From Turritopsis dohrnii (lineage: Eukaryota > Cnidaria > Hydrozoa > Anthoathecata > Oceaniidae), in contig BQMF02000609.1 in the NCBI GenBank assembly GCA_027922465.2, positions 1 through 64,000 of the forward strand: DNA of 64,000 bases, in the 5' to 3' direction. Below are positions 1 to 64,000 of the stretch, one piece after another. Position numbers and translations under genes: made by a program. Below the pieces are notes generated by a model. The model was not told the origin of the DNA. It was given only the letters and a program-made list of their open reading frames with translations, and searched no databases. Positions within the stretch are counted from its first letter, which is position 1. Each line of letters opens with the position of its first letter.

Positions 1-81
1 TATTTTATTAGACAAATGAATTGCACTGTGAAAATTTGCCGTCGAATTCGTCTAGTGGAAATCCTCTTTGAAATGTCACCA

Positions 82-300
82 TTAAGTTTGCGTCAATTTT
101 GTAAATACTTCATGCGTTTGTCTAATTCTAATTCTTTGCAAACACGTTGCTGCATTCACTGCATTTTTTACTGTCTTTTTACGAAGAGACAATCCAATGA
201 CGATGATAACGATGATAACCAAAGAAGTAAAGAAGTTTGAGAGATTTTTAGGATGTCCTGCATTGAAGGATGTTTGAGCGTGACGGATGATCTTATGCAA
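82..300 (-). CDS. Possible exon with a membrane segment
   Basis: This is a 72-codon open frame. It contains one strongly hydrophobic stretch (FFTSLVIIVIIVIGLSL) followed by RKK, which looks like a transmembrane segment with a basic stop-transfer flank. A plausible AG acceptor lies just before the codons for GHPKNLSN, so the frame could be a terminal exon whose upstream exons would lie at higher coordinates. I found no partner exon, and a plus-strand frame overlaps the same interval. AT-rich DNA gives such frames by chance, so this is a weak candidate and I do not recognise it. Confidence 0.15.
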   Translation of the reverse strand: MHKIIRHAQTSFNAGHPKNLSNFFTSLVIIVIIVIGLSLRKKTVKNAVNAATCLQRIRIRQTHEVFTKLTQT

Positions 301-393
301 TCTTTATGTGTGGCCTTACTTTTACCTCAACAGGTTTGCATAACCGGTATCTTATGTTAGTGCGTCCACGGTGTGAACACATTGCATTAAAAA

Positions 394-441
394 AAATCTC
401 ATGGCGCAAATCTCATGGCGCAAATCTCATGGCGCAAATCT
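394..441. repeat. 14-bp tandem repeat, 3.4 copies
   Basis: The unit AAATCTCATGGCGC occurs three times head to tail at 394-435, followed by a partial fourth copy. The flanks are AT-rich and hold no recognisable gene. Confidence 0.85.
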
Positions 442-741
442 AGAATAACCACCTAGCTTAGTCCTTTGTCAAAAAATAACTAGTTGTACTCTAATGATTA
501 TTACAGCTTCACCTACTCGGGAAGAGCACATATACTTATCTTCTTGTTTGTACAATTTTTTATCTTTTATTCAATTTCCGCGCTTTTAAGCGTAGGAAAT
601 TGTTTGGTTTACACATTCTATCTATCTATCTATGTAACACTTTTTTGCTGTTTTCGGAAAGTCCGTTCGGATTTCGGATTGTTTGTTTATTCAGAATAGC
701 TAATGACTGACCTATGCTAGGAAAACTTAGGAAGGACATGT

Positions 742-1500
742 TTGACTAAAATTGGGCAATTTAGACAAGGTGCTGATTTCGAAGTTGACGATCATTTTGT
801 CAGACTTGACTAAAATTGGACAATTTGGGCCAAATTTGGACCAAATTTCGAAAGTTCTTCAAATTTCATGAAATTTTGCATGGATTACATTTGAAAAGTG
901 CTGATTTCAAATTTGACAGTCATTTTGTCAGAATTGACTAAAATTGGACAATTTGGGCCAAATTTGGACCAAATTTCGAAAGTTCTTCAAATTTCATGAA
1001 ATTTTGCATGTATTACAATTGAAAGGTGCTGATTTCAAATTTGACAGTCATTTTGTCAGAATTGACTAAAATTGGACAATTTGGGCCAAATTTGGACCAA
1101 ATTTCGAAAGTTCTTCAAATTTCATGAAATTTTGCATGTATTACAATTGAAAGGTGCTGATTTCAAATTTGACAGTCATTTTGTCAGAATTGACTAAAAT
1201 TGGACAATTTGGGCCAAATTTGGACCAAATTTCGAAAGTTCTTCAAATTTCATGAAATTTTGCATGGATTACATTTGAAAGGTGCTGATTTCAAATTTGA
1301 CAGTCATTTTGTCAGAATTGACTAAAATTGGACAATTTGGGGCAAATTTGGACCAAATATCGAAAGTTCTTCAAATTTCATGAAATTTTGCATGTATTAC
1401 AATTGAAAGGTGCTGATTTCAAATTTGAAAGTCATTTTGTCAGAATTGACTAAAATTGGACAATTTGGGCCAAATTTGGACCAAATTTTAATAAAATCTT
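742..1500. repeat. 128-bp tandem array, about 6 copies
   Basis: The marker CCAAATTT recurs at 841, 969, 1097, 1225, 1353 and 1481, an exact 128-base spacing. Units are nearly identical; the last copies diverge slightly (GGGGCAAATTTGG in one, TTTTAATAAAATC replacing TTTCGAAAG at the end). Within a unit the phrases AATTTGG and AAATTTC recur, so the unit itself may come from shorter repeats. No frame stays open through the array. Confidence 0.95.
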
Positions 1501-2334
1501 CAATTTTCATGAATAAACATCATGCACAAGATATTGGTGAACTGTGTTTCTGGCTCCGAAACATCATAGTGAATTGCAAAGCTGTCAAGATTAAGTTAAA
1601 TAAATTAAAGAAGGGAGTAATTTGATGAATTCCAGACTGTATCAAATTATTAGTCAGTGTACAAGTCATTCAGATATCTTGAAAATTAGCCTAAAGCAAT
1701 TTTCTGAAGGGCTGATGCGGAAATTGTTCAAGCCTAATGGCTTCTAGTTAATATTTAAAAGGTATTATTGACGAAAAGACTGTATAAGCGAAAACTTCCT
1801 TCTCTGGTAGTATACGTTACAGAGAACTGACATATGTTTATAGTAAGAACTTCTTTCTGCTCAAAAACATTACATAGCACAATAACGGAAAATAATAGCC
1901 TGACTTCATAGACCTTTAAAAGTTACTTGTTAAGACATAGTTACATGTTACTTCGCATTCATCAATTTTGAAGCTGTCGAGATTGTCTTGAAGACAACCT
2001 TTGGAACAAGCTCCCTCAATTTCCATCAGTCGTATGTCGATACCAGTCCCTCCAGCTAATATCAAACCATATAATTATCTGATGTGGTTGAAAGACTGTC
2101 TGTCAACACGCAAGAGAGGCTGTCAGTCAACATGAAGGATGAATCAGCTTGCTTGAAAAACTGGTTCCTTTTTCACCATTTTCTGTGAATAAACTAAATG
2201 TAAAACTACATACAGTATACTGGGAAAAGTGGGTCAACTATTTAACAATAATGGCTGCATTTGTTTACTTTCACCTTATGTATATATAATGTGAAATTTA
2301 TAAGCAAAGCAATATACATTCTTATTAATCTGAA
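1501..2334. other. No feature recognised
   Basis: This is AT-rich DNA between the 128-bp array and the THAP relic. I see no supported exon, RNA gene or inverted repeat here. Confidence 0.5.
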
Positions 2335-2576
2335 ATACCTACATGACTCTATATCTTTTGCCAAGAAATGTTTTTCGCAGATATAAACAGGAATCATTTT
2401 CAATTTGCTTCTTGAAGGCTTTATCCACAGTTCGTGTCTTTGTAATTACAGACAACCATGCCTCCCTCCATTTTTTAGTATTCCTCGTTCTTAGCTGCAG
2501 GTAATTTAAAAATACCAATTCCTTTTGTTCTTCTGCAGCTCCCACAACCAAACACAGAACAATTCACTCCTGGCAT
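2335..2576 (-). pseudogene. THAP-domain exon relic
   Basis: Reading the minus strand from the ATG at 2576, the first frame begins [14 protein letters not shown] and continues KGIGIFKLP before a stop after about 33 codons. A shifted frame then gives KKWREAWLSVITKTRTVDKA, and a third frame gives YICEKHF. Together these match the order of a THAP zinc finger: paired Cys near the N terminus, the LP before the core, the conserved Trp, then C-x2-H-F. Two frameshifts separate the pieces, so it is not functional as read. The block ends at CATGTAG|GTATTT, a possible donor. THAP domains head many cnidarian transposase genes, so this is probably a mobile-element first exon rather than a host gene. Confidence 0.65.
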
Positions 2577-2784
2577 GTTAAGTGTGTATGGGAACCATTT
2601 TCTTTTCTGTGTGCATCGTTAATATCACGTGATCATAAATAATGCGGATTAAAACATTGAACGATAGTGGCGCGAGTTTCCTAATCAGGGTTTTTTCCGA
2701 GTAACTATGGTTAAGACCTTCCAGCATTTTACCTAAGCATGACTCATTTGGCTTGCACGCAGTACTACGCATGTGCAAACTTGG

Positions 2785-3340
2785 GTTCTATTATATGGCC
2801 ACTTGATAGCACTTGAAAAATTATCTAATGAAGACCTTGATGGGTTTTGCCTAATTATGGCTTATTTAGCTCACATTAGCATTCTTTACCGCGCATGCGC
2901 AGTTTTGGGTTTTACTATATGGACACTTGACAACCCTTACAAAGCTACTTGATGAAAACGTTCATGTGTTTGGCCTAATTATGACTGATTTTGCTTGTAT
3001 TAACAGTCTCTTACTGCGCATGGGCAAACAACAGGCTTATTACACAGCTACCTGATAGCACTGGAAAAACTACTTGGCAAAGACCTTAATGTGTTTTTCC
3101 TAATTATGGCTCCTTAAGCTCATATTAGCGTTTTACTGGGCATGCACGATTTTGGTTTTTATTATACAGCCACCTGATAGCCCTTGAAAAGTTGCCTGGT
3201 GAACACCTTTGTTTGTTTGGCCTAATTATGGCTCATTTCAACCTAAAGGTGTTTACTACATTTGTCTTTGATTTTTATTACATTTGTCGGAGTTACTACA
3301 TTTGTCGGTGTTACAACACATATGTGCCACTTATGAGAAA
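2785..3340. repeat. Imperfect ~124-bp tandem repeat with ACTACATTTGTCGG tail
   Basis: The phrase CCTAATTATGG or a close variant recurs at about 2849, 2973, 3099 and 3220. Each copy also carries a GCGCATGCGCA-like phrase and a TATATGGCCACYTGATAGC-like phrase. The last copy runs into short repeats of ACTACATTTGTCGG (3250-3320). A related block with the same tail is at 52230-52565, so this is a dispersed family. Confidence 0.7.
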
Positions 3341-3770
3341 CAAGACACATATGTACCACTCGGTCCTGCAAGCCACACGCAGATGACAGGCAAATGACTA
3401 CACGTCACACAAAAGCGACTTTGATTCACAAACTTAACATGACCAGCATGATTAGTGCAACATCCAGTGTTGCGAAAGGTTTCGGAATTTGTTTTCAGTT
3501 TGTGCAGCACTTTAATAAAAACAAGCAATGAGGTAGGAGTATTGGAATTTTTGCGACTTTTTATAGCCACAAAACCCTATCAGCCTGTTGTACGACAGAG
3601 GTCATTGGATGATGTGGAAATTCATCACCATTTCTTTGGCTAAAGCTTTCCCACAACGTTCATTGGTTATAATGAGATCTTTAGTTAAAGTTCGTTTCTT
3701 TCTAAAATTCTGCAAAACAAACGATCAACTCTCCCTCTGCAGTGTACTTCTAAATGTTTTATGGGTTGCA

Positions 3771-3829
3771 GAATTGACGTCGTGTTTGAGAATTGACGTC
3801 GTGTTTGAGAATTGACGTCGTGTTTGAGA
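3771..3829. repeat. 19-bp tandem repeat, 3 copies
   Basis: AATTGACGTCGTGTTTGAG is repeated three times at 3772, 3791 and 3810 with no change. Each unit contains a TGACGTC palindrome. Confidence 0.9.
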
Positions 3830-4324
3830 GGCAAGAAAACAAGCTTAAGATATGTCAAGTATATACACTTTCAGAAGTTCTGTTTTATTTATCTGGCCGT
3901 CTACAAAATTGAGTAACAATAACACGTGACCAATCAACACGCAACAGTAAATGTCGCAGCTTTATTAGTTTCGATTTCATGCTTCATCCTCGTTTTGAAC
4001 TTGCCACAACGCGATGTCGTACTCCTCATCGGACAGTGCACTGATTACGTCACAGAGATTGAAAAGTATAAAAATAAAAAAAACAAATAAAAAAACTGAA
4101 AATGGTAATTGCGACACTTTCTGGCGATTCTGCAACATTTACTGTCGCACTTACACTTCTGGCAGTGCATCAGGTATATCATGTTCTGATGATGAAGTTA
4201 TTTTCATCGAGGAAATCACCATAGTCGACACGTTTTTCAATCAATCGACAATTTGTCCAAAACTTCGTGTTAAAAATAGTGACAGGCATATAAAGATCTG
4301 TTGCTGAAGTCAGTAAACACAATC

Positions 4325-4415
4325 ATTCTGTTGGATCACTACACACTTTCTTTCACAATCTGTTGGATCACTACACACTTTCTTTCACATATACTTACAC
4401 ACTTTTTTCACATAT
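4325..4415. repeat. Short tandem duplication
   Basis: The phrase ATCTGTTGGATCACTACACA followed by CTTTCTTTCAC occurs twice in direct succession. A shorter third echo (ACACTTTTTTCACATATACTTA) follows. Confidence 0.7.
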
Positions 4416-4537
4416 ACTTAGGCTAAAAGAAACCTTAAAACTGAGGATATATTTGAAATATAAGGTGGAGTAGTTTCTATATAAGCATTAATAGAGACCA
4501 AAGATATTTTTATGACTTTGTTGCATAACAAACAAAA

Positions 4538-4672
4538 CAACACCGCCACACAATCTACAACACCGCCACACAATCTACAACACCGTCACACAATCTACAA
4601 CACCACCACACAATCTACAACACCACCACACACTACAACACCACCACACAATCTACAATACCACCATACAAA
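4538..4672. repeat. 20-bp tandem array, about 7 copies
   Basis: The unit CAACACCGCCACACAATCTA and close variants (GTC or ACC in place of GCC) are repeated about seven times. One unit is shortened at about 4630. The array is strand-asymmetric, with almost no G. Confidence 0.85.
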
Positions 4673-4689
4673 AAAGAGTATGTAAGTAG

Positions 4690-5548
4690 AGGTTTTGAAA
4701 TTGTATATTCATTCCTTCGTGAATTCAGTTATAAAATACGATCAAAGCAAATGTACTTTTAAATGTTTGATATGTAAAACCTTCGAAGGCTGCGTTTCTT
4801 CATTAGAACTTACACATTGCATTATTGGTGAGGTCTCGCAGACTCTAAATCGCTGGCAAATTGCCATTTCGGCCGGAGTAGGATGACGACAAGGAGGAGC
4901 CCACGGGTGTTTTAATTCCGTATAAGCATTCTCTGCTACCGTAATAACCAAAATAATTCAAGCGGCATTGATTGATGTTCCTATTGAGAATAGGTTTGTC
5001 GCGATTTATAGAGACTCTTCTTCAGTGTGAGCTGAAGTTGTTGGACTGACGTGTCAAAAGAAGGAGAGGTATAGCAGAATAATGAATGCTCTAAGACTTA
5101 AATCGTTGGGTTGCAGAGACGTGGAATTTCCGACGTTTGAAAATAGTCGGAAATCAATCGCAGAAGCGCATGCGCAGTAACTGCAAATATTTAAGACGTT
5201 TCAAAATTGAGAATTTCCTCTCGTATTGTATTGTAGCGTAAAGTTCGTCAAACTTACACAAAAGTACTTCCCAAATTAGCATTTTACTAATTTATGTTTA
5301 TTTATTTTCATGCGAAATATCTTCGAACTGACGACAAACAACACTCTCCAACGACAGAAGTGTCAAACGACAAAAGCACAACAACGGAACGACAATATGA
5401 AAGATTCCATACAACCCAAGCCGGATGCTCAATAACGTAGGTTATCAATATATTTTTTCAGATCGTTTTTCAAGAAATGTAACTGTATTCTGGATTATAG
5501 TGTAGCAGATAGAGAAACACGTTATTTTTAACTTAACCTAAACCGATA
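4690..5548. other. No gene recognised
   Basis: This is AT-rich DNA. Only short frames are present. The region around 5330-5400 is rich in ACGACA/AACGAC phrases but has no clear period. Confidence 0.4.
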
Positions 5549-5894
5549 CACGTTTTTTTTATAAGCAACCAAGGTCAGATCTTAGTAGTAATGTTGCTTA
5601 AAAAATGACCATTTTTTAGTAGTAATGTTGTTTACTCTGTTGCTAAGAATTAATTGAAAAAATATGTTTTTCCAGTCTTGAAAATCTTGTACAAAGTGTA
5701 GGACACAGTACTGCAACCTAGTGTAACCACCTAGTGTGGCATTTTTAAGAAATGTGGTGTAGCTATGCTAATGCTGCATTATTTCAGAATTTCATGTTGC
5801 TAATTTATGTAACATCCTTGTAGTACTGTTGCTTAACTTTTTGAGAAAATTTACTAGTAGTGCTTATAAACGTGTTGCTTATAAAAAAAACGTG
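5549..5894. mobile_element. MITE with perfect 21-bp inverted ends
   Basis: The first 21 bases (starting CACGTTTTTTTTATAAGCAA) are the exact reverse complement of 5874-5894. The 346-bp interior has no ORF but repeats TTAGTAGTAATGTTG-like phrases. No convincing target duplication is visible at the edges, so the superfamily cannot be assigned. Confidence 0.7.
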
Positions 5895-6193
5895 AGTAGT
5901 ATCTAAATAGCTTTTTCTAGATATGATGTGAGATATAAATTTCTTATTACTGTCAATAGTTTCCGGTTTGAAACTTCACCAAATTTGGATGTTGTCATAC
6001 TTACTGGGGAGAGCACGCCATTTGATGAGAAATTATGACCTTTGGTAAATATTTCGTGTTTCGCCATATTTTTTATTACAAAATATGGTGGAATTCTTAG
6101 AGGACAGCAATTTTCAAGCCACAATACAATGCTAGAATATGATAGAATTCCTTTAAGCATTGTTCTAAATAGCAATATTGCTATGCTAACGCG

Positions 6194-6400
6194 CCCACTG
6201 CGTAAAATTACATGTTTTCCGGAAATCTGTTAGCAGATAATGTGAGGAATATCTTAGTTCAGAAAACATGAAAGTTGAGGTTTTCATGTTTTCTGGAAAT
6301 CAACATGAGGTATGGGAATTTTCTGTTATAAATATAACATTTTCTCCCCAGAAAACTTCATACCTCTAATTTTCCAATTATCTGAACAGAAAACTTCTTG
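6194..6400. repeat. Dispersed repeat related to 13990-14310
   Basis: The sequence beginning near CACTGCGTAAAATTACATG and containing GGAAATCTGTTAGCAGATAA reads in reverse complement like 14240-14310, which has GAAAACATGTAATTTCTTGC. Both copies contain several GAAAAC/GTTTTC phrases. This is probably a MITE family; its borders are not precise. Confidence 0.4.
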
Positions 6401-6805
6401 CTCGTTTCAAAGATGTTGGAGGTTTTATGTGGCTTAGTCTGATATTGGGAAATAATAATTTTTTTGGAAACGACGCAAAGACTATTCAAGGGCGGATCCA
6501 GGGTTAGGCAACTTAGGCAAATGCCTAACCCAAAATCAGTTAAATAATGTTTTTCACAAATTGAAAAAGGTATTGTATTACAATAATCAGAAAATAATCG
6601 AAAATATCAAGAGATTCCCGCATCAATCCGATATCCTTTCTTTTTCGCAAATAGGATTATTCTCCGGCGAGGCGCGGCGCGCGCCATGATGTTACAAATT
6701 AATGTTTTTTACAGCTTGAGTTTATAGGTATTGATTCTGCCCGGAAAACGACTTCTCATAGTTACATTGACAACACAGACTAGTGCCTAACGCTCACCTA
6801 GGCGA

Positions 6806-6965
6806 AGAAAATTTGCCTAAGGAGCCCCGGGTTTACACACTTTAATGAATGAACTGGAAGAAAATTTGCCTAAGGTACAACCATGGGTTAACACTTTATT
6901 GAATGAACCAGAAGAAAATTTGCCTAAGGTACAACCATGGGTTTACACACTTTATTGAATGAATG
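6806..6965. repeat. 53/54-bp tandem repeat, 3 copies
   Basis: The phrase GAAAATTTGCCTAAGG begins three successive units at about 6806, 6859 and 6913. Each unit continues into CCATGGGTTTACACAC or similar and ends in TTGAATGAA. It lies inside the hAT-like element. Confidence 0.8.
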
Positions 6966-7728
6966 GTCACCAAATCTGCACAAAACGACGTGGGAGACCT
7001 TCGAATTAGACCCAGTTCAACATGGATTCGCTAGAAAACATCGTTGCAGCTTTTGATAGCTATAATGAAGTATTAATTAGGAAATTTTGAATTCACTTAA
7101 TACATCTGTTGAAAACAGACTTCAAAATCTAGGAAAAGCATTTTTTTCGAGTCATGTCTCTTCTTTTGCTTATGCGAAATGAAAACATTGTGGCTGCTTT
7201 AAAGCAAGTGTTTTATTTTATGTAATATAAATGATTAGCATGGATTATTAGCACCATAATTCGTTGACCATAAGTATGACGACAGTTAATTATTAGCTCA
7301 GCTATGTATAATAAGTTTGTTTGTGTCAACTGAACCGAAGCCTTTTCTTTATTGATTAATGATGTATATAAATATTTTTGGTATCTGTTTCTGTTAACCA
7401 AAAATACATCTGTAAAAATGTTATGGAGTTACGTTTGAATGACTGTTACCAGTTACCATTCTGCCACCAGAATGATAAGTTACCAGTATCTCAACCTGGT
7501 AACTTATTTGTACAGTTCAGTATATAATTTTTCTTGGTTCGAGATGACTGTCTGGTTTTGAATTAAAGAACTTTAAAAGGATCCTGTGTCCAAAATGATA
7601 TGAACCAATATGATAGAGATCAAAAAGCCTCTTGTTAGTATTACTTACTTCCAGTTTCTGAGATATGTATTTAATTTTTAAAATCTTACATTCACTTTAT
7701 GCAATGCATATAATTTTATGATATGTAA

Positions 7729-7893
7729 CAGTGGTGGATCTAGAGGTATGTCGAAATTTGTGTATGAGAGCATTAACATAATTTGTGAATTCAATTTATA
7801 TTTCCAATGGGATTATTTGGACGCTTTTCCTTTATGGTTAGATTGCTAACACTCTCCTACACAAATTTCGACATACCTCTAGATCCGCCACTG
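7729..7893. mobile_element. 165-bp hAT-like MITE, nested
   Basis: The left end starts CAGTGGTGGATCTAGAGGTA and the right end is its near-perfect reverse complement (one mismatch in the first 20 bases). The inverted match extends about 36 bases on each side. Flanking 5-mers are TGTAA and TATAA, so the duplication is imperfect. The stem would allow a long hairpin. It is nested within the larger hAT-like element. Confidence 0.75.
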
Positions 7894-8022
7894 TATAATA
7901 AGATAGCATATAGGTTAACTTTCTCATCGCAAGTTATCATTAATACTATATCTTTCTAATTTACTATAGAGAGAAAGGGCTTTCACTCTGAGTGAGTGAT
8001 AAGAAAATGAAGTTATAATATA

Positions 8023-8295
8023 TTGAGAGTTTATACACATAAACAAAGAATGAAAATCTTATTACATAATTATCTATTGTATCATTTCATGATTTTTAAA
8101 TCAAAATATCTGCCCAAGGAAACAGAATTTCCAAAAACTATAAGACTTCTGAAACAACTTTGTGCATTCTATCATCCCTCGAAATATCATTTTGGATGCA
8201 GAAACACTTTAACATCTTTGGAGTTATTCTTTCATTTTATAAAAACCACCTACGTTATGTCTTCTTTTGAAAAAGGTAATTACATAATGTTTTAG
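8023..8295 (+). other. 90-codon ORF inside the hAT-like element
   Basis: This open frame lies in the interior of the 6487-9077 element. Residues around 28-60 (KYLPKETEFPKTIRLLKQL onward) look less random than the rest but match no family I can name. It starts at TTG, not ATG. It may be a relic of an element-encoded protein or chance. Confidence 0.15.
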
Positions 8296-9219
8296 TTTGA
8301 CTTCTTGTTTCCTATGCTACATTAAATTCTGGAAAAAATGTTGTAGCTCTTATTAGAGGAAGCAGTACATAATTTATCTGTTGTTGTGTAGTTTTATATA
8401 TAGGTTCTTGGACTTGTCTCAGGGATTTCTGGAAGCACCATCTTTATATTGTGGTTGATATTAGATATTGTTTTTATTTTGCTGCCGGATAATGATCAAG
8501 GAGCTTGTCTCTAACTTTGATTTTGGTCATTTTACTCTATTTGTTAACATAATTTCTTTTCTTTTCTTTCTATATGACCATCTTGACCAGTACATAGATG
8601 AAATATCATGTATTTATCTGAATGCTCCAATCTATCATGGTATAGGTGATTGAAAATTTATTTATTTGATTCATTACAAGTATGTTTTCATTTGGTGGAT
8701 TCTTCCTGTTCATGTACAAGCAATCAAGAAAATGAAGAAGATAACAGATGAAATATACAATTTATTGGTTATTTACTTAACCTCCAATCTGGCAGAAAAT
8801 ATTATTTTGGCCTACATAACGTAGTTCAATACATTATATTCATACTCAATTAGTTTTCTTTTGTTTATTTCCCTTATTCCATTATTTCAGCAATACAGGA
8901 TTGCATTATAACACTCCTTACGTCAGGACGAATTAATTCGAGTTAATATTTTTTACATTTCGAAAAGTATGTATTAGATTGGGCGTAAACTGGCGTAAAT
9001 TTCATCGATTGCGCCCTTATGTGTGTTTGGCAAAAAAAAATTTGCCTAACCCTTAAAAAATCCTAGATCCGCCCCTGCTATTTCAGGCGGGGTGTACGCG
9101 AGACCATATCGTATGAATCCCACTACACGTTGTCCAGTTTTACACATCAAGCCATTTACACGATGTACGCTGCCGTCACCTAGTAACTTTGGCTTACTTA
9201 AGTTCTTCCAAATACCCTG

Positions 9220-9880
9220 GTTCTAATTTAAATGCAAATGGAATCTGGTTTTAAATATTTATTTCATGCATTTAAATATTTCAAGATTTCACTTTGTTCA
9301 CCAAGTACTCTGGTTCTCATTTAAATGCCTGGTTGACTTGGAAACTTTGAATACTCGCTTATGCATCTTCCTCATGCATTGAAATATTACAAAGGTTTCA
9401 GTTAGCTCACCCAAACAATTTGGTTCCAATTTAATTGAAAAACGAATCTGGTGGACTTGGAAACTTTGAATACTCGCTTATGCATCTTCGCAAGCATTGA
9501 AATATTACAAAGGTTTCACTTAGTTCACCCAAACAATCTGGTTCCAATTTAATTGAAAAACAAATCTAGGTGGACTTGGAAACTTTGAATACTCGCTTAT
9601 GCATCTTCCTCATGCATTGAAATATTACAAAGGTTTCACTTAGTTCACTAAAACAATCTGGTTCCAATTTAAATATATAAGTAGTCTGGTGGACTTGGAA
9701 ACTTTGAATACTCGCTTATGCATCTTCCTCATGCATTGAAATATTACAAAGGTTTCACTTAGTTCACTCAAACAATCTGGTTCCAATTTAAATATATAAG
9801 TAGTCTGGTGGACTTGGAAACTTTGAACACTCACTTATGCAACTTCGTCATGCATTGGAATATTACAAAGTTTCACTTAA
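9220..9880. repeat. 119-bp tandem array, about 5.5 copies
   Basis: GGACTTGGAAACTTTGAA recurs at 9453, 9572, 9691 and 9810, an exact 119-base spacing, with a diverged first copy near 9333. Each unit also carries CTTATGCATCTTC and GGTTCCAATTTAA. A minus-strand frame of 64 codons here only reflects the period and is not a gene. Confidence 0.9.
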
Positions 9881-10127
9881 TTCAACAAAAGTTGGTGAAT
9901 TTGACAATTAGGACCAAAAGTTATGTTATTTTTAACAACACCACTGATGTATTGTCACTCAAACAGAAAAAAACAACAACAACAGCAAAAAATCATGAGA
10001 TTAATACGCCAAATACTATTGGAAAAATTGTTATACAAATTACTCACTCTTGAGGGTGTCTAAAAATGGATATTTTTTTAAAAAAATATTGTCTTTTCTT
10101 TCTAAAATTTCTAATAAAATGTCTCCA

Positions 10128-10718
10128 TCAGCACAAGATGAATATTTTGATCACAAGAATTTTTAGGACAACAATGACATCACATAGGCACTGTGTATGT
10201 TTCTCAGAAATTTTAGAGACAATAACACCGTAAGAATAAATATCTGAAGAAACTGTCGGTGCTTTTCTTCCGCTGGCAACATCTTTGGGTAAATGATAAG
10301 TTCCTCTAAACAAGTCACACTGTTGGATTGTGAATGGTTTTACACTAGACCAGCCAGTCTACAAGCCAGGGAAAAATCTGTTAGTTAGAGCAGCAAGTTG
10401 ATTGTTCATAGCATATCGTTAGCAAATGCAATTTCAGATTTGTCTGTTGAATTTTAGACGTTCAATCGTGTCACAAGTCTGATGAAAAAAATTCAATAAG
10501 CATGTAAAATCATTAGATTGTTAAGTGAGACTAAAAGCACTCACCATTGGTGCTCTATTACTCACCCTGTCATCTACCATTGTTTCACACAGTTCTGTGG
10601 GTATTGCCAATTCTTTCGGCATTTCTTGCACAATCGGCTGTTTGGACTTCTCATTTGTACTTAATGGATCACTTTTCAAATATGTCCGGAAAGCGTTTTT
10701 GTAATTGTTGATAAGGTC
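10128..10718 (-). pseudogene. Fragment of a kinase-like gene, two exons
   Basis: Two minus-strand exons join in phase. The first (10718-10566, 51 codons) starts after a CCTAG acceptor and ends at GACAGG|GTGAGT. The second starts at 10358 after GGCTTGTAG and reads TGWSSVKPF, then FRGTYHLP, then KAPTVSSDIYSYGVIV. The latter matches subdomains VIII-IX of a protein kinase, where D-[IV]-[YW]-S-[FY]-G-V is the norm. The usual APE triad is replaced by LPKD, which would be odd for an active enzyme. The frame stops soon afterwards and no N-lobe, catalytic loop or DFG is visible nearby. It is probably a broken or partial gene copy; a real gene with distant exons remains possible. Confidence 0.45.
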
Positions 10719-10719
10719 C

Positions 10720-12229
10720 TAGGACCACCGAAACGATTTCTTTTTTATGTAAGAAGTAAATAATGACAGCCGATCTTCTTTTCGCGCCAGATGAGCGCTG
10801 AAGAAAATTTTTATGTTTGAATGAACCTCACTGATCGCAAAGAAGATCTTTTTAGAATGTGCAAGTCTCTGAACACATTACCAGATCTTTGTTGATATAT
10901 TTTAAAAAGACAGTTCAGAAAAAATTGAAAAAGACTAGAGTAAACCATGCCTTGTGCTAATACACAAAGAGAGATTTCTTACGAAACCTTTGTTTTTTAT
11001 AAAACAATGCTTTATTTACAACTTAACTTCAAAGTCTTTGCTACTGTGATTTGTAAAAAAAATCAGCTGGATATATACGTGCGAAATGTGACGTCTGTTT
11101 TTGAGTTTTGATTAAACTACAAAATTTAATAGAATAGCAATAGATCAAATAAACTGAAAATGAGAATAAACGTCAAAATTAAATAATGCTTTTTGTTAAC
11201 TATATGAATTTTAAATTGTTGAAGGTGGCCTTTCACAAAGTTTCATTCATTTTATTATACCTTCTCAGTGTACATTTTAAAAACGATTATTAAAGCGTTT
11301 ACCATTGTTTAATGGATAAACAAAGATGAAAGTATTATTTCCTTCTAAATACAACACGGGAGATCACGAAAATTGAAATCACGAAAACGGTGGCCGGACG
11401 ACGGCATTCTAAGAAAAGAGCAAAGAAAAGAGCAAAGAATACAAGCTGGCCTCGCCTTCGCCAACACGATGAGAAAAAAATTCGTTTTCGAACGAGGTTA
11501 AGGGTGAATCTCTACTAGACTGAGAAAATAGCGGCGAAAAAAATTCATGCAATCTGATTGGCTCATGTTTTTTCAAGTCATGGCGGAAAAATCAGATTAT
11601 ACAAAAAGTGCCATTTCTACTTCTTGCTGCAGAGATAAAAATAAACCGCAACATTTTCTGCTTCACTCCAGGAGTTTGTATATAACTTAAATCACTAGCC
11701 TCTGCTTGGGTTCAACAAAACTGTTACATGCTGTCAGAGCTTTGCATTCAAAACTTAACATGTCTGGTTATATTCTTCATCACAGCTTTTCTGTCATCTT
11801 CTCAAAATTCTTCAGAAACTCTTGAGAAACTCCAAAGGACACGTGGGAAGATTTGAAACGTTTTGTGGACAACCCTCTAAAAGATAATTAAGTTAGAGCA
11901 TTGATGATAACGTAAAGCGATGAAATAATCTATGCACTGTCAGTAAAGGATGATATTCACAAGATTCGTGACTAAACTAAATGCAAAAGTTGACAGGAAA
12001 CCTTTTTACTTTTAATGAATTGTCTTCTTGAAGTTGAGATTGGTGTGTAATTTGAAGTTTTATGTAAAGTATACACATAAATTTCGAACTGAGCTGAATT
12101 TACCTTCAAGAAAAAAAAATCCACAGTATCATATAACACGAAAAAACAAAACAAACTAAAAATAAACGAACCAAATCAAACAACGAGAAGACCACGTTTT
12201 TCACATCAGCCATTATACATTAAGAGATG
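10720..12229. other. No gene recognised
   Basis: This is AT-rich DNA with scattered short frames. A slightly GC-richer patch at 11380-11540 holds a short direct repeat (AAGAAAAGAGCAAAG twice). I see no supported exon. Confidence 0.4.
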
Positions 12230-12359
12230 TCCTGGGGCGAGCCTCGTTTACTCAGTTTTATTGATATAAATGAGACTAAGATAAAAAGGAAGAACCTCGT
12301 GGTGTGAACTCTTTTCTTTCAAATATCTGTTGGGAGCTGTCGCCAAGATTCTGATCATC

Positions 12360-13475
12360 ATGAATGACATTTTTTCATCCGACTCATCCGACGATGATAC
12401 TTTCCTAACTACTAGTCAGAGTTCAAAAAACTGACTTCGCTACGACAATTCGACAACAATTGTTACGCCATCTGGTTGTACAAATGATGTATCCGAAGAA
12501 TCTCCTTTATTACCACTGAACCAATCTTTACTGAGTACAAGTGAAAAGAGCAATGGAAAAAGCAAGGGTAAGACACCGGCTTTTTGACAAGTTTAATCAT
12601 AATTGCCTCCTGTGGTATATGAAAGATTTTGTTTTATAAAACACTTAAATTTTATTTGTAGACTCAGACGACTTTCAAATAAAAATGATGGAGATGATTT
12701 CTAGAGCCCTCAACCAAAACGAAGAAATATTAATAAAGATGTGCCAAATATTGACAATGTAATAAATGGTAAATATTGTTCACTTTCATATTTCACTTTA
12801 TGTAAGCCTATATTTTTGTTATAATATTTTACTTCTCATCAATAAATGAATATATAAATAAATAAATAAAATAAAATTTTTCGTGTTCTACATAGCTGCG
12901 ACCAAGATACACTTCGAAAGCAAAAGGACGGCATTGAGAAAAAGTCGGAACAATGTTGAAAGCAGCAAAGATGTGGCAAGATTTCAACGCAGAGTTCATG
13001 TAAGCTATTATTTGATGATAATGACACATAGAAAAGTTAAGAATTTGAATGAAATTGCGTCTCACCGGACAGTAGCTTTAAATTTCCTCTTGTTTTTGAA
13101 GTTAATTTGAGATCCACACAGTTTCTTTTATTTTATGAATTTTCTCTCATTTAGAAAGTCCAGCGCAGGAGGAAGTCTTTGCGAAAGATCTCAAACGACA
13201 TTATTTCTGCTATTGACAAATAGCAAGTTGAAGATGACAAACGCGTATTTAAAGTCAAAAAACCAAGCTGAAGAAAGAAAAAGTACCAGAAGTTGCTTAA
13301 TGCTCTATTCCGGGAATACGAAAATCGGCTACAAAACGTGCAAAGGAACAGGTGGTGAAGAGAATCGAAGGTTCTCCCTCGAAACGTAAACGCCCTGCAA
13401 AAAACGAAAACTTGGATGGTCTTTTATTATTACTGAAAGTTATCTACTCTTTTTTTAACTTTTAGCCTTAGCATT
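12360..13475 (+). pseudogene. Eroded four-exon gene, acidic N terminus, basic C terminus
   Basis: A coherent set of exon-like blocks runs left to right. Block 1 starts at the ATG at 12360 (MNDIFSSDSSDDDTF) and ends at AAGG|GTAAGA (12567), but has an in-frame TGA after about 23 codons. Block 2 starts at 12662 after TTTGTAG and reads DSDDFQIKMMEMISRAL to a stop at 12760. Block 3 (12896-12999) lies between CATAG and GTAAGC and ends DVARFQRRVH. Block 4 (13155 on) follows TTTAG, has two stops in its best frame (KVQRRRKSLRKISNDIISAI first) and later SPSKRKRPAKNENLDG. Splice sites are good while frames are broken, so this is a recently decayed gene or transposon-borne gene. I do not recognise the family. 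Confidence 0.4.
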
Positions 13476-13989
13476 TCAAGATGATCAGATAGCTTTTCAC
13501 AAATGTTAGCCTGTGTAAATAATGAGATTTTTATCTCAAAGATATTTTACAATGAGACTTTGTCGAGTTCAAATCAATTCATATGTACATGAAAAAACAA
13601 TTGAACTACACGAGTTCTTCTTCGATATTATGTTTTAGTGTGTTGGGTATATAAAAAAATATGAACAGATGTAACAGAATTGTATGGCGTATATTTTAAA
13701 ACTGAGTTGTTTCTATTTCTAAGTGTTAATATACAAAAATAAGTGTTTATTGTATATTTACTTGCGTTTAACAGAAAACATTAACAGAAAAAACAAAATT
13801 ATCTTCTGAATCTTTCATTGTTTATCTGCAATTTCCCTGTTTGCACTTCTTCCAAGTTATATGGACTAATAAAAACTGAATTGTAACGGACCCGAAATTC
13901 GGCGTTAATTTCGACGGTCAACCACTTCTTTAGGTTTCTGAATTCAAAAGTGACGCCTAATTTCTGGATATCTATTATCAGGTTTCAAT

Positions 13990-14310
13990 TTTCACAACTT
14001 CATGTTTTCGATCTTTTCCTTCAAAAAACCTCATGTTCTTTCAAATAATCTGTGGCACAACCTCACCTAAACTGAAAATCTGCTCAGTAAAAGTTGATAA
14101 TCTTTCAAGTTTTCCTTTATAAATAACTTCAGTTTTCTCTCCGTATTTCCGTCTCGGAGAATGTGCACATTCCTGTCCAGAAAATTACAGAAAACTACAA
14201 ATTTCTCCGTAACAGATATTACCGAAAACACACGGAACTCATCAGGTTATCTGCATGAATCTGTGAAAATCTGCCCCAGAAAACATGTAATTTCTTGCAG
14301 TGTCGTCTTT
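13990..14310. repeat. Dispersed repeat related to 6194-6400
   Basis: The right part (TCTGTGAAAATCTGCCCCAG, then AAAACATGTAATTTCTTGCA) matches the reverse complement of the block at 6194-6260. The left part is rich in AAAATCTG/TTTTC phrases. Its borders are unclear. Confidence 0.35.
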
Positions 14311-14399
14311 CAGTTTTGGCAAACAGATTGAGTTATTTTACAACGAAAGTTTAAACAATGTTTATGTGGACGAGATGCCTATTTTAATCACAAACTAAA

Positions 14400-14645
14400 G
14401 CCTTGTTTAAACCCAAACTCAGAGAAGCTTCACAAAAATAGATTACAAGGGCTATTTTGTATTAAAAGAAACTTTATAGTATTGTCTTCAAAGGGCCTCC
14501 TGAGAACCAAATAGGTGAACAAAATCGTGAAGTATGTTCACCGGAAAATGAGTTGATAAATAGCCTTAAACATTATGACAAACAGCTATTATCAAGCAAA
14601 GAACACAATCTATAAACATTACGTCACTTCGCAACTCATTTATCC
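14400..14645. mobile_element. MITE related to 31384-31685 (inverted)
   Basis: In reverse complement the block at 31384-31685 shares GTCTTGAAAACGCCTCCTGA with GTCTTCAAAGGGCCTCCTGA here. It also shares the end region ATAAACATCACGTCACTTAG with ATAAACATTACGTCACTTCG. Here the left border is eroded and the right border ends near AACTCATTTATCC. Confidence 0.5.
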
Positions 14646-15316
14646 ACATGTATTTGGTTGGAAAGTATTCTCTTATCTGGTATTTAATAGATGACTTTCT
14701 TAAGTGACACAGTATTTATAAATGCATGTGTTCTTTCCTCAATAATTTCTCAATGTTTCAATATGAAACGTTAATGATCAAGTCATACTGACTTTCACTT
14801 CCGACACACATACACAGGTAGGTGAATTTATATGCTTATTTTCCGAGGGGTCCATTTGGTAGTAAAGTAAGATTTTTCAAGAATAGACATTAGTGATTTC
14901 ACTTACTTTCATTACTTGTGTGTATGGAAGTAAGCAGTCATATGCGTTTGGAAGTCATCTATATAGTAACTTCCTCCATTATAGTTAGCTTAGAGAGAAA
15001 TAGGGTAAAATAGCTACATTTTTCAAGAAGTTCTTTAACGAATAACCAGTTTTTTGAAATGACAATGGAGATGACAATGGAGAGCAAAAAACGAATCAAT
15101 AAATTTTTTCTTGTATATAACTGTGTAAGAACTTTACTCTACCACTATTTGAGTTTCAAAATATAATTACGTATAATAATTGTTATAATTTTCATGCGGC
15201 TTTGTAAATATTTTCTTTCTTCATTGCATTCATATTTTGAATTTGTTTTCTTTTGTTGATGAAAAAAAGCCTTTCTAATTAAAAAATAGAATAAAAAACA
15301 TAATATTATAATATTA
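14646..15316. other. No gene recognised
   Basis: This is AT-rich DNA between a MITE relic and the satellite array. I see no exon or structured repeat in it. Confidence 0.4.
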
Positions 15317-18215
15317 CTAGTATCTCGCGTAAAAGTTTTTTACGACTTTAATTTCGAAAAGAATCTGCAGAAATGACGCGTTCCCCGTGTGTGTACCCCG
15401 TGACGAAAATTTTAATTACGGAATTGGAAATGGAAAGTGTACCCAAGCTGTAGAGCTTGAAAAACTGATCAAAAAAATGTATGGGATCGTTTCGCTACGA
15501 TCAACCGTTGCAGAGATATCAGCGATCAAAGATTTTAATGACGTCATAGCCGCAGTACCAAATAAAATTTAGGCCCAAATGTTGCGTCACCCCATCACCC
15601 GTGTTGCCGACCCTAAAAAACGTCAGTTATCGCTATTGGTTCTCGAGATATTTCTCCAAAAACGCCGAGTTCGATTGGGGATGCAATGCAATGGCTCCCC
15701 CGTGATACGACAAAAATAACTGACGTCACGCCGCGTGCTATTATACTAATCGCCAATTATCAATGGTCTAACGAAAAAATGACCACGATTAAGAAGATTT
15801 TGACCGTAAATTTGAGAAAAAACAAAACACTCTCTAAGTTAAATGTGTTACACACATTGCGAATTAGTATAAGTAGACTAGTATCCCGGGTAAAAACTTT
15901 TTACCGAACTTAACTTCGAGAAAACATTAGGTCAAATCCACCATTCCCGTGTACGTACCTGGTGACGGAAAAATAAATCATAGAATCGCAACTCATAAGT
16001 GTACCTATGTTGTAGAGCTCGAAAAACTGATCAAAAAAATGTATGGGATCGTTTCGCTACGACCAACCGTTGCGGAGATATCGCTGATCAAAGATTTCAA
16101 TTACGTCATATCCGCAGTACCAAATAAAATTTAGGCCCAAATGTTGCGTCACCCCGTCACCCGTATCGCTTACCCAAAAAACGTCAGTTATCCCTATTGG
16201 TTCTTGAGATATTTCCCCAAAAACGTCGCATTCGATTGGGGATGCAATGCAATGATTCCCCGTGATACCACAAAAATAACTGACGTTACGCCGTGTGCTA
16301 TTATACTAATCGTCAATTATCAATGGTCAAACGAAAAAATGACCACGATTAAAAAGATTTTGACCGTAAATTTAGAAAAAACACAACACTCTCTAAAATA
16401 AAAGTGGTATGCACGATTGCGGATTAGTATAAGTAGACTAGTATCCCGGGTAAAACCTTTTTACCGAACTTAACTTCGAAAACATTAGGTCAAATCCACC
16501 ATTCCCGTGTACGTACCCCGTGACGAAAAAATAAATCATGGAATCGCAACTCAAAAGTGTACCCATGTTGTAGAGCTCGAAAAACGGATCAAAAAAGTGT
16601 ATGGGATCGTTTTGCTACGACCAACCATTGCAGAGATATCCTCGATCAAAGATTTTGATGACGTCATATCCGCAGTACCAAATAAAATTTAGGCCCAAAT
16701 GATGCGTCACCCCATCACCCGTATTGCTGACCCCAAAAAACGTCAGTTATCCCTATTGGTTCTGGAGATATTTCCCCAAAAACGTCGCGTTCGATTGGGG
16801 ATGCAATGCAATGATTCCCCGTGATCATAAAACATCTGACGTCAAATGATGCCACGTGCTTTTGGAATGATCGTGAAAAAAGTGTCTCTCGCGTCTACGT
16901 GGTTTTACGCGCACATAAGAGGACGATGACCGTAAATTAAAACTAAATATGTCACTCTCTAAAATAAAAACCGGATGCACAATCGCGAATTAGTATAATA
17001 AGATAGTATCTCGCGTAAAAGTTTTTTACGACTTTAATTTCGAAAAGAATCTGCAGAAATACGACGCGTTCCCGTGTGTGTACCCCGTGACGAAAATTGT
17101 AATTACAGAATTGGAAATTGAAAGTGTACCCATGTTGTAGAGCTTGAAAAACTGATCAAAAAAGTGTATGGGATCGTTTCGCTACGACCAACCGTTGCAG
17201 AGATATCCTCGGTCAAAGATTTTAATGACGTCATAGCCGCAGTACCAAATAAAATTTAGGCCCAAATGTTGCGTCACCCCATCACCCGTGTTGCCGACCC
17301 TAAAAAACGTCAGTTATCCCTATTGGTTCTCGAGATATTTCCCCAAAAACGTCGCGTTCGATTGGGGTTGCAATGCAATGATTCTCCCGTGATGCGATAA
17401 AAATAACTGACGTCACGCCGCGTGCTATTATACTAATCGTCAATATTATCAATGGTCTAACGAAAAAATGACCACGATTAAGAAGATTTTGACCGTAAAT
17501 TTGAGAAAAAACAAACACTCTCTAAGTTAAATGTGTTACACACTACGCGGATTAGTATAAGTAGACTAGTATCCCGGGTAAAATCTTTTTACCGAACTTA
17601 ACTTCGAAAACATTAGGTCAAATCCACCATTCCCGTGTACGTACCACGGGACGAAAAAATAAATCATAGAATCGCAACTCAAAAGTGTACCCATGTTGTA
17701 GAGCTTGAAAAGCTGATTAAAAAAATGTATGGGATCGTTTCGCTACGACCAACCGTTAGAGAGATATTGTCGATCAAAGATATTGATGACGTCATATCCG
17801 CAGTACCAAATAAAATTTAGGCCCAAATGATGCGTCACTCCATCACCCGTGTCGCAGACCCCAAAAAACGTCAGTTATCCCTATTGGTTCTCGAGATATT
17901 TCCCCAAAAACGTCGCGTTCGATTGGGGATGCAATGCAATGGTTCCCCGTGATCATAAAAAACTGACGTCAAATGATGCCACGTGCTTTTGGAATGATCG
18001 TGAAAAAAGTGTCTCTCGCTCTACGTGGTTTTACGCGCACATAAGAGGACGATGACCGTAAAATAAAACTAAATATATCACTCTCTAAAATAAAAGTGTG
18101 ACACACAGCGCGGATTATTATAATAAGACTAGTATCCCGGGTAAAAACTTTTTACCGAACTTAACTTTGAAAACATTAGGTCAAATCTGCCATTCCTGTG
18201 GTACGTACGCGTCAC
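15317..18215. repeat. ~562-bp satellite array, 5 full units plus a truncated sixth
   Basis: Units begin at TAGTATC(C/T)CG near 15317, 15878, 16438, 17002, 17566 and 18129, spacings of about 560-564. Two start types exist. Type A (TATCTCGCGTAAAAG, units 1 and 4) has TCTGCAGAAAT; type B (ATCCCGGGTAAAA, units 2, 3, 5, 6) has CATTAGGTCAAATCCACCAT. Two end types exist as well: units 1, 2, 4 carry CACGCCGCGTGCTATTATAC or similar, and units 3, 5 carry ATGATGCCACGTGCTTTTGG. Each unit holds many TGACGTCA-type sites. Four units keep a 61-codon frame (VVELEKLIKKMYGIVSLRP core) and unit 4 breaks it with a stop. Units are so similar that the open frame is weak evidence of coding. Unit 6 stops after about 87 bases. 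Confidence 0.93.
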
Positions 18216-20398
18216 TCGCCACCCATGTTCAGTATGCGTTGTGTCACAGAATTTAACTCGTGTAAAAGTTTCTTTTCAGGCATTAATTTGTTATTACATT
18301 CAGAAGATTAAAAACAGAAACAAATAGCAACATGGCTCAGAATAATATATTTATACGCAGAAGAGAAGTAACTTTAATGTAAAAAAAATGGCAAAATATA
18401 ACACAGAACTGTTTACCCAGACATACGAAACCAAACATTGAATAACATTACAAAATGTGAATTGAAAACAAATTGATACCTTCCAACTGTGTTTCTTTCG
18501 TGCGGAAGTTACATTATACAGCAACCATTAATGAATTTTTGAAACGATTAGTCTGTTCTTCCCAAAACCATCAACGTCATGATTAAAACCATGAGTTTCA
18601 TTTCTTTATGCTTTTTTTTATTATTACCTAAAAAATTAATACTTGAATTGTAATACCGAAAACCTAATCATGCTATAAGAATATTGAAATAAACAACAAC
18701 AACAACAACAAAAAAAAATGCAATTCAACTACGCATTTATCCTAAAAACAATAACTCAAAACAACAAAACACCGTAATAGTAATTGTAATACTGTAATAC
18801 CGAAAACCTAATCATGCTATAAGAATATTGAAATAAACAACAACAACAAAAAGTGAAATTCAACTACGCATTTATCCTTAAAACAAAAATTTACCCAGAA
18901 GATAAAAAGTCACAAATAAAATCATAATGCCAAACTTAGATATATACCCAGGTACGTAAACGATTACCATAACACAAAATAATGCATAAACATTTCATTG
19001 CACAGTAATAACTAATGAACTTCTTAAATACATAATCCATTCACATCTACCTTATGAATAATAATCAAAAACACAAACGTGATGACAGAATTTATATATC
19101 TAAAGAGTTTATAAAAAATTGAAAACAACCACATTTTTAATCTGAGTTAAAATCTCCTCTGGCTAATTCACAACAGTTAAACAACCCTTTATTCTTATTT
19201 ATCCAGCATACCAACTGTGTTATAACTAAATAGATTTATACTATTTTAACTTTAGCTGAACTTTAAACAAAATGGGATACCTTTCACTGCCAATTCACAT
19301 GTTAGTAAACTAAACAGCATTGATCATCTTCTGTAGACATTTTCAAACACTTCTAAACTCTTTACTTCTATTATTCATACCTGTAAACAAATTACTAATA
19401 CTTTATTTACTTTCCAGCACAAACATACATAGGTATTTATAAAACACTTTCGCTACCATTTTTTTTTAAGTGAAATACATAAAACTGCTATCTTCGTTTG
19501 GAAAAACTGCTAAACTTTCTGTATTTTCCAGTAGATTTTGTACTTTTTGGCAGGCAGACAAAAGCATCAAGCATCGATATAAATTAGATACAATAGATAC
19601 AATCAGACAGCATAACACATTCCCCACTTCCACAGCGTCATGAGAAATAAAAACATTCATAGCTGTAGGACCATTTTTAATGTAATAATAGCGCGCGTTA
19701 CTAAAACAAATTTCTCTCGGCTTCCTTTTCATCCAGCAGCATATACACATTCTAAACGACAGAATAACTAAGACATCCACTCAAAGCTAAATCAATTAAT
19801 CTTTCAAAACTAAATTAAAACCATTCCTTACTGTGTAAATAAACATGAAACTGCATTTCTCCACTGCACTTTCTTCTGTATAGCGATATTTGATAACTAA
19901 AACGTAAACAAACATTTAAAAACCTGTTCTTTTATTAATCTAAATTATTAAACAATAAAAGTCTTATCGTTCTGCACAGCCAATTTTTAAAAACTTCACT
20001 GCACTTCTTCTGTATAAAAGTTTTATAATAATACCTTTTGTTCGTTCGATCTTTCTGCAGCTAATTTTTAAAAACTTCACTGCACTTCTTCTGTATATCT
20101 AAATATGATTTTTCATTGTAAACAAACGATAATAAAACGTTTTATAATAATAACAATACCTTCGTGCATACAAACCTGTGTTTCTTCATCAGTTCTTTCG
20201 TCGATTTGCTGCCTAAAACAATCAAATTTAAATCAAAATATTCGTATACAAAAAGAAACACGTCTTCTTCGCGAAGTTTCTTGCTCACGAAATGATCGTT
20301 GACAAATTTCGAACGATTAACATTGCATTGCTCGCACTCCTCCAAAGACGTTTTTCGGCTGATTTCCACTGCGCAAGCCAAAAATAACAAAACGGAGG
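18216..20398. other. AT-rich insertion-like segment splitting the last satellite unit
   Basis: The start of satellite unit 6 ends near 18215 and the terminal part of a unit reappears at 20399, so this segment looks inserted. It holds a duplicated block (AAAACCTAATCATGCTATAA at about 18659 and 18804), CAACAACAA runs, and three copies of AACTTCACTGCACTTCTTCT or a close variant near 19870, 19994 and 20075. No coding sequence is recognised. A 104-codon minus-strand frame at 19466-19780 has no familiar motif. Confidence 0.4.
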
Positions 20399-20560
20399 AG
20401 CATATACTAATCGCGAAAAATCAAAAAAATCACTCTCGCTTTGGCGTGGTTTTACGACGAAAAGGGAAAAAATAAGAAGGATTTGACCGTGAAAAAAAAA
20501 CAAATATGTCACTCTCTAAAATAAAAGTGTGACACACAACGCGAATTAGTATAATAAGAT
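20399..20560. repeat. Terminal part of a satellite unit
   Basis: The sequence CGTGGTTTTACGACG, then GATTTGACCGTGAAA, then TCACTCTCTAAAATAAAAGT and GCGAATTAGTATAATAAGAT follows the 3' part of the 562-bp unit (the end type with CTACGTGGTTTTACGCGCAC). It is diverged from the array copies. Confidence 0.65.
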
Positions 20561-20871
20561 AATAATTATTATAATTACATAATTTTGTAAATGATTTTTG
20601 CTTATTATCAGTATCATTTTGCGATTTAGTCTGGTGGCAAAATGGGGTGTTTTGCTTGCACCCATACAATTAGTATATGTGGGTTTTTGTTTTATTTTAC
20701 CATTATATGTTCACTTGGGACTTCAAAACCGCTTTTTTCCAGCTGGTAAAGCTGGGGAAATTTTCTTATATGGTTTTCAATTGGGTAGAGTCATGGCCCT
20801 TAAAAAGCCGAAGTTCTTATTAAGCTAAAACTGATTGTACCATCAGATAGGGCTTGAAGAGTAGATCTCCA

Positions 20872-21130
20872 AAATGCTCAGTAAGCACCCGATGTTTATT
20901 TGACGTCGTGTTATGGTCATAGTTAGTCATCATCATATCTGACAATCATATCACGAAGATGTAAAAATCAAAATATAAAAAAAAAAATCAAAATCAAAAT
21001 CAAAAAATTAATTCCTTAAAACTAATCCCAAAATAAAAAAGTGATTTTTGAAAACGTTGGGGAGACGTCGTAACAACCGTTTCTTCGACGTCCATACAAC
21101 GTCATTGATATTCATTATAATCAAAAAATA
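20872..21130. mobile_element. EnSpm-like terminal fragment, degenerate
   Basis: The block begins CTCAGTAAGCACCCGATG, close to the CCCAGTAAGCA end seen at 21205 and 49507. It contains TTTGACGTCGTG and later AGACGTCGTAACAACCGT and CGACGTCCATACAACGTC, the ACGTC/ACGTT-rich subterminal style of the large element at 43687. An ATCAAAATC run lies in the middle. Confidence 0.4.
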
Positions 21131-21204
21131 ATGCACAGAGCTGCGAAGGAAATCAATAATCCAATTTTCAGCTTTTTGCCCGCTGTTTTTTCTTTATTTC
21201 TTTG

Positions 21205-21458
21205 TTAGCCCAGTAAGCACAAAGTTGTTGTTTGAACGTTGTTTCGACGTCGTAATCCATCGTCGTATGACGGTTGTTTAATGGTCGAAATGGAAACAGA
21301 AAAACAACGTCGGATTTTGAAGTCCTACCGCCAATTAAGAAAACCCAAAAATGACGTTGTACGTACGTTGTGCAACGGTCAAAAGACCGAAAACAACGTT
21401 GCATTGACGTTGTATCATGGTCAAATCTACGACAAAAGGTACTGACAACAAATGAAAA
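21205..21458. mobile_element. EnSpm-like terminus with ACGTC/ACGTT subterminal repeats
   Basis: CCCAGTAAGCA at the left edge matches the terminal inverted repeat of the 43687-49517 element. The following 250 bases contain many AACGTTG, CGACGTC and AACGTCGG phrases in both orientations, typical of EnSpm/CACTA subterminal regions. No opposite terminus is visible. The block abuts a tRNA-like sequence. Confidence 0.55.
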
Positions 21459-21529
21459 ATCGTCAGTGGGAAATGAACCCTGACTTCTCGCTTGAAGTCT
21501 GAGAGTGGTAACCACTACACTACGGCGCC
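21459..21529 (-). ncRNA. tRNA-like sequence (tRNA pseudogene or SINE head)
   Basis: Read on the minus strand, GGCGCCG is followed by TAGTGTAGTGGTTACCAC (an A-box and D-arm like those of Asp/Val/Gly tRNAs). After a poor anticodon arm comes GGGTTCATTTCCC (a B-box and T-arm). The 3' acceptor strand does not pair with GGCGCCG and the anticodon loop lacks a normal U33, so it is not a functional tRNA. A Pol III promoter could still be intact, as in tRNA-derived SINEs. It ends in a T run (TTTTT) just beyond 21459. Confidence 0.6.
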
Positions 21530-22544
21530 ATGACATGTTATAATGTATTTGACTATCAAAATCACCAACTTAATTTGGAGTATGTTAAGATGGATAAGAA
21601 TGATATGACAAATGTTACATTTATGTTATATTTTATTTTCCCTTGTGCTGCTATGATATCGGTAAACATTTTTAAATCCATACCTGATAATTTAGTTAAA
21701 CTAAGTGGAAAGCAAAATGAGAAGACGGTGCTTATAATTCATAGATAGTTGAATCGCTTATGGAGATTAGTAACGTAAATGCGTGCGCATAAAAAATAGT
21801 TTATTGATTTATATAATGTTTATAATTAATAATTATTAATTAGTTTATAACTAGCCGCCAAGGCGGCGTCGCTCGCCGCCAATGTTCAGCCTGAGTTGTG
21901 TCACCACCTGCTCCAAATTATTGCACTTAAAACCAGTGATAAGACTTCCTTTGCTGCTGGCTTTATCGCTTAATAAAGCTCGTTTGCGCGTGAAGAGAAA
22001 TACGTTCATGGTGTTTCAAATCTTGCACGTTCTTAACTCAGCTGTTCATTGTCGCGGTCGCATTTAAAATGTCAGCAGACTTTCTTGCTCTAACATGGGT
22101 GCTGTCAGAAGTAGGTGAAAAAATGGTTTCTCTTAAAAAGATCACACGGGAGGAGAGAAAAAAGGCACGTGCTAAATGAATAAAGAGAATAAAAAAACGT
22201 TCGATCAGAATCGCTTAACAATTAAAAAAAGAAATTAAATTATTAAAAGAAAGGAAAAAAAAGAATTTGCTTTCTTTTTTTACCCACCGGTTTTAAACAT
22301 TTTGATTGCTCGAAAAAAAAGTTCACCCGTCTCAGACAGTCAGGCAAGGATACGATAGGATACACAGGCAAACCGAACATGCTGCCACGATCTGCTACTG
22401 CTGCTTTTTGTCCAAAATGTTTAATCAGTTAGTTTCTTTGTGTTTAGTTGATGTATTATTTTCAAAGCCAAGTCAACGTGGAATATAAAACTAACAATAA
22501 TAATAAAAACAAAACGTTATTCCTATTAGTTCATCAGCCAAAAA
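21530..22544. other. No gene recognised
   Basis: This segment is AT-rich. A GC-rich block at 21851-21882 (GCCGCCAAGGCGGCG) can form a small hairpin. A short frame at 22070-22178 (ATG start, 35 codons, VGEKMVSLKKITREERKKAR near its end) could be a relic, but I see no partner exon. Confidence 0.35.
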
Positions 22545-25219
22545 CAGGCGCGGATCTAGGATTTTCTGAAGTAGGCCGTGGGCCAAGAGACCTAAACGTT
22601 TAGGTTCGTACCCCAAATCTCGGGACAAGTGTATCTTGATTTATTTTAGTACTTTTGAGGATGCTGATCACGATTTTAAATGTTACCAAAGCCCAAAACC
22701 CGCAGTTTTCTTAAATTTTGACAAAATGTGTTACTTTTTCACTCTCTTATCGTTCACTTCCAATGCCGCCTTTTTTAACAGCAAGGGTGATGTAATACCA
22801 CTATAATTACTTTGCCGAACATTGTCTTACTGCAAAAAAATTGCTTGCACCATTGTTCTGCGGAATAGCCTAGCTCCTTCAGTGAAAGATTTTTCGTAAA
22901 CAAATGACATATAGCTAATGGTCTTCTGCTTTATGTTCTGTAACACTAACTGTTATCGTTGTTTGGCTCATTTTTCATCGAAATTAATTTAAATTTACAA
23001 TAAAAGCCCTAAAGCGAGTAACAGAATGCAGCAAAGAGTGGACAGAGTATGACTCTGAGCCTCAAAAACCATTTGTGTGAAAGCCATATTTCATTTTTGA
23101 TTGACTTATTTGTGCACAAAAAAGGAAGGGAGAATGAAAGAAACAAATCATAAAATTGATAAGGCTTGCCTTCTTGATTTTTGTTTTGACTGTTTTGTTC
23201 ACTAAAGTAATTCTTTAAGTTTTTTACATATGCATGTAAGCATCATTCTCATCAATGATGAAAAACCCCATCAGTTGCTGGTGTCAAGAAAGAGTCCAGT
23301 CATGTTCTGCCAGTAGTATACACTATATGCAACAAGAAAACTATTTATAAAATTGTAAGTACTTATATATATGTATATATAAATAAACGTGACCTAAGCA
23401 AATGATGAAAATCAAAGTGTTTTGTATTTGATAATAACAACTGAGAATATGTGTTAATTACAGAATTTTTTTATAAGAGTCAGTGTACAACATGGCCTGA
23501 GGTTGGTTGTTCGTATGTTTTGAACCTTTTTCAGCCAGAATTTCTGTTATTTTGTTCTTGGCTTGAAGAACACAGTTTCACATTTCAGTCTCACTTTGTT
23601 TGTTCTTTATGGAACTTCCAGTAAAATAAAAAAAACATTTTTTTGAAACACCTTTGCTACTGGTTTGTTCTTATTTCCGTTTTAACGATTCAAATTCATT
23701 TTTGATGCAATGTGGAAGTAAAATAAATATATGAAAAATGGTAACCATTTGGTAGTCACCCAATAAGAGCATGCAAACAGGCCAAACATTGCATTATCAT
23801 TAATATACTTTTACACATTTATTTTAGACGAGAAAAGAAACACAAGTGAAAATACAATTCAAAAGAATTTACGGCAAGAGAACTCGCATATCCTTATTTG
23901 TTCTTATTTTGCAAGACAATTCAGGCTCAGGCTGTTTTTTCTTTTTGGCCAAATCTGAGAATAGGAGTTCTTATAAAATTGTTCTTATAAAACAAAACAT
24001 GTATTTTAAAACCTGACATTATATCTTAATGCAAAATTTATTGTAGAGATGTACTGTGCAAACTTAGAAGTAAAGTACCATAGACTATGTTACAACAGCT
24101 ACAAAATACCTTGGGTGGAGAATAAAGGGAAAGTGTTGCTGTATGAAAAATCTTTCACAAGGTTTTTATATCAATGAAAAATTGGTCAATTAAAGAAAAG
24201 TATGTTTTTAAAGCATTTGCACAATAGGTTTGTGAACATTATTCAGTCTGAAGAGCAACTAGATCTCTCCAACTACAATTCAGAGAGATCAAGGTATACA
24301 ACAGTTTTCCACATATTGTTTTTTATTGACCAAGTCCTACACTTGTAAGAAACAGTAGTGAGTTAGTATTTCATGAAGTTATAGTTTTACTCTCCAATGA
24401 TGTAGTCCAAGAAGATAGTTCTAGTCGGTTAGAAGAGGTTGAAAGTTTGGAAGGTAAGTTCTGCATGGTTTTAAGGTTCGATTCCTTCGCTCAGCTGCAA
24501 GTAATGTCTGGTGACAGTAATATGGGCATAATGCTGGGTGGCCCATTCCATGTAGAACATTACATGTATAAGAAATGAGTATCAAAATTTTATTAGCAAT
24601 GATGCAAGACCTAGTGCCATGTAGAATCAAAGAAAAGGATAATTACATCATTAACATAATTGCACGTTCTATGCACAACGTGAAAAGTCATGATTTGAAG
24701 TCGTACTGACAACGGAGACGCGATTATAGAGAAAGTCTTTTTCTCTTATGTAGATTTTATTGAAGCTCGATAACTTTCTAGTCGTTATAAGTTTATCAAT
24801 TGAATAAGTTCTCCAATAAAAAGAAGTTCTTCAAAATACTATTCACAAGTAATTTTATTATTTTGTTCTTTTTGCTCACGTCGTCGTCCATGTTGCCGTC
24901 GTAGTTGCTTAAGCTCACTATTATTAGAACTCACTATTATACGCGAAGAAAATACGAGCGCAAAAAAATGTTTCATTAATTTCAACTACCTGAAAATTTC
25001 AAATTCAAGAATCAAAATTTAATTTAAAAAAATTCACGAGAACTGAATTTCGCGGTTGACCAAAATTCTTCATTTCGCGGGAAATAAAAGTCACGTAAAA
25101 CGAAATTTAGTTCCTTTAAAGTCAGTTACTAAACAATGTAAAGTGCAAAAAAATCAATTTTTCGTAAGAAGAAGGGGATACACAAGTGACATTCGAAAAT
25201 ACACATATACTTATAATGT

Positions 25220-25952
25220 TTAACGTATCTTTATGGTTGTGATACCACTACACTAGCTGCTTTCACGGCAAGAGGAAACAAACGTGCCGGCAATGCCTGA
25301 ATATCAACATATCCCTTCAATACGCAAATCGGCTGTATTGGCAATAGCGACTATTTTGATGCTTCAACAGTTGAAGAAGTTTATATGCTTACGAAAGCAG
25401 TAAAAAACGATGTAACGAACCAGTGACATTCTTTCAACAAGGCAACTTTGCAGAGGAATTACTGCCACCCGACGTTCGATGCACTACAAAAACATACAAA
25501 GCGCGCAAACTATCAAAGCTATTGGAAAAGTGTCGTCAATCTTCTGTTATTGATGCCCCTGCGATGGTTGGAAGATAGAAAGTTAAGAAAGTTAAGAAAT
25601 TAGTTTTGATTGGATGGATACAGATTGTGCTGTAGATATACTAAAAGAACTAACAACCTGCGGATGCGAAGAAAGTGGATGCAAAAACAAAGAAGTTGCA
25701 AATGTTTCATAAACAAACTCTCGTGCACAAAAGATATGCAAATGTATTTATGAGAGAATGGAAAAGTTGACGAATCAGAATCAAGCGAGGAAGATTCGGA
25801 TGATGATGTTGATGCCAGCTTTAAGGTCTCGACTTTTTGAATCAGACATTGACGACACCTCAGATGCTGAGAAACAGTTGAATAATTATATTTTTAAACA
25901 GAATATCGATAACACACGATACGCTTTTCCCGATAGCTCATTTTACCTGTAA
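25220..25952 (+). pseudogene. Decayed ORF with Cys-rich tail
   Basis: Translating all frames gives a broken but ordered series: DTTTLAAFTARGNKRA, YMLTKAVKNDV, ALQKHTKRANYQSYW, then ELTTCGCEESGCKNK and KRCKCFINKLSCTK, followed by an acidic/hydrophilic end in the 25758-25952 frame. The spacing of C-x-C and C-x4-C pairs is like the Cys-rich tails seen at the end of uncharacterised transposon proteins in cnidarians and arthropods. Several stops and frameshifts rule out a functional gene. It lies inside the hAT-like element, but I cannot say that it belongs to it. Confidence 0.4.
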
Positions 25953-26964
25953 TTAAGCTACTCGCTGAATTATTTGTGTTTACTAGTTGATAATCATGAA
26001 AATATAATTAACTTAAAGGAAAAAACAGAAAAATAGGATAAGGAACGCTTGAGATTTCATTTTATCGAAAAGTTCTCGATACGACCCGATAATTAAGTAT
26101 TTACTTAGTTTTTCCTAGTTTTTAACGTTATGAAAGTGTTTTAGTGCATGTTGGTATTTATATTGTGTTTATATGCATGATTGAAATTTTTAAACTATTA
26201 TATTACAAAGAAATATTTGAGAAAGCACTTAACACGATAAAACACGATAAAACACGATTGCGCTATTTTTGATGCTCAATTTCTCGAAAACTGCGGGGTT
26301 ACCAGCTTGGTAACATTTATTTTTGAATTCAGCATGTTTAAAATCGCTAATTTATATATAGATACCTTTGTCCCGAGATTTGGGGTACGAAACTTTTTTT
26401 AAGAGCTTTTAAGGCGCATTGGCCCACGGCCTAAAGGTATGTCGCGAACGCGACCAAAATGAATTGCGGAGCGCAGCGACGCAATTTATTTTGCCTTCTC
26501 AGCTGGGGGCTTTGGGGGGTGCTGTGAACCCACCAAATGGGGTATGGGGCTAAGCCCCAGAACTTTTTGAAATTTTTAACAATTGAAGGTCCCGAGAGGC
26601 AGTAAAACATAGCAGTAATATAGAGTTCAGATCACATTTTATTATCTCGGTAACGAAACGTTTCCCAGTCCTTTAAAACTCCCATGGAATTTCTATAACA
26701 TTTCAAAGTTATCTGTTTCGCCTAATATCAAGGCTCGTCAGCATGTCTAGGCTCAACATGGCCGGACATGGACAGACAAATGGGGTCTATGGAAAAGGGA
26801 ATACTTCACCAGTGAACCGATACACAACGTCACAGAATGTCAGGTGAAGTGAGTGCCTCTTGAATGGCGATTTGAAAGGGGTTGGGTTATTCTGTTGATT
26901 TATCAACACAAAAGACCATCTTGGAAAATCTTTCCAGCAATTTTCTACTGTAAAGATAATGCAA

Positions 26965-27233
26965 CAGTGGCGTAACTGACGTGGTGCGTTGGGTGCGTTC
27001 GCACCGCCCTCGGATTTAGCTTGCCCTTTTTTCTTACCAAACAATTTTTCACGCCATATTCTTTTTACTAAATTTATATAAATCATTAATAAATTGTCAA
27101 CAAAATAGTATAAAATAGCCTTGTGCATTTGTTGCTATGGTATGAAGTGTGCTAGTTGCTTTACGATTGTGTGTTCTAAGCCCAGATATGTGAAAAACGC
27201 ACCTGCCTTATGTTTAACTCAGTTACGCTACTG
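26965..27233. mobile_element. 269-bp hAT-like MITE with TGCAA duplication
   Basis: The left end CAGTGGCGTAACTGA pairs with the right end, which on the minus strand reads CAGTAGCGTAACTGA. TGCAA flanks both sides (26960-26964 and 27234-27238), a clean 5-bp target duplication. The interior has no gene; part of a spurious minus-strand frame crosses the left end. Confidence 0.75.
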
Positions 27234-28018
27234 TGCAAAAACATTTCAGAACTATTTCACACTATGAAACAAATAAGTAGAAGCTTCAATGTGCTTCTTC
27301 AAGTACAACATCTTATCAACCTCAGAATAAAATTGGAAATCATCTTGATGAATCTGAAAAGAAGAATTGCACCTTGTAACCAATATAATGGAGTGAAGGA
27401 TTTCATTTGGTGATTTTCTTCAATTAGCATTAATTAATTAACACATCAACATCATGACAGTGTCCTGAAGAAACACTAGCCACCAAATTTGGGAGTAACG
27501 ATTATAGAACCCAAATACAAAACGTCCATGTTTTCTAAAATATTAACAGCACTAAGCTAATGTCAAACAGGTTCTGCTCTACTGTTTTTTCACAAATGTG
27601 TGTTGCATGATGAATTCTGCTTTCTAAAAAGAGCACAATAAAGGCAGTAGTACACACCATCAGTGTTGATTGAATATCAAAGCCATTGAAATTTTTTAGC
27701 CAATGGAAAACTTTCTAGCATTGAATCTGGACAAGCCCTTGGTTACTAGAATTTTTCATCATTTGAACATGCATTATAACAAATTAATTCAGAGTAACTC
27801 ACCTAGGGCTCTCCATTTACATTCTTAGAAATAGAATTTAATCTTTCCAAAGGGTAAAGGTTTCAATAAGAGTTATAAGCATTATCACTACCAGTACTGT
27901 GTTATTGTCATTACTTGTCATTAAGGAATCACTTGAGAATGAATAAGATTCGTGTTACACAGAGAAGTGTGCTGGGTAATAAGTTGGAGTTACTTTAATC
28001 ATATAGCTGTTGTTATTG

Positions 28019-28090
28019 GAAATACAGTAAACAGTAATACAGTTCGAATTATGGAGGTTCGAATTATAGAGATTCGACTGTATAATTATT
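28019..28090. repeat. TTCGAATTATAGAG-type repeat
   Basis: The phrase GTTCGAATTATGGAGGTTCG followed by AATTATAGAGATTCGACTGT is a tandem of TTCGAATTATNGAG units. Such phrases are common at ends of pogo/Tigger-type elements, but no partner terminus was located here. Confidence 0.35.
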
Positions 28091-29697
28091 GCTTTTCACA
28101 AATGAATTATTACAGGAATTTGACAGATCAATCAGTATGTTTAGATGCTGCTAAAATACTAAATTACTATATTGTTGTCTTGATGTTTTTATCGTAGCTG
28201 GAAAGAAAAGTTTCTTTCTTCTACTAGGTCAAGAAAAGTGTGGGGTTTTTGTTGGTTGACTTTGATATTACTGGAACAAAATGATTAGGAAGTGATGCAG
28301 ATTTTGATAAATGACAGCTTCATTAAAAAAGAGAATCTCTTTGTGTCTCCTGAGTTGATGGGAATTCATGGCTGAACAAATTAATATTTTATTTCACCAA
28401 ACTGCGAATAATAAACTTGGATGTTTTTAGTTATGACAGTGTACATATATAATACTAAAATTCACACTAAAAAAGACCTAGAGCAACAATTATTTACAGC
28501 TTCAATATTCATGTATATATACTCCTTGAAGTAGATAAACTCTTCTTGTCTGTAAATAGCATAGGAAGAGATAACTGAAACATGTTTTTTTTTTCAAAAC
28601 GAATAAATCTTGTGTGTATCGTAAACCAAAGAAAAACATCGGTGCTTGGAGTAATAACAAAAATTTTAAAGAAATTCAATGATTGTTTATATCTGCAGAG
28701 TATCGACCATGGAATTTTTGCATTAATCTACAACTAAGTTGATAATAATTTCAGTTTGAACTGTCATGTAGTTATCAAAACACACTTTAAACCGATATCT
28801 TGCCTTGTCTCATTTTTACAAACAAAAACACTCAAAACTATATCTATCCACATGATATGCAGATATAAACAATTATTTTGTCATCATCATGACATGTCAA
28901 AACAAAAACAGTTGTGTAATCAAATCAATAAACTTACACAAAATTAAAAATGACAATATAAACGCTCAGATTAAATTATTTGTAAGTACCATGGGGAAAA
29001 AAGAATAATAAAATATCAAAAGCTATCTTGGGGAGCCTCACTTTTATAGATTTTCAAGAGGAAATCTGCCTTTAAAACTAAACCCCGTAAACCAAAAATT
29101 ATCAAGTTAGAATCTTTATGTTTGTTGGGTTAGTTTCTTCGAAATTCTCAGTAAAAAAATAACTTACCTTCATCCAGAGAGAAGCCATGAATAAAGCATG
29201 TATAAGGCTTCTCGCACATATTTGCACAATGTGGTTTGAAAACATACTGTTTTTGATATTTTATCCTACCAAGCACGCAATAGGTTCTTGGCCTTGAACT
29301 CACTGCTGCATTTGATACCAAGTTAAATTTTGACGTCACATTTTGACGTCAAAATACACATCCATTGAAAAATAGGGGGTTGCTGAATATGGCAGATAGA
29401 TTTCTCGACATACCTAGGTCTAGCCTGTGTCATGGCTTACCTCCTTGCCGCAATTTTTAAGGTCAGTATTGAGTGCCATTGTGTCTAGGCTAGGCATTTC
29501 GCACATATGCGAAACGGCTCGCACAATTCTGAAAGACATAACTTGAGATATACGGAGTTACTTCCGTATCAGTAAATAAGCAAATAACACGTACGTCACA
29601 AATCACTGCAATGTAAGAAATGCTGAACTACTTTTTTTTTGAGTTTTTTTACAGGTATGTCGGTCGCACAGTTTGACATACCTTAAATTCGCGCCTG

Positions 29698-29870
29698 AAA
29701 AAAAGTCACGTCCGATTGGGGTTGCAACGTATTTGCTTCGAACTCACGTCGTCCACAAAAAAAGAAATAATTTCGCTCACAACTCAATCTACTATTTTGT
29801 GTGACTTACAAACAAACAAACAAACAGACAAACAGACGGAGAATCGGATATTAATATATAGATTAGTTTT
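29698..29870. repeat. Diverged relative of the 562-bp satellite
   Basis: GTCACGTCCGATTGGGGTTGCAACG parallels a phrase in the satellite unit (CGTTCGATTGGGGATGCAATG). An ACAAACAA/ACAGACAA run and TCGGATATTAATATATAGAT follow. Confidence 0.4.
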
Positions 29871-30508
29871 TCACGTATGACTTGATCTACTTATTTTTCT
29901 TTTGTTTCTTGAGTCTTTTGTTCTTTCTCTCGGAAATCGCAGGGCTTTATGCATCTTTTCAGTGAATTCGTGTCTTAGCATTCTACTGTATGAAAACAGT
30001 CTGAAGAGACATAGTGATATTTTTGTCTGAAGAGACAAGTTTATATCTGAACAGATATTTTAGTACATTTGTTATAAAGTTAACACTACTGCCACTATAG
30101 ACTTTTGGTTATACGTATTTAAAATAGAAATATATTGGCATACACTTATTTAACTTGAAAGGGAAATTAAGCCTTTATCAAAAACTTTTTATATTAGCTG
30201 CAGAAAGGTCTCATTAATCTTCTGTGATCATTAAAAATTATTTTAAATAATAATTATACCCAGTTTTTCGTTATTTAGTATCTAACAACAGACGTCATTG
30301 CAGTGCTCTGAGATGGAAATTTTGACGTCACAGCGCGATCGCTGTTTTTGTAAAGATTACATAAACTACAATATTTTGTTTTTGTTGATGAAAGTTATTA
30401 AGTTCTTCGTGATATAAAACCTTTATTAAAAAGTATTACGTTTTAGATTTATAGCAGGTATACGTGCGTAAGCGAGTTTTTAAACAAATGTGTATATTTT
30501 GGATGTAT
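29871..30508. other. No gene recognised
   Basis: This is AT-rich DNA with a short direct repeat (CTGAAGAGACA twice near 30000). I see nothing else in it. Confidence 0.35.
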
Positions 30509-30573
30509 AAACAAGATTCGCAAAAATGCGACTATATATTTCCCCAAAGTTGCGAACATTTTATCAATTATTA

Positions 30574-31040
30574 CCGTAAATGATCGAATAAGCGTCCCCT
30601 TCCAAATAAGCGCCCCCTCCTTTCAGGTGAATTTTGAAATAAGCGCCCCTACTCAAATAAGCGCCCCTGGGCGATTATTCGAGTACATAAATAAGAGCAA
30701 AAGGGGGCGGTTATTTGAGTTTTTGTACAATAGAAAACAACAAGTATTTAAAAGAATATAGATTTCTTTTTTATTACCTTTTCATGCTCAAATTTCATTT
30801 AAAAATATGAAGTGATCGATGTAGAAGACATTTAAAAAAGAAATATTCACTGTATATATCTTCTGTTTCTGTAAATATTACTCGAAACCTTTATATATTT
30901 TCTTACTATTTATGATACAAAAAAATTAAAGTTTAACAAAAACACAGTATTTTAAATAAGCGCCCCTACTCGAATAAGCGCCCCCTCTAAAAATTGAATT
31001 TTTAAATAAGCGCCCCGGGCGCTTATTCGATCATTTACAG
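30574..31040. mobile_element. MITE rich in AATAAGCGCCCC, TA target site
   Basis: The left end (CCGTAAATGATCGAATAAGC) pairs with the right end over 21 bases with one mismatch. TA flanks both sides. The homologous site in copy 2 of the host repeat (about 53220) has only TA with no insertion, which proves the borders. AATAAGCGCCCC and its complement recur at least six times near both ends. The TA target suggests Tc1/mariner-type mobilisation. Confidence 0.85.
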
Positions 31041-31383
31041 TATGTGTACATTGATAACAAGAAAAATGTATCAATAAATAATTACAGTGGTGTATCTACT
31101 ATCAAACTGATGTTCAGATAAAAACGCTGTCAATACCAATCAGGGTGGATTTGAACTTAATAGTACAAAACGACTTATTTTGAAGTTTATGAAATGAAAA
31201 TGTACATGGCCAAATGATAAGATTTTTCTCAATCTTTGCCAAGGAATTAAAAAGTGACTTTGAAGTTACTATGGACATAGCTAAAAACTATAAGACCTAA
31301 ATGCGGCTAACGTTTCCCCTTAAACAACTGAATAGTCTTTTTGCAGAACAATCTGAACCATAAAATCACAGGACAAATGTAAC

Positions 31384-31685
31384 AGATGAGTTTCTAAGTG
31401 ACGTGATGTTTATAAACATTAGTGTTTTTTGCTTGATAATTGCTGTGAGTTTCAACATAAATGCTTAATAGATCAAGTCAATTTCCTACCAATATGGGCA
31501 CCCATCTTGGTTGGCAATTAGATGCTCTCTGCACACTGTCGGTTAAGCCGGTTCTCAGGAGGCGTTTTCAAGACAAAAAAATTATTAAAAATAATACTCA
31601 TTAGCACTCAAAATCTATTGTGAAGTTTATTAAATTTTTAGTTTAAACAGATCTTTAACTGGTAATTAACATCAGAAACTCATCT
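31384..31685. mobile_element. 302-bp MITE with AGATGAGTTTCT ends
   Basis: AGATGAGTTTCT at the left pairs with AGAAACTCATCT at the right. The interval is missing from the collinear copy at about 53550-53575, where TAAAATCG is followed shortly by AACAGAACACTTGC. A relative lies inverted at 14400-14645. Confidence 0.7.
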
Positions 31686-32944
31686 ATTCAACAGAACACT
31701 TGCTTTAACTCAGATAAAACTATCTTACAAAATTATAAAATCAAATTCGTATAAAGGTTTACAAAAGAAGAAAAGAAAATTGTCAAACCTTTGGGGATTC
31801 TAAGGGCATAAATAACTATCAAAAGCAATCAAAAACCAATTTCTACTAAAAAATATTATGTGTCAAGTTTTCAAAATAAACATCTCTGATTCAAAAAAAT
31901 ATGTTCACATCATAATACATCACTATATATCACATATATCACTAGTGAAAATATACATCCATAACCAAATCACTGCATATTTGGAAGTAGAAGTTTTTGT
32001 TTCGGCTTGATTTATTAAATTACAGACTGTTATGCTGGAATGTGTTTTGATTTACCTTCGTTGCTTGTAAAGGAAAATTGACATTATTAAATTTCTACGA
32101 AATAAAATATCATATATATTTATGCAATATCAAAACAGTATACGTAATCATGGAATTGAATGAATGTTGTTGGATTACATCTCAGGAGGCACATTCAACC
32201 AGATTCTTTCACATTATTATGTCTCAATCCTGTCTGTGTGTATTTAAATATTTTACGTATCATTGGTTTTCTGAACTTCCTTTTGCGTATACAACGAACA
32301 CCACGTTTTTACTTGCAATTCTTGTTATATGTACTCCTTGAATTAACAACTGGTTGTTGTCCACCTAAAAAGGGTTTCCTTGATATGGTTGTACATCTCT
32401 ATATAGCTATAGTGTTTTCAGTTGGGCTACATTATAATCAGGATGTAAAATAAAAATAAGTCTTCAGCTTGGCTTTTAATGATGAACTTTCAACTTTGCA
32501 CTGAAATCACAGATGCAATGTTCTACTGTTCCAAGCATTTAATTATACCATTCATCATAACAAAAACATAACACCCGTGACATATTGATATCTCTCTTTT
32601 TTCTCTTTTACTTGCGTTCATTCAAAAATGTTAACAAAACTTTTAGAAAAACATTGAATTAAAACGTTTTTATTTCCATCATTTAACGTTTGAATCTCTT
32701 GAATCATCTTAAAAGCTGGGAGACAAAGCAAAACTCTTCCACTGCTGACTGCCCATCTGCACTGACTGAAAAAAAAAATGGCGCACTACTTCACTGAAGA
32801 CTAGCCTCTATTCTTACCTATCTTGGCTAGCCCAAAGTTCAATACTGAACCGAGGCTATAAAAGTAAACGGAGAAGATGAAGGAGGAGGAGGAGAAGGAA
32901 ACTGCCGGTTTTAACATATATTTCGCCCTATGGGGAAATATATA

Positions 32945-33417
32945 AAAATAAAATCTTCGGTAATGACTGTTTTTATTTTTCTTGAATCGTTGCTGATAAA
33001 CTTATTTTACATTTATGTTGATGAATGATAAATATTTTCGTGTTAATGTTGTTTTTCTACATGCCATTTTTTAAACATGCCATCATGTGCTGCCTACGTC
33101 TGATATTTCCTGCAAATGAAATTCGCTCTGTGACGTCATGATATTTATAACGAAAGCTATAATGGCGATTTAACTAAGTTGTTTTTTTAGCAGTTTTTTT
33201 CATTTGGAATACCTTTTATACATAAAAAGGTGTTCCTCTAGGATAAATGAAGTATTTCATGCTCAAAATCAGAAAAGAAATTTTAAGGCTTAATTTCCAT
33301 AAACCAATGCATTTCTTCTGGACTTAAAAAAAAGAAATATTTAAATTCAAAATAGCATTCAAAATTCCCTTCCGAACAAGAAATTATATAATGCCATGGT
33401 CCTTTTATGTCATATAA
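32945..33417. other. No gene recognised
   Basis: This is AT-rich DNA between a dispersed repeat and an EnSpm-like end. No exon or structured repeat is recognised. Confidence 0.35.
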
Positions 33418-33585
33418 ACGTCAAAACAACGCTTCATCGACCGTCGAAAACGATCGTCAGATGACGGTCACTTTACAACGTCACAATTATGTTGCATTTC
33501 TGACCACTAGACGGCCGTCAAACGACTGTCAGAGGTGACCGTCATATGACGTTATCCTAACGTCATAATGTTTACTGTGCAGAGT
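33418..33585. mobile_element. EnSpm-like terminal fragment
   Basis: The block is dense in ACGTC, GACCGTC and GACGGTC phrases and ends GTTTACTGTGCAGAG, resembling the GCTTACTGGGC right end of the 43687-49517 element. Only one end is recognisable, so it is a fragment or an eroded MITE. Confidence 0.45.
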
Positions 33586-33889
33586 CATGTATCTAACTTG
33601 GTCAACTTAGTCTCCAGAATTGGACAAGACGTCTTTAAAAATGCAAAAGTTTATGCAGACGTCAGCATTTTTGAAAAGATTTGGAGTGAAAAAGTGGTCA
33701 GATATTTGAGTTTGAAAATTTGCTGACTCGGCAAAAATGGGCCAAGAACGTCGAGTCAGCAAATTTTAACCCTGCATACATAAGCCTAAGATTTAATGCT
33801 GTAGAAACTACTTAAGTTATTTCATTTGTAACAGCTAAGTAACAGTAAGTAAAAAGGAACTGTTCCGGTTTGCACTGCAGAAAAGTTAG

Positions 33890-34700
33890 CCCTTTTCTCA
33901 TCATCGTTTCAAGTAGAGACCAGTGCAGCATGTTCCTCAGAAAACCTCTTGCAAGTGTAGCTATGCTGTAGTTCTATTATACCAATTATTGAATGACCGC
34001 ACAGAGATGTTCAGGAAAGGAAGAATCAGTTTATCTATAATGTCATCTTTGGAGTACTCGAGAGAAGCTGTGCTTGCGCTTTACATAACGCATGTTTGGA
34101 TACAGCGTTCCCACCAATTTTTCCTTGGAAATCAATTCTTTTCGTAAGGCTCAGACGAAACAATCACTTTCCCAAAAAATATGAGTGTTTGCAGTTGAGT
34201 TTTGATATCGGAAATCCCAGTGGAACCATCATATGTGTATAAGATTAGTTGAAATTATTCTTAAAATATGCAAGTACAATGTCAGACTTATGTGTGAAAG
34301 ATATTCTGTTGCTGAGAGGAAGATTCACTTGAATCAATAAAAACCGTGAGGCATGCAGGAAAAGTGCAAGACTGTATTCCATGTATTAATGCATTTAAAA
34401 CATATTTAGTTTAGTATTTTAAATGTACTAGTATCTCGTGTTAAGGCATTTTAACTGGTTCTAATTTCAAAAATGCCCCCGTTCAGTGTCAAAAATAGGT
34501 GTGAAATCCCGTGACGAAAAATAAAATCACAAAACATTGTACGGAAAGAATAACTATGTTGAAGAGTTCAGAAAACTGATAAAAAATGTATTTGATTTTA
34601 TGCTTTTACCGTGACAGTTTGGTTTATTTTGGAGATCACATCAGAAAACAGTAGATAAAGTAAAAACAACACGACCAGATGGTCGAAAGATTTCGCTTAT
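33890..34700 (+). repeat. Dispersed repeat, inverted relative of 50215-51170
   Basis: Phrases such as AAAACCGTGAGGCATGCAGG, CCCAGTGGAACCATCATATG and CTAGTATCTCGTGT-AAGGCA occur here and, in reverse complement, at 50215-51170. The right part (CCGTGACGAAAAATAAAATC) also resembles the satellite unit start. No frame is conserved between the copies. Confidence 0.7.
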
Positions 34701-34989
34701 GTTTTTTTAAGAATAGCAGACCTATAAATAACGCCATTTTTGAGGATTCATTGGGTTGCGGGCCAATGCGGAATTTATAATAAACCCGTCTCCATAGTGA
34801 TACGTGTTTTCGTATTTCCGCATAACTTCCCTGCTTCTGAGCCTAGTTGCCCTACTGATACATTTTGTTAAAAAGATCTGCTAGTGTAAGCATAGAAATA
34901 AAAAAAGTTTTATTGTGTAAACCTAACTTTATTAATAAACACATCAAAATTGAAACAAAAGAAATATACTTGTATAAGCTGTAACCATG

Positions 34990-35078
34990 ATTTCATTTCA
35001 TAAAATCTCCGCCCGATCTAATACTGGTGTATACGCCCATTCACGCCTTCAGGCTGAAAGTCATCCTTCACGACCTCT
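34990..35078. repeat. Left inverted terminal repeat of the DIRS element
   Basis: These 89 bases, including CCGCCCGATCTAATACTGGT and GCCCATTCACGCCTTCAGGC, are repeated in inverted orientation at 38182-38270 with only a few differences. Inverted terminal repeats together with a tyrosine recombinase are the hallmark of DIRS1-type elements. Confidence 0.85.
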
Positions 35079-35250
35079 TTCGTCAATTCTCGCCAAACAA
35101 AATGGACGCACAGTAAGTAATTGGATAAGTTTAGGTATTTAATTCGCCAATTATCTGAGTAATCATTCCGTGATTAAAGATAAGATTTAATGTAAAGCAT
35201 GCTACAGAGTTACAATCATACTCTAGCAAGAAGTTGATGCTAACGAGACT

Positions 35251-36586
35251 ATGTTCAAACGTCTCTTTCATAGGTTGACTCAGACAGCAACCAGTACACA
35301 ACATCAATCTGATTCTGTTCAGCCCCAGGCGCAGGTCAGCATTGAAGAGAATAACCCACCTGATACCAAGATTACGTCCGGTGAAGGAGAGGAAGAAATA
35401 CATGAGCCTCCAGCTAAACGACCAAGATTCGAGCTGGGGCCAGAGAGCAATGAGAACTCTTGGGAATTACCCAATGGTTTATTGGAGTATGTTCATAAAT
35501 ATATGAGCATACATATTGCTGATAAGGACATAGAGGAACAGATTTTGCAAAGTTCCCCAGAACCGAGTAATCTACGAAAGGTACCTAAACTCGATAACTA
35601 TATCAAGAAATTTATTGCAATCCAATTCGAAGTTTTCCACGTTGAAGCATGAACGAAATCTTAAATTGATTCAAGAAAAATTGTGGAGAGTGTTTGGTCC
35701 AGTGTCCCAGCTCTGGGCAACTATAGAGGGGGAAAGAGAGGATTCTTCGCCAGATGAAGGCTTGGATCAAATATCAACCTTGTTTGATCAATCTATTATG
35801 TTGTTTACACAAGTATTCAACTCTATATCACATCAAAGAAGAGAAAATATCTTGTCTGCTCTGATGGAGTCACAATCAAGAGTGAAGGACATTCTAAAGA
35901 ATCAGTCAAAGTCGCTGGATGTAGCCTCAAATACTGTGTTGTTTGGGGAAGAGTTCGAATCACAGTTGACTAAGGAAGCAAAGGCTTTAAAACAATCTGA
36001 GAGTTTGTTTACTGGGTTGAAACAGAAATCTACAAATTTCCAGTCAACATCAAGTAGGTCGACATCCAATGCGCCCTTTCGAAAGGGCCCCTTGTTTCGT
36101 GGGAGAGGCAGGGGGCTATTCAACACGAGAGGAAGATACCAGTTTAACTCACAGAGGGGTAAGAATTATTCCTATTCCTTTGTCAAAGCCAGTAAGAAAC
36201 TCGGAGCTTATTCTTTCAAAAATTCACCTATTAGTAAAGAAAATGTTTCCAGAAGATCTAATCCCCAATCTGCCTCAAGCAGGGAGACTGAAGTGGTACA
36301 TTCGAAATTGGGAAGTTCTGACTCAAGATCCTCAGATTTTAGGGTTTGTAAAAGGGTATCAAATTCCTTTTCAGTCCCTCTCCCCGTCTCAACTTCAGCC
36401 TCCTCACGGTGGAAATTTCAAGTTAGAGGAGAAAAATATAGTGAACAAGGAAATTCAGGAAATGTTACGCAAACAAGCTATAGAGATTGTGGAAAGTCCT
36501 TCACAGCGCCATTTCCTCAGCTCCATCTTCGTTATCCCAAAGAAGGAGTCGGGTTACAGACCAGTAATAAATCTGAGGAATTTTAA
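35251..36586 (+). pseudogene. DIRS gag-like ORF, frameshifted
   Basis: The first frame (35251-35652, 133 codons) opens with a Gln/Ser-rich stretch, an acidic stretch and a basic PPAKRPRFE. It then has WELPNGLLEYVHKYMSIHI and PEPSNLRKVPKLDNYIKKF, which are typical of the structural protein of DIRS elements. A frameshift near 35620-35650 moves the reading to the frame starting at 35615. That frame continues KHERNLKLIQEKLWRVFGPV and ends in an Arg/Gly-rich nucleic-acid-binding segment (KGPLFRGRGRGLF). The C-terminal part overlaps the pol frame. The ORF is not intact, so the copy should not make a full structural protein. Confidence 0.7.
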
Positions 36587-37544
36587 CAGGCACATTCCGT
36601 ATCAGCACTTCAAGATGGAAGGCCTATCCCTGTTGAAGGAACTGTTACAAAAAGGGGATTATATGATAAAGATAGATCTCAAGGATGCTTACTTCTCAGT
36701 GCCTCTGAGCAAAAGCTCTCAAAGATATGTGAGTTTTTTATGGGAGGGAAACATTTATCAGTTTCTCTGCCTGTGTTTTGGCCTGGGTCCAGCCCCACGA
36801 ATCTTTACGAAACTATTGAAAATTCCAGTAGCAATATTAAGGAGGTTAAATGTTCGTCTGATAATTTATCCGGACGATTGCCTGATTTTAGCATCAACTC
36901 AGGAGGAAGTGGAGATGGCAAGAGACACTCTCATCTTCATTCTTCAACATTTGGGCTTCACTATCAATTTTCAAAAATCAGTTCTTCAACCATGTCATCT
37001 TATTCAGTTTCTGGGTATAGAGATAGATTCGAACAATTTAAAATGATTTCTTCCCCAGGGAAAAATGGAGAGGATTGTATCTCATTGTCAGGATCTTCTA
37101 GCAGCAGAAAAGGTGTCTGTAAGGGATTTAATGAAAGTTGTGGGTCGCCTCTCGTCCTCGGCCATTGCGGTATTTCCCGCTCCACTTCAATACAGAGCTA
37201 TGCAAAGACAACAAATTCTAGAGTTTGCGAAAAATCAGAATTACGATGTACAAATAGTTTTGAATCAAGAGACAAGGGAGGAACTAAAATGGTGGATAGA
37301 GAATCTCCATCTTCACAATGGGGTGGGAATAGTGTCGACACAACCTCAACTAGTGATTTCATCAGATGCATCTCTACAAGGATGTGGGGCATCCTGCAAG
37401 GGACTCAACACCGGGGGACAGTGGTCACGGAGGGAGAAGGAATACCACATCAATTATCTAGAATTAAAAGCAGCAAAACTGGCAATATTGTCTTTTGCAG
37501 GTTTCCTCAGAGTTCCTCAATACACATTTAAATGGACAATATAG
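36069..37544 (+). pseudogene. DIRS reverse transcriptase and RNase H, one in-frame stop
   Basis: The pol frame carries PQAGRLKWYIRNWEVLTQDP at its N end, then reverse-transcriptase motifs in order: SSIFVIPKK, YRPVINLRNFN, KIDLKDAYFSVPL (Asp203), FGLGPAPRIFTK and IIYPDD (267-270). DIRS elements normally have Y-L-D-D here; Pro replaces Leu while both Asp remain. A TGA at 37044-37046 interrupts the frame after FLGIEIDSNNLK. The same frame resumes (37065-37544) with RNase H motifs: VISSDASLQGCGA and YLELKAAKLAIL. The third RNase H acid lies in the next frame, after a frameshift near 37535. The true pol start is uncertain, because the first 30 codons are gag sequence read out of frame. Confidence 0.85.
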
Positions 37545-37891
37545 TGGCTCTAACATATCTTATGAAGATGGGGGGAACCAAGAGCGAAGTCCTGTCTGGG
37601 TTAAGCAAAGAAATTTGGAAATATCTGTTGGATCATCAGATCACAATTACTGTCGAGTACCTTCCAGGGATTTTAAATATAGCCAGGGCACACGAAATTT
37701 GTTCTCTAGACACCAAGTACTTGGTTAAACATCATACAGGTTATACTTTTCATTTCGGAGAGATAACTAAAACGGCAAGAAAAGGGAAGTTGAGATCTCC
37801 TATAAAGTTTTCCCATTTTAAGGAGAATAAAGAGTGTCTGTCACTATATAGATATTTATTTGGAAAGAACCAGATTATGGAGAGGGAATGA
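37532..37891 (+). pseudogene. RNase H tail fused to recombinase linker by an internal deletion
   Basis: The frame begins MDNIVALTYLMKMGGT, the RNase H segment with its last acidic residue. It goes on through LPGILNIARAHEIC and changes at about residue 63 to TGYTFHFGEITKTARKGK, which belongs to the N-terminal half of the tyrosine recombinase. In complete DIRS elements several hundred residues separate these two. The join points to a deletion of the intervening pol end and recombinase start. Confidence 0.6.
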
Positions 37892-38192
37892 GAGTTTTTT
37901 GTTGTTAGGTATAGTTAAACCTCACAAACATGTAAAGTCATGTACGGTTTCTAAGTGGATCTTAGAAATTCTCTCCCTGGCAGGCGTAGATACTTCAACA
38001 TTTAAGGCACATTCTACAAGGTCTGCATCTTCGTCAAAGGCAAAATGTCAAGGAATTCCTATAGCAGAAATTGTTAAAAGAGGTCATTGGTCGTCGGTTA
38101 GTACTTTTGAAAAGTATTATCACAGAGATGTGAGGGTGAGAGAGAATGATACATACGAATCCTCAGTTTTACGCTTTGAACAGAGGTCGTGA
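37860..38192 (+). pseudogene. DIRS tyrosine recombinase, C-terminal half
   Basis: This frame contains the C-terminal catalytic motifs of a tyrosine recombinase: AHSTRS (H-x2-R, residues 51-54), GHWSSVSTF (75-83) and EKYYHRD with the putative nucleophile Tyr at 86 or 87. The first catalytic Arg and the N-terminal core-binding domain are missing or sit in the preceding frame. The frame ends inside the right inverted repeat. Without the N-terminal half the protein would be inactive. Confidence 0.8.
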
Positions 38193-38396
38193 AGGATGAC
38201 TTTCAGCCTGAAGGCGTGAATGGGCGTATACACCAGTATTAGATCGGGCGGAAATTTTATGAAATGAAATTGAGGATTGCGCAAGGGCGCGAAGCGCCTG
38301 CAGTGCAATCCCGATTTTATAAATAAAATCGAAGCCAACGATCTAATACTGGTGTATACGCCCATTCACGCCTTTAGGATTAAAGTCATTCGAATA
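38182..38396. repeat. Right inverted repeat of DIRS plus a second, direct terminal copy
   Basis: 38182-38270 is the inverted copy of the left terminal repeat. After about 68 bases, with a GCAAGGGCGCGAAGCGCCTGC hairpin-like phrase, the left-repeat sequence appears again in direct orientation (38339-38385, GATCTAATACTGGTGTATAC). DIRS elements carry an internal complementary region near the right repeat; this direct copy could be that region or a remnant of another copy. The two halves form a large imperfect inverted repeat. Confidence 0.65.
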
Positions 38397-38778
38397 CGAG
38401 CTCCGATTTCATTTATATCACTACTTATAACTATTTACACAATAATAGTTTGTTTGAAATAGACGGTTTGAATCTATAGTTAAAAATTAAATCTGCTTGT
38501 AAAGCTTTTCTTCACTATCAACATCAAAAGCGTCACTAAAGTTTACTTAATTTAAATTTCACAGTGGTACTTCGAATCAAAAAAGTAATTGAAACCCTTC
38601 TTTTTGTTTTTCCTTTAGGGAAAGATCCTTTTTTGTGACTATGTGGTAAATACACTTTAAAGCTCACGAAATATACGAAAACATATCATGGTCATGAGAG
38701 CAAGGATAAAATGAAATAGAAATAAAAGAATTTTAAGTTAGTAAGTGCGATACTAAAAAACCTTCGCCGTACATAGAT

Positions 38779-38810
<32 letters not shown>

Positions 38811-38929
38811 ACGCCGCCGAAACCAATATCTTTCGCTTAGCGAAATCTAATAAAGTAAAAGATAAGCAATATCATAGATAGACATATCATTAAAATTTGA
38901 TTTGATTATTGAAGATTTTATTTCCTATT
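38397..38929. other. No gene; (GATA)n microsatellite at 38777-38810
   Basis: The stretch is AT-rich. The only structure is a run of about eight GATA units followed by ACGCCGCCGAAACC. No exon is recognised. Confidence 0.6.
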
Positions 38930-39245
38930 AAGGCATTGTAGACATTCTTGAATAATAAAGTGGAGATTACCAATTCCTGTGGTTTTGTGATCATTTTATC
39001 TCTGCATCGTTAACATTTAGCGGTGGTTTATTTTGAATATCACATGAAAAAACAGAAGATAGAATGGACAAAAGTACAAAAAAAATAATCAAACTGGAGT
39101 GCATCGAGATTCAGTCTTCCACATAAAAAATCATAAATAACAAAAAAATCTGTAATATACAAACTAGCATCTCGTGTAAATTTTTTTGCGGGTTGTATTA
39201 TCGAAAGTGATCCGTGTCCCGTGTGCGAACCCGGTAACAACAAAT
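38930..39245 (+). repeat. Partial copy of the TAGTATCTCGTGT dispersed family
   Basis: The block shares GAATAATAAAGTGGAGATTAC, AACATTTAGCGGTGGTTTAT and CTAGCATCTCGTGTAAA with copies at 51725-52185 and, inverted, 50215-50640. A partial copy is at 59085-59225. It has no conserved ORF. Confidence 0.6.
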
Positions 39246-39334
39246 AAATTCAGTTCTCTGGTTTTTTTAGACATACAGTTTGAGTTAAGATTATTTTCTC
39301 TTTCATCAGGCTAATTTTTGTTGTTTTCCCTTAC

Positions 39335-41362
39335 GGTGGTTCCAGGGGAAACAAGGATTTTTTTTAAAAAAATTGTTATTTTTCAAAATGCTTTGGTACA
39401 AAGTTGTATCCTATCAAAATAGGAAGAAATAGGAAAAATTACCTATGACGTCACTAATTATGCGAATAATTAACGATTTTTAAGACAAAAATATAGGGTA
39501 TTTTTCAACAAGGATATCTCTAGATAGACTTATTCAATCAAGCTGAAACTTTGTGAGTGTTTCAATATAAGGTAGATGCAGGGACTGTATGATTTAGTTT
39601 TTTTATTTTTTACCTAGTTCTCACCTGGTTGGATATCAAACTTGAATTAGCGGAAAGTTAAAATACCATGGGCTACATGATGGATTCTGGAAGTGAAAAA
39701 ATAGCTTAATTTGAAAAACTAATTCATTCAGTCCCTGCTAAATATAATGAAGAGTAAATGTTCAAAATTTCAGCTCAAAAGCTTGTTTCAATCAAAAGTT
39801 ATCTTTGTTAAGAGCTTAAAAATCTGCGAAAATCTTGTTTTGAGATATCAGCAAATGAAAAAAAAGTACATAAATAAATTAGAAAAAAATTGTAAAAAAC
39901 CTAATCAAAGACCAACAAATGCACCATATCCATAGGTTTCTCTCTCTTCAAGTATGTTTTTATCCTCATATCCTTTTCTAGCAGCTCTCTGCGCTTCTTT
40001 CTACTGTTTTTAGCTTGGTCCGTTGACTTGCGGTTTGACTCTTTCACGCGTTTCAAGTCTGCTTTATGAAAACCAGTTTCAGCATAATATCCCGGTTCTA
40101 AACCAAGTTTTTTAAATACAGGTAACAGTCCAGGTTTCCCCATCATTGTAGGAAATCACAGCAGATGATACAGCTGTCTTAAAGGTACCATTGAGAGACG
40201 AAAAGCCGCGCTTCTGCCTGGCGCTGTCACCGCTGACAGCTATATTTGCAATATCATCATCATCAACATTACTGTGATCACCCTCCTTTGTTTTATTATG
40301 AAATTCACTTGCAGCTCTAGACATGGACTCATTTGATGTCTCTACATAAGCATTGTGGACCAAGGAATTGATATCTTCAAATGTTGTTTTTGACATAGGC
40401 TTTGGCATGTTCATACATCGGCATAAACTTTCAATGCCGCTGAACCCAATACCATTCTCACGAAATGCGATTACTGTCCTTCTATTAATGTCAAACCCTT
40501 CTACCATTAACTGGATTTGGTTTTTCACACTCTCTTGAGGAGCAAAACCTAAGTTGCCACGGACAGTCTGTACAAGAGATTGAGCCATTCCCATTACAGC
40601 GTGTAAAAGATGCTCAACGTTGACGGATGCCGCACAATCGGAGCACCTTCCTATCATTAAAAAATCAATGCCATGGAACTATCACTCTCCAATATAAAGT
40701 TACAATTAGTCACAAACACTTTCTCTTGTTGATTTGGCTCTTCAGTAACACTACTACAGTTAAGTTTGGCAGCTGATGCCCCAGTTGCTGTTCGGTTCAG
40801 GCGGTTCCAAAGGTACTTGTTCAGGAGCCGGCGTGGTGTTGTTGTTGTCTTTGTCAGACCAGGTACTTGTACCATTAAAACCTTTTCTCTTCTTTGCTCT
40901 CTTCCTTTGATAACATTTTGAGTTACCCATGATTGTATTTGAGAAGAGGAAACAAGATTATAATGCACATAAAACTGTAGGAAGAATTTGCAGCCTCCCT
41001 CCCCAGGAGCTCTAACTTTGAGAACGTTTTAGGGTAGTTATGGTGTATACTTTCTAGCCAAAAAAGGCCGTAAGAGATAGAACAATCATTTGGGCGTCGA
41101 ATGGCGTTATTTTCACGCACGTACGGCTTTTTTTCAGAGAGATATTAGCCCAAATTGGTTGCTAAGGGCTGTTGCTAGGAGACATTTTGGAAATTTAGAT
41201 TCTGACTACATGTAATCTTGGGTAAAATTTGCAAAATATTTTCAAGACCTATGAAAACCAATTATACCACCTTAAAGCTGATTGGTTAAGCTTTCTAACG
41301 GTATATAATACTCAATTTTGAAAAAAAGTCAAAAAATGACTTTTGTTTCCCCTGGAACCACC
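39335..41362. mobile_element. Mutator-like element, internally deleted, 20-bp perfect ends
   Basis: The left end GGTGGTTCCAGGGGAAACAA is exactly matched by the reverse complement of the right end. TTAC flanks both sides (39331-39334 and 41363-41366), a 4-bp duplication, shorter than the 8-11 bp usual for MULEs. The interior holds transposase remnants on the minus strand. Length is about 2.0 kb. The perfect ends point to a fairly recent insertion of a deletion derivative that needs a transposase in trans. Confidence 0.85.
39901..40926 (-). pseudogene. Mutator-like transposase, frameshifted and internally deleted
   Basis: From the ATG at about 40929 the protein opens MGNSKCYQRKRAKKRKGF. A frameshift leads to a middle frame (CSSVTEEPNQQEKV onward) and another to the frame at 40657-40112. 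The latter has RCSDCAASVNVEHLL, GIGFSGIESLCRCMNMPKPM and a partly preserved AVSGDSARQKRGFSSLNG. These blocks characterise the Mutator-like transposase domain of animal MULEs. After about residue 170 the reading jumps to GKPGLLPVFKKLGLEPGYY and VKESNRKSTDQAKNSRKKRR, which belong near the C terminus, so most of the catalytic core is missing. Two frameshifts and the deletion make it inactive. Confidence 0.8.
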
Positions 41363-41462
41363 TTACGTGAGAAAACTTTATTGACTTTAACTCGTCAACG
41401 TCATATTCTGGCTGTACTGTAAACTTTCGTTTGAGCTTCCCTAAGAGTGATCTCGAGGAAAA

Positions 41463-41567
41463 ATGGACGAAACAGTGGCTATATCTGAAGAAGAAATTAT
41501 GGCATCATACCACCCAGTGGCCGAAATTGTCACTGGGATGAAGAGCATTTTCATTGAAATAGTTTGA
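41463..41567 (+). other. 34-codon ORF, possible first exon
   Basis: ATG at 41463 opens a frame reading DETVAISEEEIMASYHPVAE and then IVTGMKSIFIEIV before a TGA. The amino-acid usage is protein-like (acidic N terminus, balanced hydrophobics) and unlike most AT-rich frames here. No clear donor or downstream exon was found. It lies 100 bp outside the MULE end. Unrecognised. Confidence 0.2.
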
Positions 41568-42800
41568 GTATTTCTATATAAATGCAATCCTTCGGTCTGA
41601 TCTTTCAAAAACTTTGCCGACTACCCTTATATGATTTTCATTTAAAACGAATGAGTGGTTTGACTTTCCTTATGTAGAAAATCTAGTGTACATATAAGGG
41701 AACATTGAATTTTGTAAATTCTGTGTTAAAAGGGAACTATGGTAATTTTAAATAAATAGTATAAATAACCCTTTATTCAAATGTAAATAAGGAACAATCG
41801 AAAGTAAACTCGTATTTTCTCCTTAAAATTATTTATTGAACATTACTCACTCATTACGCACTCTTCAATAAGCCCGTAAGAATTTCTCATTACATTTTAC
41901 ATTTACTGTTTTCGCATGTTTCTCTCGTCATTCAGTCTTTCAAGAGTCGAAACAAAATCACGTTTTTTATTAAACAGTTTTATATAACAGTGTTTTTTAA
42001 AAAAGAAAATGTCAAAGAATTTCTATATCCCGCTATTTTATTTAAGTTTGATAGCTTTTATAGTCTTATGCGTTATATATCTACAACTGAATGGAGCTTA
42101 AATGAACCTCTGTTGATAATTGATGACAGTGTTGTAGGTTGATAAATTCGTGATACATCAGCTGGGTTTTGTGTTCAGTTATTAGATTATCATTCAATAA
42201 GAGATCCGCTCTTAATTTTATACAGTGTTAGTCCTTTTATAAAGTTTTGTGAATTTTACATCACAAGAAAAAGCTTATTAAACCCTATCTATTAGTAAAA
42301 AATGTTTGCAAAAATATTTGTTTTTCGAAAAAGTATTGAAAAAAAACTCAGCGATTTGGTTCATTAATCAGACAGGTAATAAACAATCTGCCTTGAATGT
42401 TGGTGGTAAGACATTTTCATGCACACTGTATATCGAATCTTTTGTGTTGAAATGTTAAGCCTTTTTCCGGACGCAAACATGTTGGTGTCATTAGGTTCTT
42501 GTTGTAATTCAGCTCTACATAACTTTACATGTCTTTTTTCTTTTTGTTATCATCAGTCTGCGATGGTTCTGAAAATTGAAATCTAGCTTTAGGCAAAGTT
42601 TTCATCTGTCTTATTCATTTGTTGAACGGATCGTATTTCAATTTTTCACATTGACTATAAAGAGAGGACACACTGATATTTAGCTTTGTTCAATAGGGTA
42701 TCACATTTTTACAGGCTATTGAATCTTGAACGTTTCTGTAAGATTAAATTTGGAAATTTGAAACTGAGAACCAGGTTACATGAAGGCCGGCGAAAAAGTG
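41568..42800. other. No gene recognised
   Basis: This AT-rich interval lies between the MULE flank and the 3' end of the peptide gene. I see no exon or repeat structure. Confidence 0.4.
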
Positions 42801-42801
42801 A

Positions 42802-42807
42802 TTTATT
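42802..42807 (-). terminator. Polyadenylation signal of the peptide gene
   Basis: AATAAA on the minus strand lies 81 bases beyond the stop codon of the Arg-rich peptide gene, in a suitable place for 3' end formation. Confidence 0.55.
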
Positions 42808-42887
42808 ATTGAATTTTTAACGATACAAATAACAAATAAAAAAACAAATCAATGATATAAGTATTTGAAACAAGTTTAGCAGAACCG

Positions 42888-43478
42888 TTATCTTCTCATT
42901 CGCATATGTCTTTCCCACCATCTTCTACGAGTCCTTGGAAAGCGAAAATTTCTTAGATGGCGAGTTCTTGGAAAGCGGGGGTTCGGCAATCGAAATCTGC
43001 GAGTAAACCACGGATCATTATTTATTAACTCATGCACACCGCCTTCATCCATTTCTTCTAAATCAATTTCATCTGCAGAAAGAACGTTAAATTCCAAAAT
43101 ATATATTTGATAGTAATATATTTAATGGTAACCAACAGATTTTTTTGACTTAATCGTACCTTCATTGTCATCTACCGATTCATAATCATCTGCATCTGAG
43201 TTAGCAGAATCAGCTTGTTGTAGCTTCAAAACGTTTTTGATAAAACTTTCATAATCTTCCTTTTCTGAGTCATCAACTTGTTCATTCTTTAAAACGTTTT
43301 CGCCATAATTTCCTTCATCCGATTGTGGAATTCTAAGTTCTAAATGAAATATAAATGTAACCTATTGATTAATTTGAGCCAGAAAATTGTTTCTAAAACA
43401 GAATGTAGAATAGTCAATACCTGCTCTGCAACTGATAGCAGTTGATAGCAATATAACACTCAAGAACAACTTCATCAT
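42888..43478 (-). CDS. Secreted Arg-rich antimicrobial-type peptide precursor, 3 exons
   Basis: Three minus-strand exons (43478-43421, 43339-43160, 43072-42888) join in phase 1 at GT/AG borders to give 140 aa. Residues 1-18 (MMKLFLSVILLSTAISC) are a signal peptide. Residues about 20-98 are strongly acidic (DDSEKEDYESF, NSDADDYESVDDNEDEIDL). The last 40 residues are highly basic, with 16 Arg, 2 His and a single Glu, and include two related blocks (NPRFPRTRHLR and NFRFPRTRRRWW). Signal peptide, charge-neutralising acidic pro-part and cationic tail is the layout of arminin-type precursors of Hydra and of other secreted antimicrobial peptides. The expected role is secretion and attack on microbial membranes after cleavage. 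It has no Cys, unlike hydramacin- or defensin-type peptides. A TATA box and a polyadenylation signal flank it. Family membership is inferred from architecture, not from a database match; the exon structure itself is strong. Confidence 0.75.
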
Positions 43479-43528
43479 CCTTCTCTTTAGATGTCCATGA
43501 CATTAATCTTTATGTCTCTCACGCCTAG

Positions 43529-43535
43529 TTTTATA
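43529..43535 (-). promoter_or_regulatory. TATA box of the peptide gene
   Basis: TATAAAA on the minus strand lies 51 bases upstream of the first ATG (43478), leaving room for transcription to start near 43500. The EnSpm-like transposon begins 152 bases further upstream. Confidence 0.6.
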
Positions 43536-44684
43536 CATTTTAATCTGCTTTTCACTTAAAATCTCATCTAATTAACTATTAAAAATATATGAGTTCATTG
43601 AGAGCACTATTTAGAAGATACAGTTGATGGAAAGCGCACAAAAAAAGGTTTCCATGCAACAACAGTTTCCAAAGGAGTTTCGCTCACCCAGTTAGCATCC
43701 GACGTCAACCCGACGTTGTATTGCAGTTGCATTTTAGTGGTTTCATTGTCGCAACCATTATACGACCAAAATGAACGTCGGAACGACGGTCACTTTTAGT
43801 TGCGACTGAAAATGACCATAAATCAACCATATCAAAAACGATTGACTTCACGAATATTTTTTCAAGGCGCTTCATTATTATTAAGATTAAACATAACACA
43901 GTGAAGGAAATGCAATTACAATGTCATTAGAACATCCAACGTTGTTTCAACGTCGAAACGACGTCGCAAAATTTTATTCATAATTTTCGCGCCAAGAACT
44001 TTATGCGCCTGCGTGATTCGAGTATTTTCGTGATAGGTGAACAGAGCGCGGGAACATTTGATTTATGTTTATGAGCGAAGGGAACGTATCAGTTTGCATG
44101 AATTTTCTTTGCTTTTGTTAACTTAATATTTACAAACAGTTTCCACGTCATCTGTTCGTTTATTGCTTGATGTAAGTAGAAATTTTTACCTATTATTTTA
44201 TATGTTTGCGAGCTATCCCACTTTCTTCACACCAAGAACTAGAATTACAGTCATTGCCTGCTGGCTCTTTTTTATGTTTTATGATGATCATATGTAGGGC
44301 ATTTAAATCTCTGTTGCTACATATTTTTTGGTATTTTTTTCACAATCTTTTCTTAGAATGTATATCAACAAAAAGAACCTTGAAGAAAATTTTCAGGGCC
44401 CTTTTTCCATTTCACTCCCCTGTATTTTTTCGCTGAAAACCATTCTGCACAGCACAAGAAACATATCTAGTGAAAAACATGATATTTCATTCCAATTCAG
44501 TTCATATTAAAACATAAAACATAATAGCTGAAGCATTTGCATCTTCGCTCTTTTGAATTTGAAGCACTCTCCTTCTTGGAGACTTAATGCTGTCTTTGTG
44601 AAAAGGAAATACTCCATTGTCAGGAAAGTTATATATAAGTCAGTTAATGTCAGTTTGTTTTCTTGATCTAGTCTCTGTGTTAAA

Positions 44685-46550
44685 ATGTCATCGAGAACAT
44701 CGAATTGGAGACAGAGAAATAAAGAATTGTTGCTTTACTTGGAGAAATCAAGCCATGAGGATGAGAACGAAAATGATGTTGTTATTGAAGGAGAAAGTGA
44801 AAATTCCTTGTCTTCTGAGGATGAGTTCACATCCATGGATTTGTCCTTTGAATCAAGTGAAGATGCTGACCTAGGCCAGTGTCATGGTGAAGATGATCAA
44901 ACGTTTAGCAAAAAATTGGCACATTGGGCAATCCACGAGAATATCTCTCACTCAGCTATGAATGGGTTGCTATCAATTTTAAGGGAGCATGGATGCAAAG
45001 AACTTCCTGTGGATGCCAGGACCCTGTTAAGAACCCCAAGTAAAGTTACAGTATCCAACAAATGTGGTGGGGATTACATATATCTTGGTATCAGGCAAGG
45101 GATTTTAAGACAATCTCCAAATATCACTGGGACAAAAATTCTATTGACAGTGAATATAGATGGCTTGCCATTATTCAAGAGCTCTGGTACCCAGGTATGG
45201 CCAATTCTAGGCAGGGTGAATGATGGAAAACCTTATGCCATTGCATTGTTTTGTGGCCAGCAAAAGCCAGATTCTGTGACGGATTTTTTGAAAGATTTTT
45301 TAGAGGAATACAGCCATTTGCTTATTAATGAAGTTGAGATAGATCATGACAAGAAAGAATTTCAACTCAAGTGTTTCACATGTGATGCACCAGCACGCCA
45401 ATTTTTAAAATGTATTAAGGGACATACTGGATATAATTCATGTGAGCGATGTATGGTCAAAGGCGAAATTGTGGAAAGAACTATGACATTTAAAGATACA
45501 AGTTCTGAGCAGAGGAATGATTTGAACTTCAATTCCTTTAATTATACTTCACATCAACACTGTAGAAGTATTTTGTGTTCATATGACATACCATGTGTCA
45601 CAGGCTTTGCTTTGGACTACATGCACCTTGTGTGTTTAGGAGTTGTCCGAAGGATGTTGTTTCATCTTAAGGAAGGTCCAAGGATTTCAAAGTTATCACA
45701 CAGTCAGTTGAATTTGATGTCAAGCAGATTATGCAGTTTACGTAATCAGCTTCCATCAGAGTTTGCACGACAGCCTAGATCTTTGAAAGATTTGAATCGC
45801 TGGAAGGCAACGGAGTTCAAACAGTTCTTACTGTATACCGGGATTTTTGTCCTCAAGGGAGTGGTACCCAAAGCTGTCTATGAGCATTTTGTTAGTCTGA
45901 CCCTTTCCATGTCAGTTTTGCTTTATTACAGACCAACTGATGATGGATACATGGATTTGTTCAACTTCACCAAAGATCTCATTAAGTGGTTTGTTGGAGT
46001 TTCTTCGGATTTATATGGTGATTGTTTTGTTTCCTACAATGTTCATTCATTAATCCATTTACATCAGGATGTTGAAAATTTTCAATGTGGCTTAGAAGAG
46101 CTATCTGCTTTCCCTTTTGAAAATTTCATGCAGAGAATAAAGAAAATGGTTAGGAAAACTCATCAAGTTTTACCTCAAATTGCAAGAAGATTGGATGAAA
46201 TGGAAGCAAGTGAAAGTCGTTTTACTTTCAAAGAAATTCCTACTAAAATTGGTGTAAATAGAACGAATAAAAGAGATTCTTGGTTTTTTGCTAACAACAA
46301 GATCTGTGAAGTCATTGACGCAAGTGTGAATGAGGAAATTGTTGTGAACCAGTTTTCGTTTAAAAGATCATCATCATTTTTTCATGTGCCAATTGAATCA
46401 AAGGCACTGAATATCTGTTTTTTACCAAAGAATAGTCAGTTTATTGTCACCACTATTGCCAAATCTGACATTAGTAAAAAGTTTGTTGCCATTCCAGATG
46501 AAGAGGGTATCTTGCTTATACCTATGTTACATAGTATTCACTTTAAATAG
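44685..46550 (+). CDS. Tnp2-like transposase, 621 aa
   Basis: This is one uninterrupted ORF with ATG at 44685. The N-terminal 70 residues are Glu/Ser/Asp-rich. Conserved blocks follow: TVNIDGLPLFKSSGTQVWPI (Asp159), KCFTCDAPARQFLKCIKGHT (Asp234), a Cys pair at NSCERCMVKGE (253-256), FALDYMHLVCLGVVRRML (Asp311), RWKATEFKQFLLYTG (372-386) and SYNVHSLIHL to FPFENFMQRIKK (Glu479). This series is known from EnSpm/CACTA-type transposases in cnidarians, molluscs and fish. The acids named are candidates for the metal-binding DDE set, not proven. Length and lack of stops suggest a functional enzyme, which is rare in this window. It would act in the nucleus to cut and paste the element through the CCCAGT ends. 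Confidence 0.8.
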   Translation: MSSRTSNWRQRNKELLLYLEKSSHEDENENDVVIEGESENSLSSEDEFTSMDLSFESSEDADLGQCHGEDDQTFSKKLAHWAIHENISHSAMNGLLSILREHGCKELPVDARTLLRTPSKVTVSNKCGGDYIYLGIRQGILRQSPNITGTKILLTVNIDGLPLFKSSGTQVWPILGRVNDGKPYAIALFCGQQKPDSVTDFLKDFLEEYSHLLINEVEIDHDKKEFQLKCFTCDAPARQFLKCIKGHTGYNSCERCMVKGEIVERTMTFKDTSSEQRNDLNFNSFNYTSHQHCRSILCSYDIPCVTGFALDYMHLVCLGVVRRMLFHLKEGPRISKLSHSQLNLMSSRLCSLRNQLPSEFARQPRSLKDLNRWKATEFKQFLLYTGIFVLKGVVPKAVYEHFVSLTLSMSVLLYYRPTDDGYMDLFNFTKDLIKWFVGVSSDLYGDCFVSYNVHSLIHLHQDVENFQCGLEELSAFPFENFMQRIKKMVRKTHQVLPQIARRLDEMEASESRFTFKEIPTKIGVNRTNKRDSWFFANNKICEVIDASVNEEIVVNQFSFKRSSSFFHVPIESKALNICFLPKNSQFIVTTIAKSDISKKFVAIPDEEGILLIPMLHSIHFK

Positions 46551-46582
46551 TTTATGTTTATGTTTAAGATTTATATATTATA

Positions 46583-46913
46583 ATGTCTTGGAGTAGAGCA
46601 GTTTGGTTTGAACCAGCCCAAGATGGGAGTACAGTGGAGTACGAAATGACTGTACCATCTGTTTGGATTGTAAATAAAAAAATATATTGGCCTAATCACA
46701 TGAATGTTAAACGCTCGTTTAATAACCAGGAAGAGCCAACTGTATCTTGGCGTTGTTTTCCTTTAAAGAAGTTGAAACTACATGAAGGTAATTATTTTTC
46801 TTAAAAGCTATTTCTAATGAGAATGTCTAATGAAATCTAATTAAAATGTTCAATGCTTAGCTGACAAAGATTTGTGTGATCAGTTTGGTGAAACACACAC
46901 AACCACTGTCGAA

Positions 46914-46950
<37 letters not shown>

Positions 46951-49157
46951 GCTGTAATAATGGCGGTGATAATGAAGGCAATGCAAACCATTTATTTTCC
47001 CCAAGTAATTCTTTATAATATTCTGTTTTAGATGCTAAGGTAAATCAATCTGAGCCATTTTATTCCAATCATCAAAGTTTGATGGAATTTCTGATCTGGT
47101 TTTAGCTCCCAGGAAGACAAAGACCATTCCAAAACCTGTGACAAAACAGCCAATGCCTGTCTTTGGCAACTTTAATAATGAAAGGTGAATGTTTTTCGTT
47201 AGTGTTGTTTTCTTTCCTATGTGTGATATGTTTTCAATTTATGTTTGTAAGCATCCAGTGTTTTGTATCTCTTACTACAGATTGAAAAATGCTAGCAAGG
47301 CTGTAGCTCAAAAGAGAAAATCAACAGATGATCCGAGTGGTAGGGGACTAGTACTAGTGTATATAGTTACTTGGTTTGAGTAGTTCATAAATAAAGTAGT
47401 TAAAAAAAGAAAGTTTAATAGTTTACAAACATGATCTTTAGATGTTTTTTGTAGTATTTTCTTATGGAGTTCTCAGTAAAATATGTGAATACATGTCAAC
47501 TCAAGCATGTCAACTATTGTCAATATTATAGAAATTCCAACTACAGAAGAGTATTCACCAATGCCACCTAGAATAGACTCAGCAGCTGCTGTTAATAATC
47601 AATTTCCCATGTCAACAGCAAGTACGGTTCCTTATCAACCTTAGCCTCTGCATGAATTTCGAAATACTTCAATTTGACATATATTTTTATTTTTGACACC
47701 AATATACGGTTTACTGTTTTCAGGATTCCAAAAGACTGTAATGAAGTTCCTGGCAGATATTGCCCATAACCAAAAGATATTGATGCAAAAAATTACAAGT
47801 CAAGAAGCCCAAGAAACTGTAGTTGTTGGTGATAAGACAGAGAAAATTGTCAAGGAGCCTCTCCAGACAATGGCTGAATTTGATCAGCTTAATAACATCC
47901 TGGAAGATGATTTAAAATTCAAACAGATGGTATGTTTATGAGTTACAAGCAGTGCTAAATAAATTATAAGTTGCATGACTTAATAATTTCAACTTTTGTA
48001 GGTAAAGGAGATGAGTCGCCTCGGAGGAACGAGTGAAAAGAACCATGTGAGGCAGATATTGAACAGGTGGGTTGACTTTTTTCACAGTTTATTCTATCAA
48101 TCTTTTATAGCAACAGTTGTCATTTTTACCGAGCATAACTTTATAACACAATAATGTGTTTTTTCTCACTAATCTCATAACTTTTAAGCGCAGATTTATC
48201 CGATTTACAATTTGATTGCATCCAGACATTTCTGCAGAAAACTCGTTTTAAAATTTATTTACAGAAAGACAGCAATCTTGAAATTTAACTAGAAAATAAA
48301 CGAAAATTTCATACTTGAAAAATGTATTCTTTACTCGACTTCTTATTCTTTACTCTTCTTTTGAAGTAAACCAGACATTCCATTAAGTTGTATGAAAATA
48401 TCGTTCGAATTCGAATTTATTTTTAACTGATTGCTGTCTGGGCATGTTTGAGAAACGTACATGTCGTTCATGTGGCTAAATTAAAGTTTTCACTTGGTAC
48501 ATGTTGTTAATAAAAAACATTTCAAATCCAAACTAAGTTGAAATGTAAAAATGGTCCGTAAAATAATGCCCTGATTTTTTATCAAATTTAGACTGATGAA
48601 TGTTGCGCTTCAAGCAAAATTCAATTTGGTTGGTTCCAGGAAGAGGAACCTGATTGAAAAAAAAGCGTTTGCGGAAACGAGAATTTACCGGGTAGTCATC
48701 GGTAAGGATTGAATATTCAATGGAAGGAAAGAGTGTTTTTAGGGGCCAGGGTGATTTTTTTTATTTTCCATATGATCAGAAAAGTAAATTTAGTGACAAT
48801 TACATAAAAGCTAGGACCTCGTCATAATCGTCTCGTTTCGCTTTGCCGGGATAGAAAGTTCCGTATGATTAGCCGGTATGATTCTGGAAAGGCTTTTGCT
48901 TAGATAAGAAACGTTTGAAATTCATAAATAAAGTTTCTTTCTTAGATGCTGTAATGAAAAAGCACGGCAATGCTACAGAGCTTATGGTGCGGAATATCAT
49001 AGGCAACTGTTTGAAATACGTTCCTGACCGCGTCGGTGCTGGTGGAAGATGTCAAGTAACATCGCATGCGCATGACGAAACGAATTTGGACGGATCTCCC
49101 CTACCTAAAAGGAGATTCGTCACACCAACCCTTTCAGACAGTGAAAGTGAACACTAA
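46583..49157 (+). CDS. DUF4806-type accessory protein of the transposon, 9 exons
   Basis: Nine exons splice in frame at GT/AG borders: 46583-46787, 46861-47004, 47106-47184, 47281-47339, 47532-47621, 47724-47929, 48002-48066, 48592-48701 and 48946-49157 (390 codons with stop). The N terminus (MSWSRAVWFEPAQDGSTVEY onward, with WRCFPLKKLKLHEG) looks like a small domain shared by such proteins. Exon 2 encodes a run of about 12 Asp from a GAT microsatellite. Exon 6 onward gives PLQTMAEFDQLNNILEDDLK, VKEMSRLGGTSEKNHVRQIL, then FNLVGSRKRN and TELMVRNIIGNCLKYVPDRV, the pattern of a DUF4806 domain. Function is unknown; it may bind the ends or the transposase. An AATAAA (49188-49193) follows the stop. 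Confidence 0.75.
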
Positions 49158-49924
49158 ATTTGTATTAACGAATATGATACATGTTTGAATAAATTATGTT
49201 TAACAAAAAACTGTTTTCATTTATGACCATAAAAGCTCACGTGGATTCATATTTGACAAAATGACTCATAGGTCGGTTTTGGTCGTTATATAGTTGTCAT
49301 ACCGACGTTGATTTTGGTTGTAACACGGTCATCTAACGTTGTTTCAACGTCATTTCGACGTCGGGATTCGTCGTTTTATCGTCATTTTCCGACGTTGTTT
49401 CGACGTCTCAATCCGACGTTGTTTCGATGTTTCCATTTCAACTATTAAACGACCGTCATCCAACGTTGGAAAGCGACGTCAGACCGACGTTAATCCAACG
49501 TCATTTTGCTTACTGGGCATCTTAATACGATTACGACATTAATAAATAGAATAACCAGAAGCATCATAACTTTGATAAGGAATAAGATGACAAAATATCC
49601 TTAAAATCTAATATTTCGGCTTCTATCCTGAAGCCATTGTCAAAGAATGACATTATAAGACACGAAGTATTTTACGCATTATTGTTGCATCTACAACAGT
49701 ATTAGTAGTAGTTGAATGGTGTTTGCTTACGCGGCTGTACAAATATCCACCGACTCGGCTTTAAGTTTAGGGAATATTTATACAAGGTTATTTGTTAAGT
49801 TGAATCAGATTTCGATTTTGATCCGAAATATTTGTCACAAATTTAGTTTACAGAATGATAGCTATGATTAAATTTTATAGTCAAGTTCCTCTTAGTAGCG
49901 CGTAAATTCACGCAGAATTTTTTT

Positions 49925-50190
49925 TGGACGATTAATATAATAGCACGTGGTATGTGATGTCAGCTTTTTATCGTCACGGAAGAACAAATTCATTGCGTCC
50001 CAAATCAAACGCGACACTTTTAGGCAAATATACCAAACCAATAGGGATAACTGACGTTTTCAAGGGCCGTGGTATTGGCGTTGCGGTGACGAAAAGGTTT
50101 TTGGGTAAAATTATTGTGACGTCTTTGATCGACGATATCTCAGTAACGGTTGGTAGTAGAGAAATGATCCTATACAATTTTTAGATCATT
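49925..50190 (-). repeat. Diverged inverted copy of the 562-bp satellite unit
   Basis: On the minus strand the block contains GATATCGTCGATCAAAGACG, ACCAATACCACGGCCCTTGA and ATTGGTTTGGTATA-type phrases parallel to the satellite unit's middle (GAGATATC...GATCAAAGATT and CCTATTGGTTCT). A TATTATATTAAT-rich edge follows. It is about 35 kb away from the array and clearly older. Confidence 0.5.
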
Positions 50191-50214
50191 TTATAAGCTC
50201 TAAATAATGTGCTT

Positions 50215-51170
50215 TCTGTTGGTCATTCCTTAATAATAAACACCACAACAATTTGTAATCTCCACTTTATTATTCAATAATGTCCACTGTAAAAACCTTG
50301 ATAAGAAGTAAAATCTTGATTAATCAAATCAGACATACCTCATTTTTTTCTAGAATTTTTTGTCTATTTTTTACTTTTGCCCACTTTATCTACCGTTTTC
50401 TGATGTGATCTCCAAGATAAACCATAGCAAACTTTAATCGATACCAAAATAAAATCACATACATTACTTTTTTTCATCAGCTTTCCGAGCTCTTTAACAT
50501 AGTTCTGCTTTCCGTTCAAGATTTAGTGATTTTATTTTTAGTCACGGGGTTTCACACAAGCATCCATTTTTGACACGGGAACGGAGGCATTTTTGAAACT
50601 GAAACCAGGAAAATGCCTTTACACGAGATACTAGCACATTTAAAAAACTAAACTAAAGATGTGTTATATGCATTAGATTTTGTGAGAGCAACACAGTCTT
50701 GCACTTTTCCTGCATGCCTCACGGTTTTTATTAATTCAAGTGAATCTCTCTCTCAACAACAAATTATCTAATTGTCTATCACATGTAAGTCTGACATTGT
50801 ACTTGCATATTTTAAGAATAATTTCAACTTATCTCGTAAGTATACACATATGATGGTTCCACTGGGATTCCCGATATCAAAACTCTACTGCAAACGCTCA
50901 TATTTTTTAGGAAGGTGATTGTTTTGTCTGAGCCTTGCGAAAAGAATTTCCGAGCAAAATGGGTCGGAACGCTGTATTCAAGCATGGGTTATGTAAAGTG
51001 CATGCGCAACTTTTCTCGATTACTCCGAAAATCCGATTATAGTAAAAACGATCCTTCCTATCCTGAAAATCTTTGTGCCGTCATTCAACAAATGCGATAA
51101 TAGAATTACATCATAGCTACACTTCTAAGAGGTTTTCCGAGGAGCATTTTGTACCGGTCTACTGTTTTTT
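50215..51170 (-). repeat. Dispersed repeat, inverted relative of 33890-34700
   Basis: In reverse complement it carries CTAGTATCTCGTGTAAAGGC, CCGTGACTAAAAATAAAATC, CCTGCATGCCTCACGG-type and CCACTGGGATTCCCG-type phrases shared with the copy at 33890. It also includes a segment (50215-50640) of the TAGTATCTCGTGT family seen at 38930 and 51725. A 61-codon plus-strand frame at 50915-51100 is not preserved in the other copy. Confidence 0.65.
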
Positions 51171-51389
51171 GATGTGTGATATCCAAGATAAACCATTGCA
51201 AAATATCATCGATACAGAGATGAAATCGCGACAACATGACAGGAATTTGTGATGCTTGTTGTAACGTAATTTCAAAAAAGGTGTATTAGTTCTTTCGTAT
51301 AAAAATGTAAACATACATATTTATACTTTCTTATGTCATATTCATTTTTGCTAAAGATGTTAAGTAATCCCGTATTTAAAACGTTTAGT

Positions 51390-51436
51390 ATTTTAATTGT
51401 ACTAGGATCTCGTGTAAAGGATTTTGATTTTTGATC
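51390..51436 (+). repeat. TAGTATCTCGTGT family, part left of the LINE insertion
   Basis: TGTACTAGGATCTCGTGTAA marks the start of the same dispersed family. The sequence breaks off into the LINE fragment and appears to resume at 51740. Confidence 0.5.
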
Positions 51437-51689
51437 CTTTGATTTGCGTGCTGCACTAGCCTGGAATCATCTTCCTTCAGATTTAAAGCAAGAGAAGTCC
51501 TTGTCTAAATTTAAATGTAAACTTAAATTATTTGCAATTTATTGAAAATGCAAATATTGCAACTGATACCTGTTTGTTTGTTTGTTTTATATATACACAT
51601 TTTTTTAAAATTTTTTTATATATTTTATCATTGATGTTGGAATTTTTTAGTCTTTTGTACTATTTTACACTCCAACCATAAATAAAGAA

Positions 51690-51728
<39 letters not shown>

Positions 51729-51738
51729 ACAAATAAGT
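51437..51738 (+). mobile_element. 5'-truncated LINE 3' end with (AAAT)n tail
   Basis: The frame 51441-51545 reads DLRAALAWNHLPSDLKQEKS and then LSKFKCKLKLF before the stop. This is the extreme C terminus of the reverse-transcriptase ORF2 in L2/CR1/RTE-like LINEs (W-N-x-L-P-x-x-[IL]-K). About 130 bases of AT-rich 3' UTR follow, then at least twelve AAAT units (51680-51738). The insertion splits the dispersed repeat on either side. Only the last 34 codons are present. Confidence 0.75.
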
Positions 51739-51739
51739 A

Positions 51740-52185
51740 CAATTGATTAATCAAGATTTTATTTCTTATCAAGGTTGCTACAGTAGACATCTTTGAATAA
51801 TAAAGCGGAGATTACAAATTTTTGTGGTGTTGTGGTGATTTTATCTTTGTATCGATGACATTTCGCGGTGGTTTAATTTGGAGATCACATCAGAAAACAG
51901 TAGATAGAATGGACAAAAGTGGAAAAAAAAACAAAAAAACTCAAACAGGAATGTATTGAGGTTCAGTCTTCCGCATAAGAAAATATAAATAACAAGAAAC
52001 TCTGTAATGTACAAAGTAGCATCTCGTGTAAAACTTTTTTACAGGTTCTATTATTGAAAGTGATCCCGAAAGTGTGTGTCCCGTGTGTGAACCCCGTGAC
52101 GAAAAATAAAATCACCAAATCTTGAACGGAAAGTATATCCATGTTGTAGAGCTCCAAAAACTAAGCAAAAGAATACGATGACCCC
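51740..52185 (+). repeat. TAGTATCTCGTGT family, part right of the LINE insertion
   Basis: The block contains GAATAATAAAGCGGAGATTA, ACATTTCGCGGTGGTTTAAT, then GTAGCATCTCGTGTAAAACT and CCCGTGACGAAAAATAAAAT. It closely follows 38930-39245 and the start of the satellite unit. Confidence 0.6.
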
Positions 52186-52189
52186 GAGG

Positions 52190-52690
52190 TGTCGGATTTC
52201 TTTAGACAGTTCTTCATTTTTTTAGATAGTTTTTTAGAAAGTTACCTGGTTCAGACCTTCAAGCGTTTTAACTTAGTAGGGCTCACTTACCTCATACTAG
52301 CATATTTCTACTGCGCATGCGCGATTTTTGGTTTAATTATATGGCCACCTGATAAGCCTTGAAAAGTTGCTTGGTGAAGACCTGCACTTGTTTGGCCTAA
52401 TTATGGCTTCATTCCAAACTTAAAGGTGTTTACTACATGTTGACGGATTTACTACATTTGTCGTAGATTTTTACTACATTCAACGAAGTTACTACATTTG
52501 TTGTAGAAAATTTACTACATTTGACGGAGTTACTACATTTGTCGGAGTTACTACATTTGACGGTTAACAACAGTTCTTAGGATTGTTTAGACAGTTCTCG
52601 GGTTTTTACAGACAGTTCTCGGGTTTTTACAGGCAGTTCTCGGGGTTATTTTAGACAGTTCTCGATTTTTTTAGACAGTTCTAAAAAGAA
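52190..52690. repeat. AGACAGTTCTCGG and ACTACATTTGTCGG repeat cluster
   Basis: The block opens and closes with TTTTTAGACAGTTCT units (six or more). Its middle matches the 2785-3340 family (CTGCGCATGCGCGATTTT, TATATGGCCACCTGATAAGC) and its ACTACATTTGNCGG tail (about 52430-52565). Confidence 0.65.
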
Positions 52691-53159
52691 TTACATGCGT
52701 TAACACGTGCGTTAACATAATAAGCGAATATGATTAGTAAACGAATACAATGGAGCCATCTTCACGCATTTTAACAAAAACTGTTTCGAGCAATGTTTGC
52801 GTTAGTTTATATCCAGGATTGTATTTAATATTTAAAATGAATTTATTGTTTGCATTTAACTTAAAAACAAAAGTAAATGGGCAACTTAGATAAGATTTAC
52901 CGAATTGTTTCATTTTTATTTACCTATTTATGTTCAGAACCCCCTTAAATACGATGAATCGAAGATGCATTTTACTTCAACCAACCTGGTCGATCCTCAT
53001 TGCTTGAGTCATTTCTGAATCCCGATCTAACATTCTGGTAGCGATTACCATATTACGTGGCCACCAGTCGGTGTAAGAAGCATATCAATAATGTAAAAAC
53101 TGGACTCGAACTGGCAATAAGAGGACTTTCATAAGTTGATTACATCTTTTAAGATGATG
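52691..53159. other. No gene recognised
   Basis: This is AT-rich DNA with no supported exon or repeat. Confidence 0.35.
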
Positions 53160-54948
53160 AAACAAGATTCGCAAAAATGCGACTATATATTTCCCCAAAG
53201 TTGCCAAAGTTTTTGCCAAATAGTGTGTACATTGATAACCATGAGAAAAATGTATTATTAAATAACTGCAGTATAACTACTATCAACCTTACTAATCAGG
53301 GTAGAATTGAATCTAATACCACAAAAAAAAACTTATTTCGGAATTATTATGAATTAAAGATGTTCATGGTTAAATGATAAGGTTTGTCTTGTAGTTTTTG
53401 CTGCGGAGTTAAAAAGTGAGAAGTTACTATATGGACACTTATATAGCTAAAAGTTATAAGACCTAAATGCGACTAATATTTCCTCTTAAACAATATATCA
53501 TCAACATTAACGTGTGTTGTAGAAGCTTGACATGCTTTATACCATAAAATCGTGGTAAACAATGTAATTTAACAGAACACTTGCTTTGTGTAACTCGGAT
53601 AAAACCATCTTACAACATCATAAAATTAAATTTGTATACAAGTGAAAATTTTTAAACCTAATTTTAATAACTACAGTATAATACTTTGGGTAGACATTAT
53701 AAGCAAATAACTATCATAAGCAATCAAAATCTCTACCAACAAATGTTATGTGTAGCATTTTAAATTAGGACAGAAGAGTTATTTTCAACAAAAAGGAAGG
53801 GCTTAAAATGACAATTTATAAAACCAAATTCAACAGAATAAACATCTCTGTTCAAAAAAACATAGTATTATTATTGTTATTATTATTATTCTGAACACAC
53901 TTATTGTTTATTATGTGATAAAAATGACCTTCGGAAATCCCAAACGGAAAAAAAAACAGATTTTGATAGTGAAAATACACATCCATAACCAAACCACTAC
54001 ATAGCTGAATGCAGAAGTTCGTGTTCTGGCTTGATTTAATTTACAGACTCTCATGTTGGATTGTGTTTTGATTTACGTTGGCTATTCATAAGGAAAATTG
54101 ACAGTATTATTAAATTTTTCAAAATAAAATATGATATACAGCGTCAAAATAGCATACATGACCGTAGAATTCATACATAGTAAACTATGTCTCGTTGTTG
54201 GACTAAATAGCTATCCACAAGGAAGTACACTCAACCAGATTCTTTCAAGTTATTATGAGTCTCAATCCTCTGCTCTGTGTATCAAAATATATTATACGTA
54301 ATTGGTTTCCTGAACTTTATATTGCATATACAACATCACATATTTACTTGCTGTTTTTGAATTAATGTAACTGATTGAACTGGTTGTTCTTCACATGAAA
54401 AGGGTTTCCTTTTTATGGCTGTACATCATTGTGCTTTCAGTTCAGTTGGGCTACGTTATATCAGGATCATACTAAATAAATCTTCAGCCTGGCTATTGAT
54501 AATGAATTTTCACCTTTGCACTGAAATCACAGTTTCAATGGTTTGTTGTTCCAAGCATTTAATTACCAACCATCATCATCACACAATATTGTTATCAACA
54601 ACAACAAAACATCATCGATATCAATGTTTTCCTGTTTTTTACACGTTCATTCAAAAGTTTTTACAACTTCTTTAGAAATAAAACGATTTATTTCCATCAT
54701 TTAACATTTCATCTATTGAATCATTTTAAATGCTAGCAGAAAAAAGCACAGATCTTCCAAAGCTTCTCTGCAATGACTGAAAAGATGGCGTTTTACTTTA
54801 CTGAAGACTAGCCACTATTCTTATCTACCTTGGCTAGGCCAGAGTTCAATACTGAACTGCGGCTATAAAAGTAAACGGAGAAGACAAAGGAAGAAGAGAA
54901 GGAAACTGCCGGTTTTAACATATATTTCACCCTATGGGGAAATATATA
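53160..54948. repeat. Long dispersed repeat, copy 2 (without MITEs)
   Basis: It is collinear with 30509-32944, with the same edge hairpins (TCGCA/TGCGA at the left, CCCTATGGGGAAATATA at the right). Empty sites correspond to the two MITE insertions of copy 1. It has a short ATT microsatellite near 53870. No conserved coding frame was found. Confidence 0.75.
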
Positions 54949-55203
54949 ACAATCGTTGAGTTTTCAAAATGTCTTGCATCTTAAGATAATGGTGTCACAA
55001 AGGAATCTGAGAGGGCTGCACAATAAGTAATAATTACAGACTAGACGGTTAGTTAACAAACTAAATCGCAATCCTTGATAGTTAACAGCCGAAACTAAAT
55101 AAGTTCTAGCTCAACAAAAAAGATGATTCAACAGTAAAGTGTATGTAAGGGACTCACCAATGTCATTTGGAATAGTTTTAAAGGTATTATAAGCTGTTTA
55201 TAT

Positions 55204-55515
55204 TTGAAGAGGTATGTCCCATCAAAACTAAGCAGTAATGAACTACCGAATGATGATGGATGTCGCATCCATCTATGGGAAATAAAAAAGATGCTGGAGG
55301 TGAATCCAAGGACTTACACGAGAAGACGAGAAGACGTTATTCACCTGCTACGCGTAAGCGATAGCAGTAGTTGGTTGGAGCCAGTATCCGATCCGATTCG
55401 TAAAATTTTTACTGCGTCTATGTCACATTGCGTATATGGAAGTTATATCGCGCATCGACCTGGCAAAGCATTTCCACGTGAACCGCATAACTCCCTCGGA
55501 GTTACAATTTTGTGA
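55204..55515 (+). CDS. GC-richer ORF, possible exon of an unrecognised gene
   Basis: The frame is open for 103 codons and visibly richer in G+C than its AT-rich flanks. It begins at TTG, and the first in-frame ATG is at about residue 30 (MLEVNPRTYTRRREDVIHLL). It continues with SDSSSWLEPVSDPIRKIF and SYIAHRPGKAFPREPHNSLG to a TGA. Because no good ATG starts the frame, it is more likely a last exon entered through an upstream acceptor (for example AACTAAGCAG) than a complete gene. No motif matches a family I know. Confidence 0.35.
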   Translation: MKRYVPSKLSSNELPNDDGCRIHLWEIKKMLEVNPRTYTRRREDVIHLLRVSDSSSWLEPVSDPIRKIFTASMSHCVYGSYIAHRPGKAFPREPHNSLGVTIL

Positions 55516-56700
55516 ATTTTCTGTTAATACTTTGTATAAGCAACGAAAACACGAAGTAAAAAATCAAGCAAAACACAAAACAAAACGATGAGTTCATAAA
55601 AAACACATTGTCTTCCACATATTGGCAAGTTCTTTAATCATCTTTTGGAAACAGAATCGTCTGTTTCATTCTGCAACGACTGGTGTCGCGCAAAGCAAGA
55701 CTTTTGTTGTCAGTCTAGCTATATCACGACTGTCCATATCAACTTCATCTTAACTAGTTTGTCAGCCTCCCACTCTGTCCAAAACTAGTTCGTAATTGTC
55801 AGTTTTATGTAGCAATGTACATAAAAATTATATAAAAGTTATACACTCGTTAAAGACACATAGTTAGTCAAAATGTCGTGATTTATAAAATCTGTGTTTT
55901 CTATATTTTATATTTTTTTACCGACACAAATTTACCGCTGACTTTAACGTTTTATAAAAATATATATATATACCCCTCCCTGACATCAGCGTGTCAATTT
56001 CATTTAATCAATTCATTTAATCAGGCAGATGTCAATTTTGAGTATATCGTGCATAAAATTGTATGTTCAAAGAACTTTAAACGAAAAGTGGATATGAATA
56101 TATTTAGAGAGATATTTCGAATACTCTTCACACTATGGAGAAACAACATCGTAAAAATAATTTCTTTATTGTAACACTTTATCATTTTTGTAAAACTACA
56201 TCCTGTGGAATAAAATTTGTAGTTTTTGATTTGTGCCGTCATCAACATCGCAGATGTTCCTAATTTGGAATATATATCTACACTGCACATTGTTTTGTGT
56301 TATAAATATTTGTATTGAATTTTACAGACTGCATAGTTTAAAAGGAATTACAGAAGAAAATACTAATTTTCTGATTTCATCATCATTACACACCTGATTG
56401 CTGGCCTGCTTTACAATCCCTCTAAATTCGATCTGCCAGAAATTGAGGGACAGCGTGTGGTGTTGCAGGAATGAAGGTGTTAGGCATATAAAAACATTAG
56501 CCACACGGACTTATGGATGTAAATCAAGGCCGAATTTGCAATAACAGAAAACCTAGAAATTACTGAAGTAGGCTCGGAAATTGTGGCTCTTTCTCCTCAC
56601 CAACGTATTTACCTGTCCCAAATTAGGAACATGAAAGTAGTAAAGTCTTATCGGGGATTTACAAATCGTTTATCAATAAGGTCGTTTGCTAACAGTTACA
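55516..56700. other. No gene recognised
   Basis: This is AT-rich. A minus-strand exon-like block near 56390-56445 (CAGATCGAATTTAGAGGG to CAATCAG|GTGTGT, reading IEFRGIVKQASNQ) has splice-like borders but no partner. It may be a relic of a paralogue of the small secreted gene, whose second exon begins HIVKKACDVC. Confidence 0.3.
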
Positions 56701-56701
56701 T

Positions 56702-56707
56702 TTTATT
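56702..56707 (-). terminator. Polyadenylation signal of the small secreted gene
   Basis: AATAAA on the minus strand lies about 115 bases past the stop codon of the two-exon gene. Confidence 0.45.
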
Positions 56708-56820
56708 ACACTTATGAGATCGAGGATACAAGAAAAACAAAAAGAGGTGCAAAAAGCAATCTAAAATACGACTATGAAATAACAACGTTTATAAACATAA
56801 TTCCCAATCCAATTGTTACA

Positions 56821-57402
56821 TTACTGCAACCCTTCAGTTTCTTCATTCTTGGCATATCGCTTGATAAGTGCATCTCTCATTTTAATGACTTTCATTTGGT
56901 CTGATAACGATTGGCATACATCACATGCTTTCTTTACAATATGCTAAAGGAAAAAGATCACTGAAGTAGGACAACGTTGAGGATAATGAATGTAATAAAA
57001 ATATAAAAATGTTGTTATCAATTCTGTAAGTAATAAGTTAAAATTAGAATCGTATTTTATTTTCATTCTTCTAATTTTAGTTTAATTCCACTAATTCGAA
57101 TAGCCAAAAGACAAAAATAATAATTCAATTTATTGAAAATTAATTCGAACTAATGAGGTTTATTAACAAAGAATTAATACAAGTGGAATTATTTCGAATG
57201 GGAAAGGTATAAAAGTTCGAAAATTTGTTATATATGTAAATGCTGTTTATAGAGAGAAGCCAAAAAAATTAGCTATATAAAAAATATATTCGATTACCTG
57301 ATCACCGTTCCACATGTTATTGCCACCAGCAACTAACGCTTGTGTGTAGAACACGGAGCCCAACAATAAAGCGAAAAGAATCAAAATTTGAAAGTTTTTC
57401 AT
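56821..57402 (-). CDS. Small secreted protein, 75 aa, 2 exons
   Basis: Exon 1 (57402-57298, 35 codons) encodes a clear signal peptide (MKNFQILILFALLLGSVFYT then QALVAGG) and ends GATCAG|GTAATC. Exon 2 (56943-56821) follows CTTTTTCCTTTAG in phase 0 and reads HIVKKACDVCQSLSDQMKVI, then KMRDALIKRYAKNEETEGLQ and a stop. The mature part, about 52 residues, is nearly neutral and has one Cys-x2-Cys pair and a predicted helical C-terminal half. A longer start 12 codons upstream is in frame, but the shorter one gives the better signal peptide. The gene is probably a secreted effector, toxin-like or immune peptide; I cannot assign it. A weak TATA-like TACATAAG lies about 80 bases upstream. Confidence 0.65.
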
Positions 57403-57839
57403 GATTTCACTATTGGATTGTGTGCCCAATATCTTCAACCTTCAGCCGTGTTCTGTTTCTCTTCGTCAATTTTGCCTCTTATGTAGTGTAGTGAGAATGC
57501 AATGTCACATGACGTTCCGAAGTTGCTCTTTTGTTCACATTTCATTTTATTTATTTCAATCAAAAATGGATTCCCACAAACGCTTTATTGCTAACAAAAA
57601 CGCTAAAAAACCAACGAAACCAAAATTATTTGAGCTAAACAATATAGATTACGGTTTCCCATTTACGCTATTTTTAATTCTGTATAATAAAGAGAACCAC
57701 TGCAATGGCATGGTTTATTTTAGTTTATGTTATGTTGCTCAAACTTTAGCATAAAACGCAGAGTAAGTGTGCAGGGTTACTATGTAAATTAGATTAGACT
57801 CCCGTTACTTCCGTTGTTTTGCTGAATTATGGATGATTT

Positions 57840-57955
57840 CAACGCTCAAGGAGTTTACTGCATTTAACGTAGGTTTACTACACTGAGTAAAGTTACTTTA
57901 TTTGTCGTTGAAAACATACTACATTTTTTGGAGTTACTTCATTTGTTGGTGAAGC
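57840..57955. repeat. Diverged ACTACATTTG-type repeat
   Basis: GGAGTTTACTGCATTTAACG, then TTTACTACACTGAG, TTACTTTATTTGTCGTTG and TTACTTCATTTGTTGG. It is a third, eroded copy of the short tail of the 2785 and 52190 families. Confidence 0.5.
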
Positions 57956-57960
57956 ACACC

Positions 57961-60250
57961 TTAGGAATTTTGCAATCGTCCATCTATTATGGAGTAACCG
58001 AGATAAGGAATATAATCTTGATTAATGAAATAGGACAAATTCCATTGATAAACCATTTGCCAGACTTTCTGCAAGTTTCTTTTCAAAATGTAAAATGATT
58101 TATATTGTTTTAAAAGAATCTTGAAGCTTATATATGTGAAAATGTTTATCAAAAATTTTTACATTTGCAAAGATTTGTTTCCGTACACCGCAGATTCAAT
58201 TTATAAATCGACGATCTAGCGATTAATAATAGCGATTAATAATAGCAAACGAAAACGAAGTGATTACCATGTCCGCAGTCTCAAAAAAATTTCAAGTACT
58301 ACAAAATCGAACACAACGAATCGCCCATGTAAAAATGACGAACCAAAAACAATGGCCTGGCGTAAATCAGTTATGTTTGGAACGAGTTGCTGTAGCTGCC
58401 CATAAAATGCTCCAGACCTATGCGATAACTACTTTGATATTTTTAATCATCAATATAACACTCGAGGCAAAGTAAAATATCTAAATTTACCCAAAGAAAA
58501 TGTTTAGCTTGGCACAGTCATATGTATATACCAAGTGCTATTATTTTCAAGAAAAATATGAAATTATCTAAAAATAAAATTAAGAATGTGTTTGTTTGAT
58601 TGGCAATCGTTTATGTTTGTTTGATGATTTTTAGTCTTTTCACTTACTATTTTTAATTATTTTTGTTTGTCTACGATTTATGTATGATGTATCGTCCCTG
58701 CTATCCAATTTTGAATTTAATTCTATTTTCTACTACTATTCTCTTGTCTTTCACAATTGGAGTATTTTTAATTGAGTGATTCCCCCTGCTCTTTTGTTTA
58801 TCAGTTTCAAAAAATAGCTTTCTTTTACCAACTTCATCACAAACTATGCATTATTTGATTATTGTCTCGTAATTAGATTTCTTACGTATTTAATTCTTAC
58901 GGAACTAGCGTGTAGGTGATAGTGCAGTTCTGTAAGTAGTTGTACATCAATCAGTTAAGACTGGTTCTTCAACCCAATGATCTGCAACTTGTAGTTGACT
59001 TACTACCAGAGCCATGTGTTGTAATACTGCGAAATTTCAAAAGATCCCGAAAATATTTGAGGTCTTTTCCATTTATTGAATCAAGATTATCCCTTATCAC
59101 GGTTATTACATCAATGAATAATAAAGGAGAGATTGCAAAATTCCTGCGGTGTTGTGATTTTGTTTTTGCATCAACGACATTTTTGCTGTGTGGTTGAATT
59201 TGAAGATAAGATACAAAAAATAATATAATTATATTTGCTTATCGTCCGTAAAATAGAATTAGTGAAAACTATACCGCTCTTAATCTCTAAGAGTAAAGCT
59301 TACCTTTTCCTAAAGTTTATCCTAATTTACTTCGCTAAACATTATAGATTACAAGACGCCCTTGCAGGCATAAGGATTTCTGCAAAATCAGCTGAAGTAT
59401 GAAAAAAGAAAGACTACGACATTCTTGAAATTTAAGAAAAGTTTAATCCGCAATATATATTTATTTAATTTCTGATCATGTACCCTAACCCCAACCCAAA
59501 AATATGGAAAAACGTAATTGTCACTATGCAAAACTTTATACCAATAAACATCAATAAACTTAATTACATCTGAATGACATTATGCTCTTTATTTTGTTGG
59601 TACGAAATGATATTAAGGATTCAGTGATCAATTCAGATAAGACAATGAGTATGCATGTAAGTCAATGTAAATGTTATGAATTTAATATGTACTGTTAATC
59701 TTCCTAACAGAATTCCTAAGGACAAAAAGGAAAGGGTAGATTTTAATGATACGAAATACATCTATATATACATACAAAATCAACATACATAACTGAAACT
59801 TAAACTTAAAAACTTAGAAACTTAAAGAAACATTAAATTTTTAATTACGCATACACCCCAGGAAATTATTAAAGCATAGCTGACACAATATGAAACTTAC
59901 CTAAACTGCCAATAAACTTAATGAACAAAAGAACAATAAATTTAATTAGATTCTGTAAGATATCACAGTGATTACGTAAGTCTTTCAATATATACGCTCA
60001 ATCTTCCTAATAACGAAAAGAATTCCCAAACAAAAAAAGTAAAGAAAGATTATGTGGTCCAAATTAGCAAACATAACTGAAAGCAGTTAAAATTTACAGA
60101 CAGTCGAGATAAGTTTCCTATTTGTTATCGTATATAGGAAGTCCCATTCCTAATTACATAAATAAAATGATACACAGGCAGAGGTCTTGTTGTTGGAGCT
60201 GAAGAGGAAACTGAGCCGAGCTGTACGAGAAAACTTGTCAAGTGGGAATA
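57961..60250. other. No gene recognised; partial repeat at 59085-59225
   Basis: The interval is AT-rich. The only recognised piece is a partial copy of the TAGTATCTCGTGT family (CAATGAATAATAAAGGAGAG, then GGTGTTGTGATTTTG). A 68-codon frame at 58269-58475 (MSAVSKKFQVLQNRTQRIAH start) has no recognisable motif. Confidence 0.35.
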
Positions 60251-62385
60251 GCGTTGCATACGGATGACGAGTAAACTCGTTTGACTTTAGTGAATCATAT
60301 TTCAACAATTGCAGTATTTTTCACATGAAATGCTGTTTTATTACAAACTTTAACCTAAATAATGACATAATTTTCATAAATGACGTTAGTGGCACCAGAT
60401 TTCAAATTTCTATCAATGTTTTGATATTATGGGGCACTTTCGCGGGTCAAATCCGTCAAAAGAAGGAAAACAAAAGTGATTCTTATTTGATGGTGACATT
60501 TCTTATCTTGAAACTATTTCTACTCAACAATTTTATTATTGATCATTTGTAATACTTATTGATTGATGATATAACCGAAAGCAGGGGTCGACGCAAAGGG
60601 CTGGTTGATCATCGCAGTAGCCACACACATAGCGTGATTCTCTCCTTATGGCGTTTTTTGTACATTGCTTACAGCGTCTTGTTGGCCTTTTCTTTTTGGG
60701 ATTGTCAGGGATGATTCTTGGATAATGAAAATTTGCCAATGGTCTTTCGGATGGGGCTTTCAATCTATTTCCAACCAGGTTCTTGATTACAACTTCACGA
60801 AAGTCGATAAGATGTTTTATTTCGTTGCTTGGGGAAAACTTTTTGTAAAGATGATCATCACTGAAGCCTTGACCGCTATACACTTCAACTTTTAATACTA
60901 ATCCATCGTGGGTACATAGCTCATAAAATTTTATGCCATATTTATGACGTTTGTTCTTTATGTATTGACGGAATACTAAACGACCTCGCCACAACATCAT
61001 GGATTCATCAATAGAAAGATTTTTCTCAGGTGTCACTATTTTCATCGTTTCGTTTAGGTGGTCTATGATCATACGGAGTTTACTTAGCCTGTCATTTTCA
61101 AAGTGTGGTTTTTCACCAAAGTTGAAAAATCGCAATATAGATTCGAATCTCTCTCTGCTAAAGACAGTTCGAAAGTGCTCGTTTTTGTAAAGAACATCAG
61201 TGCTCCAATATTTCTTGTATGATGGTAGGGCTATGAGACCCATACTGAAAATTACGCCAATAAATTTTTTCATTTCATCAATGTCCACACTCTTCCAGTT
61301 ATTCCAGGTAGATCTTCTTCGCAATGGTCGAGATGCATTGATTACCCTATCGGCATACTCATTCGTTTTCTTCACCAGTTCTTCAATAAAGTTTTCAGTG
61401 CATATCAAATTGAAGAAAAACATAGGGCTGCCATTCTCAGGAATAGCTGTTTTCAAACCAGGTGTTTCTGTAAATGGAAAATTTTTGATAACTGGAGGAT
61501 CTTGTTTCCATTCATCCCCATTATCGTCAGACTCAACCAAACTATCAGAGCTTTCAGAATCATTTTGTGTTACTTGTGTTTCACTATCCAAAGCTGCAGA
61601 CGCCAGACGCTTTGTCTGACCACCACGGGTCCGTATTCCTCTTCTAACTCCCCCTCCTCTCACTCGAGCTCTTCTCCTTGTCTGTGATCCTCTCATACAT
61701 GGACGACCTCTTTCTTTTTGAATAACCATTATATTTCTTCCATCATTACCTGGGTCTAAGTCTGGTTCAGAACAGGAGCTAGACTCGCTGAAACTATCAT
61801 CTAATGAGTCTGCTGAATCCAACTCACCAAAGTCTTCGTCATTCATAATAGCCTCACAGGCCTCTTCTGCGGTGTATCGACGTGCCATAGCTTTCTAAAA
61901 TATACAGCAGACTACAAGAAATCTCATGAATATGGCTAAAAAGATGTAAAAAAAATCTGAAGACTTATCACGTGTGACTGCACTTTACGCTTGTGTGAAA
62001 CCAAAAGAACTTATATGTGAAAAATTACAGAATATACAATAGAAAACTCACTTTGATTGGTCTAAATCAATCAGAATATGAGGTGATAGGTTGATTGAAC
62101 TATGCCAGTGTACTCGTTTTCCGTCTTCGGCATAAAAAAATCATGCACACTACGGAAAACGAGTATATTCGTCACGAGTATATTCGTTTTTCGTAGTGCG
62201 CTAATTTTTTTTTTCCCAGTACGTGAGACGAGTATACTCGTCATCATTGTTCACACTTCCTAATGTTAAAAATGTGTTTTTAAAAGCCTGTTAAAAATGA
62301 AAAAAAAAAGATATATATGTCCATAGTGGCAATCTTCCGCCGTACGCTAGATAAGGCCACTAAAAATCACTCCGTAGCCAACGCG
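60251..62385 (-). mobile_element. piggyBac element, internally deleted
   Basis: The right end reads on the minus strand CGCGTTGGCTACGGAG directly after TTAA (62386-62389), the piggyBac target site. The left end (GCGTTGCATACGGA at 60251) is a poorer match and its TTAA is degraded (AATA). Subterminal palindromes related to ACGAGTATACTCGT occur at 60258, 62107, 62156, 62172 and 62225. The enclosed transposase lacks part of its catalytic core, so the element would depend on another copy. Confidence 0.7.
60536..61888 (-). pseudogene. piggyBac transposase with catalytic-core deletion, 450 aa
   Basis: The frame is open from ATG at 61888 to 60536. The N terminus is acidic, then basic (RRARVRGGGVRRGIRTRG). 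Typical piggyBac blocks follow: FFFNLICTENFIEELVKKTN, MKKFIGVIFSMGLIALPSYK, FESILRFFNF and KNLSIDESMMLWRGRLVFRQ, with Asp294 as the first catalytic acid. GIKFYELCTHDGLVLKVEVY is next, but near residues 345-357 the sequence jumps to IKHLIDFREVVIKNLVGN, normally close to the C terminus. The stretch with the second and third catalytic Asp is therefore gone. The C-terminal Cys-rich finger (CKQCTKNAIRRE, CGYCDDQPALC) is intact. The deletion kept the frame, so a 450-aa catalytically dead DNA-binding protein could be made. Confidence 0.85.
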
Positions 62386-62389
62386 TTAA

Positions 62390-63074
62390 AAAGCATTACA
62401 GCCCACGCATGAAGCAAACGACCTTTTGTATTTAGAAAGGCTTAAAACAACCCCAGACATTTTCAAAAAAACAAAAACCTTTCCTTTTTCACACACTGTT
62501 TTTATAAAACATTGAGAACTTGTTTTTAGAAAAGAATGAACACAGTAGAATCTTTGTAAGATAATCATAAATTTCTACCCTCTACTTTTTTTGGAACTGT
62601 AAATCTTCTTTTAAATCTATTCCACATTGATCAATCAACTTCTGGAAATCAAAGGTTTTTTCGGTCACGCTGTAGCGTACCATTATGCGAACGTGTCGAA
62701 AAAAACCCGGATGATCACATGGCGAAAATTCAAGCCAATAAACTAGCGCTATTAAAGTTAATTAGTACCCTTTGTGATAGTGGCGTTTTAAGCACCAATG
62801 AATATTGAGATGGCTTTTGTATAAACCAATGAAATTGGAGAAACAAATATGCGTAGGTTTGGACAGTAAGATAAAAACAGAAAAACACGGACGATCGTAA
62901 AGTATTTCTTGCTTACGCAGAAATCCAAAAATCCTTACATTACTTGAACTGTTAATGTTATAATGCATGTTATAGATATAAATAACTTGTTTTAAAAGTG
63001 CAATAGATTACCATGCACTTCATGTAGATATATCTAGAAACAAAATTAAATTACATTCTTCTTATCCTGTGTCT
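62390..63074. other. No gene recognised
   Basis: This is AT-rich DNA right of the piggyBac element. I see nothing supported in it. Confidence 0.35.
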
Positions 63075-63076
63075 GT

Positions 63077-63081
63077 ATATT

Positions 63082-63112
<31 letters not shown>

Positions 63113-63134
63113 TTTGTTTACTTATTTATGAATT
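63077..63134. repeat. (TTTA)n run, possible tail of a minus-strand LINE
   Basis: About eleven TTTA units are followed by interrupted units. On the minus strand this reads GGAATAAATTCATAAATAAG and then (AAAT)n, like the tail of the LINE at 51437. No reverse-transcriptase sequence is seen upstream on that strand. Confidence 0.4.
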
Positions 63135-64000
63135 TATTCCGTTCTAAAGTCGATTGACGTATACAAGTAAAAAATAACAATGTTTAAAAAAGCATTTCTT
63201 ATAAGAATATGATTAGCATTAATGCTAATAAAAATCGACTAAACAAAATAAAGAAAGGCATATATATACATATAAACATAAAAATAATCAGTGTCTCTTA
63301 GGTTAGGTATATGTTGCACAAAGACGACATTTGCAAAGATGCATCGGATATTATAGAGTTCTTTGTGAAAATGAACCAATGACGTCGCCTCCTTCGCAGT
63401 TACCAGTTACACATGCAGATTTTAATTTATGATTTGACTTGAAAAGCTCATATAACGAACAAGTTGTATTCCTTCAAAGACATAGTGACGGAATTTTTTT
63501 AGATTCACTTCAATTCTAATTTAAAAAATTTCAGATTTGAAAATTTAGAAACTATTCCAATTTTTTTTTAGATGATGGAAATATACATCAATCTGTAAAC
63601 AAAGTAATGTTTTGGAGGAAAAAGTAGATTTATGGAGCGATGTCAATTATAATATTTATTAGTAATATAATATTTAACAGAGCTTCAGCAGTTACATACA
63701 ACCAACGTCACCTAAGTTGACCGCGCAGTCAGTTGATCGCTCCTGCTGGTCGCAGGTGACCAGCCATCGCGTGGACATAAAGTAGCCTCAAAAATCTACA
63801 ATCTACAAATCGTAGCATATATTCAAATAGGATTCAAGAAAGTTTTCACAAGTATTAATCAGTTCAGCATGCTTTTCATGTTTAAGGCCAATCGCAATTA
63901 CTCCTACTTTTTTGAAATCGGTTACCTTCAACGTTTTAAGTTCAGCTGGATTCTTGGTAATTAATAATAATGATAATAACAATGGTGTATTTGCCTCTTC
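63135..64000. other. No gene recognised
   Basis: This is AT-rich up to the window end. GCATTAATGC at 63217 is a short palindrome. I see no exon. Confidence 0.35.

Follow-up and report, generated by a model that had tools for sequence, protein, structure and literature searches.

A three-exon precursor gene on the minus strand

The window analysed here, 64,000 nucleotides of contig BQMF02000609.1 (C609 below), comes from Turritopsis dohrnii, a hydrozoan outside the genus Hydra, and carries on its minus strand a gene whose three exons join to encode a product of 140 aa. Exon 1 (43421..43478, minus strand) holds the ATG and the signal peptide MMKLFLSVILLSTAISCRA and ends in phase 1, exon 2 (43160..43339, minus strand) encodes the acidic pro-region, and exon 3 (42888..43072, minus strand) encodes a hinge found throughout much of the gene family described below (DEIDLEEMDE...NDPW), followed by an arginine-rich tail and the stop. 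Intron 1 (43340..43420, minus strand; 81 bp, donor at 43420, acceptor end at 43340) and intron 2 (43073..43159, minus strand; 87 bp, donor at 43159, acceptor end at 43073) are both GT-AG introns in phase 1. A TATA box (TATAAAA, 43529..43535, minus strand) lies 57 bp 5' of the ATG, and an AATAAA polyadenylation signal (42802..42807, minus strand) lies 80 bp 3' of the stop. The first-pass annotation had placed three minus-strand exons at these borders, and the splice sites, the intron phase, a second haplotype and the paralogues all agree with it. It had also stated that no single open reading frame reveals the gene; the ORF list shows exon 3 alone, joined with intron sequence in a 69-aa TTG ORF.

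The product divides sharply by charge. Its hydrophobic leader spans residues 1-19, the pro-region has a net charge of -23 over 80 aa (28 Asp and Glu residues), and the tail from Pro100 is 41 aa long with a net charge of +15 and no Cys. The predicted mature peptide, for which the cleavage site is inferred, would correspond to residues 100-140 (PWFTRR...MRMRR; 42891..43013, minus strand) and includes two RFPRTR blocks, which can be read off the sequence at residues 112-117 and 123-128. The signal peptide, the Asp/Glu-rich pro-region, the 40-residue tail with 16 Arg and one Glu, the duplicated F-P-R-T-R blocks and the arminin-type charge layout had all been proposed from the window alone, and each is confirmed. 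The proposed absence of Cys holds for the tail; the sole Cys of the precursor sits in the signal peptide. The product ends in MRMRR without a C-terminal Gly, and a dibasic site is absent at the hinge.

Haplotypes, paralogues and constraint

A second, intact copy of the window gene lies on contig C633 in a largely collinear stretch, whose pieces align in order with C609 at about 94-99% identity, with mobile-element differences between them. The C633 stretch thus looks like the other haplotype of C609. Heterozygosity in T. dohrnii has been reported as 1.88, in an assembly (TUR_r2.0.1) of 435.9 Mb in 891 contigs with a GC content of 34.7% (PMC9835754; this and the other papers are cited from excerpts), and the GC content across the window, 0.30-0.41 in 2-kb steps, is in keeping with that figure. 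Between the two haplotypes, the exons of the gene differ at 3 of 423 sites as compared with 24 of 654 for the introns and flanks combined (Fisher p 0.002), a contrast that is mainly due to the flanks, the introns alone differing at 3 of 167 sites. Exon 2 is identical over its 180 sites, and by eye two of the three exon changes are silent and the third alters an amino acid of the signal peptide.

The haplotypes also differ in a 5.96-kb stretch upstream of the gene (43687..49648), which lies 209 bp from the start codon and in place of which C633 has about 15 bp. It contains a 621-aa transposase-like ORF (44685-46550) with relatives in Hydra and other animals and, lying beside the promoter, could shift expression between the haplotypes. 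Other mobile and repeated elements occur in the window: a DIRS-like element at 34990-38389, with a reverse transcriptase, short inverted repeats at its ends and, by eye, a recombinase-like frame; a Mutator-like transposase fragment at 40112-40657 (minus strand); a 450-aa transposase ORF with DDE_Tnp_1_7 and zf-Tnp_2 domains at 60536-61888 (minus strand), presumably of the piggyBac type; and a long repeat array at 15304-18208 with a period near 560 bp and units about 80-89% alike. No Rfam families and no tRNA were found in the window. Elsewhere in the genome, on contig C880, a CCCTAA telomere repeat of about 3.7 kb adjoins mitochondrial sequence comprising part of nad4, cob and a cox1 with a broken frame, after which come Polinton-like genes (names assigned by eye, except cox1); this junction represents either a subtelomeric mitochondrial insertion or a misassembly. 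The order of the mitochondrial genes on C880 is suggestive of a hydrozoan.

Paralogues A, B and C on contig C223 and D1 on contig C146 have both introns at the positions found in the window gene and in phase 1; the comparison covered these four, and D2 to D4 carry extra sequence in intron 1. At the DNA level, exon 1 of the window gene is 84-93% identical to that of A, B and C, exon-wise matches elsewhere in the genome reach E-values as low as 1e-13 at a divergent locus, and a TATA-like box precedes the ATG by 49-68 bp in all five genes measured (the window gene, A, B, C and D1). Summed over the six pairs among the window gene, B, C and A, dN/dS is 0.15/0.41 for the signal peptide and 0.18/0.44 for the hinge, in comparison with which the acidic spacer (0.25/0.28) is hardly constrained. 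Over the whole shared part the ratio is 0.84 between the window gene and B and 0.36-0.68 for the remaining five pairs. All of these ratios are indicative only because the sequences are short and copy C is partly broken. In comparisons of the window gene with B, C or A, the similarity of intron 2 (79-90%) is close to that of the exons and the similarity of intron 1 (77-80%) is lower, meaning that the duplications are not old. On this sequence evidence, the window gene is a real gene rather than a splicing artefact, and is kept in both haplotypes.

A multi-gene family with diverse tails

The window gene is not a lone gene but belongs to a family with very different tails, which could not be seen from the window alone. 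Searching the genome (435,911,712 bases, 891 contigs) with the single members W (the window gene), D1 and B as queries at E <= 1e-3 gave at least 31 matching places on 15 contigs, of which 22 were read (D2 to D4 partly); the rest (four on C11, one on C625, two on C819 and two on C627) could include false matches. Merging adjoining exon matches had yielded 32 places, one of which (C254:60338-60556) was discarded as a false family member: a 15-bp minisatellite there gives LPNTR in one frame and so mimics pentapeptide repeats. C609 and C633 count as two places though they are likely haplotypes, and further haplotig pairs are possible; a match on C331 (E 0.005) was read and stands outside the count of 31. 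In the five aligned members the front half closes with a hinge consisting of EMDE and a D-P/A-[WML] step. Other members read have looser hinges, with EESDE, or nothing of the kind, before D-P.

Behind this front half, the tail of the window gene is degenerate, arginine-rich and linear, and that of B consists of eight Cys-free hPRhR pentapeptides. Other tails combine hPRhR units (three in D1, seven in C202, one in C270) with a following six-Cys domain of the pattern C-x3-C-x5-C-...-C-x-C; in C62 this domain follows an arginine run, and in C345 it occurs without preceding hPRhR units or arginine run. In C625 and C331 (and C627, by eye), one to three units accompany a two-Cys stretch that has GK at its end. 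In C9 and C61 there are 14 and 16 units, respectively, and a lysine-rich stretch, with probably a further Cys-rich exon; C172 and a second C9 copy have similar tails by eye. Finally, A ends in a different six-Cys tail that is nearly neutral. Twelve of the 13 tails measured are cationic, with net charges from +3 to +42 (two of them cut by the end of the stretch read), and tail A, at -1, is the sole exception. The tails of D1, C62 and C270 end in Gly and those of C625 and C331 in Gly-Lys.

Four D genes form a tandem array at C146:764639-779165, in units of about 4.56 kb that are 98-99% identical over most of their length. Copy C is out of frame before its cysteine part, or misassembled, one C11 copy lacks two of the six Cys, and no leader was seen in the 1.6 kb read upstream of the C625 copy; some family members are therefore decayed or fragments. 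At C625:202300-203950, the two-Cys tail ending in GK follows a Polinton-like DNA polymerase frame at a distance of a few hundred bases, and is perhaps a family fragment carried by or beside a mobile element.

One alternative reading is a family of nematocyst or venom peptides, acting against prey and not microbes, which would be secreted with an acidic pro-part and Cys-rich variants; the host is a cnidarian, the D array is a tandem expansion, and six Cys characterise the tails of D1, C62, C270, C202, C345 and the C11 copy. Venom peptides are, however, typically cysteine-stabilised, unlike the linear, Cys-free, arginine-rich tails of the window gene and B, and the lack of a PDB relative of the six-Cys domain and of a Pfam match over its cut-off lends this reading no support, an absence that is compatible with venom too. 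We regard this explanation as quite unlikely. The repeated hPRhR units recall the PRX-type peptides that hydrozoans have, and could point to a precursor of short amidated neuropeptides, of the PRX-amide or RF-amide type. By eye, though, the tails listed lack a Gly-basic site between repeats, so that the usual route to amidated peptides would not free individual units, and the repeat tail forms one block; we consider a neuropeptide precursor extremely unlikely. The extended repeat runs of C9 and C61, and the balance of charge between the two halves, which also fits condensation in granules, would suit a structural, adhesive or nucleic-acid-binding secreted protein without antimicrobial action, for example of a granule matrix or an egg or cyst coat. 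Several Cys patterns behind a similar hinge, together with amidation-like ends, would seem to fit effectors better, and we consider a structural role unlikely.

Searches for relatives outside Turritopsis

Against 5.8 billion proteins, the 140-aa product gave four candidates and an alignment of five family members gave 1322, none of them at E <= 10. Hydra proteins are included in this set, and the search with the product that had been suggested at the outset returned no arminin match. As a control, the window transposase ORF matched proteins of Hydra vulgaris and Clytia hemisphaerica in the same set. The best listed match of this control was 55% identical, indicating that Turritopsis proteins are probably absent from the set, and the lack of a protein match thus says nothing on close relatives. 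PDB yielded no relative of the 140-aa product or of the six-Cys profile, and in Pfam nothing exceeded the curated cut-off for the product and five family members or pieces of them, the lowest E-value (4e-4, for a piece of C62) falling under its cut-off. Pattern searches of prokaryote and viral contigs gave 377 and 299 matches, respectively, none of which was confirmed.

Five repeat-unit words of the family occur in none of the 5.39 million papers searched; "Turritopsis" and "antimicrobial peptide" together match one text, a Podocoryna genome preprint, in the available portion of which the two terms are unconnected; and adding "arginine-rich" leaves no match. The Turritopsis family is apparently undescribed, as we found no description of it in the protein and literature searches.

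Proposed function and significance

We propose that the window gene of T. dohrnii, in both haplotypes, encodes a pre-pro-peptide of the secreted host-defence type with a predicted antimicrobial tail, a reading to which we assign a probability of about 0.6. The conserved hydrophobic leader would direct the product into the secretory pathway, where the acidic pro-region (-23) may mask the cationic tail (+15) within a granule. Cleavage near the family hinge, close to Asp99-Pro100, where the D-P/A-[WML] step is observed, would free the 41-residue arginine-rich peptide, which could then bind and disrupt microbial membranes, or enter bacteria in the manner of Pro/Arg-rich peptides. Membrane disruption is the simplest action to suppose for such a charge, and the spacing of Pro would also permit the intracellular mode. 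Across the family the front half appears to be kept while the tails have diversified, as would be expected of immune effectors. The Gly and Gly-Lys ends of several relatives, though not the end of the window gene itself, may also fit a role in host defence, a C-terminal Gly being the amidation signal of arminins and Trichoplax peptides (PMC12013895). The proposal is weakened by the charge of tail A (-1), by the decayed members, by the window gene having neither a C-terminal Gly nor a dibasic site, and by the ratio of 0.84 between it and B.

The peptide effectors of Hydra have been argued to have arisen de novo within the genus because no relatives were seen elsewhere (PMC10945409). In T. dohrnii, another hydrozoan shares this precursor layout, at no fewer than 31 places and with tails of the arminin kind and, by description, of the HyCWR kind. 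This puts the claim within direct reach of a test: the layout has either arisen more than once or belongs to genes of greater age than had been supposed. The Turritopsis tails also constitute a set of natural peptides that are candidate antimicrobials. Furthermore, T. dohrnii is known for the reversal of its life cycle after damage, a process during which microbial defence should matter.

Comparison with Hydra arminins and other peptides

The first-pass annotation had called the product arminin-like, and in its layout this is correct. Arminins likewise have a signal peptide, an anionic pro-region and a cationic, Cys-free tail (arminin 1a, PMC12011183). According to PMC10945409, the antimicrobial peptides of Hydra are made as charge-bipartite precursors and encoded by multi-gene families in clusters, and arminins resemble the Turritopsis family in being clustered and multi-gene (PMC10945409, PMC4820302, PMC12013895). 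Acidic cleavage motifs also occur in arminin-like precursors (PMC12013895). Membership in the arminin family itself is not supported by the comparisons made. The precursor is 140 aa long as compared with 88 aa for an arminin (UniProt D2XUU4), the window gene lacks the C-terminal Gly of arminins (PMC12013895), and the hPRhR repeats and six-Cys domains found among the tails of the family set it apart from arminins. In local alignments of mature arminin 1a with three family tails, the scores fell under the shuffle mean, being reached by 1371 of 2000 shuffles for the tail of the window gene, 1681 for B and 1960 for D1; this is a weak test, arminin C-terminal parts being scarcely conserved (PMC4820302). 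The lack of an alignment above shuffle, in addition to the lack of a protein match, is the reason why we do not file the window gene as an arminin.

A true arminin, sharing an ancestor with those of Hydra and with a tail diverged beyond recognition, would account for the common signal, acidic and basic layout, and the tail opens with PW...RR, which is reminiscent of the beginning of arminin 1a. Turritopsis and Hydra are both hydrozoans, and the scarce conservation of arminin C-terminal parts (PMC4820302) would allow for such divergence. Against this stand the alignments of the three tails, the single-member and family queries without a match in a protein set with Hydra proteins, and the statement, in the excerpt of PMC10945409 available, that homologues of Hydra antimicrobial peptide genes were not found in Hydractinia or Clytia. 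Common descent with arminins thus seems to us very unlikely. On these comparisons, which covered mature arminin 1a, we describe the gene as belonging to a Turritopsis family of its own that has the arminin layout. The suggestion made from the window alone, that outside Hydra the gene would be a new lineage or a convergent peptide, named the right pair of alternatives, and the tests made here point towards a separate family. The accompanying statement that the arminin family is restricted to Hydra matches PMC10945409, yet needs to be qualified in that precursors with the arminin layout have already been reported in Trichoplax (PMC12013895). Like the window gene, Trichoplax AMP1-AMP4 have acidic residues ahead of the basic part and can be likened to it by layout; they carry a C-terminal Gly or amidation signal, which is absent in the window gene (PMC12013895).

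HyCWR of Hydra is described as having six Cys and a Trp-rich, strongly basic C-terminal part without a conventional cleavage site, and its paralogues sit in one locus (PMC10945409). By description alone it is close to the six-Cys relatives D1, C62, C270, C202 and C345, and six Cys, Trp and a basic tail recur in D1, C62, C270 and C345 as they are described for HyCWR, unlike the Cys-free tail of the window gene. All of these genes could belong to one old hydrozoan effector family, with a fixed delivery half (signal, acidic pro-part and EMDE...DPxW hinge) and exchangeable tails, of which Hydra arminins and HyCWR, regarded so far as separate genes that arose de novo in that genus, would be diverged members, a scenario we consider quite improbable. 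In composition, the tails also recall the proline/arginine-rich peptides Bac7 and PR-39, whose gene structure and pro-part we take to be unrelated to those of the Turritopsis family. As in these, the hPRhR units of B, C9 and C61 are rich in Arg with regularly spaced Pro, although Pro is sparser than in Bac7 and PR-39, at 9 of 55 residues in B and 5 of 41 in the tail of the window gene.
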